This document shows, piece after piece, positions 1 to 64,000 of a stretch of DNA of 64,000 bases (positions are counted from its first letter, which is position 1; every line of letters begins with the position of its first letter). The position numbers and the translations under genes are program-made. The stretch is from the NCBI RefSeq assembly GCF_014203695.1, contig NZ_JACHJO010000002.1, forward strand, positions 273,893-337,892, written 5' to 3'. Source of the DNA: Nocardiopsis algeriensis (GTDB lineage Bacteria; Actinomycetota; Actinomycetes; Streptosporangiales; Streptosporangiaceae). Below the pieces are notes generated by a model, which was not told the DNA's origin, searched no databases, and saw nothing but the letters and a program-made list of their open reading frames with translations.

Positions 1-267
1 GTACTGCTGGCCGTACGCCTGCTGGGCCCCGGTGCCGTACGCCTGCTGCCCGTACTGGGAGGCGTCGTGGCCCTGCTGCTGAGCGGGGTCGGCCGCGTAC
101 TGCTGCTGGGCGGCATCGGTGCCGTAGGCCTGCTGGCCGCCGGTTCCGTACTGCTGCTGGGCCTCCTGCCCGTACTGCTGGCCGTACGCCTGCTGGGCCC
201 CGGTGCCGTACGCCTGCTGCCCGTACTGGGAGGCGTCGTGGCCCTGCTGCTGAGCGGGGTCGGCCGC
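1..267. repeat. Direct repeat, 171-bp period, inside the Q/G/Y-rich tail
   Basis: Bases 1-96 are identical to bases 172-267. The 171-bp period is a multiple of three, so the unit adds 57 residues in frame. Shorter QQAYG-type motifs repeat inside it. The array continues past the left edge. Confidence 0.9.
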
Positions 268-825
268 CGGCTGTCCCGCCGGGTCCTGTGCCGGGTAGCC
301 GGACGGGGCGAAGGACTGCTGGGCGCCGGTCATCGGGGGGAACTGCTGACCGTAGGCGGGCTGCTGCGGTCGGCCCGCGGTGCGGGGCACCAGGGTGGGG
401 TCGTTGAAGGCCTTCAGCGCCGCGAAGCCGACCAGGCCGAGGACCGCACCCTGGGAGACCGTCCCGAGCAGGTTGCTCAGGCCGATGCCGAAGTTGACGT
501 CGATGAACCCGCAGATCAGCGTGATGGCGCAGAAGAGCAGGCCGACGCAGGTGAGGATCATGGCCGTCAGCACGACCGGGGAGGCCGCCGGGCGGGTCCG
601 CTCGCTCGTCAGCACCAGGGCCACCGCCGCAGCGATCAGGACCGTGGTGCCCACACCGAAGAAGTGCGAGGAGCCGACGCCGCGCATGGACGACGCGAAC
701 GACCCCTCCCACCCGCTCGAGAAGACGATGAGGCTGATCAGGCCCGAGAGCATGGTGGCTCCCACAGCCGCCAGCAGGACCCATGCCCCGGGCAGGCGCA
801 GGCGTTCGAGTGATTCGTTGTTCAA
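1..825 (-). CDS. Membrane protein with repetitive Q/G/Y-rich C-terminal tail (C-terminus outside window)
   Basis: Reading leftwards from a TTG at 825, with a GAGGGGAA ribosome binding site about 6 nt upstream, the frame stays open to the window edge: at least 275 residues. Four hydrophobic segments lie near residues 13-36, 55-73, 83-107 and 113-138, consistent with a small four-helix membrane domain. From about residue 150 the protein becomes low complexity, rich in Gln, Gly, Tyr and Ala, with motifs such as QQAYG and GQQYG. Part of this tail is encoded by a direct DNA repeat of 171-bp period (57 residues). I do not recognise a specific family; proline/glutamine-rich tails on small membrane proteins are common in actinomycetes and may mediate protein contacts at the envelope (inference). 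The opposite strand is also open across this region but would code only for Leu/Gly/Val-rich mirror sequence. Confidence 0.75.
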   Translation of the reverse strand, partial: MNNESLERLRLPGAWVLLAAVGATMLSGLISLIVFSSGWEGSFASSMRGVGSSHFFGVGTTVLIAAAVALVLTSERTRPAASPVVLTAMILTCVGLLFCAITLICGFIDVNFGIGLSNLLGTVSQGAVLGLVGFAALKAFNDPTLVPRTAGRPQQPAYGQQFPPMTGAQQSFAPSGYPAQDPAGQPAADPAQQQGHDASQYGQQAYGTGAQQAYGQQYGQEAQQQYGTGGQQAYGTDAAQQQYAADPAQQQGHDASQYGQQAYGTGAQQAYGQQY

Positions 826-1071
826 GAGAGGTTCCCCTCTGCTGCTTCTTCGCCGCCCTCGGTCGGGGGAAGCTTTTCCTATGTCGGGCTTCAGGGTGGA
901 GCGGCCGCGTCCGGGTGGAGATCCGGGGGACACCGGGACGGTGGCCGACAAGATGGGATGGCGGCCACGCTGCCGGGGTTCCCACCACCCGGGAACTCCC
1001 GGTATCAAGACGGTCACGCCCGGGTCGCTCCCCACGGCGGGGCAGACAACCCATACAAGCACCCAGCCTGC

Positions 1072-1077
1072 CAGACT
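1072..1077 (+). promoter_or_regulatory. Leaderless -10 element for fbiA
   Basis: CAGACT lies 7 nt before the ATG at 1085, with no Shine-Dalgarno between them, which suggests transcription starts at or next to the start codon. Confidence 0.4.
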
Positions 1078-1084
1078 TGGACGC

Positions 1085-2074
1085 ATGCGGATAGTCGTAC
1101 CGGCCGGAGGCATCGGCGGAGCACGCTTCCTGCGGGGCCTGAGGGCCGCGCTCGGAACCGGCGCACCGGAGACCGAAGGCAGAACCACAGACAGCAGCAT
1201 CACCGTCATCGGCAACACCGGTGACGACATCACCCTGTTCGGATTGAGGATATGTCCGGATCTGGACACGGTGATGTACACCCTCGGCGAAGGGATCGAC
1301 GAGGAGCGCGGTTGGGGCAGGGCCGACGAGTCCTTCACCGTCAAGGAGGAGCTGGCCGCCTACGGGATGAAGCCCACATGGTTCGGCCTGGGGGACCGGG
1401 ACACGGCCACCCACATCGTGCGGTCCCAGATGCTCGCCGCCGGCTTTCCGCTGTCGGCGGTCACCGAGGCCCTGTGCGACCGCTGGCGGCCGGGTGTCCG
1501 GCTGCTGCCGATGACCGACGACCAGGTCGAGACGCACGTGGTGGTGAACGAGGACGGCAGGCGCAGGGCCATCCACTTCCAGGAGTGGTGGATCCGGTAC
1601 CGCGCCGCGCTGCCCGCCGAGCAGATCGTCGGTGTGGGGGCGGACACGGCCAAGCCCGCGCCCGGGGTCCTGGAGGCGATCGCCGAGGCCGACCTCGTCC
1701 TCCTGCCGCCGTCCAACCCGGTGGTGAGCGTCGGGTCGATCCTGAACATCCCCGGTATCCGCGACGCCATGGCGGCCAAGACCGTGGTGGGCGTCTCCCC
1801 GATCATCGGAGGCGCACCGGTACGCGGCATGGCCGACGCCTGCCTGAGCGCCATCGGCGTGGAGACCGACGCCGGCGCCGTCGCCGCCCATCTGGGCGCC
1901 GACCTCCTGGACGGCTGGCTCGTGGACGAGGCCGACGCGGGAACCGAGGTGGAGGGCATCGAGGTGCGCTCCCGCCCTCTGTACATGAGCGATCCGGCCG
2001 CCACCGAGGCGATCGCGCGGGCGGCCCTCGACCTGGCCGTGGAACTGGCCGGGCGCGAGGGGGACGGGGCGTGA
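1085..2074 (+). CDS. fbiA: 2-phospho-L-lactate (phosphoenolpyruvate) transferase FbiA/CofD
   Basis: 329 residues, the usual CofD/FbiA length. The N-terminal GGIGGARF signature (residues 8-15) forms the nucleotide-binding loop of the family. FbiA transfers a phospholactyl or phosphoenolpyruvyl group from the guanylylated donor to the riboflavin-like chromophore Fo, giving F420-0 or dehydro-F420-0 in the cytosol. The ATG at 1085 is chosen because the protein then begins directly with the signature strand; no good SD precedes it and a -10-like hexamer sits 7 nt upstream. Its stop overlaps the fbiB start by 4 nt (GTGA), so the two genes are translationally coupled as in mycobacteria. The CofC/FbiD guanylyltransferase that makes the donor is not in this window. 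Confidence 0.95.
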
Positions 2075-3366
2075 GCACCGAGCTGCGGGTACGCGGGCTC
2101 TCGGGCATCCCCGAGGTCCGCGAGGGCGACGACCTGGCCGCGCTGGTCGCCGATGCCGTCGCCGCCTCGGGCGATCCCCTGGCCGACGGCGACGTGGTGG
2201 TGGTCACTTCCAAGATCGTCAGCAAGGCGGAGGGGCGCTCGCGGCGGATGGACCGCGAGGAGGCGATCACCGCCGAGACCGTGCGCGTGGTCGCCCGCGC
2301 GGGACGGACGAGGATCGTGCAGACGCGCCGGGGCCTGGTGATGGCCGCGGCCGGCGTGGACGCCTCCAACGTCGAGCCCGGTACGGTGCTCCTGCTCCCC
2401 GAGGACCCCGACGCCTCGGCCCGCGCCCTGCGCGCGGGACTGCGCCGGCGCCTCGGCGTGAACGTCGGGGTGGTGGTCTCCGACACCTTCGGGCGGCCGT
2501 GGCGCGTGGGTCAGACCGACGTCGCCATCGGTGTCGCCGGGCTGGTGCCGGTCCAGGACCTGCGCGGCACCACCGACACCCACGGGAACGTGATGGAGGC
2601 GACCGTGGGCGCGGTCGCCGACGAGATCGCCGGAGCGGGCGACCTGGTCAAGGGCAAGGCGAGCGCGGTACCGGTGGCGGTGGTGCGCGGCCTGGCCGAC
2701 CTGGTGACCGAGGAGGACGGCCCGGGTGCGGCCGCCCTGGTGCGGTCGGCCGACGACGACCTGTTCCGGTACGGCTCGCGCGACGTGGTCCCGGCCCGGC
2801 GGACCGTGCGGTCGTTCACCGACGAGCCGGTGGACCCGGCACTGGTACGCCGGGCGGTGGCCGCCGCGGTGACGGCACCCGCACCGCACCACACCACCCC
2901 CTGGCGCTTCGTACTGGTGGAGTCGCCGCGGACCCGCGAGCGCCTGCTGGACGCGATGCTGGAGGCCTGGGTGGCGGACCTGCGCGGAGACGGGTTCACC
3001 GAGGAGCAGATCGCGCGGCGCACCCGGCGCGGGGACGTGCTGCGCCGGGCGCCGTACCTGGTGGTCCCCTTCCTGGTGGCCGACGGAGCGCACCCGTATC
3101 CGGACGAGCGCCGCGCCGAGGCCGAGCGCTCGATGTTCCTCGTGGCGATGGGCGCCGGGGTGCAGAGCCTGCTGGTGGCGCTGGCCGTGGAGGGACTGGG
3201 GTCGGCGTGGATCTCCTCCACCATGTTCTGCGCCGACGTGGTGCGCAAGGTGCTGGAGGTGCCCGACGACTGGCAGCCGATGGGCGCGGTCGCGGTGGGA
3301 CGCGCCGCCGAGCCGCCGAAGGAGCGCCCGCCGCGGGATCCGGACGCGTTCATCGCGGTGCGCTGA
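2071..3366 (+). CDS. fbiB: Bifunctional F420 gamma-glutamyl ligase / FMN-dependent dehydro-F420 reductase FbiB
   Basis: 431 residues with the two-domain FbiB layout. Residues ~1-240 are a CofE-type ligase (SKAEGR and [14 protein letters not shown] segments), which adds gamma-linked glutamates to F420-0. Residues ~245-431 are a nitroreductase-fold domain (opening [13 protein letters not shown], later [12 protein letters not shown]) that in FbiB binds FMN and F420 and is credited with reducing dehydro-F420. The GTG start at 2071 overlaps the fbiA stop. The fusion is typical of actinobacteria; methanogens have CofE alone. A strong hairpin follows the stop. Confidence 0.95.
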
Positions 3367-3383
3367 CCGCGGTCGCGTGCCAC

Positions 3384-3414
3384 GGGCCGCCGCCGGATCC
3401 TCCGGCGGCGGCCC
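3384..3414 (+). terminator. Hairpin after fbiAB
   Basis: A perfect 14-bp GC stem (arms 3384-3397 and 3401-3414) with a 3-nt loop sits 17 nt after the fbiB stop. There is no T-tract, as is common for terminators in this GC range. Confidence 0.7.
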
Positions 3415-3476
3415 GTTGCGCCTCCCCGGCCGGGACCGGGTGCCGAATAAAACTGAAAGCTTTATTTCCCATTTCA

Positions 3477-3505
3477 TTGACGAGACTGCGCGACAACTCT
3501 AAGGT
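3477..3505 (+). promoter_or_regulatory. Promoter of the chitinase gene
   Basis: TTGACG (3477-3482) and TAAGGT (3500-3505) are separated by exactly 17 nt in an unusually AT-rich stretch (3445-3530). The -10 lies inside an imperfect inverted repeat (TAAGG TTT CCTAA) that could be a sugar-responsive operator; that role is inference. The GAAAGGAA ribosome binding site lies just before the ATG at 3561. Confidence 0.7.
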
Positions 3506-3560
3506 TTCCTAACAATTAATCCCCTTCGTCTCTCCCCGCTCGACGAAAGGAAACTCCCCC

Positions 3561-4808
3561 ATGAGACGTCGCAGTACAGGATCCCCCCGGACCAGGCCTC
3601 TCCTTGCCTGGCTCTCGGCCGCCCTCACGGCTCTGTTCGCCGCCGGCCTCGCCGTCCAGCTCTCCCCCGAGCCCTCCGAGGCCGAGACCGTGACCGCCCG
3701 CCAGCAGACCGGTCAGTGGCTGACCGGCTACTGGCACAACTTCGACAACGGCTCCACCATCATGCGGCTGTCGGAGATCCCCTCCGAGTACAACCTCGTG
3801 GCGGTCGCGTTCGCCGACAACCACCCGTCCCTCGACGGCGGCATCACCTTCAACCTGGCCGGAAACGAGCTGGGCGGCTACACGGACGCCCAGTTCCGCG
3901 CCGACATCGCCGCCATCCAGGCCGAGGGCCGCAAGGTCATCATCTCCGTGGGTGGTGAGAAGGGGAACGTCACCGTCGCCAACGCCGCACAGGCGCAGAA
4001 CTTCGCCGCCACCACCCACGCCCTGATGCAGGACTACGGGTTCGACGGCGTCGACATCGACCTCGAGCACGGCATCAACGCCCAGTACCTGACCCAGGCG
4101 CTGCGCGACCTGCACTCCCGGGCCGGGGACGACCTGATCATCGCGATGGCGCCGCAGACGATCGACTTCCAGCACACCGGCATGGGCTACTACCAGCTGG
4201 CGTCGAACATCTCCGACATCCTCACCATCGTCAACATGCAGTACTACAACTCCGGCTCGATGCTGGGCTGCGACCAGCAGGTCTACAGCCAGGGCACGCC
4301 CGACTTCGTCGCGGCACTCGCCTGCATCCAGCTGGAGATGGGGCTGGAGCCCCACCAGGTCGGGCTGGGTCTGCCCGCCGTCCCGGCGGCGGCCGGCGGC
4401 GGCCACATGGCGCCGAGCCAGGTCGTCCGCGCACTCGACTGCCTGGAGCAGGGCACCAACTGCGGCAGGTTCTCCCCGGACACCCCGTACGGGCCCATCG
4501 GCGGCGTGATGACCTGGTCGATCAACTGGGACGCCACCAACGGCTACCAGTTCGCCGAGACCATCTCGGCGCGCCTGGACGGCGGCCCCTCCCAGCCGGA
4601 CCCCGACCCCGGCGACGAGCCGACGGAGGAGCCCCCCGTCGAGCCGGGCGACTGCACCGCCCCCGCCTGGAGCGCCGAGGCCGTCTACACCGGCGGCGAC
4701 GTGGTGGCCCACGGGGGCGCCGAGTACCGCGCCCAGTGGTGGACGCGGGGCGAGGAGCCCGGCACCACCGGCGAGTGGGGCGTCTGGCGCCTCGTCGGCA
4801 CCTGCTGA
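3561..4808 (+). CDS. Secreted GH18 chitinase with C-terminal chitin-binding module
   Basis: 415 residues. An N-terminal Sec signal (basic start, hydrophobic core ~residues 13-33, likely cut after SEA) precedes a GH18 barrel. The catalytic motif FDGVDIDLE places the acid/base at Glu169 after the Asp residues that position the substrate N-acetyl group; hydrolysis is substrate-assisted with retention. A Pro/Asp/Glu-rich linker (~residues 345-366) leads to a ~50-residue C-terminal module with conserved Trp and Tyr (AVYTGGDVV, YRAQWW, VWRLVGTC), matching the CBM5/12 chitin-binding fold. The enzyme should act outside the cell on chitin or chito-oligomers. It has its own promoter and terminator, so it is an independent unit between the F420 genes. 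Confidence 0.95.
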   Translation: MRRRSTGSPRTRPLLAWLSAALTALFAAGLAVQLSPEPSEAETVTARQQTGQWLTGYWHNFDNGSTIMRLSEIPSEYNLVAVAFADNHPSLDGGITFNLAGNELGGYTDAQFRADIAAIQAEGRKVIISVGGEKGNVTVANAAQAQNFAATTHALMQDYGFDGVDIDLEHGINAQYLTQALRDLHSRAGDDLIIAMAPQTIDFQHTGMGYYQLASNISDILTIVNMQYYNSGSMLGCDQQVYSQGTPDFVAALACIQLEMGLEPHQVGLGLPAVPAAAGGGHMAPSQVVRALDCLEQGTNCGRFSPDTPYGPIGGVMTWSINWDATNGYQFAETISARLDGGPSQPDPDPGDEPTEEPPVEPGDCTAPAWSAEAVYTGGDVVAHGGAEYRAQWWTRGEEPGTTGEWGVWRLVGTC

Positions 4809-4827
4809 CCACCGCCTGAGACCGACA

Positions 4828-4862
4828 GGGGTCCGGGAAGCGCACGGCGCTCCCCGGACCCC
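4828..4862 (+). terminator. Chitinase terminator
   Basis: Arms GGGGTCCGGG (4828-4837) and CCCGGACCCC (4853-4862) pair perfectly, followed on the + strand by CCGCCTTTT. It lies between the converging chitinase and fbiC genes and may serve both. Confidence 0.8.
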
Positions 4863-4870
4863 CGCCTTTT

Positions 4871-7501
4871 CTAGCTGAGCAGCGGCAGGGTGGGCCGCAG
4901 GACCTCGGGGGCGACGCCGCCGGAGGCCTCTGCCGTGCGCCGCCGCTCCTCGGACACCTCGCCGTAGAGCGTGGTGCGCTGGCGCAGCGGCCGCCCGGTG
5001 GGTTCGACCAGCGCGCGGATGTCGCCGATGGTCTTGTACGAGCCCTGCCCCGAGCCCGCCATGCGGCTGATGGTCTCCTCCATCAGGGTGCCGCCGACGT
5101 CGTTGGCCCCGCCCTCCAGCAGCCGGCGGCAGGTGTCCTCGGCGAGCTTGACCCACGAGCACTGGATGTTGTCGATCGCGCCGTGCAGCAGCAGCCGGGC
5201 CAGCGCGTGCACGGCCCGGTTCTCGCGCACGGTGGGCCCCGTGCGGGCCAGGCCCGCCAGGTAGAGGGGCGCGCTGGTGTGCACGAACGGCAGCGGCACG
5301 AACTCGGTGAACCCCGGGCGGCCGTTGCGCTCCAGCGAGCGCTCCTGGAGGGAGCGCAGCAGCTTGATGTGCGCCACCCAGTGCCGGGGCGAGTCCACGT
5401 GGCCGTACATCATCGTCGACGTCGTCGGTATCCCCAGGTCGTGGGCCGCGGTGACGACCTCGATCCACTCCCCCGCGGGAAGCTTGCCCTTGGTGAGGAC
5501 CCAGCGCACCTCGTCGTCGAGGATCTCGGCCGCGGTACCCGGGATCGAGTCCAGGCCTGCCTCCCTGGCCCGCGCCAGCCATTCGCGCACCGGCAGGTTC
5601 GTACGGGACGCCCCGTTGACGACCTCCATCGGGCTGAACGCGTGGATGTGCATGTCGGGGACGCGCTCGCGCACGGCCCGGGCGATGTCGAAGTAGGCGG
5701 TGCCGGGCAGGTCCGGGTGGATCCCGCCCTGCATGCACACCTCGGTCGCGCCCGCCCGCCAGGCCTCCTCCGCCCGGTCGGCCACCTGCTCCAGGGAGAG
5801 CGTGTAGGCGTCGGCGTCGGTGCGCCGCTGGGCGAACGCGCAGAAGCGGCAGCCGGTGTAGCAGACGTTGGTGAAGTTGATGTTCCGGGTGACGACGAAC
5901 GTGACGTCGTCACCGACGGCGTCCCTGCGCACGCGGTCGGCCAGGGCCGCCAGCTCCTCCAGCTCCGGGCCGTCGGCGTGCAGCAGGGCGAGGGCCTCCG
6001 CGTCGGTCAGCCCCGCCGGGTCGGACTCGGCCCGGCGCAGGGCCGCGGCGACCTCGGGGTCGAACCGGCGGGGGACGGCGCCCTCGCGGTCCACCCCGGG
6101 GCGCAGTTCGTCCCAGTCGCCGTAGACGGAGTCGAAGTCGCCTCTCCGGTCCCCGGTGCGGCCCTCCCCGTCGATCCCGGTGTGCAGGTCGGTGCGGCCG
6201 GAGGAGAGCAGGACGGCCTCCGGCTCCTGCCAGGGCCGCCCCTCGGGAATCGCGTCCTCGCGTGCCAGACCGGTCTCGGGGTCGGCGAGTGCGGCGACGT
6301 GCCCGGCCAGGCGCGGGTCCAGCCACGGCTCCCCCGCGCGGACGTACTCGGGGTACACCGTGAGCCGCTCGCGCAGGGTGAAGCCCTGTGCCGCTGTGCG
6401 CGCGGCCAGGTCGTCGATCTGGGGCCAGGGCCGCTCGGGGTTGACGTGGTCGGCGGTCAGCGGGGACACGCCACCCCAGTCGTCGATGCCCGCGCGGAGC
6501 ATCAGCGCGTACTCGTCCCGGCCGCCCTCCTCCCCGCCGATGAGGTTGGGCGGCGCCTGGATGTGCGCCTTGGGGCCCATGACCAGGCGGGTGACGGCGA
6601 CGGCCGCGGCCATCTCCTCGAGCTCGGCGTCGGGGCGGTGCCTCATCGCGGTGTCCGGCTTGGCCCGGAAGTTCTGCACGATGACCTCCTGGACGCCGCC
6701 GTGGCGGCGGGCGGCCCCGCGCATCGCGAAGATCGACTCGGCCCGGTCGGCGAAGGTCTCGCCGATGCCCAGGAGGATGCCCGTGGTGAAGGGGACGCTG
6801 GAGCGGCCCGCATCCTCCAGGGCGCGCAGGCGCACCGCGGGGTCCTTGTCGGGGCTGCCGTAGTGGGGCATGCCCTTCTCCGTGAACAGGCGCCGCGAGG
6901 TGGTCTCCAGCATCATCCCCATGGAGGGCGCCACCGGCTTGAGGCGCTGGAAGTCGGACCAGGTGAGCACCCCGGGGTTGAGGTGCGGCAGGAGGCCGGT
7001 CTCCTCCAGGATCATGACCGACACGGCGCGCACGTAGGAGAGGGTGTCGTCGTAGCCGTGGGCGTCGAGCCACTCGGCGGCCTGCTTCCACCGGTCCTCG
7101 GGCCGGTCCCCGAGGGTGATGAGGGCCTCCTTGCAGCCCATCGCCGCTCCTTCGCGGGCGATGCCGAGGACCTCGTCGGGCGACAGGAACGGGGCGTCGA
7201 GACGGCCGGGCACGGTCGCGAAGGTGCAGTAGTGGCACCGGTCGCGGCACAGCCGGGTGAGGGGGACGAACACCTTGCGGCTGTAGGTGACGGTCCCGGG
7301 ACGTCCGGCGGCCTCCAGGCCCGCGTCCCGAACCCTCCCGGCGTGCTCCAGGAGCACCTCCAGGTCCTCGCCCCGGGCGTGCAGGAGTACCTCCGCCTCG
7401 GCGGCGTCCAGGGTCTTGCCGTCCCGGGCACGGGCCAGGGCGCGGCGCATGGCGGACGCGGTCGGGGGTGCGGCGGGGGCGGAAACGTTCTCACCACTCA
7501 T
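4871..7501 (-). CDS. fbiC: Fused FO synthase FbiC (CofG + CofH)
   Basis: 876 residues, the length of actinobacterial FbiC. There are two radical-SAM modules, each with the CxxxCxxC cluster motif: Cys85/89/92 (CRDRCHYC) in the CofG-like half and Cys547/551/554 (CYTGCRFC) in the CofH-like half. The enzyme joins tyrosine-derived hydroxybenzyl to 5-amino-6-ribitylaminouracil to build the deazaflavin Fo, the precursor used by FbiA. The ATG at 7501 gives a normal N-terminus. It is transcribed alone, convergent with the chitinase and divergent from the flippase-like gene. Archaea and some bacteria encode the halves separately. Confidence 0.97.
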
Positions 7502-7605
7502 AGGCGCACCCTACGCTCCGGCCCCTTCCCCGCCGCACCTCCCTCCCGGCGTCGGGCGCGCGCCCGGGAGCGTAGGGTCGGCAGGTAAACGAAGGGGGGA
7601 GACCC

Positions 7606-8535
7606 GTGCTGACCCGGCTGCGCCGCGACCCGTGGGTGCGCACCGCGCTGTTCGCGCTGCTGTGCGTGTGCGCCGGCTGGGCCCTGCGCGGGCACTGGGG
7701 CCAGGCGCGCGAGGCGGTGCTGGACCTTCCGCTGTGGGCCCTGCCCCTGTCGGTGGCCGCCGCGATGGCGGGGCTGACCGCGCAGATGCTCGCCTGGCGG
7801 GCCCTCCTGGCCGGCCTGGGCTCTCCTCTGCCGGTGCGGGCCGCGGCCCGGATCATGTTCGTCGGCCAGCTCGGCAAGTACCTGCCGGGATCGGTGTGGG
7901 CGTTCGTGGCGCAGGTGGAACTGGCCCGCGACCGGAACGTGCCGCGTGTGCGGGGCACCGCCGCGACCCTGCTGGCCGTCGGGGTGACCGTCGCGGCGGG
8001 TCTGGCGGTCGCGGCGGTGGCTCTGCCGCTGTCCTCGGCCGAGGCGGCCCGCCGCTGGTGGTGGGCGCTCGTCCTGGCTCCTCTGGTGCTCGCGGCGCTG
8101 CATCCGCGCGTGGTCGGGTGGGGGGTGCGCCTGGCGGCCCGGCCGTTCGCGCGCTTCCGGGAGGTGGCCGAGGCCGGGGCCCTGCGGATCGGCGGCCGGA
8201 CGATGGCCGCCGCCCTGGGCTGGACCCTGGTGGCGTGGATTCCACTGGGCCTGCACGCGTGGGTCCTGACCTGGGCGGTGGGCGGCGGTCCGCTGGACTC
8301 GCTCCTCCCGGCCGTGGGCGCCTACGCGCTGGCATGGACCCTCGGCCTGCTGGCGGTGTTCGCCCCGGCGGGCCTGGGGGTGCGCGAGGCGGTACTGGTG
8401 GTGGCCCTGGCCCCGGTCGTGGACGCGGGCTCCGCCCTGGTGGTGGCGGTGCTGTCCCGGCTGGTGATGACGGCCGCCGACATGGCCTGGGCAGGCCTGT
8501 CGGTGCTGCCGGCCCACTCCCCCGAACCGGCCTGA
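7606..8535 (+). CDS. Flippase-like integral membrane protein (lysyl-PG synthase TM domain / UPF0104 family)
   Basis: 309 residues, almost wholly hydrophobic, with about eight membrane segments. The signatures QLGKYLPGSVW (residues ~88-98) and FAPAGLGVREA (~262-272) are typical of the LPG_synthase_TM/UPF0104 (YbhN/AglD) family, whose members sit beside glycosyltransferases and are proposed lipid or glycolipid flippases. The GTG at 7606 follows a good GAAGGGGGGA ribosome binding site. It ends facing the glycosyltransferase cassette, supporting a role in exporting the lipid-linked glycan made there (inference). No aminoacyl-transferase domain is attached. Confidence 0.8.
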   Translation: MLTRLRRDPWVRTALFALLCVCAGWALRGHWGQAREAVLDLPLWALPLSVAAAMAGLTAQMLAWRALLAGLGSPLPVRAAARIMFVGQLGKYLPGSVWAFVAQVELARDRNVPRVRGTAATLLAVGVTVAAGLAVAAVALPLSSAEAARRWWWALVLAPLVLAALHPRVVGWGVRLAARPFARFREVAEAGALRIGGRTMAAALGWTLVAWIPLGLHAWVLTWAVGGGPLDSLLPAVGAYALAWTLGLLAVFAPAGLGVREAVLVVALAPVVDAGSALVVAVLSRLVMTAADMAWAGLSVLPAHSPEPA

Positions 8536-8623
8536 CCGACGTTCGAACTCTCCGGGGGACATCGGGCCGGCAGCGCCCCGGAACGGATCGGCGCACCTCC
8601 GCTGTAGCGATCCCCCGACGGCC

Positions 8624-9742
8624 TCAGGCCTCCAGCAGCCGCCCGGTGTACTCCCGCCAGTACGGCTCGGCGTCCACCGGGCGGACCCCGGCGCGCAGGC
8701 GCTCGGGCTCTCCGGGGGCGTAGAACTCCCGGAGGGTACGGGCCAGGCCGTCGACGTCACCCGGTTCGCACAGCAGGCCGTCGACGCCCTCGCGGACGTG
8801 TCCCGCCAGCGTTCCGGCCCGGGTGGCGATCACGGGCAGGCCGTGCTCGTGGGCCAGCCACACGTTCTGGCTGGCGGTGGCGGTGCGGTAGGGCAGCACG
8901 ACGGCGTCGGCCGACGCGTACAGACCGGGCAGCTCCTCGGCCGGGACGTAGCCGTCACGCAGCCGGACCCGGTCGGCGATCCCCAGCCGCTCGGCGAGCG
9001 CGGCCGCCTCGCCCGTGCCGCCCCAGAACTCGCCCGCGACGGTGAGCGTGACGTCGGCGGGCGCTCCGGCGGCCAGGGCCCGCAGCAGCACGTCCACCCC
9101 CTTGTAGGGGCGGACGATGCCCAGGAAGAGCAGGTGCCGGCGCTCGCCCGGCGGCGGGGCCGCGGCTCCGCCGGTGTCGGGCAGGTGCGGGGGCATCTCC
9201 GCCACGGCGGGCCGGTCCGCCCCGGCCGGGCGCAGCCCCTCGGCCAGCGACGCCTGCTCCGGCGAGTGCGTGAGCACCCCGTCCACCCGGCGCAGCAGGG
9301 CGCGCACCAGGGACACGTCGACGGCGCGCCGCTCGTGCGGCAGCACGTTGTGGCACAGCGCCACCGTGCGCGGGGGGCGGGAGCGCGCCGACCGCAGCCC
9401 GGCGAGGATGCCCAGATAGGCGGGCACCTGGACCGGGGAGAAGAGGGTGAGCACCACGAGGTCGGCCTCCCGGGCCAGGCGGCGGCCGGTCCGCCACCAG
9501 CCGTCGGGCCGGTACCAGGCCAGGCCGCGGCGGGTACCGGGGTAGGGATCCCCCTCGGGGGCCTCGACGGTCTGCACTCCCGGGTAGAGCACCGAGGGGT
9601 ACTGGGCGCGCCACGACTCGACGGCGGTCGGGTGGCCCAGGCCGTGCAGCCGGTGTGCCAGCTCGGTGGTGTGCCGGGCGCCCCCGCCCTTGTAGGGGTG
9701 GGCGGGGCCGACGAGGACGACCCGGGCGGGCGCCGCGCTCAC
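8624..9742 (-). CDS. GT4-family glycosyltransferase
   Basis: 372 residues, GT-B fold. The N-terminus carries a donor/acceptor loop (PAHPYKGGGARHTTELA) and the C-terminal half has the GT4 pattern: LFLGIVRPYKGVDVLL (~residues 190-205), a Rossmann nucleotide-binding region and the acidic EHGLPVIATRAG segment. It likely transfers a hexose from a nucleotide sugar to a lipid-linked or exopolysaccharide acceptor at the inner membrane face; the sugar cannot be read from sequence. The GTG at 9742 overlaps the stop of the upstream GT2 gene by 4 nt. Last gene of the three-gene minus-strand cassette. Confidence 0.85.
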   Translation of the reverse strand: MSAAPARVVLVGPAHPYKGGGARHTTELAHRLHGLGHPTAVESWRAQYPSVLYPGVQTVEAPEGDPYPGTRRGLAWYRPDGWWRTGRRLAREADLVVLTLFSPVQVPAYLGILAGLRSARSRPPRTVALCHNVLPHERRAVDVSLVRALLRRVDGVLTHSPEQASLAEGLRPAGADRPAVAEMPPHLPDTGGAAAPPPGERRHLLFLGIVRPYKGVDVLLRALAAGAPADVTLTVAGEFWGGTGEAAALAERLGIADRVRLRDGYVPAEELPGLYASADAVVLPYRTATASQNVWLAHEHGLPVIATRAGTLAGHVREGVDGLLCEPGDVDGLARTLREFYAPGEPERLRAGVRPVDAEPYWREYTGRLLEA

Positions 9743-10689
9743 GCCCCGTCCCGGGAACGCACGATGAGGTCGGCCAGCAGGGCGATCGCCGCGATGACGA
9801 GCCCCGTCATGAGGATCATGACGGTGTTGTTGGGGATGTAGAGCGGGTTGCGCACCTGGTCGAAGACGAACTTGGCCGTACCGACGCACAGCAGCGTGAG
9901 GGCCGGCGGCATCATCACCTTGAGCGGGTTGAAGTACATCACCATGCGCAGGACCTGGAGGATGTACCGGTAGGCGTCCTTGACGAAGTGGAACTTGGAC
10001 CTGCCGGCCCGCTTGGCGTACTCGATCGGCACGTACCTCACCGGGTGCTGGTTGGACAGGAAGGCCAGCGTGATGGTGGTGACGCAGGAGAAGCCGGGCG
10101 GCAGCAGCCGCAGGTAGGGGCGGGCGACGTCGCGGCGGAACACGCGCAGTCCGGAGTTGAGGTCGGGGATGCGGGTGTTGGTGAGTTTCTCCGCGATCTT
10201 GCGGATGACCCACTTGGCGGGCACGCGCAGGGCCTTGTGGCTGCCCCGCTCCTGGTCGCGGGCCCCGACGACCTGGTCGATCTCCGGGTCGCGGTCGAGC
10301 ATGGCGACCAGTTCGGGGATGCGCTCGTTGGGGTAGCTCATGTCGGCGTCGGTCCAGACCACGAACTCTCCGCGCGCACGCTGGCTGCCGATGCGCCGCA
10401 CGGTCCCCGAGCCGCCGTTGTTCTCGAACGCGACCACCCTCATGTGCGGGTACAGGTGCTCGGCGTCACGCAGCCGCTCCAGGGTGCCGTCGGTGGAGGC
10501 GTCGTCGAAGGCCAGGAGCTCGTAGCCGTACCCGGAAGCGTCCATGGCGGCGCAGATCCGCTTGACCTCGTCGAGGACGTGGTCCTCCTCGTTGTAGCAG
10601 GGCAGCACCACGGTGACCCGTACGGGGGGCTCACCGGGCTCCGCACGCTGCTGCGGCTCGTCGCGGCTGTCGTCGCTGGTGTGGTTCAT
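9739..10689 (-). CDS. Membrane-anchored GT2-family glycosyltransferase (dolichol-phosphate-sugar synthase-like)
   Basis: 316 residues. A GT-A domain with VVLPCYNEED (residues ~26-35), FDDASTDGT and the metal-binding DAD of WTDADMSYPN is followed by two hydrophobic helices near the C-terminus (~255-275 and ~287-308). This resembles polyprenyl-phosphate mannose/glucose synthases, which load a sugar on a lipid carrier for use by GT-C enzymes outside the membrane. The next gene upstream is such a polytopic GT-C-like protein, so the pair may work together (inference). The ATG at 10689 follows 54 nt after that gene's stop; its own stop overlaps the GT4 start. Confidence 0.88.
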   Translation of the reverse strand: MNHTSDDSRDEPQQRAEPGEPPVRVTVVLPCYNEEDHVLDEVKRICAAMDASGYGYELLAFDDASTDGTLERLRDAEHLYPHMRVVAFENNGGSGTVRRIGSQRARGEFVVWTDADMSYPNERIPELVAMLDRDPEIDQVVGARDQERGSHKALRVPAKWVIRKIAEKLTNTRIPDLNSGLRVFRRDVARPYLRLLPPGFSCVTTITLAFLSNQHPVRYVPIEYAKRAGRSKFHFVKDAYRYILQVLRMVMYFNPLKVMMPPALTLLCVGTAKFVFDQVRNPLYIPNNTVMILMTGLVIAAIALLADLIVRSRDGA

Positions 10690-10743
10690 GGGTTCATCTC
10701 GGCGGGGTCGTCGGTGGTCGGGGGGCCGGGGCGGGGAGAAAGG

Positions 10744-12786
10744 TCACCGCGGATCGCGCAGAACCGCGATCCACACGTTCCCGGTGAACCTCCAGTGTCC
10801 GGTCGGAGGCTTCATGAGCGTACTCGGATCCATCTGCGCGGACACGTGGAAGGGCGCGGTCACCTCCACCGACCCGTCGGTGAGCTCGGCGAGCTGCCCC
10901 CACTCCTCCGAGGCGAGCACCGCGGTGCGGTCGCGGTCGTGGACGGCGTCGACGATCCGGTCGACGTTCTCCTGGGTGGCGTCGTCCAGGGCCGCGGTGG
11001 GCACGCCGCACACGTTGCGCAGCAGCGGCATGTAGTTTCCCGCCATCCCGGGGTCCACCACGATGACGGAGGAGTCCTCCGGCAGCGCCGCGCACAACTC
11101 CTCCGTGGCCGCGACGGTTCCCACGTCCTGCCGGTAACCCGTGCCGGCGTGGGAGGTGGCCGCGGCCGGGACGACCATCGAGACGCCGGCGGCGACCGCG
11201 ACGGACGCGGCCAGGGCGCGGGCGGGAAAGGGGCTCGCGGCGCCCCGCCCGGGAGCGGCGCAGTAGCGGGTGAGCCACGCGGTGAACCAGACCGCGAACA
11301 GGATGAAGGCGGGGATGACCAGGACGATCAGGCGCCGGCTCGCCCACGGGTGGTCGGGTGTGATGGCCGGACGCAGCAGGGTGGTGGCGACGGTCCACAC
11401 GAAGAACATGGCGGGCAGCAGCCACTGGGGGTCCTGCCGCTTGGCGAGGCGGTACAGCACCATGGCCACGCCGAGGGAGGCGAACAGGACGGTGCCCATC
11501 CCCACGTACCAGCCCACCCAGTACAGGCTCATGTCGTAGTAGGTGCGGCTGCTCTCGACCGGAAGTCCCTCGACCTGCTGGACGTAGGCCACCCAGTTGT
11601 CGGTGAAGTCGCTGCCGTGGCCGTGGTCGGGCCACAGCAGGGGCCGGACCGCGAAGCCCGCCATGGCGAGCAGGGCCAGGGCGGCGACCGCGGCCGGCAG
11701 CCACCGGACGCGGTCGGTGCGGGGCAGGCCGCGGCGCCACAGGAAGGCGGTGGCGGCGGCCGTGACCGCGATGACGGCGGCGCTGATCAGCAGCAGGGGG
11801 TGGAGGGAGTCCGACAGGTACTCCAGGTAGGGCCGTGACAGCCCGTATCCCGCGTACAGGCCCATGCCGACACCGACGGCCAGGCCGCCCAGCAGCGGCA
11901 GGGCCTGGCCCCGGCGGGCGACCAGCATCAGGCCGGCGAAACCGACCACGGGGAGCAGATCGCGGATCGCGTCGATCCGGACCACCAGGGCCAGGCCGAG
12001 GGCAAGACCGGCCACGGCCGCGAGGGTGTGCGCGCGCGACCAGCGGTCCCCGAGGCGGGTGCGGCGGGCCAGGGCGTCGTAGACGAGCACCAGCCCGCCG
12101 AGCAGGAGGATCTGGGTGACGGGTTCGCTGTAGGTGAAGCGGCTCACCCACTGCTGGGGCAGGCACACGGCCAGGAGCAGCGCGGCCAGGGGCGCCCAGC
12201 GGGCGCCGACCAGGCGTGCGGCGAGCCCGGCGAAGGAGAGGACACCCAGCGCACCCAGGACGGGGGTGGTGACGAGCATGCCGTCGAGCCCGCCCAGCCA
12301 GTGGCCGACGGAGGTGAGCAGCGGGGCCCCGGCCATGAACTGGGGCCAGATGACGTCGCCGCGCTCGTAGTGGGCCAGGCTCCCGTAGCTCAGCAGGGGG
12401 TCGTCGCCCGCGATGAGGTCGCGCTGCTGGGGGATGGGGAGGTATCCGTTCTCGGCGATCCACACCGTGTACATGGCGTAGGAGGCCGGGTCGCGGCGGA
12501 TGACCAGGGCCTCGGCGTGGAAGGCGATCTGCACCGCGGCGAAGACGGCGGCGATCAGCAGGACGGCGGCGACGGGCCACCACGGCACGTCCTCGTCGGG
12601 ATCGGGGATCAGCCGCGGAATCCAGACACAGGCCGCGACCACGGCGGGGACGCCCAGGACAACGGCCGGCAGGGGGGTGAAGACACCGAGGGCCAGCAGG
12701 GGGAAGGCCACCAGGAGCCAGGCCGAGACAGCGATCGCGGGGAGCGCGGTCGCACGGGCGAGGATCCGTCCGGGGAGCAAGCGCAT
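10744..12786 (-). CDS. Large polytopic membrane protein, GT-C glycosyltransferase-like
   Basis: 680 residues with about twelve or more hydrophobic segments spread through residues ~10-500 and a ~150-residue extracytoplasmic C-terminal region rich in Asp/Glu and aromatic residues. Size, topology and its place directly upstream of a polyprenyl-phosphate-sugar synthase-like GT2 suggest a GT-C transferase using lipid-linked sugar outside the membrane, but I cannot point to a decisive catalytic motif, so the family is inferred. First gene of the minus-strand cassette; ATG at 12786. It diverges from the TIGR03089 gene, a pairing common near actinobacterial cell-wall polysaccharide loci. Confidence 0.7.
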   Translation of the reverse strand: MRLLPGRILARATALPAIAVSAWLLVAFPLLALGVFTPLPAVVLGVPAVVAACVWIPRLIPDPDEDVPWWPVAAVLLIAAVFAAVQIAFHAEALVIRRDPASYAMYTVWIAENGYLPIPQQRDLIAGDDPLLSYGSLAHYERGDVIWPQFMAGAPLLTSVGHWLGGLDGMLVTTPVLGALGVLSFAGLAARLVGARWAPLAALLLAVCLPQQWVSRFTYSEPVTQILLLGGLVLVYDALARRTRLGDRWSRAHTLAAVAGLALGLALVVRIDAIRDLLPVVGFAGLMLVARRGQALPLLGGLAVGVGMGLYAGYGLSRPYLEYLSDSLHPLLLISAAVIAVTAAATAFLWRRGLPRTDRVRWLPAAVAALALLAMAGFAVRPLLWPDHGHGSDFTDNWVAYVQQVEGLPVESSRTYYDMSLYWVGWYVGMGTVLFASLGVAMVLYRLAKRQDPQWLLPAMFFVWTVATTLLRPAITPDHPWASRRLIVLVIPAFILFAVWFTAWLTRYCAAPGRGAASPFPARALAASVAVAAGVSMVVPAAATSHAGTGYRQDVGTVAATEELCAALPEDSSVIVVDPGMAGNYMPLLRNVCGVPTAALDDATQENVDRIVDAVHDRDRTAVLASEEWGQLAELTDGSVEVTAPFHVSAQMDPSTLMKPPTGHWRFTGNVWIAVLRDPR

Positions 12787-12869
12787 GGGCCCACTGTGTC
12801 ACCAGATGTAGCACGGCGCACATTCCGCGAAGGACGCGAACACTGCTGACGGGAACCCACCCAGGTCAA

Positions 12870-12875
12870 TACAGT
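12870..12875 (+). promoter_or_regulatory. Leaderless -10 element for the TIGR03089 gene
   Basis: TACAGT lies 6 nt before the ATG at 12882 and no Shine-Dalgarno is present, the pattern of a leaderless transcript. Confidence 0.5.
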
Positions 12876-12881
12876 GGGCTT

Positions 12882-13706
12882 ATGTCCGAAACTCCCGCGC
12901 AGATGTGGCGCGAACTCGTTTCCGCCGACCCGTCCCGTCCGTTCGTGACGTCCTACGACCAGACAGGGGGACGGGTGGAGCTGTCACGCGCCACCTTCGA
13001 CAACTGGGTCTCCAAGACCTCGAACATGCTGGTGGACGGGTTCGGCGTACAGCCGGGGGACCGGGTGGCGGTGGCCCTCCCGGTGCACTGGCAGGCGCTC
13101 GTGTGGCTGGCCTCGTGCTGGTCGGTGGGGGCCGTCGCCGAGGTGGTCGCGGGCAGCGCCTTCCCGGAGGGGGCCCAGGTCGCCGTGGCCGACGCCGACC
13201 GCCTGGAGGCCGCTCTGGACAGCGGCGCCGACGAGGTCGTGGGCACCTCGCTCCACCCGCTGGGCCTGCCCCTGGCAGAGGTGCCGCCGATGGTGACGGA
13301 CTACTCCGTGGAGGTCCGGGGGCACGGGGACCACTTCTCCCCCTACCCGGTCGACCCGGACGGGCCCGCCCTCCGGACGGACGCCGGGGAGCGCACCGGG
13401 TCGGAGCTCACTGCCGGCGCCCGCGAGTGGGCGCGGCGGTGGGAGCTGTCCGACGGTGACCGCGCGGTGCTGCTCGCCGAGCCCGACTCACCGCTGGGGC
13501 AGCTGGGCCCGGGCGCGGAGCTGCTGCTGGCCCCCGTGGCGGCGGGGGTGCCGGTCGTGCTGGCCCCGTTCTGGTCCACCGACCCCGAACTGGTGTGGAA
13601 GCGACTGGAGTCCGAGCGCGTCACCGTGGCCCTGGAGGGCTTCGGAGCCGGGGCGACGCAGCTCCTCGGCCTGCCCGAGGAGCTGCGCCGGGTGGCACTG
13701 TCCTGA
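12882..13706 (+). CDS. TIGR03089 family protein (truncated acyl-CoA-synthetase-like)
   Basis: 274 residues. The sequence aligns with the N-terminal lobe of AMP-dependent acyl-CoA synthetases (FDNWVSKTSNMLVDGFGVQPGDRVAVALP), but the family stops short and lacks the C-terminal adenylation lobe and A8-A10 motifs, so it is unlikely to be a full ligase. TIGR03089 proteins are of unknown function, restricted to actinobacteria and usually found next to LCP, rhamnose or mannose genes for cell-wall glycans. The neighbouring glycosyltransferases fit this. The ATG at 12882 is probably the first transcribed base. Confidence 0.85.
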   Translation: MSETPAQMWRELVSADPSRPFVTSYDQTGGRVELSRATFDNWVSKTSNMLVDGFGVQPGDRVAVALPVHWQALVWLASCWSVGAVAEVVAGSAFPEGAQVAVADADRLEAALDSGADEVVGTSLHPLGLPLAEVPPMVTDYSVEVRGHGDHFSPYPVDPDGPALRTDAGERTGSELTAGAREWARRWELSDGDRAVLLAEPDSPLGQLGPGAELLLAPVAAGVPVVLAPFWSTDPELVWKRLESERVTVALEGFGAGATQLLGLPEELRRVALS

Positions 13707-13708
13707 GG

Positions 13709-13741
13709 ACCGGGGCGGGGCGCCGCGCACCCGGCCCCGGT
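13709..13741 (+). terminator. Hairpin between TIGR03089 gene and amidohydrolase
   Basis: ACCGGGGC (13709-13716) pairs with GCCCCGGT (13734-13741), followed by TCTTCT on the + strand. It sits between two converging stop codons. Confidence 0.65.
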
Positions 13742-13746
13742 TCTTC

Positions 13747-14961
13747 TCAGCCCTCGCGGTAGAAGGCGTCGGCGACCACGCCGCGGCGCTTCTCGTAGTC
13801 GTAGGTGTAGACCTCGCGGCCGTCGACGAACACGCGCTCGGCGCGGCTCATCACGTCCAGCGGATCGCCCGACCAGACGACGACGTCGGCGTCCAGCCCC
13901 GGCCGGAGGGAGCCGACCCGGTCGTCGATGCCCATGATCTCGGCAGGGTTGACGGTGAGAGCCCGGATGGCCGAGTCCGGGTCCATGCCCTCCTTGACGC
14001 ACAGGGTGGCCTGGTGGACCAGGAACTCGATGGGGACGACCGGGTGGTCGGTGGTCAGCGCGACCTTGACCCCGGCGCGGTCGAGGATGCCGGGGTTGGC
14101 CAGGGTCTTGTTGCGCACCTCGACCTTGGAGCGGTTGGTCATCAGGGGGCCGGTGATGACGGGAATGTTCCGTGCCGCCAGCTCGTCGGCCAGCAGGTGG
14201 CCCTCGGTGCAGTGGTTGACGACGAGCCGGTAGCCGAACTCGTCGGCGAGGCGCATGGCGGTGTGGATGTCGTCGGCGCGGTGCGTGTGCTGGCACCAGG
14301 GGAGTTCTCCGTCCAGGACGCGGACCAGGACCTCCAGGGTGTTGTCGCGTTCGAAGGGGTCACCCGCGTTCCGGGCGTTCTCCCTGCGCACCTTGTAGTC
14401 CTGCGCCTTGGTGAAGGCGTCGCGGATGACCGCGGCCACGCCCTGGCGGGTGGAGGGCAGCTGATTCTTGTCGCCGTAGACGCGCTTGGGGTTCTCGCCG
14501 AGGGCGCTCTTGACGCTGACGGGGTGCTTGAGGAGCCGGTCCTCCATGCTGCGGCCCCAGCACTTGATCGCCACGGTCTGGCCGCCGATCGGGTTGCCCG
14601 ACCCCGGCTTGACCACGGAGCTGGTGACGCCGCCGGAGAGGGCGTCGGCGAAGCCCTGGTCGGCGGGGTTGACGGCGTCCAGGGCGCGCATGCGCGCGCC
14701 GTTGGGGTCGGTCATCTCGTTGGTGTCGTCACCGGCCCAGCCGATGCCCTCCTCGTCGATGCCGATGTGGCCGTGGGCCTCCACGAAGCCGGGGAGCACC
14801 CACTTGCCGGCGGCGTCGACCACGGTCGCGCCCTCCGGCACGGCCACGTCGGCATCGGCCCCGACCGCGGTGATGCGGCCACCGGAGATGAGGACGGTGC
14901 CTCCGCTGATGGGGTCCCCGACGACGGGAACGACGTATCCGGATCTGATCGCGATGTCCAT
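13747..14961 (-). CDS. Metal-dependent amidohydrolase (imidazolonepropionase-like)
   Basis: 404 residues. The amidohydrolase fold is shown by a small N-terminal beta domain (GTVLISGGRITAVG), the metal-binding EAHGHIG motif (~residues 69-75, with HGH in place of HxH), later histidines in QHTHR and VNHCTEGH, the TTDHPV aspartate motif, and the closing LRPGLDADVVVWSGDPLDV strand that returns to the beta domain. Such enzymes hydrolyse cyclic amide or peptide bonds; the substrate is not predictable. I chose ATG 14961 over an in-frame TTG at 14970, which has no correctly spaced ribosome binding site. Its promoter region abuts repeat block A. Confidence 0.85.
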   Translation of the reverse strand: MDIAIRSGYVVPVVGDPISGGTVLISGGRITAVGADADVAVPEGATVVDAAGKWVLPGFVEAHGHIGIDEEGIGWAGDDTNEMTDPNGARMRALDAVNPADQGFADALSGGVTSSVVKPGSGNPIGGQTVAIKCWGRSMEDRLLKHPVSVKSALGENPKRVYGDKNQLPSTRQGVAAVIRDAFTKAQDYKVRRENARNAGDPFERDNTLEVLVRVLDGELPWCQHTHRADDIHTAMRLADEFGYRLVVNHCTEGHLLADELAARNIPVITGPLMTNRSKVEVRNKTLANPGILDRAGVKVALTTDHPVVPIEFLVHQATLCVKEGMDPDSAIRALTVNPAEIMGIDDRVGSLRPGLDADVVVWSGDPLDVMSRAERVFVDGREVYTYDYEKRRGVVADAFYREG

Positions 14962-14989
14962 GGCGGGCAACCTAACCCATCACAGGACC

Positions 14990-15457
14990 TTTCCCCAAGG
15001 GGCGCAGTGAGCGAAGCGGAAGCCCAAAGAGGTACAGGGGCGCCGAGGGGGTTCCGCAGGAGCGAGCAACGAGGAATCGCTCCTTGAGGGGCGTCCGAGA
15101 CGGGATGTCGCGACCGGAGGACCCAAAAGGCACAGCCGCGCCCCAGGGGGTGTGCCGTGAGGGCGCCGGCGGGGTTCTGCAGGAGTGGAGCGAACGCCCG
15201 AGGAACGAGGGCGTGAGCGCAGCGACGAAGAACCGCGCCCTGAAGGCGCCCGAGCAGGGGCCAAAGCGAAGCGGAGGCCCCGAAGGGGCAGGGGAGGGCG
15301 CCGGCGGGGTTCTGCAGGAGCGGAGCGAACATCCGAGGAACGAGGATGTGAGCGCAGCGACGAAGAACCGCGCCTTGAAGGCGCCCGAGCAGGGGCCGAA
15401 GCGAAGCGGAGGCCCCAAGCAAACACGGTGGAGGCCCCAAAGCAAACACAGCGCGGC
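14990..15457 (+). repeat. Repeat block A: two full 123-bp structured units plus a degenerate copy
   Basis: Units at 15159-15281 and 15294-15416 are near-identical and repeat with a 135-bp period; 15001-15110 is a diverged relative. Each unit begins GAGGGCGCCGG and ends AAGCGAAGCGGAGGCCCC, and contains three stem-loops: a variable-stem hairpin with constant loop GAGGAACGA (15194-15214 and 15329-15349), a GCGCC/GGCGC hairpin, and GGGGCC/GGCCCC closing the end. The block fills the space from the amidohydrolase start to the stop codon of the DUF5753 gene. The 59 bp at 15137-15195 recur exactly at 30549-30607 in block B. Open frames exist through it but I do not call them genes. Confidence 0.9.
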
Positions 15458-16264
15458 TCACTCCGCGGCGAGCAGGGCCGAGTCGGGGGTGAGTTCGACC
15501 GCCACGTCCTCGAGGGCGTCGCGGATCAGGCAGCAGCGCTCCACGTGGTCGATGTCGGTGAGCAGCTCCCCGCCCTCGGCCGCGAAGGCGTACGCCATAC
15601 CGGGCCGCGCGTGGAACTCCAGGAAGCGGAAGTCCCCGCTCTGCGCGGGGCCGCGGGGGGACGTCTCCGGAATGACGGCCAGGCTCACGATGCCCGCCTC
15701 CACGAGGTCGGCGAGGAAGCAGCGCTGGGCCCTGAGGACACCGGGATCGACCTCGGGGTCCTGGAACGCGGACTCGGCGAGGACCGCACGCAGGGCCGGA
15801 CCGCCGGGGCCGGTCACCACCGCGCGCAGGTACATCTCCTCGTCGACGAGGGCCTCGACCTCCTTGTCGGACAGGCCCGGCCACCGGGGCCGCAGGACCG
15901 CCCGGGAGTACTCCCGGGTGCGCAGGAAGGACGGGACCGTCTCCGCCCGGGTCTCCCACACGCGCGTGGCGTGGACCGTCAGCTCGCCCAGATCACCGAA
16001 CTCGTCGGGGAAGGCCTCCGCCTGGAGGGTCACGGCCCAGGCCTCGACCAGTCGGGAGCCTCCTCCCAGAGCCGTGTCGATGCGCTCCACCAGGGAGCGC
16101 GCCGGGCGGCATCTGGCGGCCTCCACGTCGCGGAGCTTGTCACCGCCCACCCCGGTGGAGGCGGCGAGCTCGACGAGTGAGAGCCCCTTGTCCGACCGCG
16201 CGTTGAGCACCCGCGTGCCGAAGGGGAGCCACATCGCGGACGGCAGCACCATGTTCGAACCCAT
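15458..16264 (-). CDS. XRE-family helix-turn-helix regulator with DUF5753 domain
   Basis: 268 residues. The N-terminal ~60 residues form an XRE-type helix-turn-helix (LVELAASTGVGGDKLRDVEA). The rest matches DUF5753, the C-terminal domain of Scr1/WhiJ-like actinomycete regulators (ETVPSFLRTREYSRAVLR, then the strand-rich GDFRFLEFHARPGMAYA). Such regulators usually sit next to a small DUF397 protein that they control; none is visible on either side. ATG 16264 is used; an alternative ATG lies four codons in. The stop codon touches repeat block A. Confidence 0.82.
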   Translation of the reverse strand: MGSNMVLPSAMWLPFGTRVLNARSDKGLSLVELAASTGVGGDKLRDVEAARCRPARSLVERIDTALGGGSRLVEAWAVTLQAEAFPDEFGDLGELTVHATRVWETRAETVPSFLRTREYSRAVLRPRWPGLSDKEVEALVDEEMYLRAVVTGPGGPALRAVLAESAFQDPEVDPGVLRAQRCFLADLVEAGIVSLAVIPETSPRGPAQSGDFRFLEFHARPGMAYAFAAEGGELLTDIDHVERCCLIRDALEDVAVELTPDSALLAAE

Positions 16265-16580
16265 GTCCTCTCCCCTCGCCCGCGGGAGGTGCCGCGGGCC
16301 CGCGCCCCGGACGCTCCCGTCGCTCGACGATCCCCCGTTCGGGGCGCCCGGTCAAGCGATCGGCGAAGTACGGCGGTCTGTCATAAGTCACTGCAAGGTC
16401 CGACAATGCCACTCGGGGGTTCTGATGTTCGCCCGAAAGGGGGGATTCCCCGAAAGAGGGGGCGATGGCCCCCGCCCGGCGTGGCCGAACGGTCACCGAA
16501 GGTCGCCGCATGGGTGGATCAGGAACCGCGCTGCAAGTACGCTATGTGCCGCTCCGCCTCTTTTACCTGGGAAGTGACCC
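16265..16580. other. Intergenic region between DUF5753 regulator and cyclophilin
   Basis: 316 bp between divergent genes. I see no coding signal or RNA gene, only the presumed divergent promoters. A GGGAAG ribosome binding site precedes the cyclophilin ATG at 16581. Confidence 0.6.
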
Positions 16581-17252
16581 ATGACCCGTGCCACCGTGAC
16601 CGCCTCGTCCCTCCTGGCCGGTGCCCTGCTGTTCACCGCCACCGCGTGCAGCGGCAACGCCGACGAAAGCGAGCCGGAGGCCGCTCCGGACTCCACCGCC
16701 GCGGACACCGACGCGCCGGAGTTCGACGTGGAGGGCACCGCCGATGTGGAGGGCGCCACGCTGCACACCAGCGAGGGCGACATCAGGCTGGAGCTGCTGC
16801 CGGAGACGGCGCCGAAGACGGTGGCCAACTTCGTCGGCCTCGCCGAGGGGACGGTGGCGACCAACCCGGTGACGGGCGAGGACGAGTTCTACGACGGCAC
16901 GATCTTCCACCGGGTCATCGACGGCTTCATGATCCAGGGCGGCGATCCGCAGGGAACCGGTACCGGCGGCCCCGGATACGAGTTCGAGGACGAGGTCGGC
17001 ACCGGCGAGACCTTCGAGGAGCCGGGCGTGCTGGCGATGGCCAACTCCGGGCCCGGCACCAACGGCTCCCAGTTCTTCATCACGGTCGCCCCCACGCCGC
17101 ACCTGCAGGACATGCACACGATCTTCGGCCACGTGGCCGACGAGGAGTCCATGGAGGTCGTGTACGCGATCTCGAGGACGGAGACGGGGCCGAACGACCG
17201 CCCCGCGGAGGACGTGACCATCGAGTCCGTCACCGTCCACCGGGGCGAGTGA
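16581..17252 (+). CDS. Lipoprotein cyclophilin-type peptidyl-prolyl cis-trans isomerase
   Basis: 223 residues. A short lipoprotein signal (hydrophobic ~residues 7-22, lipobox-like TATAC with Cys23) implies export and anchoring on the outer face of the membrane. After an acidic linker (~25-60) comes a full cyclophilin domain: VANFVGLAEG, FHRVIDGFMIQGGDP (catalytic Arg in FHRV), MANSGPGTNGSQFFI and HTIFGHV. It should help extracytoplasmic proteins fold. Actinomycetes often have a related pair; only one is here. Its stop faces the cysteine desulfurase stop 6 bp away. Confidence 0.93.
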   Translation: MTRATVTASSLLAGALLFTATACSGNADESEPEAAPDSTAADTDAPEFDVEGTADVEGATLHTSEGDIRLELLPETAPKTVANFVGLAEGTVATNPVTGEDEFYDGTIFHRVIDGFMIQGGDPQGTGTGGPGYEFEDEVGTGETFEEPGVLAMANSGPGTNGSQFFITVAPTPHLQDMHTIFGHVADEESMEVVYAISRTETGPNDRPAEDVTIESVTVHRGE

Positions 17253-17258
17253 GGCCGC

Positions 17259-18431
17259 TCAGCGCCTGCGCTTGGCCAGGGCGGCCCGGGCCCGCTCGAC
17301 GGCGGGTCCGATCGCCTCGGCCAGCGCCGCGACGTCCTCGCGTGTGGAGGTGCGTCCCAGGGACAGCCGCAGGCTGCTGAGCGCCGCGTCGGTGTCGGCC
17401 CCCATCGCCAGCAGGACGTGGCTGGGCTGGGCCACACCCGCCGAGCAGGCCGAGCCGGTGGAGCAGGAGATGCCCCGGGCGTCCAGGAGCATGAGCAGGG
17501 CATCGCCCTCGCAGCCGGGGAACGACAGATGCGCGATGCCGGGCAGGCGGCGGCGGGGATCGCCGTTGACGACCACGTCGGGCACGGCGGCGCGCACCCG
17601 TTCCTCCAGCTCGTCACGCAGTGCGGACAGGTGCTTGGTGTGCTCCTCGCGCTCGGCGACCGCCAGGTGCACGGCCGTGGCCAGGCCGCGCGCGAGCGGG
17701 GCGGACAGGGTTCCGGAGCGGATGTCGCGCTCCTGGCCCCCGCCGTGCAGGACCGGCACGGGGACCAGGCCGCGGGCCAGGACGAGGGCCCCCGAGCCGA
17801 CCGGGCCGCCGATCTTGTGGCCGGTGAGGGTCAGTGCGCCCACACCGGAGGCGGCGAAGTCGACGGGCTCGGCACCGATCGCCTGGACGGCGTCGGTGTG
17901 GAAGGGCACGCCGTACTCCGCGGCGACGGCGGCCAGCTCGGCCACCGGCTGCACGGTGCCGACCTCGTTGTTGGCCCACATGACCGAGACGAGGGCGACC
18001 GAGTCCGGGTCGCGCCCGATCGCCTCGCGCAGCGCCGCGGGGTCCACCCGGCCGAGGGGGTCCACGGGCAGCAGCTCGTGGACCGCTCCCTGGTGTTCGG
18101 CCATCCAGTGGGCGGGGTCGAGGGCGGCATGGTGCTCGACCGCGCTGGTGATGATCCGCCGCCGCGCCGGATCCTGCGCGTGGCGGGCCCAGTACAGGCC
18201 CTTGATCGCGAGGTTGTCGGACTCCGTGCCGCCGCCGGTGAGGACCACCTCGTGCGGGGTGCAGCCCACGGCCGCGGCGATGCGGTCGCGGGCCTCCTCC
18301 ACGGAGCGGCGGGCGGCGCGCCCGTGCCCGTGCAGGGACGACGGATTGCCGAGGACCCCGAGCTCGGCCGCCACGTCGGCGGCCACTTCCGGTCTGACCT
18401 CGGTCGTGGCAGCGTGATCCAGATACACCAT
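17259..18431 (-). CDS. Cysteine desulfurase (NifS/IscS type)
   Basis: 390 residues, class-V aminotransferase fold. It opens with VYLDHAATTEVRP, has the PLP lysine in TLTGHKIGGPVGSGAL, and the mobile catalytic-cysteine loop SCSTGSACSAG (~residues 326-336) with the extra SxxACSAG typical of group-I NifS/IscS rather than SufS. It removes sulfur from cysteine as a persulfide for Fe-S clusters, thio-tRNA or cofactors. No tRNA 2-thiouridylase (mnmA) gene, its usual actinobacterial neighbour, lies next to it here. It diverges from aroA with ~90 bp between starts. Confidence 0.93.
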   Translation of the reverse strand: MVYLDHAATTEVRPEVAADVAAELGVLGNPSSLHGHGRAARRSVEEARDRIAAAVGCTPHEVVLTGGGTESDNLAIKGLYWARHAQDPARRRIITSAVEHHAALDPAHWMAEHQGAVHELLPVDPLGRVDPAALREAIGRDPDSVALVSVMWANNEVGTVQPVAELAAVAAEYGVPFHTDAVQAIGAEPVDFAASGVGALTLTGHKIGGPVGSGALVLARGLVPVPVLHGGGQERDIRSGTLSAPLARGLATAVHLAVAEREEHTKHLSALRDELEERVRAAVPDVVVNGDPRRRLPGIAHLSFPGCEGDALLMLLDARGISCSTGSACSAGVAQPSHVLLAMGADTDAALSSLRLSLGRTSTREDVAALAEAIGPAVERARAALAKRRR

Positions 18432-18507
18432 TGCACTGACAAGGATACTTCCGTACCCGTTGTCCGCGCCCTCCGCCTCTCCTCCTCCGGTCTCGGGGCA
18501 CGGCCGC

Positions 18508-18513
18508 TAACCT
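18508..18513 (+). promoter_or_regulatory. Leaderless -10 element for aroA
   Basis: TAACCT, 7 nt before the ATG at 18521, with no Shine-Dalgarno. Confidence 0.5.
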
Positions 18514-18520
18514 TGGTGCC

Positions 18521-19828
18521 ATGAGTGACTCCGTGTCCGCCCAGCCCGCAACCGCATCCGGCCCGCACTGGTCCGCCCCTGTCGCCCGGCGGCCGGTGAG
18601 CGCCCGGCTGTCCCTGCCCGGCTCCAAGTCCGTGACCAACCGCGCACTGGTCCTGGCCGCGCTGTCCGAGTCGCCGTGCCTGGTGCACCGTCCCCTGGTC
18701 AGCCGGGACACCGAGCTCATGGCGGACGCGCTGCGCGCCCTGGGCACGGGGATCGTCCCCGCCGGGGCGGACGGGCAGGACCTGGCCGTCACCCCCGCGC
18801 CGCTGCGCGGGCCCGCGTCGGTGGACGTGGGCAACGCGGGCACGGTGATGCGGTTCGTGCCGCCGCTGGCCGCGCTGGCCGACGGCGAGGTGGCCTTCGA
18901 CGGTGATCCGCGGGCCCGGGAGCGGCCCGTGGGCGAGCTGCTGGACGCGCTGCGCGCCCTGGGGGCCGACATCGACGACGCCGGCCGGGGCTCCCTGCCG
19001 ATGACCGTCCGCGGCACCGGTTCGGTGCGGGGCGGCGAGGTGGTGCTCGACGCCTCGGGCTCCTCCCAGTTCGTATCGGCCCTGCTGCTCGGCGGCGCCC
19101 GCTTCGAGCAGGGCGTCCACGTGCGCCACCAGGGTCCCCCGGTGCCCTCCCAGCCGCACCTGGACATGACCGTGGAGATGCTGCGCGCCGCGGGGGTGGC
19201 GGTGTCCGTCGGGGAGAACTCCTGGCGGGTGGAGCCCGGACCGGTCAAGCTCTCCCGGATCGACGTGGAGCCCGACCTGTCCAACGCGGCGCCGTTCCTG
19301 GCGGCGGCCCTGGTCACCGGCGGCGAGGTGACCGTCGAGGAGTGGCCCGAGCACACCACCCAGCCCGGCGACCAGCTGCGCTCGCTGTTCACCCGCATGG
19401 GCGGCGAGGTCTCCCGGGACGGCGGCGCGCTGACCCTGCGCGGCACCGGCCGGATCCTGGGCATCGAGGCGGACCTGCACGACGTCGGTGAGCTCACTCC
19501 CACCGTCGCAGCGGTGGCCGCGCTGGCTTCCACACCCTCCCGGATCACGGGCATCGCCCACCTGCGCCGCCACGAGACCGACCGCATCGCGGCCCTGGCC
19601 GCGGAGATCAACCGCCTGGGCGGCGACGCCGAGGAGCTTCCCGACGGTCTGGTGATCCGCCCGCGCCCGCTGCACGGCGGGGTGTTCCACTCCTACGACG
19701 ACCACCGCATGGCCACCTCCGGGGCCGTGATCGGCCTGGCGGTTCCCGGCGTGGAGGTGGAGAACATCGCCACCACCCGCAAGACCCTGCCGGACTTCCC
19801 CGGCCTGTGGGCGGAGGCCCTGGCATGA
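18521..19828 (+). CDS. aroA: 3-phosphoshikimate 1-carboxyvinyltransferase (EPSP synthase)
   Basis: 435 residues, full length. The shikimate pathway enzyme joins shikimate-3-phosphate and PEP. Visible motifs: [16 protein letters not shown] (~residues 28-43), [15 protein letters not shown] (the PEP-site NAGTxxR, ~98-112), [18 protein letters not shown], and the C-terminal [16 protein letters not shown]. The glycine of NAGT is present, so there is no sequence sign of the Ala substitution of glyphosate-insensitive enzymes. The start overlaps a likely leaderless promoter; the stop overlaps rsgA by 4 nt. The aroA-rsgA pair is conserved in mycobacteria (Rv3227-Rv3228). Confidence 0.97.
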
Positions 19829-20829
19829 GCCGCACGCGGGGCGGGGGGCGCCACCTGGACGAGGACGACATCCGGGTCCGCGCCCGGGGAGGATCCCGTC
19901 CCCGCACCCGCGTCCGGCCCAAGCACGAGGACGCCGTGGAGGGCCTGGTCACCGCCGTGGACCGGGGCCGGTACCGGTGCCTGGTCGCCGACACGCCCGT
20001 CGTCGCGATGAAGGCCCGCGAACTGGGCCGCGGCTCCATCGTCGTCGGCGACCGCGTGGACGTGGTCGGCGACCTCTCGGGGCGGCCGGACACACTGGCC
20101 CGGGTCGTGAGGGTCAAGGAGCGCCGCTCCGTCCTGCGCCGCACGGCCGACGACACCGATCCGGTGGAGCGGGTGATCGTGGCCAACGCCGACCAGCTGG
20201 CGATCGTGTGCGCGCTCGCCGACCCGCCGCCCCAGCCGCGCTTCGTCGACCGCTGCCTGGTGGCCGCCTACGACGCCGGGCTCGATCCGCTCCTGTGCCT
20301 GACCAAGGCCGATCTGGCGAGCCCGGACGAGATGCTGCGCACCTACGAGCCGCTGGGACTCCCCTACGAGGTCCTGAGCCCGGAGGGGGAGCTCGAGGGG
20401 CTGCGCGACCGCCTGGCAGGCCGCACCACCGTGCTGGTCGGCTCCTCCGGGGTGGGCAAGTCCACCCTGTTCAACCGCCTCATCCCGGGCAGCGACAGGG
20501 CGGTGGGCCATGTCAACGCGGTCACCGGCCGCGGCCGCCACACGTCCACCTCGGCCGTGGCGCTGCCGTTCGAGAACGGCTGGCTCATCGACACCCCGGG
20601 CGTGCGCAGCTTCGGGCTGGCCCACATCGAACCCGAGGACATCGTCGAGGGCTTCCCCGACCTGGCCGAGCTCGCCCAGGACTGCCCGCCCGGCTGCTCC
20701 CACCAACCCGGCGAGCCCGACTGCGCGGTCACGGCCGCCCTGGACCGCGGTGAGGCCGACCCCGAGCGCGTCGCCTCCCTGCGCCGCCTCCTCGCGAGCC
20801 GCGAGGGCGAGGCCGACCAGGACGACTGA
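19825..20829 (+). CDS. rsgA: Ribosome small-subunit-dependent GTPase A
   Basis: 334 residues. Circularly permuted GTPase order: the G4-like LTKAD (~residue 159) comes before the P-loop GSSGVGKST (~207-215), the G2-like GRGRHTSTS and the G3 DTPGVRSFG. An N-terminal OB-like domain and a C-terminal zinc finger ([14 protein letters not shown]) complete the family pattern. RsgA acts in late 30S maturation. I use the ATG at 19825, inside the aroA stop (ATGA), rather than an upstream in-frame ATG at 19807, since coupling to aroA is the usual layout. Confidence 0.96.
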
Positions 20830-20836
20830 GTGTGCC

Positions 20837-20874
20837 GGGCCCGGGCTCTCCCCCACCGGCGCGGGCCCGGGCCG
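20837..20874 (+). terminator. Hairpin after aroA-rsgA
   Basis: GGCCCGGGC (20838-20846) pairs with GCCCGGGCC (20865-20873), 8 nt past the rsgA stop. No T-tract. Confidence 0.55.
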
Positions 20875-20973
20875 CACCACCGGTCGCGGCCCTGCCCGGT
20901 GCGGCGAACGGCACGTCCGCCGACATCACGCACACCCCGCCCCGGTGCGCCGGGGAGGAGCGGGACGTGCTCC

Positions 20974-21249
20974 TCAGAGATCGACGGTGCCGCCGCAACG
21001 CCAGTAGCGGGTCCGGTCGCGTTCCAGGAACCCCTCTTCGAGGAGACTGCCCCGCAGGACGGGGACGTTCTCGCTGAACCTCCGCAGGACGGCGTTGACC
21101 TGTGGCTCCGTGTAGCGGACGCCCGGTTCGAAGGCCCCGGCCACCTGGTCGAGCAGGAGCAGTCTGTCGTGGCGGCGCACGGGAATCGCGGTGATGCGGC
21201 CGGCGCGCATGTAGGCGCGCAGTGCCTCCTCGCGCTCCTGTTCCGTCAT
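20974..21249 (-). CDS. DUF2087 domain protein
   Basis: 91 residues. The C-terminal two-thirds fits DUF2087: a helix with LLLLDQVAGAFEPGVRYTE, then VNAVLRRFSENVPVLRGSL and GFLERDRTRYWR. DUF2087 is of unknown function and often occurs fused to or beside HTH regulators, where it may itself bind nucleic acid. Here the ATG at 21249 overlaps the stop of a TetR-family gene by 4 nt, so the two are co-translated and probably act together (inference). Confidence 0.82.
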   Translation of the reverse strand: MTEQEREEALRAYMRAGRITAIPVRRHDRLLLLDQVAGAFEPGVRYTEPQVNAVLRRFSENVPVLRGSLLEEGFLERDRTRYWRCGGTVDL

Positions 21250-21851
21250 CGGCGGCTCCCGTTCGGGGTGTCCCCCTGCCTGCTCGGGCTGCTGCCGAGC
21301 AGCATTCCGTGAACGACGGTCTCGACCCGGCGCGCGGCCTCGTCCAGACCGATGGGCTGAAGAGTGTACGACACGGTCAGACGCGTGCTCACGTCCGCGA
21401 CCGCCTCCGCCAGTGACGGTTCCAGGTGCGGGAGGTTCGCGCGGAGCGTCGCCGCGATCCGCTCCACCAGGACGTCCAACAGGGGCGCGGAGCGGGTGGT
21501 CAGCACCGGCAGCAGTTCCCGGTCGCCCGTGACCACGGCGCGCAGCAGCGGGTTGCGTTCCGCGGACGACAGCACCAGGACGGTGGACCTGCCCAGGGCG
21601 TGCACCGGGTTGCTGCCCTCGGCCTCCAGAACCCGCATCACGTCGTCCAGCAGCGCACCGACCTCGCGGACCACGACGGCCTGGAGGAGGCCTTCCTTGC
21701 TGCCGAACACGTTGTACAGGGTCTGTCTCGACACCCCGGCCGCCGCCGCGACATCGGCCATGCGGCAGTCGGCCCAGCCACCGGAGACGACTTCGGCGTA
21801 CGCGGCATCCGTCAACCGCTCCCGAGCAGGCGTACGCTGTCTGGTCTCCAT
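21246..21851 (-). CDS. TetR-family transcriptional regulator
   Basis: 201 residues. The N-terminal helix-turn-helix reads DVAAAAGVSRQTLYNVFGSKEGLL (~residues 35-58), a clear TetR_N. The C-terminal ligand domain is not assignable. I choose ATG 21851, preceded by GGAGG at an 8-nt spacing, over an in-frame GTG at 21884. It is followed by the DUF2087 gene. The regulon is unknown; the nearest divergent gene is hisN beyond a tandem repeat, and the efflux operon at 23.2 kb is about 1.4 kb away. Confidence 0.88.
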   Translation of the reverse strand: METRQRTPARERLTDAAYAEVVSGGWADCRMADVAAAAGVSRQTLYNVFGSKEGLLQAVVVREVGALLDDVMRVLEAEGSNPVHALGRSTVLVLSSAERNPLLRAVVTGDRELLPVLTTRSAPLLDVLVERIAATLRANLPHLEPSLAEAVADVSTRLTVSYTLQPIGLDEAARRVETVVHGMLLGSSPSRQGDTPNGSRR

Positions 21852-21947
21852 GACCCCATCCTCCCATCCGGTGCCCCGTCGCACGTCCCGGAGAAGGAGC
21901 CTCGGAGACCGTCCTCCGCGGGCGGGGACGGACGGCGGGTGGGGATG

Positions 21948-22095
21948 GCCGGCCGTTGAGGGTGGTGGGGGGAGACGGGCAGGCAGGACCGCGGCCGGAG
22001 GCCGGCCGTTGAGGGTGGTGGGGGGAGACGGGCGGGCAGAACCGCGGCCGGAGGCCGGCCGTTGAGGGTGGTGGGGGGAGACGGGCGGGCAAGAG
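21948..22095 (+). repeat. Tandem repeat C: three copies of a 53-bp unit
   Basis: The core GGCCGTTGAGGGTGGTGG recurs at 53-bp spacing (GTTGAG at 21955, 22008 and 22061) followed each time by GGGAGACGGGC. A related single copy lies in block B near 30810-30861. The array is in the divergent tetR-hisN interval. There are no spacers, so it is not a CRISPR. Confidence 0.9.
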
Positions 22096-22143
22096 TCCGG
22101 TCAATCATGTGTGCCGCCTTGGCCATGCCCCCGCCCGGACCGG

Positions 22144-22149
22144 TAGCGT
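22144..22149 (+). promoter_or_regulatory. Leaderless -10 element for hisN
   Basis: TAGCGT, 8 nt before the ATG at 22158; no Shine-Dalgarno is present. The -35 region lies about 30 bp downstream of tandem repeat C. Confidence 0.45.
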
Positions 22150-22157
22150 TACCGCTC

Positions 22158-22964
22158 ATGGCGTCCTTTGACGATGATCTACGGCTGGCCCACGTGCTCG
22201 CCGACGCTGCCGACGACATCGCGATGAAGCGGTTCCGCGCGCTCGACCTCGTGGTCGACACCAAGCCCGACCTCACTCCGGTGACCGAGGCCGACCGGCT
22301 GGTCGAGGAGACCCTCCGCGGCGTCCTGTCGCGGGCCCGGCCCCGCGACGCCGTCGTGGGCGAGGAGTACGGCAGGACGGGGAACAGCGACCGGGTGTGG
22401 GTCATCGACCCCATCGACGGCACCAAGAACTACGTGCGCGGCGTCCCGGTGTGGGCGACGCTCATCGCCCTGATGGAGGGCGACCGCACCGTGGTCGGTG
22501 TGGTGTCGGCCCCGGCGCTCCAGCGCCGCTGGTGGGCTTCCCTGGGCGGTGGCACCTGGCAGGGCCGCAGCCTGTCGAAGGCCTCGCGCTGCCAGGTGTC
22601 GAAGGTGTCGGAACTCACCAACGCCTCGCTGAGCTTCTCCTCGCTCACGGGATGGGAGGAGCAGGGACGCCTCGACTCGTTCCTGGGCCTGACCCGCTCG
22701 GTGTGGCGCACCCGCGCCTACGGTGACTTCTGGTCGCACGTGATGGTGGCCGAGGGCGTCGTCGACGTCTCCGCCGAGCCGGAGCTGTCCGTGTGGGACG
22801 CGGCGCCCCTGCCCATCATCCTGGAGGAGGCGGGAGGTCGGGCGACGAACCTGCGCGGCGACGGCTTCGTCGACGGCGGTGCGCTGGTGTGTACCAACGG
22901 TGCGCTGCACGACCAGGTCCTCACATGGCTCGACAGCGGCCCCACACCCCTGCGCAGCGTCTGA
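22158..22964 (+). CDS. hisN: Inositol-monophosphatase-like histidinol-phosphatase
   Basis: 268 residues. The metal-dependent IMPase fold shows in VGEEYG (~residues 66-71), DPIDGTKNYVRGVPVWA (~86-102, the metal-binding DPxDGT) and WDAAPLPIILEEAGG (~211-225). The pattern is that of actinobacterial HisN, which removes phosphate from histidinol-phosphate, the penultimate step of histidine synthesis; general inositol or sugar phosphatase activity cannot be excluded. Long in-frame extension upstream exists, but ATG 22158 gives the family N-terminus and has a -10-like hexamer 8 nt before it. Confidence 0.88.
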   Translation: MASFDDDLRLAHVLADAADDIAMKRFRALDLVVDTKPDLTPVTEADRLVEETLRGVLSRARPRDAVVGEEYGRTGNSDRVWVIDPIDGTKNYVRGVPVWATLIALMEGDRTVVGVVSAPALQRRWWASLGGGTWQGRSLSKASRCQVSKVSELTNASLSFSSLTGWEEQGRLDSFLGLTRSVWRTRAYGDFWSHVMVAEGVVDVSAEPELSVWDAAPLPIILEEAGGRATNLRGDGFVDGGALVCTNGALHDQVLTWLDSGPTPLRSV

Positions 22965-22999
22965 GCCCGCCGCACCCGTCCGAGCGCAGAGCATCGACG

Positions 23000-23028
23000 C
23001 CCTCACATGCGGTAATACCATGTGAGGG
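23000..23028 (+). promoter_or_regulatory. 29-bp palindromic operator over a -10 element, upstream of the ABC operon
   Basis: Arms CCCTCACATG (23000-23009) and CATGTGAGGG (23019-23028) are perfect reverse complements around the 9-nt centre CGGTAATAC. The centre contains TAATAC, a good -10 candidate (23013-23018), though no clear -35 is visible. A regulator bound here would block transcription of the efflux operon. It could instead be read as a hairpin after hisN, but it has no T-tract and a better hairpin follows. Confidence 0.6.
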
Positions 23029-23043
23029 CACTGCTCTCCGGAG

Positions 23044-23067
23044 CCCGTGGCCGCTTCCGGCCACGGG
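23044..23067 (+). terminator. Hairpin in the leader of the ABC operon / after hisN
   Basis: CCCGTGGCCG and CGGCCACGGG form a perfect 10-bp stem with a CTTC loop. It may terminate hisN readthrough or structure the efflux leader. Confidence 0.5.
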
Positions 23068-23208
23068 AGGACAGAGGAATCTCCGCACCGGAGCGAACCG
23101 AAACCGCGGCCGTCCGCGATGGGTCTGGTGAAACCCGCCCCCGCGGGTGCGCACCGCACCGCTGCCGTCAGGGCAGCTCCCCCCCACAGACCCACGGAAG
23201 GGGGCCGT

Positions 23209-24459
23209 ATGCTGCGTTCCCTCACAGCCGGGATCGTGCTGGCCTTCGCCGGTTCCCGGGCCAACGTCGCCCGGACCATCCTGTCCTGCGCCGGCATCGT
23301 CGTCGGCGTGGGTTCGCTGATCCTCGTCGTCACCGGCAGCGACTTCGGCGAGCGCTTCGCCATCGCCTACAGCGAGACCAACGCCGGACGCGCCGCGACC
23401 TTCGAGATCTCGGTGATGGAGGAGGTCTCCGACCAGGAGGCGCTGGAGGAGGACATCCGCCGCGCGGGCGCGCAGGAGGTCTCCCTCTTCCAGACGCCCT
23501 CCGCTTCCGTCCTCCTCCGGTCGGGCGGCACCGTCATCGACACGGCCGACTTCCGCGGCGTCGACGCCTCCCTCGGTGAGATCCGCAGGTTCACCATGGC
23601 CGAGGGCCGCTGGTTCACCGAGGCCGACCTGGAGTCGCGCGTCCCCGTCCTGGTCGTCAACGAGGACCTGGCGAACGCCATGGGCGACCGCGAGCGGGTC
23701 CAGATCGGCACCGACCGGTGGACCGACGTACGCATTGTCGGGGTCCTGGAGTCCAGCGGGACGGACTTCACCTGGCAGAGCGCCTACCTCCTGCGCTCCC
23801 CCGCTTCCGAGGACCTGCTCTTCGGCCCGCCTCCGCCTGGCCAGGCCGATCCCTACGGGGACTACATGCCCTCCGGCGGGGTCACGTACCTGGCCCGGAT
23901 CGACCCCGGGGATCCGGCCGCCCAGGACCCGACCGGCACGATGTTCCACGAACGGCTCACCTCGACCGCCTGGAGGTGGGGTGTCCGAAGCAGCGATTCC
24001 GTGTGGGGCTATCGGATCGACGGGGCCGATGTCATCGAGGATGCCGTCACCTACCTCTCCTGGGGCCTGGCGGGCATCGCCGCCATCACCCTCACGACCG
24101 GCCTGCTCGGCGTGCTCAACGTCGGCCTGGTCACCGTCCGGGAGCGGCGCCGCGAACTGGCCACCTACCGCGCCCTGGGGGCGAGCCGCTTCACGCTGTT
24201 CGTGGTGGTGGTGATGGAGTCGGTCGTGGTCTCCCTCGTGGCCGGCGTCATCGCCCTGCTCGCGTGCTGGGCCCTGGTCACCGCCGCGGCCGCGGTCCTG
24301 GAATCTTTCGTCAGCCTGCCGACCGGCGTCGCCCTCGCGATTCCGCCGAGCGGTGTCCTCGTGGGGCTCGGCAGCGCCGCCGCGGTCGGCCTTCTCGCCG
24401 GGATCGTCCCGGCGATGCGGGCACTGCGCTCGTCCGTCGTCGCCGGTCTCCGGGAATAG
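23209..24459 (+). CDS. MacB-like ABC transporter permease (FtsX domain)
   Basis: 416 residues. One membrane helix near residues 10-35 (VARTILSCAGIVVGVGSLILVV), a ~230-residue extracytoplasmic MacB-type domain, then three helices from about residue 283 to the C-terminus with the FtsX pattern (RERRRELATYRALGASRFTLF, later LLAGIVPAMRALR). This is the permease topology of MacB-type efflux and lipoprotein exporters. ATG 23209 follows GGAAGGGGG. First of three tightly spaced genes (permease, adaptor, ATPase). Substrate unknown; antimicrobial peptides or lipids are typical for the class (inference). Confidence 0.9.
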   Translation: MLRSLTAGIVLAFAGSRANVARTILSCAGIVVGVGSLILVVTGSDFGERFAIAYSETNAGRAATFEISVMEEVSDQEALEEDIRRAGAQEVSLFQTPSASVLLRSGGTVIDTADFRGVDASLGEIRRFTMAEGRWFTEADLESRVPVLVVNEDLANAMGDRERVQIGTDRWTDVRIVGVLESSGTDFTWQSAYLLRSPASEDLLFGPPPPGQADPYGDYMPSGGVTYLARIDPGDPAAQDPTGTMFHERLTSTAWRWGVRSSDSVWGYRIDGADVIEDAVTYLSWGLAGIAAITLTTGLLGVLNVGLVTVRERRRELATYRALGASRFTLFVVVVMESVVVSLVAGVIALLACWALVTAAAAVLESFVSLPTGVALAIPPSGVLVGLGSAAAVGLLAGIVPAMRALRSSVVAGLRE

Positions 24460-24469
24460 GAGCACAGAA

Positions 24470-25489
24470 GTGAAGAAGTGGATCATCATCGGCTCGGTCG
24501 CACTGCTGCTGGTGGCGCTGGCGGGCTCGGGCTACTTCCTGCTGAACCGCTCGGGCGGTGGCGGGGACGGGGAGTTCATCGACGAGGCGGCAGACCTCGG
24601 CGGGGTGCCCCACACCGTCGAACTGGGCTCGATCAACTCGGTGGTCGTCCTGGACGCCACCGTCCGGGCCGAGCCGGGTGAGGCCGTCGAGGCCCGGAAG
24701 GGCGGCGAGGTCGCCCACGTGTGGATCGCCGAGGGCGCCGAGGTGGACCAGGGCGCGCCGATCGTCAACGTGAGGGTTCCCGACGAGTCGGCGCCGGCCC
24801 CCGAGGAAGGGGAGGGCTCTCCCTCCGCCCCCGCGACCACAGAGGTCACCCTGTACGCTCCCATCGGCGGCGTGGTCTCGGGCCTGGACCGCGTGCAGGT
24901 CGGCGACGTCCTCGAGCCGGGGGCCGTCGTGGCCACGGTCGCTCCCGAGAAGTTCCGCGCGGTCGCGCAGATCCCCGCCAACGACCTCTACCGGTTCTAC
25001 GAGGAACCCGGTGACATCGTGCTGGAGATCACCAAGGGCCCGGCCGCCGAGCAGTGCGACTTCCTCTCCCTGGGTCCGTCCGAGAGCTCTTCGGTCCCTG
25101 AGGGCGAGGAGGCCGGCGACGCGGGCGGCGGAGGCACCGTCGAACTGGCCTGCCGGATTCCCTCCGACCTCCAGGTGTTCGACGGCGTACAGGGAAAGCT
25201 GTCGGTCTCCACCGGCAAGGTGAGCAACGTCGTGGTCGTCCCTGCGACGGCTGTGCGCGGCAACTCCGAGAAGGGCGAGGTCCTGGTCGTGTCCTCCGAC
25301 GGCGCCGAGGAGGCCCGCGAGGTCGAACTGGGCATCACCGACGGCTCCCTCGTCGAGGTGGTCTCGGGGCTCAGCGCCGGTGAGCAGGTCGTCGACCCGA
25401 TTCCCCTCGATCCGCGCTTCGACGTCCCCGGCGCGCACATGGAGGAGATGCCCGAGGACGAGTTCCACGTCGAGTCGGAGGAGGGGTAG
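24470..25489 (+). CDS. HlyD/MacA-type periplasmic adaptor protein
   Basis: 339 residues. A single N-terminal membrane anchor (residues ~4-26) is followed by a split biotinyl/lipoyl-like hairpin domain (GEAVEARKGGEVAHVWIAEGAEVDQG and TLYAPIGGVVSGLDRVQVGDVLEPG), and beta-barrel and membrane-proximal domains (VVVVPATAVRG, VELGITDGSLVEVVSGLSAGEQVV). No long coiled coil is seen between the lipoyl halves, only an acidic Pro/Ser linker, as usual in Gram-positive MacA-like proteins that need no outer-membrane duct. GTG 24470 follows AGGAG at good spacing. It ends immediately before the ATPase ATG. Confidence 0.88.
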   Translation: MKKWIIIGSVALLLVALAGSGYFLLNRSGGGGDGEFIDEAADLGGVPHTVELGSINSVVVLDATVRAEPGEAVEARKGGEVAHVWIAEGAEVDQGAPIVNVRVPDESAPAPEEGEGSPSAPATTEVTLYAPIGGVVSGLDRVQVGDVLEPGAVVATVAPEKFRAVAQIPANDLYRFYEEPGDIVLEITKGPAAEQCDFLSLGPSESSSVPEGEEAGDAGGGGTVELACRIPSDLQVFDGVQGKLSVSTGKVSNVVVVPATAVRGNSEKGEVLVVSSDGAEEAREVELGITDGSLVEVVSGLSAGEQVVDPIPLDPRFDVPGAHMEEMPEDEFHVESEEG

Positions 25490-26203
25490 ATGGCCGTCGG
25501 TGCCGCGGCCCCCGCGCTCTCCCGCCCCGGGACCGCGCCCCTGCTACGGGCGGAGGGCATCACCCGGCACTTCACGGTGTCGGGCACCCGTATCGACGTG
25601 CTCCACGACTGCACGTTCGAGGTGGGCCGGGGAGAGGTCGTCGCGATCGTCGGCCAGTCCGGCTCGGGCAAGTCCACCCTGCTCAACGTGCTCGGCCTGC
25701 TCGACCGGCCGAGCAGCGGAACCTACGACTTCGACGGAGTGGACACCACCCGGCTGCGCGAAGGCGCCCGCTCCCGCCTGCGCGGGGAGGGCATCGGGTT
25801 CGTGTTCCAGCAGTTCCACCTGCTGGAGCGGAGGACCGCGCTGGCCAACGTCGGCGTCCCGCTGGTACTGGCGGGCGTCCCCGCGCTGCGGCGCCGGGCG
25901 CGGGCGCGCGAACTGCTGGAGTCGGTCGGGCTGGAGCACCGCCTCCACTCCCGGCCCCACCAGCTGTCCGGCGGTGAGCAGCAGCGTGTGGCGCTGGCCA
26001 GGGCCCTGAGCCGCGATCCCGCCCTCGTCCTCGCCGACGAGCCCACGGGCGCCCTGGACGCCGCCAGCAGCACCATGATCATGGACCAGTTGCTGGAGCA
26101 GGCCAGGGTCCGCGACGCCGCGGTGATCGTGGTGACGCACGATCCGAAGGTGGCGGAGCGGGCCGACCGCGTGATCCAGCTGGTGGAGGGGCGCACCCGC
26201 TGA
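25490..26203 (+). CDS. ABC transporter ATP-binding protein (MacB/LolD type)
   Basis: 237 residues, one nucleotide-binding domain. Walker A GQSGSGKSTL (~residues 53-62), Q-loop in VFQQFHLLERRTALANV, signature LSGGEQQRVALARAL (~159-173), Walker B VLADEPTGALD and the H-loop VTHDPKV. The FQQFHLL and NV pattern is typical of the MacB/LolD subgroup. The ATG at 25490 directly follows the adaptor stop, so the three genes form one operon ending in a strong hairpin at 26210-26246. Confidence 0.93.
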   Translation: MAVGAAAPALSRPGTAPLLRAEGITRHFTVSGTRIDVLHDCTFEVGRGEVVAIVGQSGSGKSTLLNVLGLLDRPSSGTYDFDGVDTTRLREGARSRLRGEGIGFVFQQFHLLERRTALANVGVPLVLAGVPALRRRARARELLESVGLEHRLHSRPHQLSGGEQQRVALARALSRDPALVLADEPTGALDAASSTMIMDQLLEQARVRDAAVIVVTHDPKVAERADRVIQLVEGRTR

Positions 26204-26209
26204 GCGGGA

Positions 26210-26246
26210 GGCCGTGTGCCGTCCGGATCCCGGGCGGCACACGGCC
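26210..26246 (+). terminator. Terminator of the ABC efflux operon
   Basis: A perfect 12-bp stem (26210-26221 with 26235-26246) and a 13-nt loop, starting 7 nt after the stop codon. Confidence 0.75.
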
Positions 26247-26268
26247 CCGAGGTTCCGGGAGAAGCAGA

Positions 26269-26296
26269 AGAGCCGGGTGCGTGCGCACCCGGCTCT
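26269..26296 (-). terminator. Hairpin after the first initiator tRNA
   Basis: A perfect 13-bp stem (26269-26281 with 26284-26296), 6 nt from the tRNA 3' end on the minus strand; followed there by CTTCTGCTTCT. It can also back up the ABC operon terminator from the other side. Confidence 0.75.
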
Positions 26297-26301
26297 CCGG
26301 T

Positions 26302-26378
26302 TGGTAGCGGGGACAGGATTTGAACCTGCGACCTCTGGGTTATGAGCCCAGCGAGCTACCGAACTGCTCCACCCCGCG
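26302..26378 (-). tRNA. Initiator tRNA-fMet (CAT), copy 1
   Basis: 77 nt including the encoded CCA. The cloverleaf has anticodon CAT, and two initiator hallmarks are visible: an unpaired C1 opposite U72 at the acceptor end, and three successive G:C pairs (GGG/CCC) at the base of the anticodon loop. TTGCCA and TAGACT on the minus strand, 16 nt apart (26412-26417 and 26390-26395), form its own promoter. Confidence 0.95.
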
Positions 26379-26389
26379 TTGTTGTTCCC

Positions 26390-26417
26390 AGTCTAAGGGG
26401 TTTCCCCCTGGTGGCAA
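26390..26417 (-). promoter_or_regulatory. Promoter of initiator tRNA copy 1
   Basis: Minus-strand TTGCCA (26417-26412) and TAGACT (26395-26390) with a 16-nt spacer, 11 nt before the mature 5' end. Confidence 0.6.
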
Positions 26418-26468
26418 ATCGGCCTCCGCCTGGGAGACCTCGGGAACGCCACCTTCCTGCAAAGCACC

Positions 26469-26492
26469 GGCCCCGGGATTCCTCCCGGGGCC
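26469..26492 (-). terminator. Hairpin after initiator tRNA copy 2
   Basis: GGCCCCGGGA and TCCCGGGGCC form a perfect 10-bp stem with loop TTCC, 6 nt from the tRNA 3' end, so the two tRNAs are probably separate transcription units. Confidence 0.7.
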
Positions 26493-26498
26493 GCGCCC

Positions 26499-26575
26499 TG
26501 GTAGCGGGGACAGGATTTGAACCTGCGACCTCTGGGTTATGAGCCCAGCGAGCTACCGAACTGCTCCACCCCGCG
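26499..26575 (-). tRNA. Initiator tRNA-fMet (CAT), copy 2
   Basis: 77 nt, identical in sequence to the copy at 26302-26378 and lying 197 bp away. Same CAT anticodon, C1:U72 mismatch and GGG/CCC anticodon stem. A good promoter (TTGGGC, 17 nt, TACTGT) lies at 26589-26617 on the minus strand. Confidence 0.95.
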
Positions 26576-26588
26576 TCGGTGTTCCTCC

Positions 26589-26617
26589 ACAGTAGCGCTC
26601 TTTGCCGTCAGGCCCAA
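26589..26617 (-). promoter_or_regulatory. Promoter of initiator tRNA copy 2
   Basis: Minus-strand TTGGGC (26617-26612) and TACTGT (26594-26589) with a 17-nt spacer. Confidence 0.6.
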
Positions 26618-26647
26618 ATCACTTCTCCGGGCACGCCGCGACGGCGA

Positions 26648-26676
26648 AGGGGGCGGACCTGTCGGCCCGCCCCCTG
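26648..26676 (-). terminator. Hairpin after the UPF0182 gene
   Basis: GGGGGCGG and CCGCCCCC arms flank a short loop just downstream (minus strand) of the stop at 26683. Confidence 0.5.
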
Positions 26677-26682
26677 CTCGGG

Positions 26683-29600
26683 CTAGTTGCCGCCCTGCTC
26701 GTCCATCTGCTCCTGGATGGCTTCCAGGGCCTCGCGCAGGCGCTCGTCGGCCTCTTCCTGGGACTCGCGCGATTCCTCCCAGGCCTCCACCGCCTCGTTG
26801 AGGGCGTCGGTGAGGTCCTGGTCGGGGTTGTCCCCGGAGCCGGCCTCGGGCTGCTCCGGCTCCTCCTCGGCAGGCTCCTCCTCGGCCTCGGGCGGCGGGG
26901 CCTCGCCGTCGTCGAACAGGTTGCTCAGCGCGTCGGGGAGGTTGCTGCCGATGGCGACCTCCTCACCGAAGCCGACCATCACCTGCTGGAGCAGCGGGAA
27001 GGACGCCGCCCCGTCGCCGCCCGCCTGCACGTACAGCGGCTCGACGTAGAGCAGGCCGCCCGCGAACGGCAGCGTGAGCAGGTTGCCCCGCGTCACCTGG
27101 GCGTTGGACTGCTCCAGCGGCAGCAGCACCTCGCGGACGTCGGCATCCGCGTCGAAGGCGTTCTGCACCTGGCCGGGACCGAAGATCACGGTGCTGCGCG
27201 GCAGCTCCAGCAGCTTCAGCTGCCCGTAGTCCTCCGAGTTCGGGTCGCTGTTGACCGCCATGAAGGCCGCCAGGTTCTCACGTCCGCGCGGCACGTAGGT
27301 GGTGGTCAGCGAGAAGGCCTCCTCCTCCTCGCCCGGGAAGTGGATGGTCTGGCGGTAGGGGGGCTCGGGGCGGTCGGTGGCGCCGGTCGGGTCGTTGGGG
27401 ACCGTCCAGAAGTCCTGACCGCCGTAGAAGGCCGAGGCCTCGGTGACGTGGTACTCGCGCATGATCTCGCGCTGCACCTTGAACAGGTCGTCCGGGTAGC
27501 GCAGGTGCTCGATGAGCTCGTCGCTCATCTCGTCCCTGTCCGTGACGATGTCCGGGAAGGCGTCCATCCAGGTCTGGAGGACCGGGTCCTCCTCGTCCCA
27601 CGCGTACAGGGTCACCGTGCCGTCGTAGGCGTCCACGGTCGCCTTGACCGAGTTGCGGATGTAGTTGACCTGGTTGCCGGGCAGGGCGTTGACCTGCTGC
27701 ACCGAACCATCGGTGAAGGTGTCGGTCACCGCCTGGGTGAAGTCGATCCGGTTGGCGTACGGGTAGCCGTCGGAGGTGGTGTACGCGTCGACGATCCACA
27801 TGATCCGGCCGTCCACGACCGCCGGGTAGGGGCGGCTGTCGACGGTGAGGAAGGGCGCGACCTTCTCGACGCGGTCCAGCGGGTCCCGCTCGTAGATGAT
27901 GCGCGAGTCGTCGGTGATCGCGCTGTTGAGCAGGATGTTGGGTTCCTGGTACTTGATCGCGTACAGGACCCTGTCGAAGAACGAGGCCAGCTGCACGCCG
28001 CCGTCACCCTCGTAGCGGTTGTAGGCCTGGGAGCCGGCCGCGGTGTCCTCGCTCTCCTCCTGGGGGCCCTCCTCGCCCTCGGCGGGGGCCTCCTGCGCCT
28101 CCTCGCCCTCGGTCTGCTCGGCGTCGGCGGGGACCCGCGCCTCGTCGGGGCTCGGGCTCACCTCGGGCTCGACCGCGTCCTCCAGCGTGGGGACGTCGGT
28201 GTTCTCCTGCTCCGCGTCGAGGGGGTAGTCGTACTCCTCCTCCGCCTGGACGATGACGTAGTCGGCGCCCTCACGGCCGTAGTAGACCCGCGGCTCGTAC
28301 TCGCCGACGACCTCGCTCAGCTCACCGCGCGGCGGAATGTTGTACTCGGTGAAGACCGGGCGGCCCTCCGCGTCGATCTCGGTTCCCGCGGCGGCGACCA
28401 TGCCGTAGCCGTGGGTGTAGATCAGGTGCCGGTTCAGCCAGTTGTTCTGGTCGGAGGGCGGACCGTCCAGCTCGCGGACGGCGACGATCGTGTCGATCAG
28501 GTTGCCCTCGGAGTCGGGGTAGCGGTCGACCTCGAGCACGTCGGGGAACTGGTAGAAGCCGCGGACCTGCTGCATCTGCTGGAAGGTCTGCGAGACCACG
28601 GAGGGGTCTGCCAGGCGCACCGTGGTGCCCTGGGCCTCCTGCACCAGGTCGCTCGTGCTGAGCTCGGTGGTGGCGTCGTAGTCCTGCACCTCGGCGTCGG
28701 CGATGTCGTAGGCCTGCCGGGTGTACTCGATGTTGCGCTCGATGTACGGGCTCTCCAGGCGCTGCTCGTTCGGGCTGACCTGGAAGCGCTGGACGATCTC
28801 CGGGTAGGCGACACCGACCAGCACCGCGGACAGCACCAGGAGACCGAGGCTGGCCATGGGGACCATGGTGTTCTTGAAGTACACGTTCGCGAAGAACAGC
28901 ACGGCGCAGATGACGGAGATGACCGTGAGGATGGTCAGCGCGGTCTTGACCGCGTGCACGTCGGTGTAGGAGGCACCGAAGGTGTATCCGCGCTCGGAGA
29001 AGACCAGCCCGTAGCGGTCCAGCCAGTAGGAGCCGGCGCGCAGCAGCACGAAGAGGCCCAGCAGCACGGACAGGTGCACGCGGGCCGCCGGGGTGGCGCG
29101 CTGGCCGGTGTCGTTCTGGAGGCGGACGCCGCCGTACAGGTAGTGGACGATCACCGCGGCGATGAACGCGAGGACCACGGCCGCGTAGAGGTAGCCGAGC
29201 AGGATCCGCAGGAACGGGTAGGTGAACGCGAAGAAGGCGATGTCCATCCCGAACTCGGGATCGGCGAGGCCGAAGTCGACGCCGTTGACGAACTGCAGGT
29301 AGGAGCGCCAGTCACCGCTGGCCGCAGCACCGGACAGCAGGGCGAGAGCGCCCACGGCGATCCAGAAGAAGAGCTTGCGGTGCGGGTCGATGGACTGCCG
29401 GTAGCGGTCCAGGCCCTGCTGCTCCAGGTTCATCGGACGGATACCGGGGCGGGCCCGGTAGGCGAAGAAGATGCTGGCACCGACGATGACGGCCATCACG
29501 AGGGCGGCCGCGACGAACAGCAGCGCGCGGGTCCACAGCTCGGTCAGGAAGACCGAGGTGTAGCCGACGGAGCTGAACCATCTGTAGTCGGTCAGGAAGT

Positions 29601-29715
29601 TCGCGGCGAGCATCAGGGCCGCGATGATGACGACCACGGTCGCCGCGACTGGCGCGAGCAACCTTGATCGGCGAGGCATACGCGCAGGTGGTGCGCCGGG
29701 CGATCGGAAGCTCAC
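26683..29715 (-). CDS. UPF0182 family large membrane protein
   Basis: 1010 residues, the usual size for UPF0182/COG1615. About seven membrane helices in the first ~330 residues (starting APVAATVVVIIAALMLAANF) are followed by a large soluble, presumably extracytoplasmic region (~340-940) and an acidic Pro/Glu-rich tail. Function is unknown; the family is conserved in actinobacteria and cyanobacteria (Rv3193c in M. tuberculosis). GTG 29715 is taken as start, with a purine-rich GAGGGGGAGG upstream; a downstream ATG at 29679 lacks any ribosome binding site. It diverges from the PPA1309 gene. The complementary strand is open for over 1,000 codons but only as codon-bias mirror. Confidence 0.95.
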   Translation of the reverse strand: MSFRSPGAPPARMPRRSRLLAPVAATVVVIIAALMLAANFLTDYRWFSSVGYTSVFLTELWTRALLFVAAALVMAVIVGASIFFAYRARPGIRPMNLEQQGLDRYRQSIDPHRKLFFWIAVGALALLSGAAASGDWRSYLQFVNGVDFGLADPEFGMDIAFFAFTYPFLRILLGYLYAAVVLAFIAAVIVHYLYGGVRLQNDTGQRATPAARVHLSVLLGLFVLLRAGSYWLDRYGLVFSERGYTFGASYTDVHAVKTALTILTVISVICAVLFFANVYFKNTMVPMASLGLLVLSAVLVGVAYPEIVQRFQVSPNEQRLESPYIERNIEYTRQAYDIADAEVQDYDATTELSTSDLVQEAQGTTVRLADPSVVSQTFQQMQQVRGFYQFPDVLEVDRYPDSEGNLIDTIVAVRELDGPPSDQNNWLNRHLIYTHGYGMVAAAGTEIDAEGRPVFTEYNIPPRGELSEVVGEYEPRVYYGREGADYVIVQAEEEYDYPLDAEQENTDVPTLEDAVEPEVSPSPDEARVPADAEQTEGEEAQEAPAEGEEGPQEESEDTAAGSQAYNRYEGDGGVQLASFFDRVLYAIKYQEPNILLNSAITDDSRIIYERDPLDRVEKVAPFLTVDSRPYPAVVDGRIMWIVDAYTTSDGYPYANRIDFTQAVTDTFTDGSVQQVNALPGNQVNYIRNSVKATVDAYDGTVTLYAWDEEDPVLQTWMDAFPDIVTDRDEMSDELIEHLRYPDDLFKVQREIMREYHVTEASAFYGGQDFWTVPNDPTGATDRPEPPYRQTIHFPGEEEEAFSLTTTYVPRGRENLAAFMAVNSDPNSEDYGQLKLLELPRSTVIFGPGQVQNAFDADADVREVLLPLEQSNAQVTRGNLLTLPFAGGLLYVEPLYVQAGGDGAASFPLLQQVMVGFGEEVAIGSNLPDALSNLFDDGEAPPPEAEEEPAEEEPEQPEAGSGDNPDQDLTDALNEAVEAWEESRESQEEADERLREALEAIQEQMDEQGGN

Positions 29716-29921
29716 GCCTCCCCCTCGTTCTGGCTTGACAGGTGAGTTCGGTGCGCGTGTAGCGCTCTCTCAACAAAGAACTTCATTGGTGGCCTCCGGG
29801 TTCCCCAAACTGCTCCCCCACGGGTGACAAGGCCGCATCATTGGCGTATCGGAGCGGCATACTCCATGGTCCTTCGGACCCTACTTCCCCCGGGACAGGG
29901 CGGTGAGGCAGATGTATCGGT

Positions 29922-29927
29922 CACTAT
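29922..29927 (+). promoter_or_regulatory. Leaderless -10 element for the PPA1309 gene
   Basis: CACTAT, 6 nt before the GTG at 29934; no Shine-Dalgarno. Confidence 0.45.
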
Positions 29928-29933
29928 GGGAGC

Positions 29934-30440
29934 GTGTCGAACATTCGCGAAGCAGTCATGGACCTCGAACGCCACGCCGCGGCCCAGGGATGGGACCGGC
30001 CTCTGGGCCTCTACGCCCTGGTACCCACCGCCGAACTGCTCAAGGCCGAGCCCGGGCTCGCCGATCTCCTGGGCATCGGCGCTCCCGCCGACCCCGACGA
30101 GCTGACCCCCGTCGAGCAGGACCCGCTGCCCGCGGACCTCCCCCTGGAGGAGGCGCTCGGGAGCATCATGTGGCCCGAGGGCGTGGCCGGCTGCGCCCTG
30201 GTGATGGAGCGCCTGGCCGTGAAGGGGTCGGACGAGACCCTCGCCCCGGGCGAGGACCCCTCCGTGTCCGGCCGCGAGACCGAGGAGATCCGCATGGTCG
30301 CCGGCGTCCTGCGCGACGGCTCCCGGCACTGCGCGATGCGCATGCGCAGCCACGACAGCGAGGACGCGGTCCTCAACGGCGCCGACCTCATCCCGGCCCT
30401 GACCTCCGCCCTCGCCCTCACCCTCGACCTCGACTCCTGA
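29934..30440 (+). CDS. PPA1309 family protein
   Basis: 168 residues, soluble, with the actinobacterial PPA1309-family signature: RPLGLYALVPTAELL near residues 22-36, IMWPEGVAGCALVMERL (~78-94) and RDGSRHCAMRMRSHD. Function unknown. The family normally sits beside UPF0182 and the PDZ/Lon-like protease, as here. The GTG at 29934 appears to be leaderless. Its stop codon is the left edge of repeat block B. Confidence 0.85.
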   Translation: MSNIREAVMDLERHAAAQGWDRPLGLYALVPTAELLKAEPGLADLLGIGAPADPDELTPVEQDPLPADLPLEEALGSIMWPEGVAGCALVMERLAVKGSDETLAPGEDPSVSGRETEEIRMVAGVLRDGSRHCAMRMRSHDSEDAVLNGADLIPALTSALALTLDLDS

Positions 30441-30941
30441 CCCGCGAGGGCACCCGAACAAGGGAGCTGCGACCGAAAGCCGCCCGCCGAAGGCGGCGGC
30501 GGGCGACGTGCGGGCCGAAGCGAAGCGCCGGTCACCCTCAAGTCCACCCGCGCCCCAGGGGGTGTGCCGTGAGGGCGCCGGCGGGGTTCTGCAGGAGTGG
30601 AGCGAACACGCGAGGAACGAGCGTGTGAGCGCAGCGACGAAGAACCGCGCCTTGAGGGCGCCCGAACCGGGGCCGAAGCGAAGCGGAGGCCCCAAAGCAA
30701 ACACAGCGAGGGCGCCGGCGGGGTTCTGCAGGAGCGGAGCGAACATCCGAGGAACGAGGATGTGAGCGCAGCGACGAAGAACCGCGCCTTGAGGGCGCCC
30801 GAACAAGGGGGCTGCGGCCGTAGGCCGTCCGTTGAGGGTGGTGGCGGGCGACGGGTGGGCCAAAGCGAAGCGGAGGCCCCAAAGCAAGCACAGGAGCGCA
30901 GCGACGAAGAACCGCGCCCAAAGGCGCCCGAGCAAACACCA
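30441..30941 (+). repeat. Repeat block B: composite array of the 123-bp unit with a nested ~50-bp module
   Basis: Full unit at 30571-30693; second unit 30708-30880 whose last hairpin is split by a ~50-bp module (30810-30861) related to tandem repeat C; a diverged module copy at 30448-30527; and a truncated unit at 30893-30938. The variable-stem hairpins are at 30606-30626 (ACACGC/GCGTGT) and 30743-30763 (ACATCC/GGATGT), both with loop GAGGAACGA. The block fills the whole interval between two converging stop codons. Same orientation as block A. Confidence 0.9.
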
Positions 30942-32012
30942 CTAGCAGCGGGGCAGGCTGCCCTCACCGGTGCGGATGGTCTCCAGGGCCTCGACCGCAT
31001 CGGTGAGGGTCTCGATGCGCACGACCTCGATCTCTCCGGAGGCCGCCGACTCGGTCGTCTGCGAGCAGCTCTCGGCGGCCACGAAGAAGTACTCCGCCCC
31101 CGCGCGCTGGGCGCTCACCATCTTCTGCTGGATGCCGCTCACCCCGCCGACCGTGCCCGCGGGGTCGATGGTGCCCGAACCGGCGATGTCGGCGCCGCCG
31201 GTGAGGCTCTCCTGGCTGAGGCGGTCCATGATGCCCAGGGCGAACATCATGCCGGCGCTCGGGCCGCCGATGTCGCCGACGGTGATCTCGACGTCGACGG
31301 GGAAGTCCATGTCGTCGGCGAGCATGATGCCGACTGCGGGGCCGCCGTCGTTCTCGGCGACCTCCATCTCCACGTCCAGCCGCTCGCCGTCCCGCTCCAG
31401 GGTGAGTTCGACCGTGTCCCCGGGTTCGTGCGCACCGACCATCTCCACGACAGCGGTGCTGCCGGCGGCCTCCTCGTCCTCCTGCGGGAAGGAGGTGGGA
31501 ACGGTCACGCCGTCGACCGCCACGACGATGTCGCCCGGCTCGGCCACCCCGTGGGCGGGCAGGCCCTCGACCGTGTCGCCGACCACGGGCACCGCCTCAT
31601 AGCCGATGCCCATCTCGCCCAGCGCGGCGGCGGTCGCGTTGGTCTGGGAGTCGTTCATCTGGACGGCCTGCTGCTCGCTGACCTCTTCCTGGGTCCGCCC
31701 TGCGGGGAAGAGCAGTTCCTCGGGCATGACCGCCTCGTTCGGCGAGAGCCAGGCGGAGACGACGGTGAAGAAGTCGAGCCGGTGCTGGGGACCGCCCGCG
31801 TATTGCACGGTCACCATGGACAGCGATCCCTCGTGCTCATAGCTCTCGGCGCCGCCGATCCGGATGACCGGCTCCCCCTCGTTCTCCCCCACCGTGTCCA
31901 GGGTGAGGCCCGGTCCGGCGACCAGGTACGGCATCGGCAGGAAGCGGCTGCCGACCCCGAGCCCGATGAGGAGGACGAGGGCGACAACAAGGGTCATGAC
32001 ACGACGAACCAT
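30942..32012 (-). CDS. YlbL-like membrane-anchored PDZ / Lon-type S16 serine protease
   Basis: 356 residues. One N-terminal membrane anchor (MTLVVALVLLIGLGVGSRF), a PDZ domain (~residues 120-215; GLPAHGVAEPGDIVVAVDGV) and a Lon-type proteolytic domain with the Ser-Lys dyad: GPSAGMMFALG (~253-263; catalytic Ser) and GIQQKMVSAQ (~301-310; catalytic Lys). It should act on the outer side of the membrane; substrates are unknown (M. tuberculosis Rv3194c is the counterpart). ATG 32012 is preceded by TAAGGT at 7 nt, so it is probably leaderless. The stop codon abuts repeat block B. Confidence 0.92.
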   Translation of the reverse strand: MVRRVMTLVVALVLLIGLGVGSRFLPMPYLVAGPGLTLDTVGENEGEPVIRIGGAESYEHEGSLSMVTVQYAGGPQHRLDFFTVVSAWLSPNEAVMPEELLFPAGRTQEEVSEQQAVQMNDSQTNATAAALGEMGIGYEAVPVVGDTVEGLPAHGVAEPGDIVVAVDGVTVPTSFPQEDEEAAGSTAVVEMVGAHEPGDTVELTLERDGERLDVEMEVAENDGGPAVGIMLADDMDFPVDVEITVGDIGGPSAGMMFALGIMDRLSQESLTGGADIAGSGTIDPAGTVGGVSGIQQKMVSAQRAGAEYFFVAAESCSQTTESAASGEIEVVRIETLTDAVEALETIRTGEGSLPRC

Positions 32013-32019
32013 GCTGCAC

Positions 32020-32025
32020 ACCTTA
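32020..32025 (-). promoter_or_regulatory. Leaderless -10 element for the YlbL-like gene
   Basis: Minus-strand TAAGGT, 7 nt before ATG 32012, in the 35-bp gap after moaE. Confidence 0.5.
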
Positions 32026-32047
32026 TTGCCGCCGGCGCGGGGAGGGG

Positions 32048-32485
32048 TCAGGAAGCCCCCACCCACTCCTGTCCGCCGTCGTGGAAGGCCTGGTGCTTCC
32101 AGATGGGCACCTGTGCCTTGAGGTCGTCGATCAGGCGCCGGCAGGCGTCGAAGGCCTCCTGGCGGTGCTCGGCCGAGGCGGCGACGACCACCGCGATGTC
32201 GCCGATCTCCAGTTCGCCGACCCGGTGGACCGCGGCCATCTTGACGACAGGGCGGCCGGGGACGGTGGTCTCGGCCAGGACCTTCTCCATGACGGAGCGC
32301 AGCTGCGCCTCGACGGTGGGGTGCGCCGAGTAGCCCAGGCGCGCCACGTCGCGGCCGTGGTCGTGGTCGCGGACGGTGCCGATGAAGACGGCGGTGCCCC
32401 CCGCTCTGGGATCGGCGACCGCGGCGAGGACCTCGTCCACCGACAGGGGGGTGTCACGTACGGATGCGAGCGTGATGTGTTCCAC
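32048..32485 (-). CDS. moaE: Molybdopterin synthase catalytic subunit MoaE
   Basis: 145 residues. FIGTVRDHDHGR (~residues 34-45), MEKVLAETTV, VVKMAAVHRVGELEIGD and the C-terminal VPIWKHQAF with the catalytic lysine are all diagnostic. MoaE works with thiocarboxylated MoaD to insert the dithiolene sulfurs into precursor Z. No MoaD is visible in the window; MoeZ, which activates MoaD-like proteins, is at 53.5-54.7 kb. GTG 32485 appears leaderless. Confidence 0.96.
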   Translation of the reverse strand: MEHITLASVRDTPLSVDEVLAAVADPRAGGTAVFIGTVRDHDHGRDVARLGYSAHPTVEAQLRSVMEKVLAETTVPGRPVVKMAAVHRVGELEIGDIAVVVAASAEHRQEAFDACRRLIDDLKAQVPIWKHQAFHDGGQEWVGAS

Positions 32486-32491
32486 GACAAG

Positions 32492-32497
32492 ACCGTA
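32492..32497 (-). promoter_or_regulatory. Leaderless -10 element for moaE
   Basis: Minus-strand TACGGT, 6 nt before GTG 32485. Confidence 0.5.
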
Positions 32498-32594
32498 TCA
32501 ACAGGACGTTCCCCCATGTCATCACACGCGTGCATGTTCCCCGACACATGCACGCGCCGCGTGCATGCGTCCCGCGCGGGCGGGGCGCCGGCCG

Positions 32595-33725
32595 TCAGCC
32601 ACCGCCCTTGCGTTTGCGCAGATGGCGAATGGTGACCGCGGTTCCGATGGCGGCGGCGGCCGCACCCGCGGCGCCGGCGGCGGTGATGGTGACCTCCTTG
32701 CGGCCGATGCTGCGGCCCGCCAGGGCGTGCCTGCCGCTGCTGGAGTCCAGCAGGACCTCCAGCGCCGCCTCGTTGTCGTAGGCGGGCTTCCACCCGGCCC
32801 GGCGCAGCGACGCGCAGTCCACCACGCACGGGTAGACGAGGAACTTCAGCTCCGCCTCCGCGGCCGGGGTGATCCGGGCCTGGTGGAGGCGGCGGGCCGC
32901 GCCGAAGGCCAGGTTGGCGGGGACCTCGAAGTGCTTCATCCCCGACAGCCGCTCCACCTCTCCCTGGGGAAGGGAGCCCTCGGAGGCCACGGCGACCACG
33001 CCGTCGGGTCCGTGGACCCCGTGCAGGGCGCAGAAGGCCAGGGCGCCGACCAGGTCCTCCACGTGGCAGAACTGCCAGTGCTGCTCGTGGCCCTTGACCG
33101 TGAGCAACCGGGGTGCGGAGAAGTGGCGGCTGAGGAGGGTGTCGAGGCCGGGGCCCACGAGGGGGGCGGGGCGCACGACGGTGACGGTGAGGCCGGGATG
33201 GGCGCGGCGGGCGCGTTCGGCCAGGCTCTCGATCTCGGCGAAGTCGCCGGTCAGACCGTCGCTGTTGTCCGAGACCCGGGCGGAGTCCTCCGGCAGGGGG
33301 ACGGGGTTGTCGGGTGCGGCACCGTAGACCATGGTCCCGGTCACCAGGACGACGCGCGGCACCCCCGACGCCGCGGCGGTGGTCAGGACCGTCTGGGCCG
33401 CCCTGACGTTGTGCGCGCGCCGTTCGGCGGGGTGCGTGTCGAGGGAGCGGTCGTCGGCCGTGTGCACGAGGACGTCGACCCTGTCCAGGCGCGAGACCAG
33501 TCCGGGGTCGCACACGTCGGCGATCCGCCACGTGACGCCGCGCACGTCGGCGAACTCCTTGTCGATGGCGACGACTTCCCGGAGAAGCCCGGAACCTTCT
33601 CCGGCGGCCAGGCGTTCCACAAGGAGCCGGCCCACTCCGGAGGACGCACCGGTAACCGCGACCACTGTCCCGGGCCCTCCGGACCGGCTGTGCTCTGGGC
33701 GAACCTGGTTGCTTTCGGTATTCAC
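32595..33725 (-). CDS. NAD(P)-dependent epimerase/dehydratase-like SDR with C-terminal membrane segment
   Basis: 376 residues. An extended SDR Rossmann domain begins TVVAVTGASSGVGRLLVERL (~residues 20-39); VLVTGTMVYGA holds the region of the catalytic Tyr, but the usual YxxxK is not evident, so it may be an atypical SDR. A hydrophobic Ala-rich segment followed by RKRKGG at the C-terminus suggests membrane association. Substrate unknown. GTG 33725 follows GGGAG at 9 nt. It diverges from the Zincin_2 gene. The frame continues upstream on the minus strand far past this start but only as mirror sequence of that gene. Confidence 0.85.
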   Translation of the reverse strand: MNTESNQVRPEHSRSGGPGTVVAVTGASSGVGRLLVERLAAGEGSGLLREVVAIDKEFADVRGVTWRIADVCDPGLVSRLDRVDVLVHTADDRSLDTHPAERRAHNVRAAQTVLTTAAASGVPRVVLVTGTMVYGAAPDNPVPLPEDSARVSDNSDGLTGDFAEIESLAERARRAHPGLTVTVVRPAPLVGPGLDTLLSRHFSAPRLLTVKGHEQHWQFCHVEDLVGALAFCALHGVHGPDGVVAVASEGSLPQGEVERLSGMKHFEVPANLAFGAARRLHQARITPAAEAELKFLVYPCVVDCASLRRAGWKPAYDNEAALEVLLDSSSGRHALAGRSIGRKEVTITAAGAAGAAAAAIGTAVTIRHLRKRKGGG

Positions 33726-33788
33726 TCCGGGCGACTCCCAGCTAACGTGACAGTGGAGACCAAATCTAATCCTGCCTGAGGTCTGATC

Positions 33789-35192
33789 GTGAGCGACCTT
33801 CCCTTCGGTTTCAGCATGCCGAACGATCCCGACGACGAGTCCGGACGCCATGGTGGCGGCTCCGGCTCGGGTGCCGGCAGCGGCGGCCCGGGCGGTGGCG
33901 GCATGCCCGAGGGCTTTCCGTTCGGCGACCCGCAGCAGATGGCCGACATGCTGCGCCGCTTCGCCGACATGATGTCGTCCCAACCCGCACCCGGCGGCGC
34001 CGGAGGCGCACAGAGCGGTTCGGGCATCAACTGGAGCGCGGCCAAGGACATCGCGCGCCAGATCGTCGCCCAGAAGGGCGACCCGAGCGTACCCGCCGGC
34101 GACTACGCCAAGGTCGTGGACGCGCTGCGCCTCGCCGACCTGTGGCTCGACCAGGCCACCGACCTGCCCTCGGGCATCCAGACCGCCCAGGCGTGGAGCC
34201 GCTCGGAGTGGGTCGAGCGGACGATGGACTCGTGGGTCCAGCTGTGCGACCCGCTCACCAGCAAGACCGTGCGCTCGATGGGCCAGAGCCTGCCCGAGGA
34301 GATGCAGTCCGTGGCGGGGCCGCTGCTGGGCATGATCCAGCAGATGGGCGGCATGATGGTCGGCCAGCAGGCCGGACAGGCCATCGGCGAGCTCTCCCAG
34401 GAGGTGGTGGGCACCGCCGACATCGGCCTGCCGCTGGCCGGTGAGGGCACCGCCGCGCTGCTCCCCCGAGGGGTGGAGAGGTTCAGCGAGGGCCTCCAGG
34501 TGCCCGACGACGAGGTACGGCTGTACCTGGCGGCGCGGGAGGCCGCGGTGCACCGGCTGTACTCGCACGTGCCGTGGCTGCGCTCGCACCTGTCCCGCCT
34601 CGTCGCCGAGTACGCGGACGGCATGTCCTTCGACGCCGCCGCTCTGGAGGACCGTCTCGGCGAGATCGACATCAGCGACCCCGAGTCGCTCCAGCAGGTG
34701 CTGGGCAGCGCGGAGGGCGGACTGTTCCAGCCCGAGGACACGCCGCAGCAGAAGGCGGCGCTGGCCCGGCTGGAGACCACGCTGGCGCTCATCGAGGGCT
34801 GGGTGGCCAACGTGGTGTCGGCGGCGGTGAGCGGCCGCCTCCCGCAGGCCGGCGCGCTGGCCGAGGCCACGCGGCGGCGCCGGGCCACCGGCGGACCCGC
34901 CGAGCACACCTTCGCCGCCCTGGTGGGCCTGGAACTGCGCCCGCGCCGCCTGCGCGAGGCGTCGGCTCTGTGGGCCGCCCTGGAGCAGGCGCGCGGGGTC
35001 CAGGGCCGCGACGCGCTCTGGCAGCACCCGGACCTGATGCCCGGAAGCGAGGACCTGGACGACCCGGAGTCCTTCGTCAGCGGTGGGAACGAGACCGAGT
35101 TCGACATCTCGGCACTGACCGAGGAGGGCCCCGGCACATCCGGGCGCCGGCCCGAGGACGAGGAGGACGGCGAGCGGGGAGAGGACTCCTAG
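33789..35192 (+). CDS. Zincin_2/DUF2342 family putative metal-dependent hydrolase
   Basis: 467 residues. A Gly/Ser-rich N-terminal stretch precedes the DUF2342 (Zincin_2) domain, with conserved segments LGMIQQMGGMMVGQQAGQAI (~residues 180-199), GLPLAGEGTAALLP and REAAVHRLYSHVPWLRSHL (~249-267). Family members with an HExxH-like site are described as zincin-like; here the corresponding helix reads AAVHRLYSH, so a metal role is plausible but not proven. Counterpart of M. tuberculosis Rv3195. The stop is directly followed by the NUDIX gene, so the two are co-translated. Confidence 0.85.
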   Translation: MSDLPFGFSMPNDPDDESGRHGGGSGSGAGSGGPGGGGMPEGFPFGDPQQMADMLRRFADMMSSQPAPGGAGGAQSGSGINWSAAKDIARQIVAQKGDPSVPAGDYAKVVDALRLADLWLDQATDLPSGIQTAQAWSRSEWVERTMDSWVQLCDPLTSKTVRSMGQSLPEEMQSVAGPLLGMIQQMGGMMVGQQAGQAIGELSQEVVGTADIGLPLAGEGTAALLPRGVERFSEGLQVPDDEVRLYLAAREAAVHRLYSHVPWLRSHLSRLVAEYADGMSFDAAALEDRLGEIDISDPESLQQVLGSAEGGLFQPEDTPQQKAALARLETTLALIEGWVANVVSAAVSGRLPQAGALAEATRRRRATGGPAEHTFAALVGLELRPRRLREASALWAALEQARGVQGRDALWQHPDLMPGSEDLDDPESFVSGGNETEFDISALTEEGPGTSGRRPEDEEDGERGEDS

Positions 35193-35765
35193 GTGTCACT
35201 GCACGCCGACGCACGGGCGGTGCTGTCCGCCTGGACCGCGCCCGACCTCCGGCAGGAGGAGCTGCGGCGCCTCTACCTGGAGCACCTGGACACCCACGAG
35301 AACGGCATGTGGCGCGCATGCCTGCCGGGCCACATCACGGCGAGCTCCGCGGTGATCTCCGCCGACGGCCGCCACGCGGTGCTCACCCTGCACAGGGTCC
35401 ACCGCATGTGGCTGCAGACGGGCGGGCACTGCGAGCCCGAGGACACCTCCCTGGCGGGGGCGGTACTGCGTGAGGCCACCGAGGAGTCGGGGATCCGGGG
35501 TCTCACCCTCCTGCCCGGAGGACCGCTGAGGCTGGACCGGCACCCGGTTCCGTGCGGGGGCGGCAGCTTCCACCTGGACGTCCAGTACGCGGTGCTGGCC
35601 CCGCCGGACGCGGTGTTGGTGCGCGACCCGGACGAGTCGGCCGACCTGGGCTGGTTCCCCGTGGACGACCTCCCCGAACCCACCGACGAGGTGACGCGCT
35701 CGCTGGTGCGCGCCGCGGCCGAGGCCGTGGCCGCCCATCGGGAGGCGGGCGCGGTCGAGGGGTGA
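35193..35765 (+). CDS. NUDIX hydrolase
   Basis: 190 residues. The Nudix helix carries REATEESGI (~residues 96-104), the core REUxEExGU, preceded by GGHCEPED; spacing in the first half differs slightly from the canonical GX5EX7 pattern but matches a common GGH variant. It should hydrolyse a nucleoside-diphosphate-X compound; the substrate is not predictable. GTG 35193 begins on the base after the Zincin_2 stop. A hairpin with GTCCGCG arms (35787-35809) follows. Confidence 0.88.
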   Translation: MSLHADARAVLSAWTAPDLRQEELRRLYLEHLDTHENGMWRACLPGHITASSAVISADGRHAVLTLHRVHRMWLQTGGHCEPEDTSLAGAVLREATEESGIRGLTLLPGGPLRLDRHPVPCGGGSFHLDVQYAVLAPPDAVLVRDPDESADLGWFPVDDLPEPTDEVTRSLVRAAAEAVAAHREAGAVEG

Positions 35766-35786
35766 CCCGGGATCCGGACCGCTCGG

Positions 35787-35809
35787 CGCGGACACGGTCC
35801 GGGTCCGCG
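35787..35809. terminator. Hairpin between the converging NUDIX and metallopeptidase genes
   Basis: CGCGGAC (35787-35793) pairs with GTCCGCG (35803-35809). Confidence 0.45.
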
Positions 35810-35889
35810 GTACGGATCCTCTCGCCGGCCCGGGGGACCGGGTTCCCCGCGGGGGCGTCTCTCCCGGACAGGTCTCGGGCAGAGGGGCC

Positions 35890-36465
35890 TCAGGTGGGGA
35901 ACTCGTCGAGGGCGACCTGGCCCTGTTCCGGCTCGGAGGGCTCGTCGGGCCGGTCGCAGGATTCCAGCCGGGAGGCGGCGCTGAACCCTTCCAGGTAGCC
36001 GCGGGCGCGCTCGGTCCGGGGGTAGCGGCGCACCAGTTCCCAGAAGTCCCGCCCGTGGTGCGGGATGGACAGGTGCGCGAGTTCGTGGACGAGGACGTAG
36101 TCGACGACCCAGGAGGGCATCGCCGCCAGACGCCGGGAGATGCGGATCGTGCGGGTCTCGGGGGTGCACGACCCCCAGCGGGCGTTCTGGTTGTCGACCC
36201 AGCGGACGCTCTCGGGAAGGTCGGCCCCGCCCAGGTAGCGCCGGGCCAGCTCCACCGCCCGCTCCTGGAGTTCCCTGTCGCCGGGGTGTCTGCGTCCTTC
36301 GCGGGCCTCCAGTCGTTGCAGCATGCGGCCCACCCAGCGCTTTTCCTCTGCGCGGGAGAACGTCGCGGGCACGAGGACGACCGTGGTGTCCCCGTCCCGG
36401 TAGGCCGATACCGTTCGCCGACGACGGGGACTTCGCCGTACCTCGATTTTTGTGTTCGAGGGCAC
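35890..36465 (-). CDS. YgjP/SprT-like zinc metallopeptidase (DUF45)
   Basis: 191 residues. The zinc motif VHELAHLSIPHHGRDFW (~residues 125-141: HELAH plus a downstream His) and WVDNQNARWGSCTP upstream are characteristic of YgjP-like M48-related metallopeptidases. No signal peptide, so cytosolic. GTG 36465 has TACCGT 7 nt upstream and no ribosome binding site, suggesting a leaderless message. Confidence 0.9.
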   Translation of the reverse strand: MPSNTKIEVRRSPRRRRTVSAYRDGDTTVVLVPATFSRAEEKRWVGRMLQRLEAREGRRHPGDRELQERAVELARRYLGGADLPESVRWVDNQNARWGSCTPETRTIRISRRLAAMPSWVVDYVLVHELAHLSIPHHGRDFWELVRRYPRTERARGYLEGFSAASRLESCDRPDEPSEPEQGQVALDEFPT

Positions 36466-36472
36466 AGACTTT

Positions 36473-36478
36473 ACGGTA
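36473..36478 (-). promoter_or_regulatory. Leaderless -10 element for the YgjP-like gene
   Basis: Minus-strand TACCGT, 7 nt before GTG 36465. Confidence 0.5.
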
Positions 36479-36684
36479 GCCGAGGAGCGCGCTCCCGAAC
36501 AGGCGCGTGTTGTCCCGTTATGCCATTGGTTCTCCGATTGAGGGGGCGGCCAGGAAGCCCGGAAAAGGGCGACTCCACAAGGTGATCTGTGCCGTTCTGG
36601 GGCTTTTTTCGGCCGTAAGGCACTTTTCTTTGCCCTCGGAGGACAGAGCGATCTTTACCCCTGGGACACGAAAGCGAGACCGGA

Positions 36685-36708
36685 CGGTGACCGCCCGCGC
36701 GGTCACCG
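36685..36708 (-). terminator. Terminator of the whiB7 operon
   Basis: CGGTGACCGC (36685-36694) and GCGGTCACCG (36699-36708) form a perfect 10-bp stem with a 4-nt loop, 33 nt past the small gene's stop on the minus strand. Confidence 0.65.
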
Positions 36709-36740
36709 CCCGGCTCCGGTCAGCTCTCGGGCGGATCAGG

Positions 36741-36905
36741 TCAACAGAGCCTCGACCACGCTGTTTCCGTGATCATCTCCGTGGCACGGCGCTCCTCCCG
36801 CCGGAGTGCCCGCAGCTGCCGGGCCGTCAGTCGGCGGCCCTGGTGTTCACGCCGGAGCTCGGCGTCCATCTCACCGACCACGCGCACGAGTTCGAGCATC
36901 ATCAT
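36741..36905 (-). CDS. Small charged protein downstream of whiB7
   Basis: 54 residues, starting with ATG ATG ATG (36905, 36902, 36899); GAAGGAC lies 8 nt before the first. The product is highly charged and Arg/Glu-rich (ELRREHQGRR, QLRALRREERR), probably one or two helices. It starts 47 nt after the whiB7 stop with no terminator between, so it should be co-transcribed with whiB7. I do not recognise the family. Third-codon G/C bias and the good ribosome binding site support coding. Confidence 0.55.
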   Translation of the reverse strand: MMMLELVRVVGEMDAELRREHQGRRLTARQLRALRREERRATEMITETAWSRLC

Positions 36906-36952
36906 CTTCTTGTCCTTCGGGTCTTGTGTGGTTCTGCTGCCGGCGGCGGGAT

Positions 36953-37231
36953 TCAGGCCGCGACCGGTGCGGGGTTCTTACGGGGGCGGCCGCGCGGGCG
37001 CTTGCGCGCGACCACCTGGCCGGCGACGAGGAGCTGGCCGCCCCAGACGCCCCACGGCTCCTTGCGGTCGAGTGCGTCCGCCAGGCACTGCTCCCGTACC
37101 GGGCAGGCGACGCAGACCGCCTTGGCGGCCTCGACATCGGCAGGGGCCTCGGCGAAGAACAGGTCGGGCTGCAGGCTGCAGGGGACTTCGGTCTCACCCA
37201 GCAAGGGCGCTTCCAGGACCGACGCAAGCAT
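36953..37231 (-). CDS. whiB7: WhiB7/WblC-type redox-sensing transcriptional regulator
   Basis: 92 residues. WhiB cysteines: PCSLQ (first), then VCVACPVREQC (CxxC...C) for the 4Fe-4S cluster; the GVWGG turn that contacts the sigma factor; and a C-terminal AT-hook, KRPRGRPRKNP, which marks the WhiB7/WblC subgroup. WhiB7 binds the primary sigma factor and AT-rich DNA just upstream of -35 boxes, turning on intrinsic antibiotic resistance genes. The ATG follows GGAGG at 6 nt. It lies near uvrD2 as in M. tuberculosis (Rv3197A-Rv3198c). Its ~640-nt leader carries the promoter, uORF and attenuator described separately. Confidence 0.93.
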   Translation of the reverse strand: MLASVLEAPLLGETEVPCSLQPDLFFAEAPADVEAAKAVCVACPVREQCLADALDRKEPWGVWGGQLLVAGQVVARKRPRGRPRKNPAPVAA

Positions 37232-37373
37232 CGGTGCCCTCCAAGATCTTTGATCGTCTCGTACAACGCGGTCGGTGTTCTCGGTTCACCGGCTCGGGTC
37301 CGGTGCGGGACCTGACTTGCGATGTCGACGCCTTTTCCCTTGTCCCTGGGGGACGGGGAACGGGCGAGGATAC

Positions 37374-37409
37374 AAAGAAAGCCGCGGCCCCTGTGTCGGG
37401 GTCCGCGGC
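37374..37409 (-). terminator. Rho-independent attenuator in the whiB7 leader
   Basis: On the minus strand GCCGCGGACCCC pairs with GGGGCCGCGGC (one bulged A; 6-nt loop) and is followed by TTTCTTT (37380-37374). It lies between the uORF stop (37439) and the whiB7 start (37231), so it would stop transcription unless prevented. Confidence 0.85.
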
Positions 37410-37438
37410 CACGGTCGAAACTCTCGGCCTGTCCTGCT

Positions 37439-37798
37439 CTAGGCCGGAATCTTCCGTGGACACTCCCCCGGTGCGCCGTAGCGGCGCCGGGCAGTTTCGG
37501 CGTGATCCGTCGCGGTCTCGCCACGCTCACGGGCGAGCTCGCCGCCAGTGGGCACACCACTGCCCTGGCGGACGGACTGCGAGGCGAGGAGCGCCGAAGG
37601 CTTGCTGCCGGAGCCGAAGCCTCCGGCCTCTCCCTTGGTGTCCTCCACGACACGGGTGCCCAGGAGGACATCCGCGCTCAGGACCGTCCAGGCGGCGGTG
37701 CTGCCGGAGAGACCGCGCTCGGCGGTGCCCGAACCGGACAGCAGCGGCAGCTGGGCCAGAGGCATGGCGAAACCGGTGGTCTTCGTGATGCTGATCAT
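37439..37798 (-). CDS. Upstream ORF in the whiB7 leader (119 codons)
   Basis: ATG 37798 is preceded by AAGGAGG (37816-37810) at 11 nt. The frame runs 119 codons to TAG at 37439 with strong G/C third positions over most of its length, so it looks translated. The product begins MISITKTTGFAMPLAQLPLL; no domain is recognised. It ends ~30 nt before the attenuator stem, so ribosome stalling near its end could change leader folding and let RNA polymerase reach whiB7. Upstream ORFs acting in attenuation are known for whiB7/wblC; 119 codons is longer than the short leader peptides I am aware of. Confidence 0.7.
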   Translation of the reverse strand: MISITKTTGFAMPLAQLPLLSGSGTAERGLSGSTAAWTVLSADVLLGTRVVEDTKGEAGGFGSGSKPSALLASQSVRQGSGVPTGGELARERGETATDHAETARRRYGAPGECPRKIPA

Positions 37799-37874
37799 CA
37801 GACGGGGCACCTCCTTCACGGTCGGGCGCAGGAATCTTTCACCTGAGCCGGCAGCGGTCAATGCGACGTGTTAC

Positions 37875-37912
37875 AGACTATGGGTCGGGCAGAAGCCCGG
37901 CAACCTATTTTT
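37875..37912 (-). promoter_or_regulatory. whiB7 promoter with WhiB7-type AT-rich element
   Basis: Minus strand: AAAAATAGG (37912-37904) runs directly into -35 TTGCCG (37903-37898), then a 17-nt spacer and -10 TAGTCT (37880-37875). An A/T-rich element abutting the -35 is the documented WhiB7 target arrangement, so positive autoregulation is likely. Confidence 0.8.
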
Positions 37913-37998
37913 GAGCTGGGAGAACGGCCGAATCCGGCCACCGATTTCCTGTTTTCTCGGACGTTCGGAAGGGTTCACCCTGCCGATGCGGAGCGGGT

Positions 37999-38028
37999 CG
38001 TCCCCGGCCGGACCGCCGCCCGGGGACG
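37999..38028 (-). terminator. Hairpin after tesB
   Basis: CGTCCCCGG (37999-38007) pairs with CCGGGGACG (38020-38028), 18 nt beyond the tesB stop on the minus strand. Confidence 0.5.
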
Positions 38029-38046
38029 GGCGGCCCCCGCCCCGGG

Positions 38047-38952
38047 TCAGGGGCGCAGGGCCTCGGACCAGCCCTCGGCGTCGATGACCCGGATGAGCCC
38101 TTCCTGGACGACCGAGCAGACCAGGTCGCCGTCGCGGGTGTAGACCAGTCCCCGGGCCAGGCCGCGCGCGCCCCCGGCGGTGGGGGTCTCCTGGGCGTAG
38201 AGCAGCCACTCGTCGGCACGGAACGGCCGGTGGAACCACATGGCGTGGTCCAGGCTGGCCATGGAGATGCCGGCGAAGGAGCGGCCGTGCCGCAGCAGCA
38301 CGGTGTCCAGCAGGGTCATGTCCGAGGCGTAGGTCATCAGGCACACGTGGCTGAGGCGGTCCTCGGGCAGTTTGCCGTCGACCTTGAGCCACACCGGATT
38401 GGTGGCGGTGCGCAGGCTCGGGTCGCGCTCGGCCTCGTAGGACAGCGGCCCCACCGGGCGCAGCTCGATCGGGTGCCAGCGCACGAACCCCGGCACCTTG
38501 CCGAACTCCGCGCGGATGCGCTCGCGCGTGCTCGGCAGCTCCTCGGGCGGGGGCACGTCGGGCATCGGGATCCGGTGGTCCAGGCCCGGCTCCTCCTTGT
38601 GGAAGGAGGCCGACAGGGTGAAGATCGGCTTGCCGTGCTGGATGGCCACCACCCGGCGGGTGGTGAAGGAACGCCCGTCGCGGACCCGGTCGACCTCGTA
38701 GACGATCGGCACCGAAGGGTCACCCGGGCGGATGAAGTAGGCGTGCAGGGAGTGCACGTGGCGCTCCGCGGGCACGGTCCGGCCCGCGGCGACCAGGGCC
38801 TGGCCCGCCACCTGGCCGCCGAACACCCGCTGGGGGCCCTCCTTCGGGCTGCTGCCCCGGAAGATGTTGACCTCGATCTGCTCCAGGTCCAGGATCGCCA
38901 TCAGTTCACTCAGGGACTGCTCCCGCTCCAGCTTGTCGGAGCTCTCACTCAT
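38047..38952 (-). CDS. tesB: Acyl-CoA thioesterase II
   Basis: 301 residues, double hot-dog fold. VFGGQVAGQALVAAGRTV (~residues 43-60) in the first hot-dog, HSLHAYFIRPGD, and the second hot-dog with SMASLDHAMWFHRPFRADEWLLY (the Asp of LDH is the TesB catalytic aspartate). It hydrolyses acyl-CoAs to free acid and CoA in the cytosol. ATG 38952 overlaps the uvrD2 stop by 8 nt, so the gene is translated behind the helicase. Confidence 0.94.
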   Translation of the reverse strand: MSESSDKLEREQSLSELMAILDLEQIEVNIFRGSSPKEGPQRVFGGQVAGQALVAAGRTVPAERHVHSLHAYFIRPGDPSVPIVYEVDRVRDGRSFTTRRVVAIQHGKPIFTLSASFHKEEPGLDHRIPMPDVPPPEELPSTRERIRAEFGKVPGFVRWHPIELRPVGPLSYEAERDPSLRTATNPVWLKVDGKLPEDRLSHVCLMTYASDMTLLDTVLLRHGRSFAGISMASLDHAMWFHRPFRADEWLLYAQETPTAGGARGLARGLVYTRDGDLVCSVVQEGLIRVIDAEGWSEALRP

Positions 38953-41074
38953 CCGTCGGATCCTCCGGTTCGTCACCTGTGTCCTCGCCTCCGAAGACCT
39001 GGGCGGGGTCGGCTCCGGAGACCAGGGCGAGTACCGCCTCACCGTAGCGTTCGAGTTTGGCCGCTCCCACACCGGACACCGCCGCCAGTTGGGAGAGCCC
39101 GCTCGGCTCCTGCTCGGCGATCGCCTGGAGGGTGGCGTCGGTGAAGACCACGTAGGCGGGGATCTTCTGCTCCCGGGACACGGCCCGGCGCCACTCGCGC
39201 AGCCTCTCCATCAGCGCCTCGTCGTAGCTGGAGGGGCAGTCCAGGCAGCGTCCCAGCTTGCGCTCGGCGGCGTCGGTGAGCGCGGCGGCGCACACCCGGC
39301 AGCGGGCCGGGCCTCCCTTGCGGCGCTCGGCCCGGCGTGCGGCCGTGGAGGGCGAGGCGGGGCGCAGACCGTCGAGGAACCGGGACGGCTTGCGCGTCCT
39401 GCGACCGCCCGGCGAACGCGCCAGGGCCCACGACATGGACAGGTGCTCGCGTGCGCGGGTGACACCGACGTAGAACAGGCGGCGCTCCTCCTCCACCTGC
39501 TCGTCGGTCTCGGCGTAGATGATCGGCATCATGCCCTCGGTGAGGCCGACGAGGAAGACGGCGTCCCACTCCAGGCCCTTGGCCGCGTGCAGGGAGGCGA
39601 TCGTCACGCCCTCGAACCCCGGCGCGTGCTCGATGGCCATGCGCGTGTCGAGCTCGTCGACGAAGTCGGCCATGGTGACCGCCCGCCCCCCGTGCCCGGT
39701 CCCGGCGGCCATGTTCTCGGCCAGCTGCGCCAGCGCCGACAGCGACTCCCAGCGCTCGCGTGCCCTGCGGCCCTCCGGGGCGGCGTCGGTGAGGCCGATC
39801 TGGCCCAGGAGCTGGCGGACGGTGCCCGCCAGGGGCGCCGGCTCCTCCCCCGGGACCTCGTGGCGGGCACCGCGCAGCAGGTGCACGGCCTGCTTGATCT
39901 CCGGACGCTCGAAGAAGCGGGAGGTGCCGCGCACGGTGAACGGGATGCCCTCGTCGTTGAGGGCCTGCTCGTAGGCGGCGGACTGGGCGTTGGTACGCAC
40001 CAGGATCGCGATCTCCCCGGCCGGCACGCCCTCCTGCATCATGACGGCGATCTTGCGTGCGACGCCGGTGGCCTCGGCCGGCTCGTCCTCGTACTCCTGG
40101 TAGACGGGATCGGGTCCGTCCGGCCTCTGCGCCTGGAGGGTGAGGTGGCCGGCGGAGGTGGTGCCGCGCGCCTGGGAGATGACGTGGTTGGCCACCCGCA
40201 CCACCTGGGGGGTGGAGCGGTAGTCGCGGACCAGCTCGACGACGGTGGCGTGCGGATACCGCGCGGCGAAGCCCGTGAGATAGGAGGGGGTGGCTCCCGC
40301 GAAGGAGTAGATGGTCTGGCTGGGGTCGCCGACCACGCAGATGTCGTCGCGGTCGCCGAGCCAGGCGTCCAGGAGGAGCTTCTGGAGCGGGTTGACGTCC
40401 TGGAACTCGTCGACGACGAAGTAGCGGTACTGGTCGCGCACGCGCTGGGCGATCGCCGGGTACTCGTTGATCATTCCGGCGGTGAGTTCGAGCATGGACT
40501 CGAAGTCGAGGAGGTTGTGCTCGCGGCGCAGCTCCTCGTAGGCCTCGAAGACCCGGGCGACCTCGTTGCCCGGCAGCGGCGTCTGGCGGCCCGTCTTGGC
40601 CGCGGTCTTCTCGTAGTCGCTGGGCCGCACCTGGGTGACCTTGGCCCACTCGATCTCCCCCGCGAGGTCGCGCAGGCCGTTGCGGTCGGGCTGGATTCCG
40701 ACGGAGTGGGCGGCGCGCGCCACGGCCTGGACCTTGCTCTCGATGAGGGTGGGCCTCTCGCCGCCGATGACCTGGGGCCAGAAGAAGGAGAGCTGGCGCA
40801 GCGCGGCGGCGTGGAAGGTGCGCGCCTGTACGCGCGGGGCGCCCAGGGCCCGCAGCCGTCCGCGCATCTCCCCCGCCGCGCGCGTGGTGAAGGTGACCGC
40901 GAGGACCTGTTGCTCGTCGACCACCCCGCCGGCGACCGCGTGGGCGATGCGGTGGGTGATGGCGCGGGTCTTCCCTGTTCCGGCACCGGCCAGGATGCAC
41001 ACGGGGCCGCGCAGGGCGCGCGCCGCCTGTGTCTGCTCCGGGTCCAGTCCCTCCAGGACGCGGTCGGGGTCCAT
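38945..41074 (-). CDS. uvrD2: UvrD2-type SF1 DNA helicase with HRDC domain
   Basis: 709 residues. SF1A motifs in order: LAGAGTGKTRAITHRI (motif I, ~residues 29-44), TFTTRAAGEM (Ia), VVDEFQDVNPLQ (II), VVGDPSQTIYSFAGA (III), VELVRDYRST (IV), SLHAAKGLEWDAVFLVGL (V), and LFYVGVTRAR (VI). A four-cysteine region follows (CRVCAAAL, CLDC), then a C-terminal HRDC domain (IAEQEPSGLSQLAAVSGVG). This layout is that of mycobacterial UvrD2. It unwinds DNA 3'-5' in repair. ATG 41074 is set by the conserved N-terminus. Divergent from mycoredoxin, co-translated with tesB. Confidence 0.95.
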   Translation of the reverse strand: MDPDRVLEGLDPEQTQAARALRGPVCILAGAGTGKTRAITHRIAHAVAGGVVDEQQVLAVTFTTRAAGEMRGRLRALGAPRVQARTFHAAALRQLSFFWPQVIGGERPTLIESKVQAVARAAHSVGIQPDRNGLRDLAGEIEWAKVTQVRPSDYEKTAAKTGRQTPLPGNEVARVFEAYEELRREHNLLDFESMLELTAGMINEYPAIAQRVRDQYRYFVVDEFQDVNPLQKLLLDAWLGDRDDICVVGDPSQTIYSFAGATPSYLTGFAARYPHATVVELVRDYRSTPQVVRVANHVISQARGTTSAGHLTLQAQRPDGPDPVYQEYEDEPAEATGVARKIAVMMQEGVPAGEIAILVRTNAQSAAYEQALNDEGIPFTVRGTSRFFERPEIKQAVHLLRGARHEVPGEEPAPLAGTVRQLLGQIGLTDAAPEGRRARERWESLSALAQLAENMAAGTGHGGRAVTMADFVDELDTRMAIEHAPGFEGVTIASLHAAKGLEWDAVFLVGLTEGMMPIIYAETDEQVEEERRLFYVGVTRAREHLSMSWALARSPGGRRTRKPSRFLDGLRPASPSTAARRAERRKGGPARCRVCAAALTDAAERKLGRCLDCPSSYDEALMERLREWRRAVSREQKIPAYVVFTDATLQAIAEQEPSGLSQLAAVSGVGAAKLERYGEAVLALVSGADPAQVFGGEDTGDEPEDPTDE

Positions 41075-41357
41075 GGTGCTCCTGCGAGTTGTCGGGACGG
41101 TTGGGCGGGCTGAAGGCAGTCTCTCAAGTATCCGCCGGGGCGGGCCCCGGCGGGCACTTGTCCACAGCCCGGATCCTCCCGGTACGGAACGCGGTACCAC
41201 TCTCTGTGCGGCGAAGGACACATTCAGAACCACTTGCCCCTGTGAGGCGTCCCACGTTGTGTCGAGCGCCCCCGGGAAGCGGAACGGCCCCGTCCGTTGT
41301 TGGACAGAGGGACGGAAACCGGCCCCCGGCCGCGAGACGAGAAGAGGACCGAGCGAG

Positions 41358-41618
41358 ATGACGAGCACGTCCACCGACAAGTTCACGATGTACACCACCC
41401 CTTGGTGCGGGTACTGCAAGAGGCTCAAGAGCCAGCTCGCGCGCGAGGGGATCACCGGCCAGGAGGTCGACATCGAGAAGCACCCGGAGGCGGCGGAGCT
41501 CGTGATGAAGGTCAACGGCGGGAACCAGACGGTCCCGACGCTGGTCTTCAGTGACGGTGCGGCGATGACCAACCCGTCGCTCGCCCAGGTCAAGCAGAAG
41601 CTGGCCGAGCTGTCGTAG
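41358..41618 (+). CDS. mrx1: Mycoredoxin (glutaredoxin-like, CGYC)
   Basis: 86 residues, thioredoxin fold. The redox site is TPWCGYCKRL (Cys20 and Cys23), the CGYC of mycoredoxin-1; cis-Pro lies in QTVPTLVFSDG. Mycoredoxin reduces mycothiol mixed disulfides on proteins. It is divergent from uvrD2, matching the Rv3198A position. The ATG at 41358 follows a purine-rich GAGCGAG. A perfect 12-bp hairpin follows its stop. Confidence 0.93.
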   Translation: MTSTSTDKFTMYTTPWCGYCKRLKSQLAREGITGQEVDIEKHPEAAELVMKVNGGNQTVPTLVFSDGAAMTNPSLAQVKQKLAELS

Positions 41619-41625
41619 GACGGCT

Positions 41626-41653
41626 GCGGCCCGCGGGTGCGCCCGCGGGCCGC
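41626..41653 (+). terminator. Mycoredoxin terminator
   Basis: GCGGCCCGCGGG (41626-41637) and CCCGCGGGCCGC (41642-41653) pair perfectly, with loop TGCG, 7 nt after the stop. Confidence 0.75.
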
Positions 41654-41733
41654 GGTACCCCGAACCCGGGGCACACCCCCGTCCGAGGGCGGTCCGGCCA
41701 TGGGACAACCCGACGGAAGCGACGACGGGGAGT

Positions 41734-42189
41734 GTGGAGTTGGGGGACGACGTGAGGTCTCAGGACATGGCGGTCGCCGCATCGGCGGACGCCGGGGTGG
41801 TGCGCCGTACCCCCAGGGGGTGGCGCGTGGGCGGGCAGGAGATGCCCGACCTGGTGAGCGCGATGGTCCTCGCCGACCTGCTCTCCGGCGAGGCCGACGC
41901 CGAGCGGTTCCGGACGCGGGCTCCCGGCCGGGTCCCCGAGGGGGCCTCGGAGGTGGAGCGCCTGCGGCACACCGTCGCCCAGCTGGAGCACGCGCTGCAC
42001 TCGCGCGTGGTGGTGGAGCAGGCCATCGGCGTCCTCGCCGAACGGCACACGATGACCCCGCGCGAGGCGTTCGAGCGGCTGCGCTCCTCGGCCCGCTCGC
42101 GCGGTCTCAAGGTGGCCCACCTGGCGCGCGACGTGGTGGAGAGCAGCACGAGCCCCCTCACCTCCCTGCCGGAGGAGCTGAGCGGCTGA
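41734..42189 (+). CDS. ANTAR domain protein
   Basis: 151 residues. The C-terminal ~55 residues are an ANTAR RNA-binding domain: LEHALHSRVVVEQAIGVLAE, then REAFERLRSSARSRGLKVAHLARDVV. ANTAR proteins bind paired hexanucleotide hairpins in nascent RNA to prevent termination. The N-terminal half has no GAF, PAS or receiver domain that I can see. Start is uncertain: GTG 41734, GTG 41752 (GGGGGA upstream) or ATG 41767 are in frame. It sits alone between mrx1 and nudC. Confidence 0.85.
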   Translation: MELGDDVRSQDMAVAASADAGVVRRTPRGWRVGGQEMPDLVSAMVLADLLSGEADAERFRTRAPGRVPEGASEVERLRHTVAQLEHALHSRVVVEQAIGVLAERHTMTPREAFERLRSSARSRGLKVAHLARDVVESSTSPLTSLPEELSG

Positions 42190-42207
42190 CGCCTCTCCTC
42201 GGGGCTC

Positions 42208-43158
42208 TCACCACTCCCCGGGGAGCTCCCCGCCGTACCAGTGGTCGATGAGGGTGCGGGCGATCGAGATCCGCCCCGGCAGGAGGACCTCTCCGCCGCG
42301 TGTGGCCTCGAGGAGTTCGTCGCGGCCGAACCAGCGCACGTCGGCGATCTCGTCGTCCGTCCGCCCGGTCTCCCCGACGGCGCGCGCGGTGTAGCCGACC
42401 ATGAGGCTGCGCGGGAACGGCCAGGGCTGCGAGGCCAGGTAGCGCGGGTGCTCCACCACCACACCCGTCTCCTCGGCGACCTCGCGGACCACGGCCTGCT
42501 CCAGCGACTCGCCCGCGTCGACGAAGCCCGCCAGCGCGGAGTAGCGGCGTTCGTCCCCCCAGCGGGCGTTGTTCCCCAGCAGGATCTCCTCCCGGCCGTC
42601 GCGTTCGCGGTGCACCAGCATGATGACGGCCGGGTCGGTCCGTGGGTACTGCTCGCTGCCCTCCCTCTCGCAGACCCGGACGTGGCCGGCCGCGGCCGGG
42701 ACGGTGCGGGAGCCGCAGGCGGGGCAGAAGCCGTGGGTGGCGTTCCAGTTGGCGAGGGAGACCGCGCGGGTGAGCAGGCCGGTGTCGCGGTCGGGCAGGA
42801 AGGCGCCGACCTCGCGCAGGGAGGCGAGCCGGGCGCCCTCGCCGGCGGTGAGCGCGCTGGGCGCGCGCACCGCGAAGTAGGCGCGGCCGTCCTCCACCCC
42901 GAGCAGGTAGCGCTCGCCCTCGGGTGCCTCCTCCGGGGTCCTGAGCACGAGCTCGGGAGCCCCGCCGTCGGTGACCAGGGCCCGGGACTGCTTGAGCATC
43001 ATGCTCCTCCAGTCGTCGGTGCCCACGTAGCCGCCCTCCAGGACGAGCACGCGGGTGGCCGGGTCGGCCCACGCCTTCTCCAGCCACTCCGCGTCCCTGC
43101 GCAGGTGCCCGGCGGGGTCGATGGAGAAGCGGGACAGCGAGGGTATGGCAGGGTCCAT
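42208..43158 (-). CDS. nudC: NAD+ diphosphatase NudC
   Basis: 316 residues. A zinc-ribbon segment FCPACGSRT...VRVCERE (~residues 166-190) precedes the NudC signature EQYPRTDPAVIMLV, and the Nudix box is GFVDAGESLEQAVVREVAEETGV (~232-254). NudC cleaves NADH/NAD+ to NMN(H) and AMP and removes NAD caps from RNA. The fourth zinc cysteine is replaced: canonical CxxC becomes C-E-R-E. ATG 43158 follows GAAGGAAGGA. Downstream of the dipeptidase gene on the same strand (59-bp gap). Confidence 0.93.
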   Translation of the reverse strand: MDPAIPSLSRFSIDPAGHLRRDAEWLEKAWADPATRVLVLEGGYVGTDDWRSMMLKQSRALVTDGGAPELVLRTPEEAPEGERYLLGVEDGRAYFAVRAPSALTAGEGARLASLREVGAFLPDRDTGLLTRAVSLANWNATHGFCPACGSRTVPAAAGHVRVCEREGSEQYPRTDPAVIMLVHRERDGREEILLGNNARWGDERRYSALAGFVDAGESLEQAVVREVAEETGVVVEHPRYLASQPWPFPRSLMVGYTARAVGETGRTDDEIADVRWFGRDELLEATRGGEVLLPGRISIARTLIDHWYGGELPGEW

Positions 43159-43217
43159 GGGTCCTTCCTTCGGAGTGGGCCGCGCCGCGGTGGCGCGGCC
43201 CGTGCGCAGAACGCGGA

Positions 43218-44594
43218 TCAGCGGCCCGCGGAGGCGAGCTCCTCCCAAAGGTATGCGGCGCTCTCGGCCCCCTTGAGCAGCAGGGGCACCTCGACCTTCT
43301 CGTTGGGGGCGTGGATGCGGTCCTCGTCGAGGCCCACGGCGACGAACACCAGCGGGGCACCGAGGATGTCGGCGATGTCGGCCTCGGGGCCGCTGCCCCC
43401 TTCGCGGGTGAACAGCACCTGGGTCCCGAAGGCGCGCTCCATGGCGGCGCGGGCGGCCTTGAGGGCGCCGGAGGAGAGGTCGGAGGCGCAGGCGCGCACA
43501 CCGCCGCCGAACTCCGTCTCGACGCGCAGGCCGTCGGGGGTGTTCGCCTCGACGAAGGCGCGCACGCACTCCTGGATCCTCAGGGGCTCCTGGCCGGGGA
43601 CCAGCCGGAAGCTGACCTTGGCGTGGGCGGAGCGGGGGACGATCGTCTTGCCGCCGGCACCGGTGTGCCCGCCCCACATGCCGTTGATCTCGGCGGTGGG
43701 CCGCAGCCAGATCCGCTCCAGGGTGGAGTAGCCCTTCTCGCCCCACACGGCCCTCGATGCCGCGGTGGCCAGCCACTCCTGCTCGTCGAAGGGCAGGCGG
43801 CCGATGAGGGCGCGCTCCTCCTCGCTCGCCTCGACCACGCCGTCGTAGAAGCCGGGGATCGCCACGCGGTTGTCGTCGTCGTGCATGCCCGAGAGCAGGT
43901 CGCTCATGGCCTTGAGCGGGTTGGGGACGGCTCCGCCGAAGGAGCCGCTGTGCAGGTCGCGGTCGGGGCCGTACAGGGAGATCTCGACGTCGGTGACGCC
44001 GCGCATGCCCACGCACATCGAAGGGGTGTCGGCCGCCCACATGGTGGTGTCGGAGATGACGGCCACGTCGCAGGCCAGCCGGTCGCGGTTGGCGGCCAGG
44101 AGCTCGGCGAAGTGCACGGAGCCCGACTCCTCCTCGCCCTCCACCAGGAGCTTGATCGTGACCGGCGGGGCGTCGGCGCCGGAGGCGGCCAGCGCGGCAC
44201 GCACGCCGAGGGCGTGGAAGAGCACCTGGCCCTTGTCGTCGGAGGCTCCCCGCGCGAACAGGGAGGTGCCGCGCTCGGTGGGCTCGAAGGGCCGGGTCTC
44301 CCACTCCTCCAGCGGATCGACGGGCTGGACGTCGTGGTGGCCGTAGACGAGGACGGTGGGCGCCGCGGGGTCGGCGGCGGGCCACTCGGCGAACACGGCG
44401 GGCAGGCCGGGGGTCTCCCACAGCTCCACCGTGGGGAAGCCCGTGGCGGACAGGTGGTCGGCCAGCCACCGCGCCGAACGCCGCACGTCACCGTGGTGGG
44501 CCGGGTCTGCGGAGATCGAGGGGATCGCCAGCCACTCCTTGAGCGAGGAGAGGAATTCGTCCCGGTGGGCCTCGATGTAGGCGCGAACGTCCAT
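43218..44594 (-). CDS. M20 family dipeptidase
   Basis: 458 residues. M20 metal-binding residues: LVYGHHDVQPVD (~residues 82-93, His and Asp), GASDDKGQV (bridging Asp), LVEGEEESGS (catalytic and metal Glu), and the C-terminal His of IHAPNEKVE. The insertion lid domain (~200-370) with FRLVPGQEP is typical. It hydrolyses dipeptides or N-acylated amino acids in the cytosol. ATG 44594 has AAGGA at 7 nt; an ATG two codons upstream (44600) lies too close to it. Confidence 0.92.
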   Translation of the reverse strand: MDVRAYIEAHRDEFLSSLKEWLAIPSISADPAHHGDVRRSARWLADHLSATGFPTVELWETPGLPAVFAEWPAADPAAPTVLVYGHHDVQPVDPLEEWETRPFEPTERGTSLFARGASDDKGQVLFHALGVRAALAASGADAPPVTIKLLVEGEEESGSVHFAELLAANRDRLACDVAVISDTTMWAADTPSMCVGMRGVTDVEISLYGPDRDLHSGSFGGAVPNPLKAMSDLLSGMHDDDNRVAIPGFYDGVVEASEEERALIGRLPFDEQEWLATAASRAVWGEKGYSTLERIWLRPTAEINGMWGGHTGAGGKTIVPRSAHAKVSFRLVPGQEPLRIQECVRAFVEANTPDGLRVETEFGGGVRACASDLSSGALKAARAAMERAFGTQVLFTREGGSGPEADIADILGAPLVFVAVGLDEDRIHAPNEKVEVPLLLKGAESAAYLWEELASAGR

Positions 44595-44798
44595 ATGCAT
44601 GTCCTTGTCTCGACATCCTTGTCGATTCCGACCTTAGACCTGGACGAATCGTCGGCGCGACGCGGGACGGAGCGGCCGGAGGAGGCGTCGTGGGCGGAAA
44701 CGGCCCAGGTCGCGGGGACATCCGCTGGGGAACGCACCGCACGGGCCGGAGCCGGAGCGGCTGCGCCGTGAGAAGCAGGCCCCGGCGTGCGGAGAAGG

Positions 44799-45056
44799 TC
44801 AGTAATGGCCTCTGGCACTCACGACCGTGATCTCCTCGTCCGCCACCGCGTACGCCGGCCGGTGCTCGCCGGTGATGCGGCGCGACCAGCGGTTCGGCCC
44901 CCTGTGCTTGAGCGGCTCGGGCTTCCCCGACCCACCGAAGGGGTCACGGAGAGCCCCCTCCATGAGCTTGCGGATCTTCTTCGCGATACGCCGGTCGTGC
45001 TCGACCCACCACATCAGGTCGTCCCGGCCCTCGGTGTGGAAGGACAGCTTCCTCAT
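44799..45056 (-). CDS. YoeB-family mRNA interferase toxin
   Basis: 85 residues, full-length RelE/YoeB fold. The region GKPEPLKHRGPNRWSRRITG (~residues 43-62) and the C-terminal ARGHY, whose His-Tyr end corresponds to the YoeB catalytic histidine, are diagnostic. YoeB cuts mRNA at the ribosome A site. The ATG overlaps the antitoxin stop by 4 nt, the usual antitoxin-first operon. Confidence 0.9.
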   Translation of the reverse strand: MRKLSFHTEGRDDLMWWVEHDRRIAKKIRKLMEGALRDPFGGSGKPEPLKHRGPNRWSRRITGEHRPAYAVADEEITVVSARGHY

Positions 45057-45313
45057 CCGCCGTCCTCGACGGCCCGGTCGATGTCGTCGAGGGTCGCGCT
45101 CATGATGTTGCGCCCGGCGTCGACGTCCTCGCTGCGGCGCCGGATGTCGTCCGGGGTCGGTTCGGCAGTACGGACGACACGTACGGGGTGGAGGGTGATG
45201 GTCCCGTTCTCGGCCTTCTCGACCTCGTAGTACTCACTGGTCGCGATCTTCTCCCCGAGAGTGATGCGGCCTCTGCTACCGGTTCTGACGAGTTCCACGA
45301 CTGCCTCCTCCAT
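45053..45313 (-). CDS. Putative antitoxin of the YoeB pair (AbrB-like rather than Phd/YefM)
   Basis: 86 residues, acidic at the C-terminus. The N-terminal part, SRGRITLGEKIATSEYYEV then ENGTITLHPVRVV, resembles an AbrB/VapB swapped-hairpin DNA-binding domain, not the Phd/YefM fold that normally partners YoeB; I call this from pattern only. The C-terminal half (PDDIRRRSEDVDAGR, then SATLDDIDRAVED) should wrap the toxin. ATG 45313 lies 2 bp from a perfect palindrome that could be its operator. Confidence 0.75.
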   Translation of the reverse strand: MEEAVVELVRTGSRGRITLGEKIATSEYYEVEKAENGTITLHPVRVVRTAEPTPDDIRRRSEDVDAGRNIMSATLDDIDRAVEDGG

Positions 45314-45315
45314 GT

Positions 45316-45330
45316 GTGGGCATTGCCCAC
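45316..45330. promoter_or_regulatory. Palindromic operator of the toxin-antitoxin operon
   Basis: GTGGGCATTGCCCAC is a perfect inverted repeat with 7-bp arms and one central base, 2 bp upstream of the antitoxin start: a natural site for autorepression by the antitoxin or complex. Confidence 0.6.
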
Positions 45331-45447
45331 TCTCCCATCTTGGGTAAATGCCGCCAAGTTCTTCGTGAGGCACACGGGGAACTTTTTCGCTGTCCGGGAA
45401 CTCAGAGGACACGGGGCAGGAACGTCCCGTCCCAGGAGAGGAGATCA

Positions 45448-45993
45448 GTGAGCACCACACCGTCAGAGGCGGTCGCAGCCAGGTTCAGCGACCTGTTCGA
45501 CGTACTCGACACCGATGGTGACAAGTCCGTGACGTGGGCCGACTACCAGCGGCTCGTGGACCGCTACACCTCCGGGTACGGGCTGGACCCGCAGGAGCGC
45601 CGGGCGCGGGCGGTCGAGGAGGCGTACCGGTCGCTGTGGCAGGAACTGCTGCGGCACTCGGGGGCCGAGGAGCGCCTGGAGCGGGAGCGGTTCGTGGCCG
45701 CCATGCACGCGGCGGCCGAGGACCGGAGCCGGTCCAACCCCGCCGAGGGTGTGGCCGAGGCGGCCTTCGACCTGCTCGACGCCGACGGCGACGACCGGAT
45801 CAGCGGCTCCGAGTTCCTGCGCTACGCCGAGGCCCTGGGCGCCGGGACCGTCGCCGCCGGGGAGCACTTCGGCGCGGTGGACACCGACGGCGACGGGTTC
45901 ATCAGCCGCACCGAGTTCGTGCTCTCGGCCCGGCGGTACCTGTTCGGCGAGGACAGCGGAGCCGGGGGCGGCTTCGTCTTCGGCGTGATCTGA
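45448..45993 (+). CDS. EF-hand calcium-binding protein
   Basis: 181 residues. Three canonical EF-hand loops: DTDGDKSVTWAD (~residues 20-31), DADGDDRISGSE (~111-122) and DTDGDGFISRTE (~145-156), each with Asp/Asn at positions 1, 3 and 5 and an acidic or polar residue at 12 (Asp in the first). The size and spacing resemble calerythrin-type actinomycete proteins, which buffer or sense Ca2+ in the cytosol. GTG 45448 follows GGAGAGGAG. Its stop is only 10 bp from the stop of adnB on the other strand. Confidence 0.92.
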   Translation: MSTTPSEAVAARFSDLFDVLDTDGDKSVTWADYQRLVDRYTSGYGLDPQERRARAVEEAYRSLWQELLRHSGAEERLERERFVAAMHAAAEDRSRSNPAEGVAEAAFDLLDADGDDRISGSEFLRYAEALGAGTVAAGEHFGAVDTDGDGFISRTEFVLSARRYLFGEDSGAGGGFVFGVI

Positions 45994-46003
45994 GCCCCGC
46001 CGG

Positions 46004-49000
46004 TCAGCGGCCCGGTTCGGGGAGGGCCGTGAAGAGGGCCGCCAGGCCCTCGGCGTCGAGCAGGTCGGCCGGACGGACGGTCTCGTCGGCGCGCACGTAG
46101 TGGAACGCGGCACTGACCTCCTCCAGGGGGACACCCGCCAGGTCCGCCCAGGCCAGGCGGTAGGCGGCCAGCTGCACACCCACGGCGCGGCGCTCGGCCG
46201 CGTTCGAGGGCGGTCTGCCGGTCTTCCAGTCGACCACGTCGTAGCGTCCCGTCTCCGCGTCGTGGAACACCGCGTCCATGCGTCCGCGGACGAGACGGTC
46301 GCCGATCACCGTCTCGAAGGGCACCTCGACCTCGACGGGGACGCGCGGGCCCCACTCGCTCTCCTCGAAGCGGCGCTGCAGCTCGGCGAGGTCCTCGTCC
46401 TCCCCCGCCGTCTCGTCGGCCGCCCCCGGCAGCTCGTCCAGCAGGGCGGCACCGGGACCGAACCGCTGCTCCAGCCAGGTGTGGAACGCCGTGCCGCGCC
46501 GCGTGTGCGGCGCCGGCGGGCGGGGCAGGGGCCTGCGGATCTGGCGGGCCAGCGCCGACGGGTCGCGGGCCAGCCACACCATCGACGACACCGAGAGGTG
46601 GCCGGGCAGCTCCACCTCGATCGTCCCGCCGGCGGGCCCGGACTCCTCGCGGTCGCGGTGGGCGAGCAGCAGGCGGGTGTCGCGCTCCCAGCCCTGGAGG
46701 CGGCGGCGCAGCTTGTCGTGGCGGGCGGGGTCCGGGGCGGGGTCGCGGCCCTCGCGCAGGGCTGCGCGGGCCCGCTCCACCAGGGCCGCCCCTTCGAGGA
46801 TCTCGCCGTGGCGGCCGTCCGGGGGCTCCTCCGGCGGCCACACCGCCGTGCCCTCCTCCTCGTCGTGCGGGTTGGTCTCGTCCGCCTCGGGCGGGTCCGC
46901 CCAGTGGACGATCCGGTCGCAGACCTCCCGGACCTCCTCCAGGAACACCGACGGCCCGCGCGGCGCCGTGCCGGTGCGCCCCCACCAGTGGCCCGTGCAC
47001 ACCAGGCGGAACGAGGCCCGGGTGACGGCCACGTAGGCGAGCCTGCGCTCCTCCGTCAGGTGGCGGGCGGCCTCCTCCTCCTTGAAGGCCTCGATGTCGT
47101 CCTTGCCCACCCCCGCGAGTTCGGGAAGGCTGTCGCGGTCCCCGCGCAGCGGGTAGGGCAGCAGGTGGTCGGCCTTCACCCAGGCGAGGGAGTCGCGCGC
47201 CTTGGCGGGGAAGACGGGGTTCTTGCCTCCGCTGAGGCCCGGTACGAACACCACCGGCCACTGGAGCCCCTTGGCTCCGTGCATGGTCATGAGCTTGACG
47301 CTGTCGGAGGTGCCGACCCGGTCGCCGGGTGCCAGCCCGCTCTCGTTCTCCTCGGCGGCGCGCAGATAGCCGAGGAAGCTGCCCAGGGACGGGTCCTCGC
47401 TGCTGCCCGTGAACCGGACCGCGTGGTCGACGAACGCGTCCAGGTCGGCGCGGGCCGAGAGCGGGTCGCGGCCCGTGCGTGCGCCCACCTCGATGTCGAG
47501 GCCGAGCATCCGCTCGACCTCGGTCACCAGGTCGGGCAGCGGCTGGCCGACGAGCTTGCGCAGCGAGCGCAGCTCCTCGGCCAGGCGGCCGAGCCTGGCG
47601 TACCCCGTCTCCGAGTAGTTCTCCGCGGGGCCGGGATCGTCGACGGCGTCCACCAGGCTGCCGCTCTCCGAGGTCAGGTCCAGGACGCTGCGCCGGAGCA
47701 CGTCGTCCCCGGCACCCTCCTCCTCCGGCTCCGGTCCGGTGAGGTCGCGCCGGGTGGCGCGGGCCAGCTCGGCGGCGCGGGTGCCCAGGGCGGCGAGGTC
47801 TCGCGGTCCCAGCCGCCAGCGGGGCCCGGTGAGCAGCCGGGCGAGCTCGTTGCCGGCCGAGGCGTCGTGGACCACGCGCAGGGTGGCGATGATGTCGCGG
47901 ACCTCGGGCACCGCCATGAGCCCGCCGAGGCCGACCACCTCGACGGGGATGCCCTGGGCCTCCAGCGCCTCCCGCAGGGCGGGGAACTGGGCACGGCGGC
48001 GGCACAGCACGGCGATGTCCCCCGGGCCCACCCCGCCGTCGGCCCGGCCGCCCGACTCGCCGGGGGGCCAGGGCAGACCGTCGGGGGCGGTGCCCCCGTC
48101 CTCCGCCCGGACCAGCTCCCGCACCTCCCGGGCGATCCAGAGGGCCTCCTCGGACTCCGTTCCGAACAGGGCCGTCCGGACGGTGCCGCGACCGCGCCGG
48201 GCCGGGCCGGGATACAGGACCGGCACCTCGCGGGCCTCGGCGCGCAGCTCCTCCGAGATCCGCCCGGCCGCCGCCAGGATGCGCTCGCCGTTGCGGAAGC
48301 TCGTGGACAGGCGGCGCACCGCCGCGGGCCGTCCCGGGCCGGCGGGGAAGTCGGTGGGGAAGCGGACGAGGTTGGCCGCGATGGCCCCGCGCCAGCCGTA
48401 GATGGACTGGCAGGGGTCGCCGACGGCGGTCACCGCGTGGCCGCCGCCGAACAGCGAGCGCAGCAGGACGAGCTGGGCGTGGCTGGTGTCCTGGTACTCG
48501 TCGAGCAGCACCACCCGGAAGCGCCCGCGCTCGACGAGCCCCACCTCGGGATGGTGCTCGGCGATGCGGGCGGCCAGCGCCATCTGGTCGCCGAAGTCCA
48601 TCGCCTCCCGCACGTGCTTGGCGTGCCGGTAGCGCTCCACGAGCGGCAGCATCTGCTCGCGGCGCCGCTGGGCGGCCACCAGGTCCCGGGTGGGGGCGGT
48701 GACCTTGGGCAGCGCTTCGACCCCCGCCTGGATCCACCGGCCGATGCCGCGTACCGCGTCGGTGGTGGTGAGGTGGTCGGCGATCTCCCCGGACAGGTGC
48801 AGCACCCGCTGGGTGACGGTCTCCGCGCCGACGTCGACGGCGTCCATCGGCCCGTCGTACTCCTCGACGATCCGCGCGGCCAGCTGCCAGGACTGCCCCT
48901 CGCTCAGCAGCCGCGCCGTGGGCTCGACCGCCTCGCGCAGCGCGTGGTCGGCGACGATGCGCCCGGCGTAGGCGTTGTAGGTGGACACGGTGGGCTCGCC

Positions 49001-49315
49001 GTCGAGCACCTCCTCCTCGACCACCCGGGCCTCGCGCAGCTGTTCCAGGCGCTTGCGCACGCGTTCGGCCAGTTCGGCGGTGGCCTTGCGGGTGAAGGTC
49101 AGGCCGAGCACCTGTTCGGGGCGCACGTATCCGTTGGCGACCAGCCACACGACGCGGGCCGCCATGGTCTCGCTCTTGCCCGAGCCCGCCCCGGCGATGA
49201 CGACGCCGGGTTCCAGCGGGGCGGAGACGACCTCGGACTGCTCCGCGGTGGGTTCGGGCTGCCCGAGGAGGCGGGCGATCTCGGCGGGGGTGAAGCGGGG
49301 GTGGGGTTCAGACAT
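46004..49315 (-). CDS. adnB: AdnB-like helicase-nuclease subunit
   Basis: 1103 residues. N-terminal SF1 motor: VIAGAGSGKSETMAARV (motif I, ~residues 38-54), LTFTRKATAELAERV, VVLLDEYQDTSHAQ, AVGDPCQSIYGWRGA, MTMHGAKGLQWPVVFV and LAYVAVTRAS. The C-terminus holds a RecB-family nuclease domain with VVDWKTGRPPSNA and QLAAYRLAW. AdnAB is the heterodimeric motor-nuclease that resects double-strand breaks in actinobacteria. Size and position next to adnA match the M. tuberculosis pair (Rv3201c-Rv3202c). ATG 49315 overlaps the adnA stop by 8 nt. Confidence 0.95.
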   Translation of the reverse strand: MSEPHPRFTPAEIARLLGQPEPTAEQSEVVSAPLEPGVVIAGAGSGKSETMAARVVWLVANGYVRPEQVLGLTFTRKATAELAERVRKRLEQLREARVVEEEVLDGEPTVSTYNAYAGRIVADHALREAVEPTARLLSEGQSWQLAARIVEEYDGPMDAVDVGAETVTQRVLHLSGEIADHLTTTDAVRGIGRWIQAGVEALPKVTAPTRDLVAAQRRREQMLPLVERYRHAKHVREAMDFGDQMALAARIAEHHPEVGLVERGRFRVVLLDEYQDTSHAQLVLLRSLFGGGHAVTAVGDPCQSIYGWRGAIAANLVRFPTDFPAGPGRPAAVRRLSTSFRNGERILAAAGRISEELRAEAREVPVLYPGPARRGRGTVRTALFGTESEEALWIAREVRELVRAEDGGTAPDGLPWPPGESGGRADGGVGPGDIAVLCRRRAQFPALREALEAQGIPVEVVGLGGLMAVPEVRDIIATLRVVHDASAGNELARLLTGPRWRLGPRDLAALGTRAAELARATRRDLTGPEPEEEGAGDDVLRRSVLDLTSESGSLVDAVDDPGPAENYSETGYARLGRLAEELRSLRKLVGQPLPDLVTEVERMLGLDIEVGARTGRDPLSARADLDAFVDHAVRFTGSSEDPSLGSFLGYLRAAEENESGLAPGDRVGTSDSVKLMTMHGAKGLQWPVVFVPGLSGGKNPVFPAKARDSLAWVKADHLLPYPLRGDRDSLPELAGVGKDDIEAFKEEEAARHLTEERRLAYVAVTRASFRLVCTGHWWGRTGTAPRGPSVFLEEVREVCDRIVHWADPPEADETNPHDEEEGTAVWPPEEPPDGRHGEILEGAALVERARAALREGRDPAPDPARHDKLRRRLQGWERDTRLLLAHRDREESGPAGGTIEVELPGHLSVSSMVWLARDPSALARQIRRPLPRPPAPHTRRGTAFHTWLEQRFGPGAALLDELPGAADETAGEDEDLAELQRRFEESEWGPRVPVEVEVPFETVIGDRLVRGRMDAVFHDAETGRYDVVDWKTGRPPSNAAERRAVGVQLAAYRLAWADLAGVPLEEVSAAFHYVRADETVRPADLLDAEGLAALFTALPEPGR

Positions 49316-52300
49316 GCCTGCCCTCGTCCTGGACCGGGCAGCAGGCCTTGACGGCGCACATCTTGCAGCCCTTGTTGCGGATTGCGGTGAATCGGGAGCC
49401 GCCCATCCCGGCGGCGACCCCCGTGACGAGGTCCTGTGCCCACCGGGGGTCGGGGTCCTCCCCGAGGGGCGGCTGGACCTGTTCCCGCGCCTTGTGCTTG
49501 AACGCGTCCCTGCCGATCTGCACGAGGGAGGCGCCGCCCGGCTCGGTGAGGCCGAGCTTGGCGAAGGCGCCCTTGAGCACGGCCATCTGGTACACGCCGA
49601 GCTGGGGGTGGCGGGCCAGGTCGTCGGCCTTGGCGCCGGTCTTGATGTCGACGACCACGGCACGGCCCTGGCCGTCGCGCTCGAGGCGGTCGACGCGGCC
49701 GGTAATCTCGATCCCGTCGACCTCGACCTTGAAACCCTCCTCGGTGACGACGAGCTCGCGGTCGTTGGCGGCGTGCCACGCGACGAGCTTGCGCGCCATC
49801 TCGTCGGCGCGCTCGCGCTGCTTCTCGGACTGCCAGGGGCCGCCGAGGTCCAGGTCCGCCCAGATCTCGTCCATGCGCTTGCCGACCTCGTCGGCGCCGG
49901 CGCCCTCGGCGACCAGGACGGCGACCGCGTGCATGACCGTGCCGAGCGCCGAGGCGGTACCGCCGGAGGAGGCTCCGGCCGCGCGCTCCAGGAGCCAGCG
50001 GAACTCGCAGCTGGTGAAGCTCTCCACCTGCGAGGGCGAGACGCGGACGGTGTCGCCCTCCTCGGCCAGGGGCCGGTCGTCGGAGAAGGGTGTGAGCGCG
50101 TACCACTCGGCCGGATCGGCCCCCCGCACGCCCTCCTCCGCCAGGCGCGCCAGATGGGCCGCGGCGGCGGAGCGCAGAGGATCGGGGGCGTCGCGGTCGG
50201 TGACGACCGAGCGCAGGTCGGCCACCAGGGAGGGCAGCGACAGCCAGCGCAGTCCGGTGCTGACGGGTTCGGGGTCGCCGACCCCGGTCTCGAACAGGAA
50301 GCGAGACGGGCGCTCCTCGGCCTCCTCCCCTCCGACGGCGGTCACGACGAGGGACCGCCGGGCCCGGGTGAGGGCGACGTAGAACAGGCGCCGCTCCTCG
50401 TCCAGGAGCTTGGAGGCCAGCGCGGCACCGGAGGAGTCGGCGCCGTGCGCCTCGGCGTCCAGCAGCTCCTCCACGCCGAGGAGGGATCCGCGGAGCCTCA
50501 GGTCGGGCCACTCCCCCTCCTGTGCGCCGGCGACGACCACCAGCCCCCATTCCAGGCCCTTGGAGCGGTGCGCGGTGAGGATGCGCACGGCCTCGCCCTC
50601 GGGGGCGCGCTCGGCGAGGCTGTCACCGGGGATCTCCTGGGCGTCCAGGTCCTCCAGGAACCCCTCGGGCGTGCCGGGGGGCAGCCGGTCGCAGTAGCGG
50701 GCCGCGCTCTCGAACAGGGCGACCACGGCGTCGAGGTCGCGGTCGGCGGAGGCGCCGCGCCGTCCGCCGGCGAGACTGGCGCGCAGCAGCCTGTCGGCGA
50801 GACCGCTGTCGCGCCACAGCCGCCACAGGACCTGTTCGGCGTCGGCTCCCCGGTCGGCGAGCTCGCGGACGGCGGCCAGGGCCCCCGCGATCCGCAGGGC
50901 CGGGGCGGCCACCTCGGGGTCGACGAGGGTGAGGTCGGCGGGGTCGCGCAGCGCGTCGGCGAGCAGGCGGGACGCGGGCCGGTACGCGGCCCCGTCGTCG
51001 CCGCTCCCCCCTTCGGCTCCCACGCGATCCAGGTCCAGGCGGCGCAGAGCGCGCACCAGGCGGCGCAGTCGGACGGAGTCGGCGTCACCGAAGGGGCTGG
51101 TGAGGAGTGCGCGGGCGGCCTCGTCGTCGATCCCCTCGGGGTCCAGGCCGTGGCGGACCAGGGCGAGCAGCGGTCGGACGACGGGTTCGGCCGCCAGGGG
51201 GATCTCGTCGGCGCCGACGGCGACGGGGACGGAGGCCGCGGTCAGGGCGCGGCGCAGTACCGGCACCTGGCGGGCGGCCGAGCGCACCAGGATCGCCATG
51301 TCCGACCAGGGGACGCCGTCCACGAGGTGGGCGCGGCGCAGGGTGTCGGCGATGATCGCCGCCTCCTGCGCGGGGCTGTCGGCCAGGAGCAGCCGCACCT
51401 CCCCGTCGGGGACCCCCTCGGCGGGCCGCAGGTCGCGGTGCTCGTTGACGCGCCCGTCCCCGGAGGGAACGGCGGGGAGGCGCCGGGTGAGTGCGCGCGA
51501 GGCGGCCAGCAGCACCGAGCCGCTGCGGCGGCAGGTGCGCAGCGACACCACGGGGGCCTCCTCGCGGCGCACGGTGCGGAAGCGGCGCGGGAACTCCAGG
51601 ATGCCCCGCACCTCGGCGCCGCGGAAGGCGTAGATGGACTGGTCGGGGTCGCCGACCGCGACGAGGTCACGCCCGTCCCCGGCCAGGGCGTGCAGGAGCT
51701 CCTCCTGCGCGGGGTCGGTGTCCTGGTACTCGTCGACGAAGACGGCCTCGTGGGCGGCGCGCTCACGCTCCTGGACCTCGGGGTCGGCGAGCATGTTGGC
51801 GGCGATCCGCACGAGTTCGGCGTAGTTGAGGGTGGGCACGGGGGCGATGTCGAACCGGCCGGTGTAGCGGTCCAGGAAACCGGCGGCGGCGATCCAGTCG
51901 TCGCGGCCGCGCTCGCGGCCCATCGCCTCCAGCTCCGCCGGACCCAGCCCGCGTTCCTGCGCACGCATGAGGAAGTCGCGCAGTTCTTCGGCGAACCCGC
52001 GGGTCTCCAGGGCCGGTCGCAGCCGTTCGGGCCAGGCGGAACCGCCTTCGACGGCCTCCCAGCGCAGGAGCTCGCGCACCTCCATGAGCTGCTCGGGCCC
52101 CGACAGCAGCCGGGGCGGCCGGTCGCCCATGCGCTGGAACTCGCGCCGGATGAGGGAGTAGGCGTAGCTGTGGAAGGTGAGGGCGAGCGGTTCGCGGGTG
52201 GTGCGGCGCAGGCGTCCGGTGATGCGCTCACGCAGCTCCTGCGCGGCTTTGCGGCTGAAGGTGAGAACGAGGACGCGCGAGGGGTCGATGCCGCGGTTGT

Positions 52301-52475
52301 CGATGCGGTCGACGACGGCCTCGACGATGGTGGTGGTCTTTCCGGTGCCGGGGCCGGCGAGGACCAGGAGGGGACCGCCCTCGTGCTCGACCACGCGCCT
52401 CTGGTTCTCGTCCAGCACCGGCGGCGGCTGCACCTGGTGGGCACGCCGCACAAGACGGTACGGGGATGTGTTCAC
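49308..52475 (-). CDS. adnA: AdnA-like helicase-nuclease subunit with cysteine-bearing nuclease domain
   Basis: 1055 residues. SF1 motor motifs LAGPGTGKTTTIVEAVV (~residues 39-55), LTFSRKAAQELRERI, VFVDEYQDTDPAQEEL, VGDPDQSIYAFRGA, LTAHRSKGLEWGLVVV and LFYVALTRAR, then a RecB-type nuclease domain with VVDIKTGAK and GVYQMAV. Four cysteines bracket the nuclease (TSCEF before it; CKMCAVKACC at the end), the arrangement of AddB-like 4Fe-4S iron-staple nucleases. GTG 52475 gives the conserved start. Translationally coupled to adnB. Confidence 0.95.
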   Translation of the reverse strand: MNTSPYRLVRRAHQVQPPPVLDENQRRVVEHEGGPLLVLAGPGTGKTTTIVEAVVDRIDNRGIDPSRVLVLTFSRKAAQELRERITGRLRRTTREPLALTFHSYAYSLIRREFQRMGDRPPRLLSGPEQLMEVRELLRWEAVEGGSAWPERLRPALETRGFAEELRDFLMRAQERGLGPAELEAMGRERGRDDWIAAAGFLDRYTGRFDIAPVPTLNYAELVRIAANMLADPEVQERERAAHEAVFVDEYQDTDPAQEELLHALAGDGRDLVAVGDPDQSIYAFRGAEVRGILEFPRRFRTVRREEAPVVSLRTCRRSGSVLLAASRALTRRLPAVPSGDGRVNEHRDLRPAEGVPDGEVRLLLADSPAQEAAIIADTLRRAHLVDGVPWSDMAILVRSAARQVPVLRRALTAASVPVAVGADEIPLAAEPVVRPLLALVRHGLDPEGIDDEAARALLTSPFGDADSVRLRRLVRALRRLDLDRVGAEGGSGDDGAAYRPASRLLADALRDPADLTLVDPEVAAPALRIAGALAAVRELADRGADAEQVLWRLWRDSGLADRLLRASLAGGRRGASADRDLDAVVALFESAARYCDRLPPGTPEGFLEDLDAQEIPGDSLAERAPEGEAVRILTAHRSKGLEWGLVVVAGAQEGEWPDLRLRGSLLGVEELLDAEAHGADSSGAALASKLLDEERRLFYVALTRARRSLVVTAVGGEEAEERPSRFLFETGVGDPEPVSTGLRWLSLPSLVADLRSVVTDRDAPDPLRSAAAAHLARLAEEGVRGADPAEWYALTPFSDDRPLAEEGDTVRVSPSQVESFTSCEFRWLLERAAGASSGGTASALGTVMHAVAVLVAEGAGADEVGKRMDEIWADLDLGGPWQSEKQRERADEMARKLVAWHAANDRELVVTEEGFKVEVDGIEITGRVDRLERDGQGRAVVVDIKTGAKADDLARHPQLGVYQMAVLKGAFAKLGLTEPGGASLVQIGRDAFKHKAREQVQPPLGEDPDPRWAQDLVTGVAAGMGGSRFTAIRNKGCKMCAVKACCPVQDEGRHV

Positions 52476-52547
52476 CCCACCAGTTCACCAGAAACCGGCG
52501 ACCATCCTGCCCGGTTCTTCACGGACAGAGGGTTTTGTCGGCCGCCG

Positions 52548-52874
52548 TCAGGTCCGGGTTTCCCCGTCCCACCGGGCTTCCCGCATGTTCACCCGCTCAC
52601 CCGAAGGACGCAGGGGAGTGCCCTCGGCCACGTAGTGGGAGAGGGCCTGCCCGCCGTGGCAGGGGGGCGGGCGGCCGTCGGCGCGCACCACCCGCCACCA
52701 GGGCACGGCCCCGCCCCAGGCGGACATGACCGCGCCGACCTGCCGCGGGCCTCCCCTGCCGACGTACTCGGCGATGTCGCCGTAGGCCATCACCCGCCCC
52801 GGCGGGATCCGCTCCACCACGGCGAGGACCTCCTCGGCGTAGTCGTCGGGCCCGCTCTCCTCGCTCTCGAACAC
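52548..52874 (-). CDS. Alkyltransferase-like protein (ATL, MGMT family without active cysteine)
   Basis: 108 residues, the C-terminal MGMT DNA-binding domain alone. The helix-turn-helix region RVMAYGDIAEYVG is intact, but the active site reads PWWRV where alkyltransferases have PCHRV, so no methyl transfer is possible. ATL proteins bind O6-alkylguanine and hand it to nucleotide excision repair. Position beside adnAB matches Rv3204. GTG 52874 is used. The next + strand region to 52,475 holds only the adnA promoter area. Confidence 0.9.
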   Translation of the reverse strand: MFESEESGPDDYAEEVLAVVERIPPGRVMAYGDIAEYVGRGGPRQVGAVMSAWGGAVPWWRVVRADGRPPPCHGGQALSHYVAEGTPLRPSGERVNMREARWDGETRT

Positions 52875-52916
52875 GCGGAAGAGCCTAGCGCCGCCCTCCG
52901 ACGAAAGGAGGGAGTC

Positions 52917-53336
52917 TCACCGGTTGCCGGCCGGGCGCGGGGGGCTGTCACCGTCCCAGTTCTCGGTCGTGTGCACGCTCCACCGGGAATCCGGGTCCTC
53001 CTGGCGGGTCTTGCGGGCCTTCACCAGGCCGTAGGCGCCGAGGACGGCGATGACCGCGCCGAGTATCCACACCGACCAGGCCGCCAGGGCCAGGTGGGTG
53101 AAGCCCAGCAGCCACGGCAGCAGGAACGTCAGCACACCGAGGGCCAGGGTGGCCACCTCGCTCGACAGGGCCCCCGGCCTGGTGAGGGAGAAGACCGCGG
53201 CCACGACGACCCCCAGTCCGAGGATGAACAGGCTCCCGCCGCTGAAGCCCTGCATCCCGTGCCAGACCCAGCTCGCGCCCAGGGCCAGTCCCGCGACGAT
53301 CGCCCCCCAGTCCGCCCAGCGTCCCTTCCTGTTCAT
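52917..53336 (-). CDS. SPW-repeat family small membrane protein
   Basis: 139 residues, four membrane helices (~residues 8-25, 30-48, 56-74 and 80-100). The helix pairs contain the W-rich motifs ASWVWHGM and FLLPWLLGFTHLALAAW typical of SPW-repeat proteins, whose function is unknown. The C-terminal ~35 residues are charged and cytosolic. ATG 53336 follows GGAGG at 7 nt. It is separated from moeZ by a strong terminator, so it is transcribed alone. Confidence 0.75.
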   Translation of the reverse strand: MNRKGRWADWGAIVAGLALGASWVWHGMQGFSGGSLFILGLGVVVAAVFSLTRPGALSSEVATLALGVLTFLLPWLLGFTHLALAAWSVWILGAVIAVLGAYGLVKARKTRQEDPDSRWSVHTTENWDGDSPPRPAGNR

Positions 53337-53419
53337 GAAGACACCTCCTCCGGGCCTGTGGCCGACGCTCGGCCGACGGCCCTCGAGGGCCATGTACCCA
53401 AAGCGGCCCGGGCAATCGC

Positions 53420-53468
53420 GAAGGGGCCGCACCCGGCCTCGGGTTCTGGCGGCGGGTGCGGCCCCTTC
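53420..53468 (-). terminator. moeZ terminator
   Basis: A 16-bp perfect stem (53420-53435 with 53453-53468) around GAAGGGGCCGCACCCG, 63 bp past the moeZ stop on the minus strand. Confidence 0.75.
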
Positions 53469-53531
53469 GGAAGCGGGTCCCGGGAAGGTTCTCCCGGGCC
53501 GTGCGGCCCGAGATGATCCGAAGGACAGGGA

Positions 53532-54695
53532 CTAGTACTCGGGGAGGCTGGGGTCGACCTGGTTGATCCAGGCCAGGACACCGCCACCCACGTGCACGGC
53601 GTCGGCGAAGCCGGCGGCCTTGACCGCGGCCAGGGCCTCGGCGGAGCGCACGCCCGACTTGCAGTGCAGGACGACGCGCTTGTCCTGGGGCAGCTGCGAG
53701 AGCGCCTTCCCGTTGAGGAACTCACCCTTGGGGATGAGCGTCGCACCGGGGATGCTGACGATCTCGTACTCGTTCTTCTCCCGGACGTCGACGAGGAAGA
53801 TCTCGTCGGCCTTGTTGTCCAGCAGGTCCTTGAGCTCGGTCGCGGTGATCGTGGAGCCGGCGGCGGCCTCGGTCGCCTCGTCCGACACGGCGCCGCAGAA
53901 CGCCTCGTAGTCGATCAGCTCGGTGACCGGGGCGGTCTCGGGGTCCTTGCGGACCTTGACCTCGCGCCAGCTCATCTCCAGGGCGTCGAAGATGAGCAGG
54001 CGGCCCACCAGGGGGTCGCCGATGCCGGTGATCAGCTTGATCGCCTCGTTGACCATGACCGAGCCGATGGACGCGCACAGCACGCCCAGGACGCCGCCCT
54101 CCGCGCAGGAGGGGACCATGCCGGGCGGCGGGGGCTCGGGGTAGAGGTCGCGGTACTGCGGCCCGTACTGGTTCCAGAAGACGCTGACCTGACCGTCGAA
54201 GCGGTAGATGGAGCCCCACACGTAGGGCTTGTCGAGGATGACGCAGGCGTCGTTGACCAGGTAGCGGGTCGCGAAGTTGTCGGTCCCGTCCAGGACCAGG
54301 TCGTAACCCGCGAAGATCTCCAGCGCGTTGTCGGAGTCCAGGCGGTCCTGGTGGAGGACGACCTCGACGTTCGGGTTGACCTCGCGGACGCTGTCGCGCG
54401 CGGACTCGGCCTTGGGCCGGCCGATGTCACTCTGGCCGTGGATGACCTGGCGCTGGAGGTTGGACTCGTCGACGACGTCGAAATCGATGATGCCGAGCGT
54501 GCCCACGCCCGCGGCGGCCAGGTAGAGCAGTGCCGGGGAGCCCAGCCCGCCCGCACCGACGACCAGCACCTTGGCGTTCTTCAGGCGCTTCTGCCCGTCC
54601 ATGCCCACGTCGGGGATGATCAGGTGCCGCGAGTACCGGCGCACCTCGTCCACGGTCAGCTCGTCAGCTGGTTCCACCAGCGGCGGCAGCGACAC
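53532..54695 (-). CDS. moeZ: Adenylyltransferase/sulfurtransferase MoeZ (ThiF/MoeB + rhodanese)
   Basis: 387 residues. ThiF/MoeB domain: RYSRHLIIPDVGMDGQKRL (~residues 20-38), VVGAGGLGSPALLYLAAAGVG (ATP site), DNFATRYLVND and the Cys of PSCAEGG. A C-terminal rhodanese domain (~290-387) carries the persulfide cysteine in VVLHCKSGVRS. It adenylates and thiocarboxylates ubiquitin-like sulfur carriers such as MoaD, ThiS or CysO. The MoaE partner step is encoded at 32 kb. The loss of the MoeB zinc cysteines downstream cannot be judged with certainty by eye. Counterpart of Rv3206c. Confidence 0.95.
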   Translation of the reverse strand: MSLPPLVEPADELTVDEVRRYSRHLIIPDVGMDGQKRLKNAKVLVVGAGGLGSPALLYLAAAGVGTLGIIDFDVVDESNLQRQVIHGQSDIGRPKAESARDSVREVNPNVEVVLHQDRLDSDNALEIFAGYDLVLDGTDNFATRYLVNDACVILDKPYVWGSIYRFDGQVSVFWNQYGPQYRDLYPEPPPPGMVPSCAEGGVLGVLCASIGSVMVNEAIKLITGIGDPLVGRLLIFDALEMSWREVKVRKDPETAPVTELIDYEAFCGAVSDEATEAAAGSTITATELKDLLDNKADEIFLVDVREKNEYEIVSIPGATLIPKGEFLNGKALSQLPQDKRVVLHCKSGVRSAEALAAVKAAGFADAVHVGGGVLAWINQVDPSLPEY

Positions 54696-54999
54696 TGTGA
54701 CTCCTCAAGTCTGTTCAGGTGCTTCGCACCGCCTGCGTTCGACGGCGGCTGCGGGCGAGGGGTGCGGCGCGAAGCGTGCTTGCACTTATACCCAACCTAA
54801 CGGGTGGGGTTTGGCATTCCCACCCCGGGGAGGTGTGGGACACACCGTCCGGGAGAGGCTCTCCTCCTGGGCAACCCCGGCAGGCCCGGAGTTCATTCCG
54901 TCCGGTTCGCCGACCCGGCCCCGGGTAGGGACGTCGGTACATCTGGTGACGACATGGGGAGGACCTGTGCCCGAGAACCGATCCGCGAGAAGGAGCCCT
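54696..54999. other. Intergenic region between moeZ and the small acidic protein gene
   Basis: 304 bp, divergent. On the minus strand TATAAG (~54784-54789) is a plausible -10 for moeZ. No RNA gene or conserved structure is recognised; a short extension of the acidic-protein frame may begin at GTG 54967. Confidence 0.45.
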
Positions 55000-55191
55000 G
55001 TGCCCGGCGACGATCCCACCGCCTCGGTTCCCGAGGCCGACGCGGTCGAGCAGAGCACCCCCGCATCGGGTGACGAGGACAACGGCGACTGGCTCGACCG
55101 CGCCGAGGAGGAGGTCTTCGGACAGGCGAGCGAGGCGGACGTCCTGGACCAGTTGCAGGATGTCGGCGAGGACGACGAGGACCGCCGCTGA
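55000..55191 (+). CDS. Small acidic protein of unknown function
   Basis: 63 residues, strongly acidic (RAEEEVFGQASEADVLDQLQ and a GEDDEDRR end) with one predicted helix. GTG 55000 has GAAGGAG just upstream; an in-frame GTG at 54967 (75 residues) has an equally good GGGGAGG, so the start is open. I do not recognise the family. It precedes the TetR gene at 55.36 kb on the same strand. Confidence 0.6.
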   Translation: MPGDDPTASVPEADAVEQSTPASGDEDNGDWLDRAEEEVFGQASEADVLDQLQDVGEDDEDRR

Positions 55192-55361
55192 CCTGCACCG
55201 GCGGGCGCACATGCCCGCGCCCAAGCTACGCCGGAGTAGGATGGACAAAAGGAAAGCTGTGGAACGCGTCGCGGGCCGAAGGCGGGTTCGGCAGCACTAC
55301 CAGCCGCGCAGATGTCCAACAGTGGCGTGCATCTGCCATGCCGATTTCGGAGGGTGTGGGT

Positions 55362-56009
55362 GTGACAGCTCCTTCAGACGCCCGCGCCCGGGGTACCCGC
55401 TTGCCCCGGGTCAGGCGCCGCCGCCAACTTCTGGCCGCCGCGCAGGAGGTCTTCGTCGAACGCGGGTACCACGCGGCCGCGATGGACGAGATCGCCGAAC
55501 GGGCCGGCGTCAGCAAACCGGTGCTCTACCAGCACTTTCCCGGCAAGTTGGAGCTGTACCTGGCACTGCTCGAAGAGCACTCCGAGTCGCTGGTCGAGAA
55601 GCAGCGCGAGGCCCTGCAGAGCACCGACGACAACCGCCAGCGCGTCATCGCGAGTTTCCGCGCCTACTTCGACTTCGTCGCGGGCGACGGTGAGGCCTTC
55701 CGCCTGGTCTTCGAGTCCGACCTGCGCAACCTTCCCGCCGTGCGCGAGAAGAGCGAGCAGACCATGCAGCGCTGCGCGGAGCTCATCGGAGCGGTGATCC
55801 GCCAGGACACCAGCATCTCCGACGAGGAGGCCCACCTGCTGAGCGTCGGCATGGTCGGCATGGCCGAGACCAGCGCCCGCTACTGGATCAACACCCGGGG
55901 CGCCATCCCGAAGGAGGCCGCCGAGCAGCTCGTGGCCCGCCTGGCCTGGCGCGGCATCAGCGGCTGGGACCTCCAGCGCGGCGCGGCCGAGGAGCAGCAA
56001 GAGACCTAG
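55362..56009 (+). CDS. TetR-family transcriptional regulator
   Basis: 215 residues from GTG 55362, which follows GGAGGGTG at 8 nt; ATG 55338 in frame would add eight residues. HTH region MDEIAERAGVSKPVLYQHFPGKLELYLALLEEH (~residues 42-74) is a clear TetR_N. The C-terminal domain (FRAYFDFVAGDGEAFRLVFE) is typical of a conserved actinobacterial group that includes Rv3208. Its targets are unknown; the divergent interval and downstream MscS-like gene are candidates. Confidence 0.9.
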   Translation: MTAPSDARARGTRLPRVRRRRQLLAAAQEVFVERGYHAAAMDEIAERAGVSKPVLYQHFPGKLELYLALLEEHSESLVEKQREALQSTDDNRQRVIASFRAYFDFVAGDGEAFRLVFESDLRNLPAVREKSEQTMQRCAELIGAVIRQDTSISDEEAHLLSVGMVGMAETSARYWINTRGAIPKEAAEQLVARLAWRGISGWDLQRGAAEEQQET

Positions 56010-56376
56010 CCCGGGTTCCGGGATCATCTCGGGCCGCACGGCCGCCGGTCGTTCGCCGGGAAATCGGCTCCGGCCCTGTCCGGCGGAGGCCGTCCAAGGG
56101 CTTCCCGCGGACTGCGGGGAACCCCCGGGGACACCCGGGGGTTCCTCTCTGCCGGGGCCGCTCCCCCGTCCCGCGGTTCTGTACCGCATTTTCTTTTCCC
56201 TTTTTCTTTATTTGTTCCCCAAGAAAAGGAAATCCCCTGAGAAAGGGGTTCGCCAGAGGTTCGATCCAGAATCCCCGGGTATCGGCGAAAGAGGAGCGCC
56301 CTGCTCCTTTCTGCCACGTCCGAACGGCGGGCTTTCGCTTTCCGGACGGAGCAATCGACTTGGGGGTGAAGACGTT
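56010..56376. other. Structured intergenic region upstream of the MscS-like gene
   Basis: 367 bp without a gene. AACCCCCGGG (56120-56129) and CCCGGGGGTT (56134-56143) form a terminator-type hairpin for the TetR gene. A markedly AT-rich pyrimidine tract follows (~56185-56235), with TTTTCTT/AAGAAAA arms (56203-56228), then the untranslated region of the MscS-like gene. No named riboswitch is recognised. Confidence 0.6.
56120..56143 (+). terminator. Terminator of the TetR gene
   Basis: Perfect 10-bp stem, loop GACA, followed by CCTCTCT on the + strand. Confidence 0.65.
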
Positions 56377-57153
56377 ATGGACGTGGGTCAGAGCCTGATG
56401 ACGGCCTGGCAGTCGGTGGTGGCCTTCCTGCCTCAGCTCATCGGCTTCCTGGTGATTCTCGTTCTCGGATGGCTCATCGCCTGGGCCGTGGGCAGGCTGG
56501 TCGGCAAGGGCCTGCACAGCGTCGGGCTGGACCGCGCCCTCCACCGCGGCGGTGTGGGCGAGTACTTCGAGCGCAGCCGCTGGAGCGCCAGTGAGCTGTG
56601 CGGAAAGATCATCTACTACGTCGGGCTGCTGTTCGTGCTCACGCTCGCGTTCAACGTCTTCGGGCCGAACCCGGTGAGTACGCTCCTGAGCGACGTGATC
56701 TCGTGGATCCCCAGCGCCGTCGTGGCGCTGGTGATCGTGGTGGTCGCCGCCATGATCGCCAAGGCCGTCCGCGACATCATCAGCGGGGCCCTGGGAGGCC
56801 TGTCCTACGGGCGCCTGCTGGCCAACATCGCGGCCGTGTTCATCCTGGGCCTGGGCGTCATCGCCGCCCTGAACCAGGTGGGCATCGCGGTGAGCGTGAC
56901 CCTGCCGGTGCTGATCACCGTGCTCGCGACCATCGGCGGCATCCTCGTCGTCGGTGTCGGCGGCGGCATGATCAAGCCGATGCAGTCCCGCTGGGAACAC
57001 TGGCTGGGCAGGGCCGAGGAGGAGAGCGGCAAGATCTCCGAGCAGGCCAGCTACCGGGCCGGGCGCGACGCGGCCCTGAACCGTCCGGGGCCCGCCCCCC
57101 GCGAGGAGGCCCCGGCCCACCGCCGGGGCGCGGGCGGCAGCACCGCTCCCTGA
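56377..57153 (+). CDS. Mechanosensitive-channel-like membrane protein (conserved TM helix / MscS-related)
   Basis: 258 residues. Five hydrophobic segments, beginning FLPQLIGFLVILVLGWLIAW (~residues 17-36), with repeated MscS-like pore-helix patterns (AVRDIISGALGGLSYGRLLAN). The cytosolic beta domain of MscS is absent, as in small 'TM_helix' family proteins. The C-terminal ~50 residues are charged. It may gate or form an osmotic channel (inference). ATG 56377 is preceded by a long leader. A 13-bp hairpin follows. Confidence 0.78.
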   Translation: MDVGQSLMTAWQSVVAFLPQLIGFLVILVLGWLIAWAVGRLVGKGLHSVGLDRALHRGGVGEYFERSRWSASELCGKIIYYVGLLFVLTLAFNVFGPNPVSTLLSDVISWIPSAVVALVIVVVAAMIAKAVRDIISGALGGLSYGRLLANIAAVFILGLGVIAALNQVGIAVSVTLPVLITVLATIGGILVVGVGGGMIKPMQSRWEHWLGRAEEESGKISEQASYRAGRDAALNRPGPAPREEAPAHRRGAGGSTAP

Positions 57154-57170
57154 CGGCACACACAAGAGAG

Positions 57171-57200
57171 GGAGGGCGGGGCCCTGCGGCCCCGCCCTCC
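57171..57200. terminator. Bidirectional terminator between converging genes
   Basis: Perfect 13-bp stem (57171-57183 with 57188-57200), loop CTGC, between the MscS-like gene and the small membrane protein gene. Confidence 0.75.
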
Positions 57201-57226
57201 TTCCGTGCGCACACCGGTCGTGCTCC

Positions 57227-57469
57227 CTACAGGAACTCCGAGTCGCTCAGCTCCAGCCGCGAGAGGTGCTCGATCCTGCGGAAGGCCAGCACCACCGTGG
57301 ACACCATCGGGATCAGGGCGAGCCAGAAGGCGATGTTGCCCGGACCGGTGAAGAACATCGACAGCAGCGCGATGACGAAGATCAGTGCGAAAAGCGCGAA
57401 GTCGACGCGGTCCTGTTGGATCAGGACGCCGACCGGTGGGCGCGCCGCCCCATGCCGACCGCTCCTCAT
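57227..57469 (-). CDS. Small two-helix membrane protein
   Basis: 80 residues. Two hydrophobic helices (FALFALIFVIALLSMFF, ~residues 25-41, and IAFWLALIPMVSTVVLAF, ~47-64) and charged ends. ATG 57469 has AAGGA at 6 nt; the ATG two codons upstream is too close. No family recognised. Confidence 0.65.
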   Translation of the reverse strand: MRSGRHGAARPPVGVLIQQDRVDFALFALIFVIALLSMFFTGPGNIAFWLALIPMVSTVVLAFRRIEHLSRLELSDSEFL

Positions 57470-57734
57470 TCGCATTCCTTTCTCGCGGCTTCGCGGGCCG
57501 CTCCGCCAGTCACGGCTCGTCGGCCCGCTTCGGACCGACATAACGCCGCAATTACCACGTTGCATTCCGCAGTGCTCTGTTTCGACCACGGAGGTGACGG
57601 GTCCGTGGCCGGCCGCTGTGGTCGGCCGTGCTCACAGCGTAAGCCCACGGAGGGGTTTTTGCTGGAGTTCCGGAAGGAGGAGCGGCCGAGCAGCCGGGCA
57701 CCGTCGGTCACACCGGCACTGCGATGACACAAAC

Positions 57735-58046
57735 CTAGCGGACGAGACCGCGCTCCTTGGCCAGGCGGCAGATGGCGAGGATGCGGAGGGTTTCCCAGTC
57801 GTACTCCACGGCCTCGGAGTCCCAGCCCCGCTCCAGGCACCCGTCGAGGAAGCCGTGGAGGTAGGTTCCGAGGGTCCGGGCGGTCACCTCGCCGCCGGAG
57901 GAGGTGATGGCTCCGCACACCTGTGCGGCGTGCTGGTCCAGCTCAGCGCACATCCAGGGTTCGAGCGGACCGTCGAGCGGGCCGATCCGGTGGAAGTCAC
58001 GGGTGAGGCCGGCCAGCGGGTGGCGCACAGAGGTCCCACGGGGCAT
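57735..58046 (-). CDS. Small soluble protein, possibly DUF6401 family
   Basis: 103 residues. The segment GTYLHGFLDGCLERGWD (~residues 59-75) followed by YDWETLRILAICRLAKERGL matches my recollection of DUF6401 proteins, annotated loosely with natural-product regions; the assignment is from memory and tentative. Three cysteines are present. No neighbour suggests a role. Confidence 0.55.
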   Translation of the reverse strand: MPRGTSVRHPLAGLTRDFHRIGPLDGPLEPWMCAELDQHAAQVCGAITSSGGEVTARTLGTYLHGFLDGCLERGWDSEAVEYDWETLRILAICRLAKERGLVR

Positions 58047-58187
58047 GGAAGTACCTATTCACGGGCTGGGAAGACGGGGAACGGTATCGAGTTTACGTCC
58101 CGTCCCCATCCGATCGTCACGAAAGTGTTGGAAATAACCCGGGTTCGGTCATGTCCGAACCATGATTCGGTCAAGAACCCCGCAGGG

Positions 58188-58895
58188 TCAGGCGGTGAGC
58201 CCCATGGCTTCGAGCCGGGCGGAGTGCCGGGCGGTGAGCGCGGCGAACATCCGGCTCACCTCGGCGAGGTGCCCCAGCGCGGCCGTGCCCTCCTCGGCCC
58301 CGTCCCCGGTCCCGGAGGCCAGCAGCGCAGCCAGCTCCGGACGGCTCACCGCCACCGACTGCGCCTGGCTGAGCGCCTCGCCGACCAGTCGGCGCGCCCA
58401 CAGGGACAGGCGGCCGGACAGCGCGGGGTCCTTCTCCACCGCCTCGCGCACCGTCTCCGCGATGAACTCGGCGCGGCCGGTCTCGGCCGTCGCGCTCTCC
58501 ACGACGGCCCGGGTTCCGTCGTCGGCCAGCTCCGCGACCTTGCAGTAGAAGTCGCCGGCGATGCCGTCACCGACATAGGTCTTGACCAGGCTCTCCAGCC
58601 ACGTCTTGGGCCGGGTGCGCTCGTGCCAGGCGTCCAGGGGCTCCACGAACGGGGCCATGGCCTCCTCGGGGTCGGCGCCCAGTTCGACCAGCCTGTCCCG
58701 GATCGCCTGGTAGTGCACCTGCTCGGTGGCCGCGATCGCGGCCAACCGGCCCTGGCTGCGCAGGGAGGGAGCGAGACCGGCATCGGCGGCCAGGCGGAAG
58801 AAGGAGCCCAGTTCGGCGTAGGCGAGCAGACCGAGGAGGTCGATCACCCCCCGATCGGCGGAGGGGCCTGAGCTGGTGGAGGGGCCTGTGGTCAT
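58188..58895 (-). CDS. Ferritin-like fold protein
   Basis: 235 residues, mostly helical. VIDLLGLLAYAELGSFFRLAADAG (~residues 17-40) and RLAAIAATEQVHYQAIRDRL (~49-68, with an E...H pair) match the ferritin-like group that includes Rv3210c, next to a DEAD-box helicase as here. Metal binding is possible but not shown. ATG 58895 has TACCCT 7 nt upstream, suggesting a leaderless message. Confidence 0.85.
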   Translation of the reverse strand: MTTGPSTSSGPSADRGVIDLLGLLAYAELGSFFRLAADAGLAPSLRSQGRLAAIAATEQVHYQAIRDRLVELGADPEEAMAPFVEPLDAWHERTRPKTWLESLVKTYVGDGIAGDFYCKVAELADDGTRAVVESATAETGRAEFIAETVREAVEKDPALSGRLSLWARRLVGEALSQAQSVAVSRPELAALLASGTGDGAEEGTAALGHLAEVSRMFAALTARHSARLEAMGLTA

Positions 58896-58902
58896 GACCG
58901 CC

Positions 58903-58908
58903 AGGGTA
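58903..58908 (-). promoter_or_regulatory. Leaderless -10 element for the ferritin-like gene
   Basis: Minus-strand TACCCT, 7 nt before ATG 58895. Confidence 0.45.
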
Positions 58909-59039
58909 TCGCCAGGTGCTCCGCGCGGAGAAGCCGGGACTAAACAGGGCCTGCGGGCGGTTGCACACACGGGGAAGCGGGTACGCCATTGCCGTCCGAG
59001 AAGCCCGGTGAACTGCTATGTCCACCGGGGAAGTCAGCA

Positions 59040-59416
59040 GCTAGACTCTCACTGATGACCTGCGTGTGCGGCCGAAGCGGACCTCTCCTCAACACACGCG
59101 GGGATCTCCCGCACACAGCGGTGCCGTGCAGAGGACGCCGCCCGAGCGCGAACGGTCCCGCCGGCGGTCGACAGTGCGCGAGGAAACGATGACCCACGGT
59201 CGCTCCCGCCAACCAGGGAGCGGATCGAGCGGACGGATCCGCCCACGGCCGGGTAGCCCCCCGGGCCGCACGGACCCGGACGGCAGCGCCGCCGCGCAGT
59301 TCCGAACGAACGGGACGGCCGACGAGCCGCGCCTTTCCGCGGCGGCCCGGAGCCGGCCGCAACCGCATTCCGACGCGGCCGCACCGATACAGCGGACCGC
59401 CGATATGGAGGCCTGA
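59040..59416 (+). other. Leader region of the DEAD-box helicase with two short coupled ORFs
   Basis: TAGACT lies 7 nt before ATG 59054, which opens a 45-codon frame (MTCVCGRSGPLL...) ending TGA 59190-59192. ATG 59189 overlaps this stop (ATGA, with GAGGAAA upstream) and opens a 75-codon frame ending TGA 59414-59416, three bases before the proposed CTG start of the helicase. Third-position bias of the second ORF is weaker than in neighbouring genes, so protein status is doubtful; the arrangement may be regulatory. Confidence 0.45.
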
Positions 59417-59419
59417 GCC

Positions 59420-61057
59420 CTGAGCAGCAAAGACGACACACAGAACCCACGCATCACCTTTCGCGGTCTCGGTGTGAGCGAGGAGATCGCCGACGCCCTG
59501 GAGGCCGAGGGGATCGTCGAACCCTTCCCCATCCAGGAACTCGCCCTGCCCATCGCGCTGAACGGCAGCGACATCATCGGGCAGGCCCGCACCGGCACCG
59601 GCAAGACCCTGGCCTTCGGGATCCCCCTGCTCCAGCGCGCGCAGGAGGCCCCCGGTTCGTCCAAGCGCCCCCGCACCCTGGTCGTGGTGCCCACCCGCGA
59701 GCTGGCCATCCAGGTCGCGGCCGACCTCACCACGGCGGGCAAGCGCAGCGGCGCCCGCATCCTGACCGTCTACGGCGGCCGCTCCTACGAGCCGCAGATC
59801 AACGGGCTCAAGGAGGGCGCGGACGTCGTCGTCGGCACCCCCGGACGCCTCCTGGACCTGGAGAAGCAGAAGCACCTGCGCCTGGACGGGGTCGGCGCGG
59901 TGGTCCTCGACGAGGCCGACAAGATGCTCGACCTGGGCTTCCTGCCCGACATCGAGCGCATCCTCAAGCGGATCCCCGCCGAGCGCCAGGTGATGCTCTT
60001 CTCGGCCACCATGCCGAGCGAGATCGTCGCCCTGTCCCGGCAGTACCTGCGGCGTCCCACGCACGTGCGCGCGGGCGACGACAACGAGATCGACGGGTCC
60101 GCGATCACCAGCCGGATCGCCCAGCACGCGTTCCGCACCCACCAGATGGACAAGATCGAGATGCTCGCCAAGCTCCTCCAGGCGGAGGGCCACGGCCAGA
60201 GCATGGTGTTCTGCCAGACCAAGCGCACCTGCGACCGGGTGGCCAACGACCTGGAGGCGCGCGGCTTCGCCGTTGCGGCCGTCCACGGCGACCTCGGGCA
60301 GAGCCAGCGGGAGCGGGCCCTGCGCGCGTTCCGCAACGGCAAGATCAACATCCTGGTCGCCACCGACGTGGCCGCCCGCGGGCTCGACGTCGACGACGTG
60401 ACGCACGTCGTCAACTACGAGACGCCCGAGGACGAGAAGACCTACACGCACCGGATCGGCCGCACCGGCCGTGCGGGGCGCACCGGCACCGCCGTCACCT
60501 TCGTGGACTGGCAGGAGATGCCGCGCTGGAAGCTGATCAACAGCGCGCTCGGCCTGTCCTTCAACGAGCCGGAGGAGACCTACTCCACCTCTCCCCACTT
60601 CTTCGAGGCGCTCGGCATCCCCCGGGGGACCAAGGGCAAGCTGGCCCTGGACAAGCGCTCCGAGCACGAGGGGCTCGAGGCCGAGGAGATCGAGGACATC
60701 GGCGACACCGGCGGGCCGCACGCGGAGCGCGGGCGCCGCGGCAGGGGTCGCGGCCGGAACGAGAACCGGGGCGGGAGCTCCGCCCGCGGCGAGAGCCGGG
60801 GCGAGAGCCGGGGCGAGGACCACGGTTCCGGTGAGGAGCGCCCCCGCCGCAGCCGCAGCCGTCGGCGCACCCGCGGCGGGCAGTCCGTGGGAACCGGTGC
60901 CGCCGGAGGCGCGGCGGAGGCCGGCGCGAGGACCGCCGAGGCGAAGGCTCCCGCGGCCAAGGCCTCCGGAGAGTCCGAGTCCGCCGAGGGCACCCGCCAG
61001 ATCCGCCGCCGTCGCCGCACGCGCGCCGCGGCCCGCAGGGACCCCGAGAACACCTGA
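59420..61057 (+). CDS. DEAD-box RNA helicase (RhlE-like), probable CTG start
   Basis: 545 residues from CTG 59420. Q motif FRGLGV...FPIQELALP, motif I ARTGTGKTLAFG, Ia PTRELAIQV, Ib GTPGRLLD, II DEADKMLD, III SATMP, V ATDVAARGLDVDDV and VI HRIGRTGRAG are all present. The next normal start, GTG 59474, would delete the upstream Phe of the Q motif; CTG 59420 keeps it and has GGAGG at 8 nt (59407-59411). The C-terminal ~120 residues are Arg/Gly/Glu-rich (RGRRGRGRGRNENRGG), an RNA-binding tail. Counterpart of Rv3211; likely ribosome or mRNA remodelling. Confidence 0.93.
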   Translation: MSSKDDTQNPRITFRGLGVSEEIADALEAEGIVEPFPIQELALPIALNGSDIIGQARTGTGKTLAFGIPLLQRAQEAPGSSKRPRTLVVVPTRELAIQVAADLTTAGKRSGARILTVYGGRSYEPQINGLKEGADVVVGTPGRLLDLEKQKHLRLDGVGAVVLDEADKMLDLGFLPDIERILKRIPAERQVMLFSATMPSEIVALSRQYLRRPTHVRAGDDNEIDGSAITSRIAQHAFRTHQMDKIEMLAKLLQAEGHGQSMVFCQTKRTCDRVANDLEARGFAVAAVHGDLGQSQRERALRAFRNGKINILVATDVAARGLDVDDVTHVVNYETPEDEKTYTHRIGRTGRAGRTGTAVTFVDWQEMPRWKLINSALGLSFNEPEETYSTSPHFFEALGIPRGTKGKLALDKRSEHEGLEAEEIEDIGDTGGPHAERGRRGRGRGRNENRGGSSARGESRGESRGEDHGSGEERPRRSRSRRRTRGGQSVGTGAAGGAAEAGARTAEAKAPAAKASGESESAEGTRQIRRRRRTRAAARRDPENT

Positions 61058-61212
61058 CACCGGGGCGGGTACGGCCCCGAACGAGAGAGCCGTGGCGCGG
61101 CCGCCCGAGCGAGCGCCACGGCGGACCGAGAGGTACGGGCACCGCGTCCGGCACGCGGTGCCGGGCGCCCCGTCGACGGCCCGCCTCCTCATCCGCCGGA
61201 CCGGTGATCGTC

Positions 61213-61218
61213 TAGGGT
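61213..61218 (+). promoter_or_regulatory. Leaderless -10 element for the alpha/beta hydrolase gene
   Basis: TAGGGT, 8 nt before GTG 61227; no Shine-Dalgarno. Confidence 0.45.
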
Positions 61219-61226
61219 GACCCGAC

Positions 61227-62135
61227 GTGAGTACACCTAAGTTCCTCGATCTGCCTCCAGGCGTGCGGCGCACGGACCTGGATCTGTCCCACGGCCCGGT
61301 GGCGGCGCTGCGCGCCCTGCCCGTGTCCGGCAGCGCCGACCTCGCACCCGCCGTCCTCGTGCACGGATTCACGGGCAGCAAGGAGGACTTCATCGCGCTC
61401 CTGCAGAGTCTGGCCCAGGCGGGGCGCGAAGTGGTCGCCATCGACCTGCCGGGGACCTACGAGTCCCCAGGCCCCGAGACCCTCACCGCTCCCCCCGGCG
61501 TGCAGATGCCCGACTACGGTCTGGGCTCCCTCGGCGCCGTCGTCGCCGAGGTCGTCGACCAGGTCGGCGGCGGCTCCCCCGTCCACCTGGTGGGCCACTC
61601 CCTGGGCGGCCTCGTCGTCCGGGAGACCGCGCTGTCCGGTCTGGTCGACCTGGCCTCCCTCGTCCTTCTGTGCAGCGGCCCCGGCGCTCTCACCGGTCCC
61701 GGCGCGCTGCGCGTCCAGCTGGTCGTCTCGGCCCTGGCGGGAAACCCCACGAGCGAGCGCCTGCGGGAGCTGTGGGACGGCGGGCTGGAGGCCGACGCGC
61801 ACCGCCGCGTCCCCGACCCCGGCGTCCGGGACTTCCTCAGGGACCGGCTGCTCAACAGCAGTGCCCTGGGCCTCCTCCGCCTGGCCGAACAGCTCTCCTC
61901 CGCCGACGACCGCGTCGGGGAACTGGCCGGGACGGGCCTGCCCGCGATGGTCGTCTACGGGGAGAACGACGACGCCTGGCCGCTGGAGGCCCAGGACGCC
62001 ATGGCCAAGCGGCTGGAGGCGAAGCGGCTCGTGATCCCCGGTGCGGGGCACTCCCCGAACGTGGACGCCCCCGAGACCACCTCCAGCGCCTTCACCGCGT
62101 TCTGGAACGAGGTGGAGTCGGTGGGACGGCGCTGA
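61227..62135 (+). CDS. Alpha/beta-fold hydrolase
   Basis: 302 residues. Oxyanion region LVHGFTGSKEDF (~residues 44-55), nucleophile elbow VGHSLGGLVV (Ser ~123), acid in YGENDDAWP and the catalytic His of GAGHSPNVD near the C-terminus. No signal peptide. Substrate unknown; the fold covers esterases, lipases and peptidases. GTG 61227 appears leaderless. A 10-bp hairpin lies between it and the converging MBL gene. Confidence 0.9.
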   Translation: MSTPKFLDLPPGVRRTDLDLSHGPVAALRALPVSGSADLAPAVLVHGFTGSKEDFIALLQSLAQAGREVVAIDLPGTYESPGPETLTAPPGVQMPDYGLGSLGAVVAEVVDQVGGGSPVHLVGHSLGGLVVRETALSGLVDLASLVLLCSGPGALTGPGALRVQLVVSALAGNPTSERLRELWDGGLEADAHRRVPDPGVRDFLRDRLLNSSALGLLRLAEQLSSADDRVGELAGTGLPAMVVYGENDDAWPLEAQDAMAKRLEAKRLVIPGAGHSPNVDAPETTSSAFTAFWNEVESVGRR

Positions 62136-62159
62136 GAACGCCTCTCCCGGGACACGGAT

Positions 62160-62184
62160 GTGCCCCCGGACGGGCCGGGGGCAC
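62160..62184. terminator. Terminator between the converging hydrolase and MBL genes
   Basis: GTGCCCCCGG (62160-62169) pairs with CCGGGGGCAC (62175-62184). Confidence 0.7.
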
Positions 62185-62192
62185 GGGGCGGG

Positions 62193-63059
62193 TCAGACCC
62201 ATTCGTCGAAGTTCTTGCTCTCGGCGCCGGAGGTCGTGGCGGGACCCCGGTCGGGCAGGACACGGGTCGCCGGGGGCAGGGTCAGCAGCGACTCCCCGAT
62301 GGAGGCCAGCTGCGTCGTGTAGTCGATGTAGGTGTTGCCCACCATGCCGGGCTCACCCTTGCGCAGGGTGTCCCCGCTGAAGACGACGCCGAGCTGGCTG
62401 ATGTAGTAGCCCACCGTGCCGGGCGAGGTGCCGGGCAGGGCGAGGATGTCGATCTGGAGATCGCCGACGGTCATGCTGCCGCCGCCCTCGACCTCGACCT
62501 CGGGGCGGTACTCGGCGCCGTGCAGGCGTCGCCACAGGCGCATCTCACGCGCGTGCAGGGCGACGGGGGCCTCGGCCTCCTCGGCCACCTTCACGGCCGC
62601 CTCGATGTGCGGGCTGTAGGCGTTGGTGCAGGCCACCAGGTAGATGTCGCGCTCACCGACGGCCTCGAGGACCGCCTCGGCGTCGTGGCCGGGGTCGATG
62701 ACGACGACACCCTCGTCGTCGGCGTCGACGATCCAGGTGTTGCTGACGACCTCGTACTTCTCGTCGTCGAACTCGAAGACCCCCGCGGTGCGCACGCGGG
62801 TGATGCCCTCGGGGTCGGGGCCGGTGACGCCGGGTTCCTCCCCCTCGTCGGCGAAGATGTCCGGGGCGGACTCCTCCCCGGTCCCGGGCTTCTCGTCCGC
62901 CGCGTCCCCGGCCTCCTCGGGGGCGGACTCCTCGGCCGCGGCGGGCTCCTCCGCCGCGGTGGCCGCGGCCTCGGTCTCCTCGTCGGTCGCCGCGGGCTCC
63001 GCAGCGGAATCGGGGGCCTCCTGGCCTTCCTGCTTCTTCGACTTCCGCTTCCAGAACAC
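62193..63059 (-). CDS. Metallo-beta-lactamase-fold protein with degenerate metal site and acidic N-terminal extension
   Basis: 288 residues. Residues ~10-85 are an Ala/Glu/Asp/Pro-rich low-complexity stretch. The rest follows the MBL fold (NTWIVDADDEGVVVIDPG, GYYISQLGVVFSGDTLRKGEPG), but the zinc signatures are altered: the HxHxDH position reads NAYSPH, the GHTPGS position reads GTSPGT, and the GHG position reads DRG. The SGDTL aspartate is retained. It is probably inactive or uses another chemistry. GTG 63059 follows GGAAAGG at 9 nt. Divided from the PHP gene by 101 bp on the same strand. Confidence 0.85.
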   Translation of the reverse strand: MFWKRKSKKQEGQEAPDSAAEPAATDEETEAAATAAEEPAAAEESAPEEAGDAADEKPGTGEESAPDIFADEGEEPGVTGPDPEGITRVRTAGVFEFDDEKYEVVSNTWIVDADDEGVVVIDPGHDAEAVLEAVGERDIYLVACTNAYSPHIEAAVKVAEEAEAPVALHAREMRLWRRLHGAEYRPEVEVEGGGSMTVGDLQIDILALPGTSPGTVGYYISQLGVVFSGDTLRKGEPGMVGNTYIDYTTQLASIGESLLTLPPATRVLPDRGPATTSGAESKNFDEWV

Positions 63060-63160
63060 GGTGTCCGACCTTTCCGCTTCGTCTGTTATGAGTGATTACG
63101 CTGTGACCATTGTCGCAGCGGTCGGTACCGTATCGAACGTCCCCGGAGGCTCGAAAGCGG

Positions 63161-64000
63161 CTATCCGAGAATCAGGGCGGCTCCCGTGGCGGGGGCCACG
63201 AGTTCCTCGAAGGCCGCGGGGTCGGTGGTCCTGCACCCCAGACGGCGGTTGGTGAGGCTGCCGTGGTCGTCGCTGGAACCGGTGACCACCACGCCCAGGT
63301 CCGCGGCGACGCCGCGCCAGTACCCGGTCTCCTCGCGGTTGTGCGCGGGGTGGTCGGCCTCGATACCGCCCAGGCCCGCCGCTGCCATGCGCTCCACGAG
63401 TTCGAGGGGGACCGCGTCGTTGAGGGCGCCCTCCGCCCGGCCCGGATGGGCGAGCGAGCACACCCCGCCCGCCGCGCGGACCAGCTCCACCGCACGGACC
63501 GGATCGAGCGCGTAGCGGGAGGCGAAGGCGGGGCCGCCGGAGCCGATCCAGCGGTCGAAGGCGTCCTGCACGTCGCGGGCCGCGCCCGCCTCCACGATCG
63601 CCCGCGCGATGTGCGGCCGGCCGATGGTGTTGGCGTCGGCGTACTCGTCGCGGCCCGCTCCCGCGATCTCCAGGACCCGCTCCCAGGTGACGGCGACGCC
63701 CAGTGCCTGGAGTTTGTCCACCATCTCCCCGGCGCGGGAGGCCCGGTCGGAGCGGATCCGGCGCAGCTCCCGCACGAGCGCGGGGTGTTCCGGGTCGAAC
63801 AGGTAGGAGACGAGGTGGACGCTCGATCCCCGGTAGGCGCAGGAGAGCTCCATTCCCGGGACGAGGGTGAAGCCCTTCGGCAGGTGCTCCGCCGCCTCTC
63901 GGACACCGCCCACCGTGTCGTGGTCGGTGAGGGCCAGGACGTCGAGACCCGCGGCGACCGCGTGTCCGATCACCTCGGCGGGGGTGTCGCTGCCGTCGGA
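63161..64000 (-). CDS. PHP-domain phosphoesterase (N-terminus outside window)
   Basis: 279 residues visible; the frame is open to the window edge at 64000. The visible N-terminus reads SDGSDTPAEVI, i.e. the first PHP motif (HxHS...SDG) starts just outside. LALTDHDTVGGV, the Glu of VPGMELSC, CSLAHPGRAEG and SSDDHG are the later PHP metal ligands. The short ~275-residue form resembles TrpH/YciV-type 5'-3' exoribonuclease / nucleoside-bisphosphatase proteins. The stop is TAG at 63161. Confidence 0.9.
   Translation of the reverse strand, partial: SDGSDTPAEVIGHAVAAGLDVLALTDHDTVGGVREAAEHLPKGFTLVPGMELSCAYRGSSVHLVSYLFDPEHPALVRELRRIRSDRASRAGEMVDKLQALGVAVTWERVLEIAGAGRDEYADANTIGRPHIARAIVEAGAARDVQDAFDRWIGSGGPAFASRYALDPVRAVELVRAAGGVCSLAHPGRAEGALNDAVPLELVERMAAAGLGGIEADHPAHNREETGYWRGVAADLGVVVTGSSDDHGSLTNRRLGCRTTDPAAFEELVAPATGAALILG

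Follow-up and report, generated by a model that had tools for sequence, protein, structure and literature searches.

The 64,000-nt stretch of Nocardiopsis algeriensis DNA analysed here (the window) contains two intergenic blocks, A and B, each made of two full core copies in the same direction together with fragments. Block A lies between an amidohydrolase gene and an HTH/DUF5753 gene, both on the minus strand. Block B occupies the 501-nt gap between a gene that we take to be PPA1309-like, which has no Pfam match, and a PDZ/Lon_C protease gene. The features of both blocks are given below, with bit scores from the covariance model R1 described later in the text.

14990..15457, plus strand: block A, an intergenic mosaic of hairpin modules
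15033..15101, plus strand: shortened or rearranged core (R1 30.1 bits, E 1.4e-4)
15133..15155, plus strand: 5' leader module (..CGCGCCCCAGGGGGTGTGCC), common to many blocks
15156..15256, plus strand: full core A1, stem ACGCCC/GGGCGT (R1 112.8 bits; predicted fold)
15194-15214: stem-loop copy within A1, ACGCCC-GAGGAACGA-GGGCGT
15257..15281, plus strand: tail hairpin GGGGCC-AAAGCGAAGCGGA-GGCCCC, 3' of core A1
15291..15391, plus strand: full core A2, stem ACATCC/GGATGT (R1 111.7 bits; predicted fold)
15329-15349 and 30743-30763: stem-loop copies ACATCC/GGATGT, within A2 and B2
15392..15416, plus strand: tail hairpin GGGGCC-GAAGCGAAGCGGA-GGCCCC, 3' of core A2, then AAGCAAACAC
30441..30941, plus strand: block B, a 501-nt convergent intergenic region filled by the mosaic
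30568..30668, plus strand: full core B1, stem ACACGC/GCGTGT (R1 113.7 bits; predicted fold)
30606-30626: stem-loop copy within B1, ACACGC/GCGTGT
30669..30693, plus strand: tail hairpin 3' of core B1, then AAAGCAAACACAG
30705..30805, plus strand: full core B2, stem ACATCC/GGATGT (R1 113.3 bits)
30807..30856, plus strand: module D (..GGCTGCGGCCGTAGGCCGTCCGTTGAGGGTGGTGGCGGGCGACGGG..), between core B2 and the next tail hairpin (limits set by eye)
30857..30880, plus strand: tail hairpin 3' of module D
30888..30930, plus strand: right-arm core fragment (GAGCGCAGCGACGAAGAACC...), read in the sequence (R1 14.6 bits, E 0.39 for 30831-30934)

Re-reading of the sequence bears out the coordinates and letters that the initial annotation gave for the four stem-loop copies, and confirms that three of the six stem pairs differ on both sides among them. 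The 123-nt unit proposed there was too short: an alignment of the four copies extends over 153 nt, with identities of 71-93% to the reference copy, and their spacing within the blocks is 135 and 137 nt. By eye, a whole element measures ~150-190 nt and consists of a ~100-nt core, a leader module and a tail hairpin. Outside the two blocks, a relative of module D is present as three tandem 53-bp copies (GGCCGTTGAGGGTGGTGG...) at 21947-22105. At its curated scores, Rfam reports only two tRNAs in the window; two near-identical tRNA genes lie on the minus strand, 197 bp apart, at 26305-26378 and 26502-26575. With E values of up to 5, the sole Rfam match in block A is whalefall-1 at 15074-15122 (13.6 bits, cut-off 37), which overlaps the shortened core and neither of the full copies.

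The repeat is dispersed through the host assembly (4.81 Mb, 26 contigs), which holds at least 62 matches to the 153-nt query, many of them fragments (40 of 95 candidates scored). Both arms of the inner stem are readable in 37 copies from 23 blocks, and one further copy is cut by a contig end. The arms pair in 34 of the 37, as ACATCC/GGATGT (21 copies), ACGCCC/GGGCGT (7) or ACACGC/GCGTGT (6). Three copies are unpaired: ACGCCC/GCGTGT, ACATCC/GCGTGT and ACACCC/GGATGT, two of which join arms of different alleles and one of which carries a single changed base. Association between left and right arm across the 37 copies reaches V 0.90 (0 of 2000 shuffles as high), that of each arm with the two variable loop bases between them V 0.41 (p 0.04), and outside the stem two site pairs stand at V 0.71 (p 0.04 and p 0.14). 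Because this genome has only three stem alleles, the four window copies alone are weak evidence for a preserved stem, and the arm association in this genome is modest evidence. By eye, the blocks resemble mosaics of leader, core, tail hairpin, module D (~50 nt) and truncated pieces, apparently joined at short common motifs, and a gene's TGA stop contributes the first bases of two blocks. A divergent second subfamily occurs elsewhere in the genome (locus L086). Contigs C8, C10, C13 and C16 end in a repeat match or within 20 nt of one, so that the assembly seems to have been broken by the repeat.

Folded singly, two window copies have z-scores of -5.4 and -5.2 (200 shuffles). Eight sense-strand copies range from -4.1 to -9.9, with none of 200 shuffles as stable for seven of them and one of 200 for L173. 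The predicted fold agrees in outline across copies from four genera and runs from an outer helix, P1, through helix P2, with a 5-6-nt bulge on its 3' side, and a purine zone to a variable helix, P3, and a nine-base tip. The tip frame GAG-loop-CGA, with GNA or CNTG as the loop, is present in 109 of 115 Nocardiopsis R1 hits; the tips read GAGGAACGA (67 hits), GAGCTTGCGA (32), GAGCCTGCGA (6), GAGCGTGCGA (2), GAGGTACGA (1) and GAGGCACGA (1), with 6 hits carrying none of these, and the counts are favoured by the presence of the tip in R1 itself. Judged by its letters, the purine zone GAGGAG/CGACGA could form a repeating unit made of two G.A pairs plus one G-C pair; the tip GAG-GAA-CGA can be read as one such unit, closed by a three-base loop. 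The 5' arm has GAGGAG in 49, and the 3' arm CGACGA in 47, of 95 distinct copies, so the zone varies. Since the opposite strand would turn the G.A motifs into C.T, we assume that it is the plus strand whose fold is preserved. The minus strand folds too, at higher energy in all three cases compared and with a z-score that is no worse for L181. In a comparison meant to tell an RNA from a DNA strand, isolated mismatches in symmetric arm pairs (43 of 81 distinct) are G.T in 14 cases and A.C in 7; over the first six pairs the ratio is 14:2, a weak, post hoc figure that comes mostly from one closing pair.

Preservation of the stems was assessed in an alignment and without one. The MAFFT alignment A1 comprises 30 sequences chosen by hand among 47 listed; the outer helix is seemingly misplaced in it between subfamilies, so only P2, P3 and the tip-closing pair were counted. 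Over these 17 pairs, 86.9% of 510 cells are paired, versus 37-54% when the arms are slid, and 40 cells have changed on both sides, versus 13.3 in shuffles. The percentage paired, the number of both-side-changed cells and the covariation score each lie above all 500 shuffles. Two further measures on the 30 sequences do not stand out: the count of pairs with change on both sides is 8 versus 5.7, a value reached by 23 of 500 shuffles, and that of further pair types is reached by 82 of 500. RNAalifold predicts 15 pairs on A1, four of them with change on both sides. The alignment-free test drew on copies whose tip is exact (124 of 178; 54 changed-tip copies excluded), which gave 77 distinct arm pairs and, at 75% identity, 24 clusters with one representative each. 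Native hairpins average -13.6 kcal/mol and swapped arms -6.8 kcal/mol; none of 10,000 permutations reached the native mean, in a statistic that ignores relatedness among clusters. In 15.8% of swaps, a left arm folds with its new partner no less stably than with its native one, and native pairing is poor (above -7 kcal/mol) in three of the 24 clusters. The proposal in the initial annotation that a stem-loop is kept, by selection or by a copying mechanism, is thus strongly supported by covariation, arm association and fold. Mismatches are not as common as compensatory changes, and covariation, far from fading as copies are added, is stronger across species. What is maintained, by selection or by the mode of copying, appears to be the shape of the element itself.

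R1 was built from 30 hand-picked sequences, 21 of them from the window's own subfamily. It finds matches in 32 of 40 Nocardiopsis genomes (E<=1e-3), at 1 to 90 per genome with 101 candidates scored in each, and none in the other 8 at the same threshold; copies in N. algeriensis score up to 117 bits, those in the 39 other genus genomes at most 86. At the level of the family, 52 of 298 genomes match (E<=1e-4), 31 of them Nocardiopsis and 21 from eight other genera, so that the model reaches nine of the 68 genera sampled. The architecture is recognisable in all 26 copies inspected from four of those eight genera (24 hits plus L289 and L328). In one copy from another genus, L290, the tail runs up to the point where the downstream gene is called to start (..CCCATGAGCACGG), 58 nt past the core. 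Across the class, 8 of 296 genomes match, and only G728 belongs to another family; the one of its two copies that was read folds alike. A sequence-pattern scan of genome contigs returned 40 stretches, of which 10 are real, all in Nocardiopsis, and 30 have no matching arms by eye. A pattern search of the phylum hit 16 of 396 genomes, all but N. algeriensis with a single copy judged unrelated by eye, and is a weak test since the pattern misses the window's main subfamily. One N. algeriensis core had no plasmid or phage match by blastn, and five viral pattern hits have no paired arms by eye.

Placement of the repeat was examined against gene calls made with a custom codon-composition script rather than a standard gene finder. 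No N. algeriensis block lies inside a called gene, and three start within the last 16 nt of one. Both neighbours are known for 22 of the 25 blocks, which occupy 14 convergent, 8 co-directional and 0 divergent gaps; among the 90 gaps of 150 nt or more that lack an element in the same stretches, 7 are convergent, 44 co-directional and 39 divergent. In relatives, element-bearing gaps of at least 150 nt are 41 convergent, 23 co-directional and 0 divergent (n=64), and element-free ones 0, 39 and 25 (n=64), where the zero for convergent gaps is biased because the loci were picked for bearing an element; 114 of 115 copies there do not overlap a called ORF. Of 24 copies in other genera, 6 lie in convergent and 3 in divergent gaps, and 2 overlap a called ORF. 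Orientation between co-directional genes shows no clear bias: 6 blocks sense and 2 antisense in N. algeriensis, 15 and 23 counted per element in relatives, and 7 and 8 in other genera. The occurrence of both orientations in such gaps does not favour a strand-specific 3'-UTR RNA. Where opposed copies share a gap, the order is minus then plus, with 5' ends inward, in 22 of 22 gaps (loci L227-L284), and the array middles inspected hold further inverted repeats, for example GGCCTACCTC..GAGGTAGGCC. In N. algeriensis, 30 strict-core matches run forward and 7 in reverse; for the 25 blocks, the split is 19 to 6. A replication-strand bias was considered and set aside, as orientations are mixed by eye along the one-contig chromosome of G200 among the matches listed; GC skew around the N. 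algeriensis blocks is of mixed sign.

Element presence at the block B gap changes between close relatives, by insertion or loss. The orthologous gap could be compared in 30 of 40 genus genomes and measures 2 to 501 nt. Elements are visible by eye in G000, G208, G218, G216, G202, G201, G228 (two, opposed), G215 and G206. G165, G209, G212 and perhaps other genomes show degraded or incomplete pieces, also judged by eye. Run on nine of these loci, R1 reaches E<=0.001 in four (G206, G228, G216 and G201); the remainder were recognised by reading. Many genomes have no element there, in gaps of 2 to 268 nt. In one pair whose protease genes are 95.3% identical, G221 has a 26-nt gap and no element and G216 a 190-nt gap with an element; the G221 gap is not an exact pre-insertion site. 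G218 carries module D in place of the tip. Three genomes, G202, G208 and G165 (loci L210, L201 and L215), have different inner stems in this same gap beside a neighbour gene that is 95-97% identical. Pairing is kept in all three; the G165 copy no longer has the tip frame and adopts another fold outside the inner stem.

No mobilising enzyme or excision footprint was found in our searches, and no target-site duplication was visible by eye at the one orthologous gap compared. The ends of the core can be complementary (GTTCGGGCGCC..GGCGCCCGAAC), but further conserved modules come next. Matches to RVT_1 (12 genomes examined) are absent from N. algeriensis, G220, G151, G212 and G218 and number two each in the carriers G200, G208 and G223; spread by reverse transcriptase is disfavoured because the N. 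algeriensis genome has no such match. Among open-licence papers, a search on Nocardiopsis repeats and hairpins returned no description of the family, and one on bacterial stem-loop repeats returned general work and nothing on it; a search with the tip letters listed matches that looked unrelated. The accessible part of a survey of stem-loop families (PMC2267715) includes mycobacteria and one corynebacterium and does not contain the words 'Streptomyces', 'Nocardia' or 'Actinobacteria', and the last of these does not occur in the accessible text of a REP/RAYT account (PMC2817692).

We propose that these sequences are, on balance, probably a new family of structured, non-autonomous interspersed repeats in which one strand is required to fold as a fixed long hairpin. 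Near-identical scattered copies, a conserved fold and absence from divergent gaps make a non-autonomous mobile element the simplest account. Such an element would spread between gene ends, with its folded strand, as RNA or single-stranded DNA, recognised by an enzyme or protein acting in trans. Copies that lose the fold would stop spreading, and stems would in this way remain paired through drift or replacement of their sequence. Insertions into promoter regions would be purged, which would leave elements in convergent and other 3' gaps, and recombination at short common motifs between copies would generate mosaics and an occasional unpaired chimera. Against the mobile reading, the 5'-inward order in 22 of 22 gaps is unexplained by independent insertion, and copies in other genera are not clearly biased towards convergent gaps, with 3 of 24 in divergent ones. 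A bolder version, which we advance tentatively, is that such non-autonomous elements, or 'shape parasites', form a class in actinomycetes that extends over several genera and two or more taxonomic families and is most conserved in the tip frame and in a purine zone capable of repeated tandem G.A pairing. Each would travel as a folded strand, RNA or single-stranded DNA, moved by an enzyme other than a Y1 transposase or reverse transcriptase, and whole stems would be replaced between close species with the fold kept.

Other explanations account for parts of these data. A host element acting in cis at gene ends, as a terminator, 3'-end stabiliser or insulator that spread by recombination and was kept for its function, strikes us as doubtful, even with the Nocardiopsis copies placed at gene ends, often convergent ones. 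It is favoured by the antisense gene found 3' of 18 of the 24 N. algeriensis blocks that have a 3' neighbour, with its end 8-32 nt away in 17 of the 18, and by the opposed copies, which point their 3' ends outward to the flanking genes in 22 of 22 gaps. From the letters, a terminator role is possible: the two blocks contain or border on three and five terminator-like sites, versus 1.0 and 1.2 in shuffles; all eight are minus-strand sites, and they fit arrays that turn that strand to both flanking genes. However, their tails, such as GGTTCTTCGT, are T-poor and make weak T-runs, and co-directional gaps show no clear preference in orientation. The element is also missing from many genomes at one orthologous gap (2 to 268 nt), and other genera lack a clear convergent bias. 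R1 finds no match in 8 of the 40 genus genomes, and this, together with the lack of a clear orientation bias, speaks against a necessary role. The fold might instead be under no selection, with template switching or gene conversion in imperfect palindromes copying one arm onto the other. Two of 37 copies do join arms of different alleles, different inner stems occupy the same gap in G202, G208 and G165, and the mosaics seem by eye to be joined at short common motifs. We consider this mutational account unlikely, since it does not readily explain the constant non-Watson-Crick motifs (GAG..CGA and GAGGAG/CGACGA). Nor does it easily account for how GNA and CNTG loops replace one another within a frame that stays, or for the spread of copies to new sites.

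The initial annotation had also listed a REP/MITE-like repeat among its candidates, and this fits the behaviour best, given a near-identical species-specific set, intergenic placement and a site found both filled and empty; what it lacks in N. algeriensis is a Y1 match. An ordinary REP/BIME mobilised by a RAYT (Y1) transposase would share the ecology of our repeats, being extragenic, clustered and present in many copies with the palindrome preserved (PMC2817692, accessible part), and Y1 matches do occur in 13 of 40 genus genomes, including the carriers G212 and G218 (35 and 33 element matches). We nevertheless regard it as very improbable. Y1_Tnp has no match in N. algeriensis, in G200, G220, G151 and G208, the other genus genomes richest in element matches, or in G223; the next two by number of element matches do have one. 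G207 and G214, which have no R1 match, carry 5 and 4 Y1 and 10 and 22 RVT_1 matches.

The family we favour as a non-autonomous interspersed repeat behaves like REP, ERIC or BOX, and in N. algeriensis is not a RAYT-type REP. ERIC is a ~127-nt imperfect palindrome that lies between genes and whose mobiliser is not known; it resembles the present repeat as an intergenic imperfect palindrome and differs in sequence and in coming from another phylum, and we know of no modular tail hairpin or whole-stem replacement in it. BOX of pneumococcus is intergenic and hairpin-forming, with leader, core and tail and variable internal modules; it too is a modular intergenic hairpin, of unrelated sequence, and to our knowledge has no constant tip frame of the GAG-loop-CGA kind. 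The Correia/NEMIS elements of Neisseria are small structured intergenic repeats near genes, MITEs with terminal inverted repeats and TA insertion, whereas no clear boundary or target duplication was seen in the present family. With REP/BIME it has in common extragenic palindromes with complementary change, many copies, arrays and species-specific sets, as described in the accessible part of PMC2817692, which also gives REP elements a 5' GT(A/G)G head. In contrast to the short REP, its core is ~100 nt and several rich carriers have no Y1 match, and in contrast to REP/BIME it has a constant purine zone and tip, a fold shared across genera and opposed copies that are 5'-inward in 22 of 22 gaps.

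At a practical level, the repeat seems to break assemblies, as at the four N. algeriensis contigs. If the family is mobile, an enzyme that reads folded DNA or RNA awaits discovery. More broadly, this is a repeat family that can be traced across genera by structure rather than by sequence, and nature supplies replicates of it: tens of copies in each genome, across tens of genomes, and one gap that is filled or empty across species. Such replicates let one ask whether hairpin repeats are kept by selection, by mobility or by replication errors.
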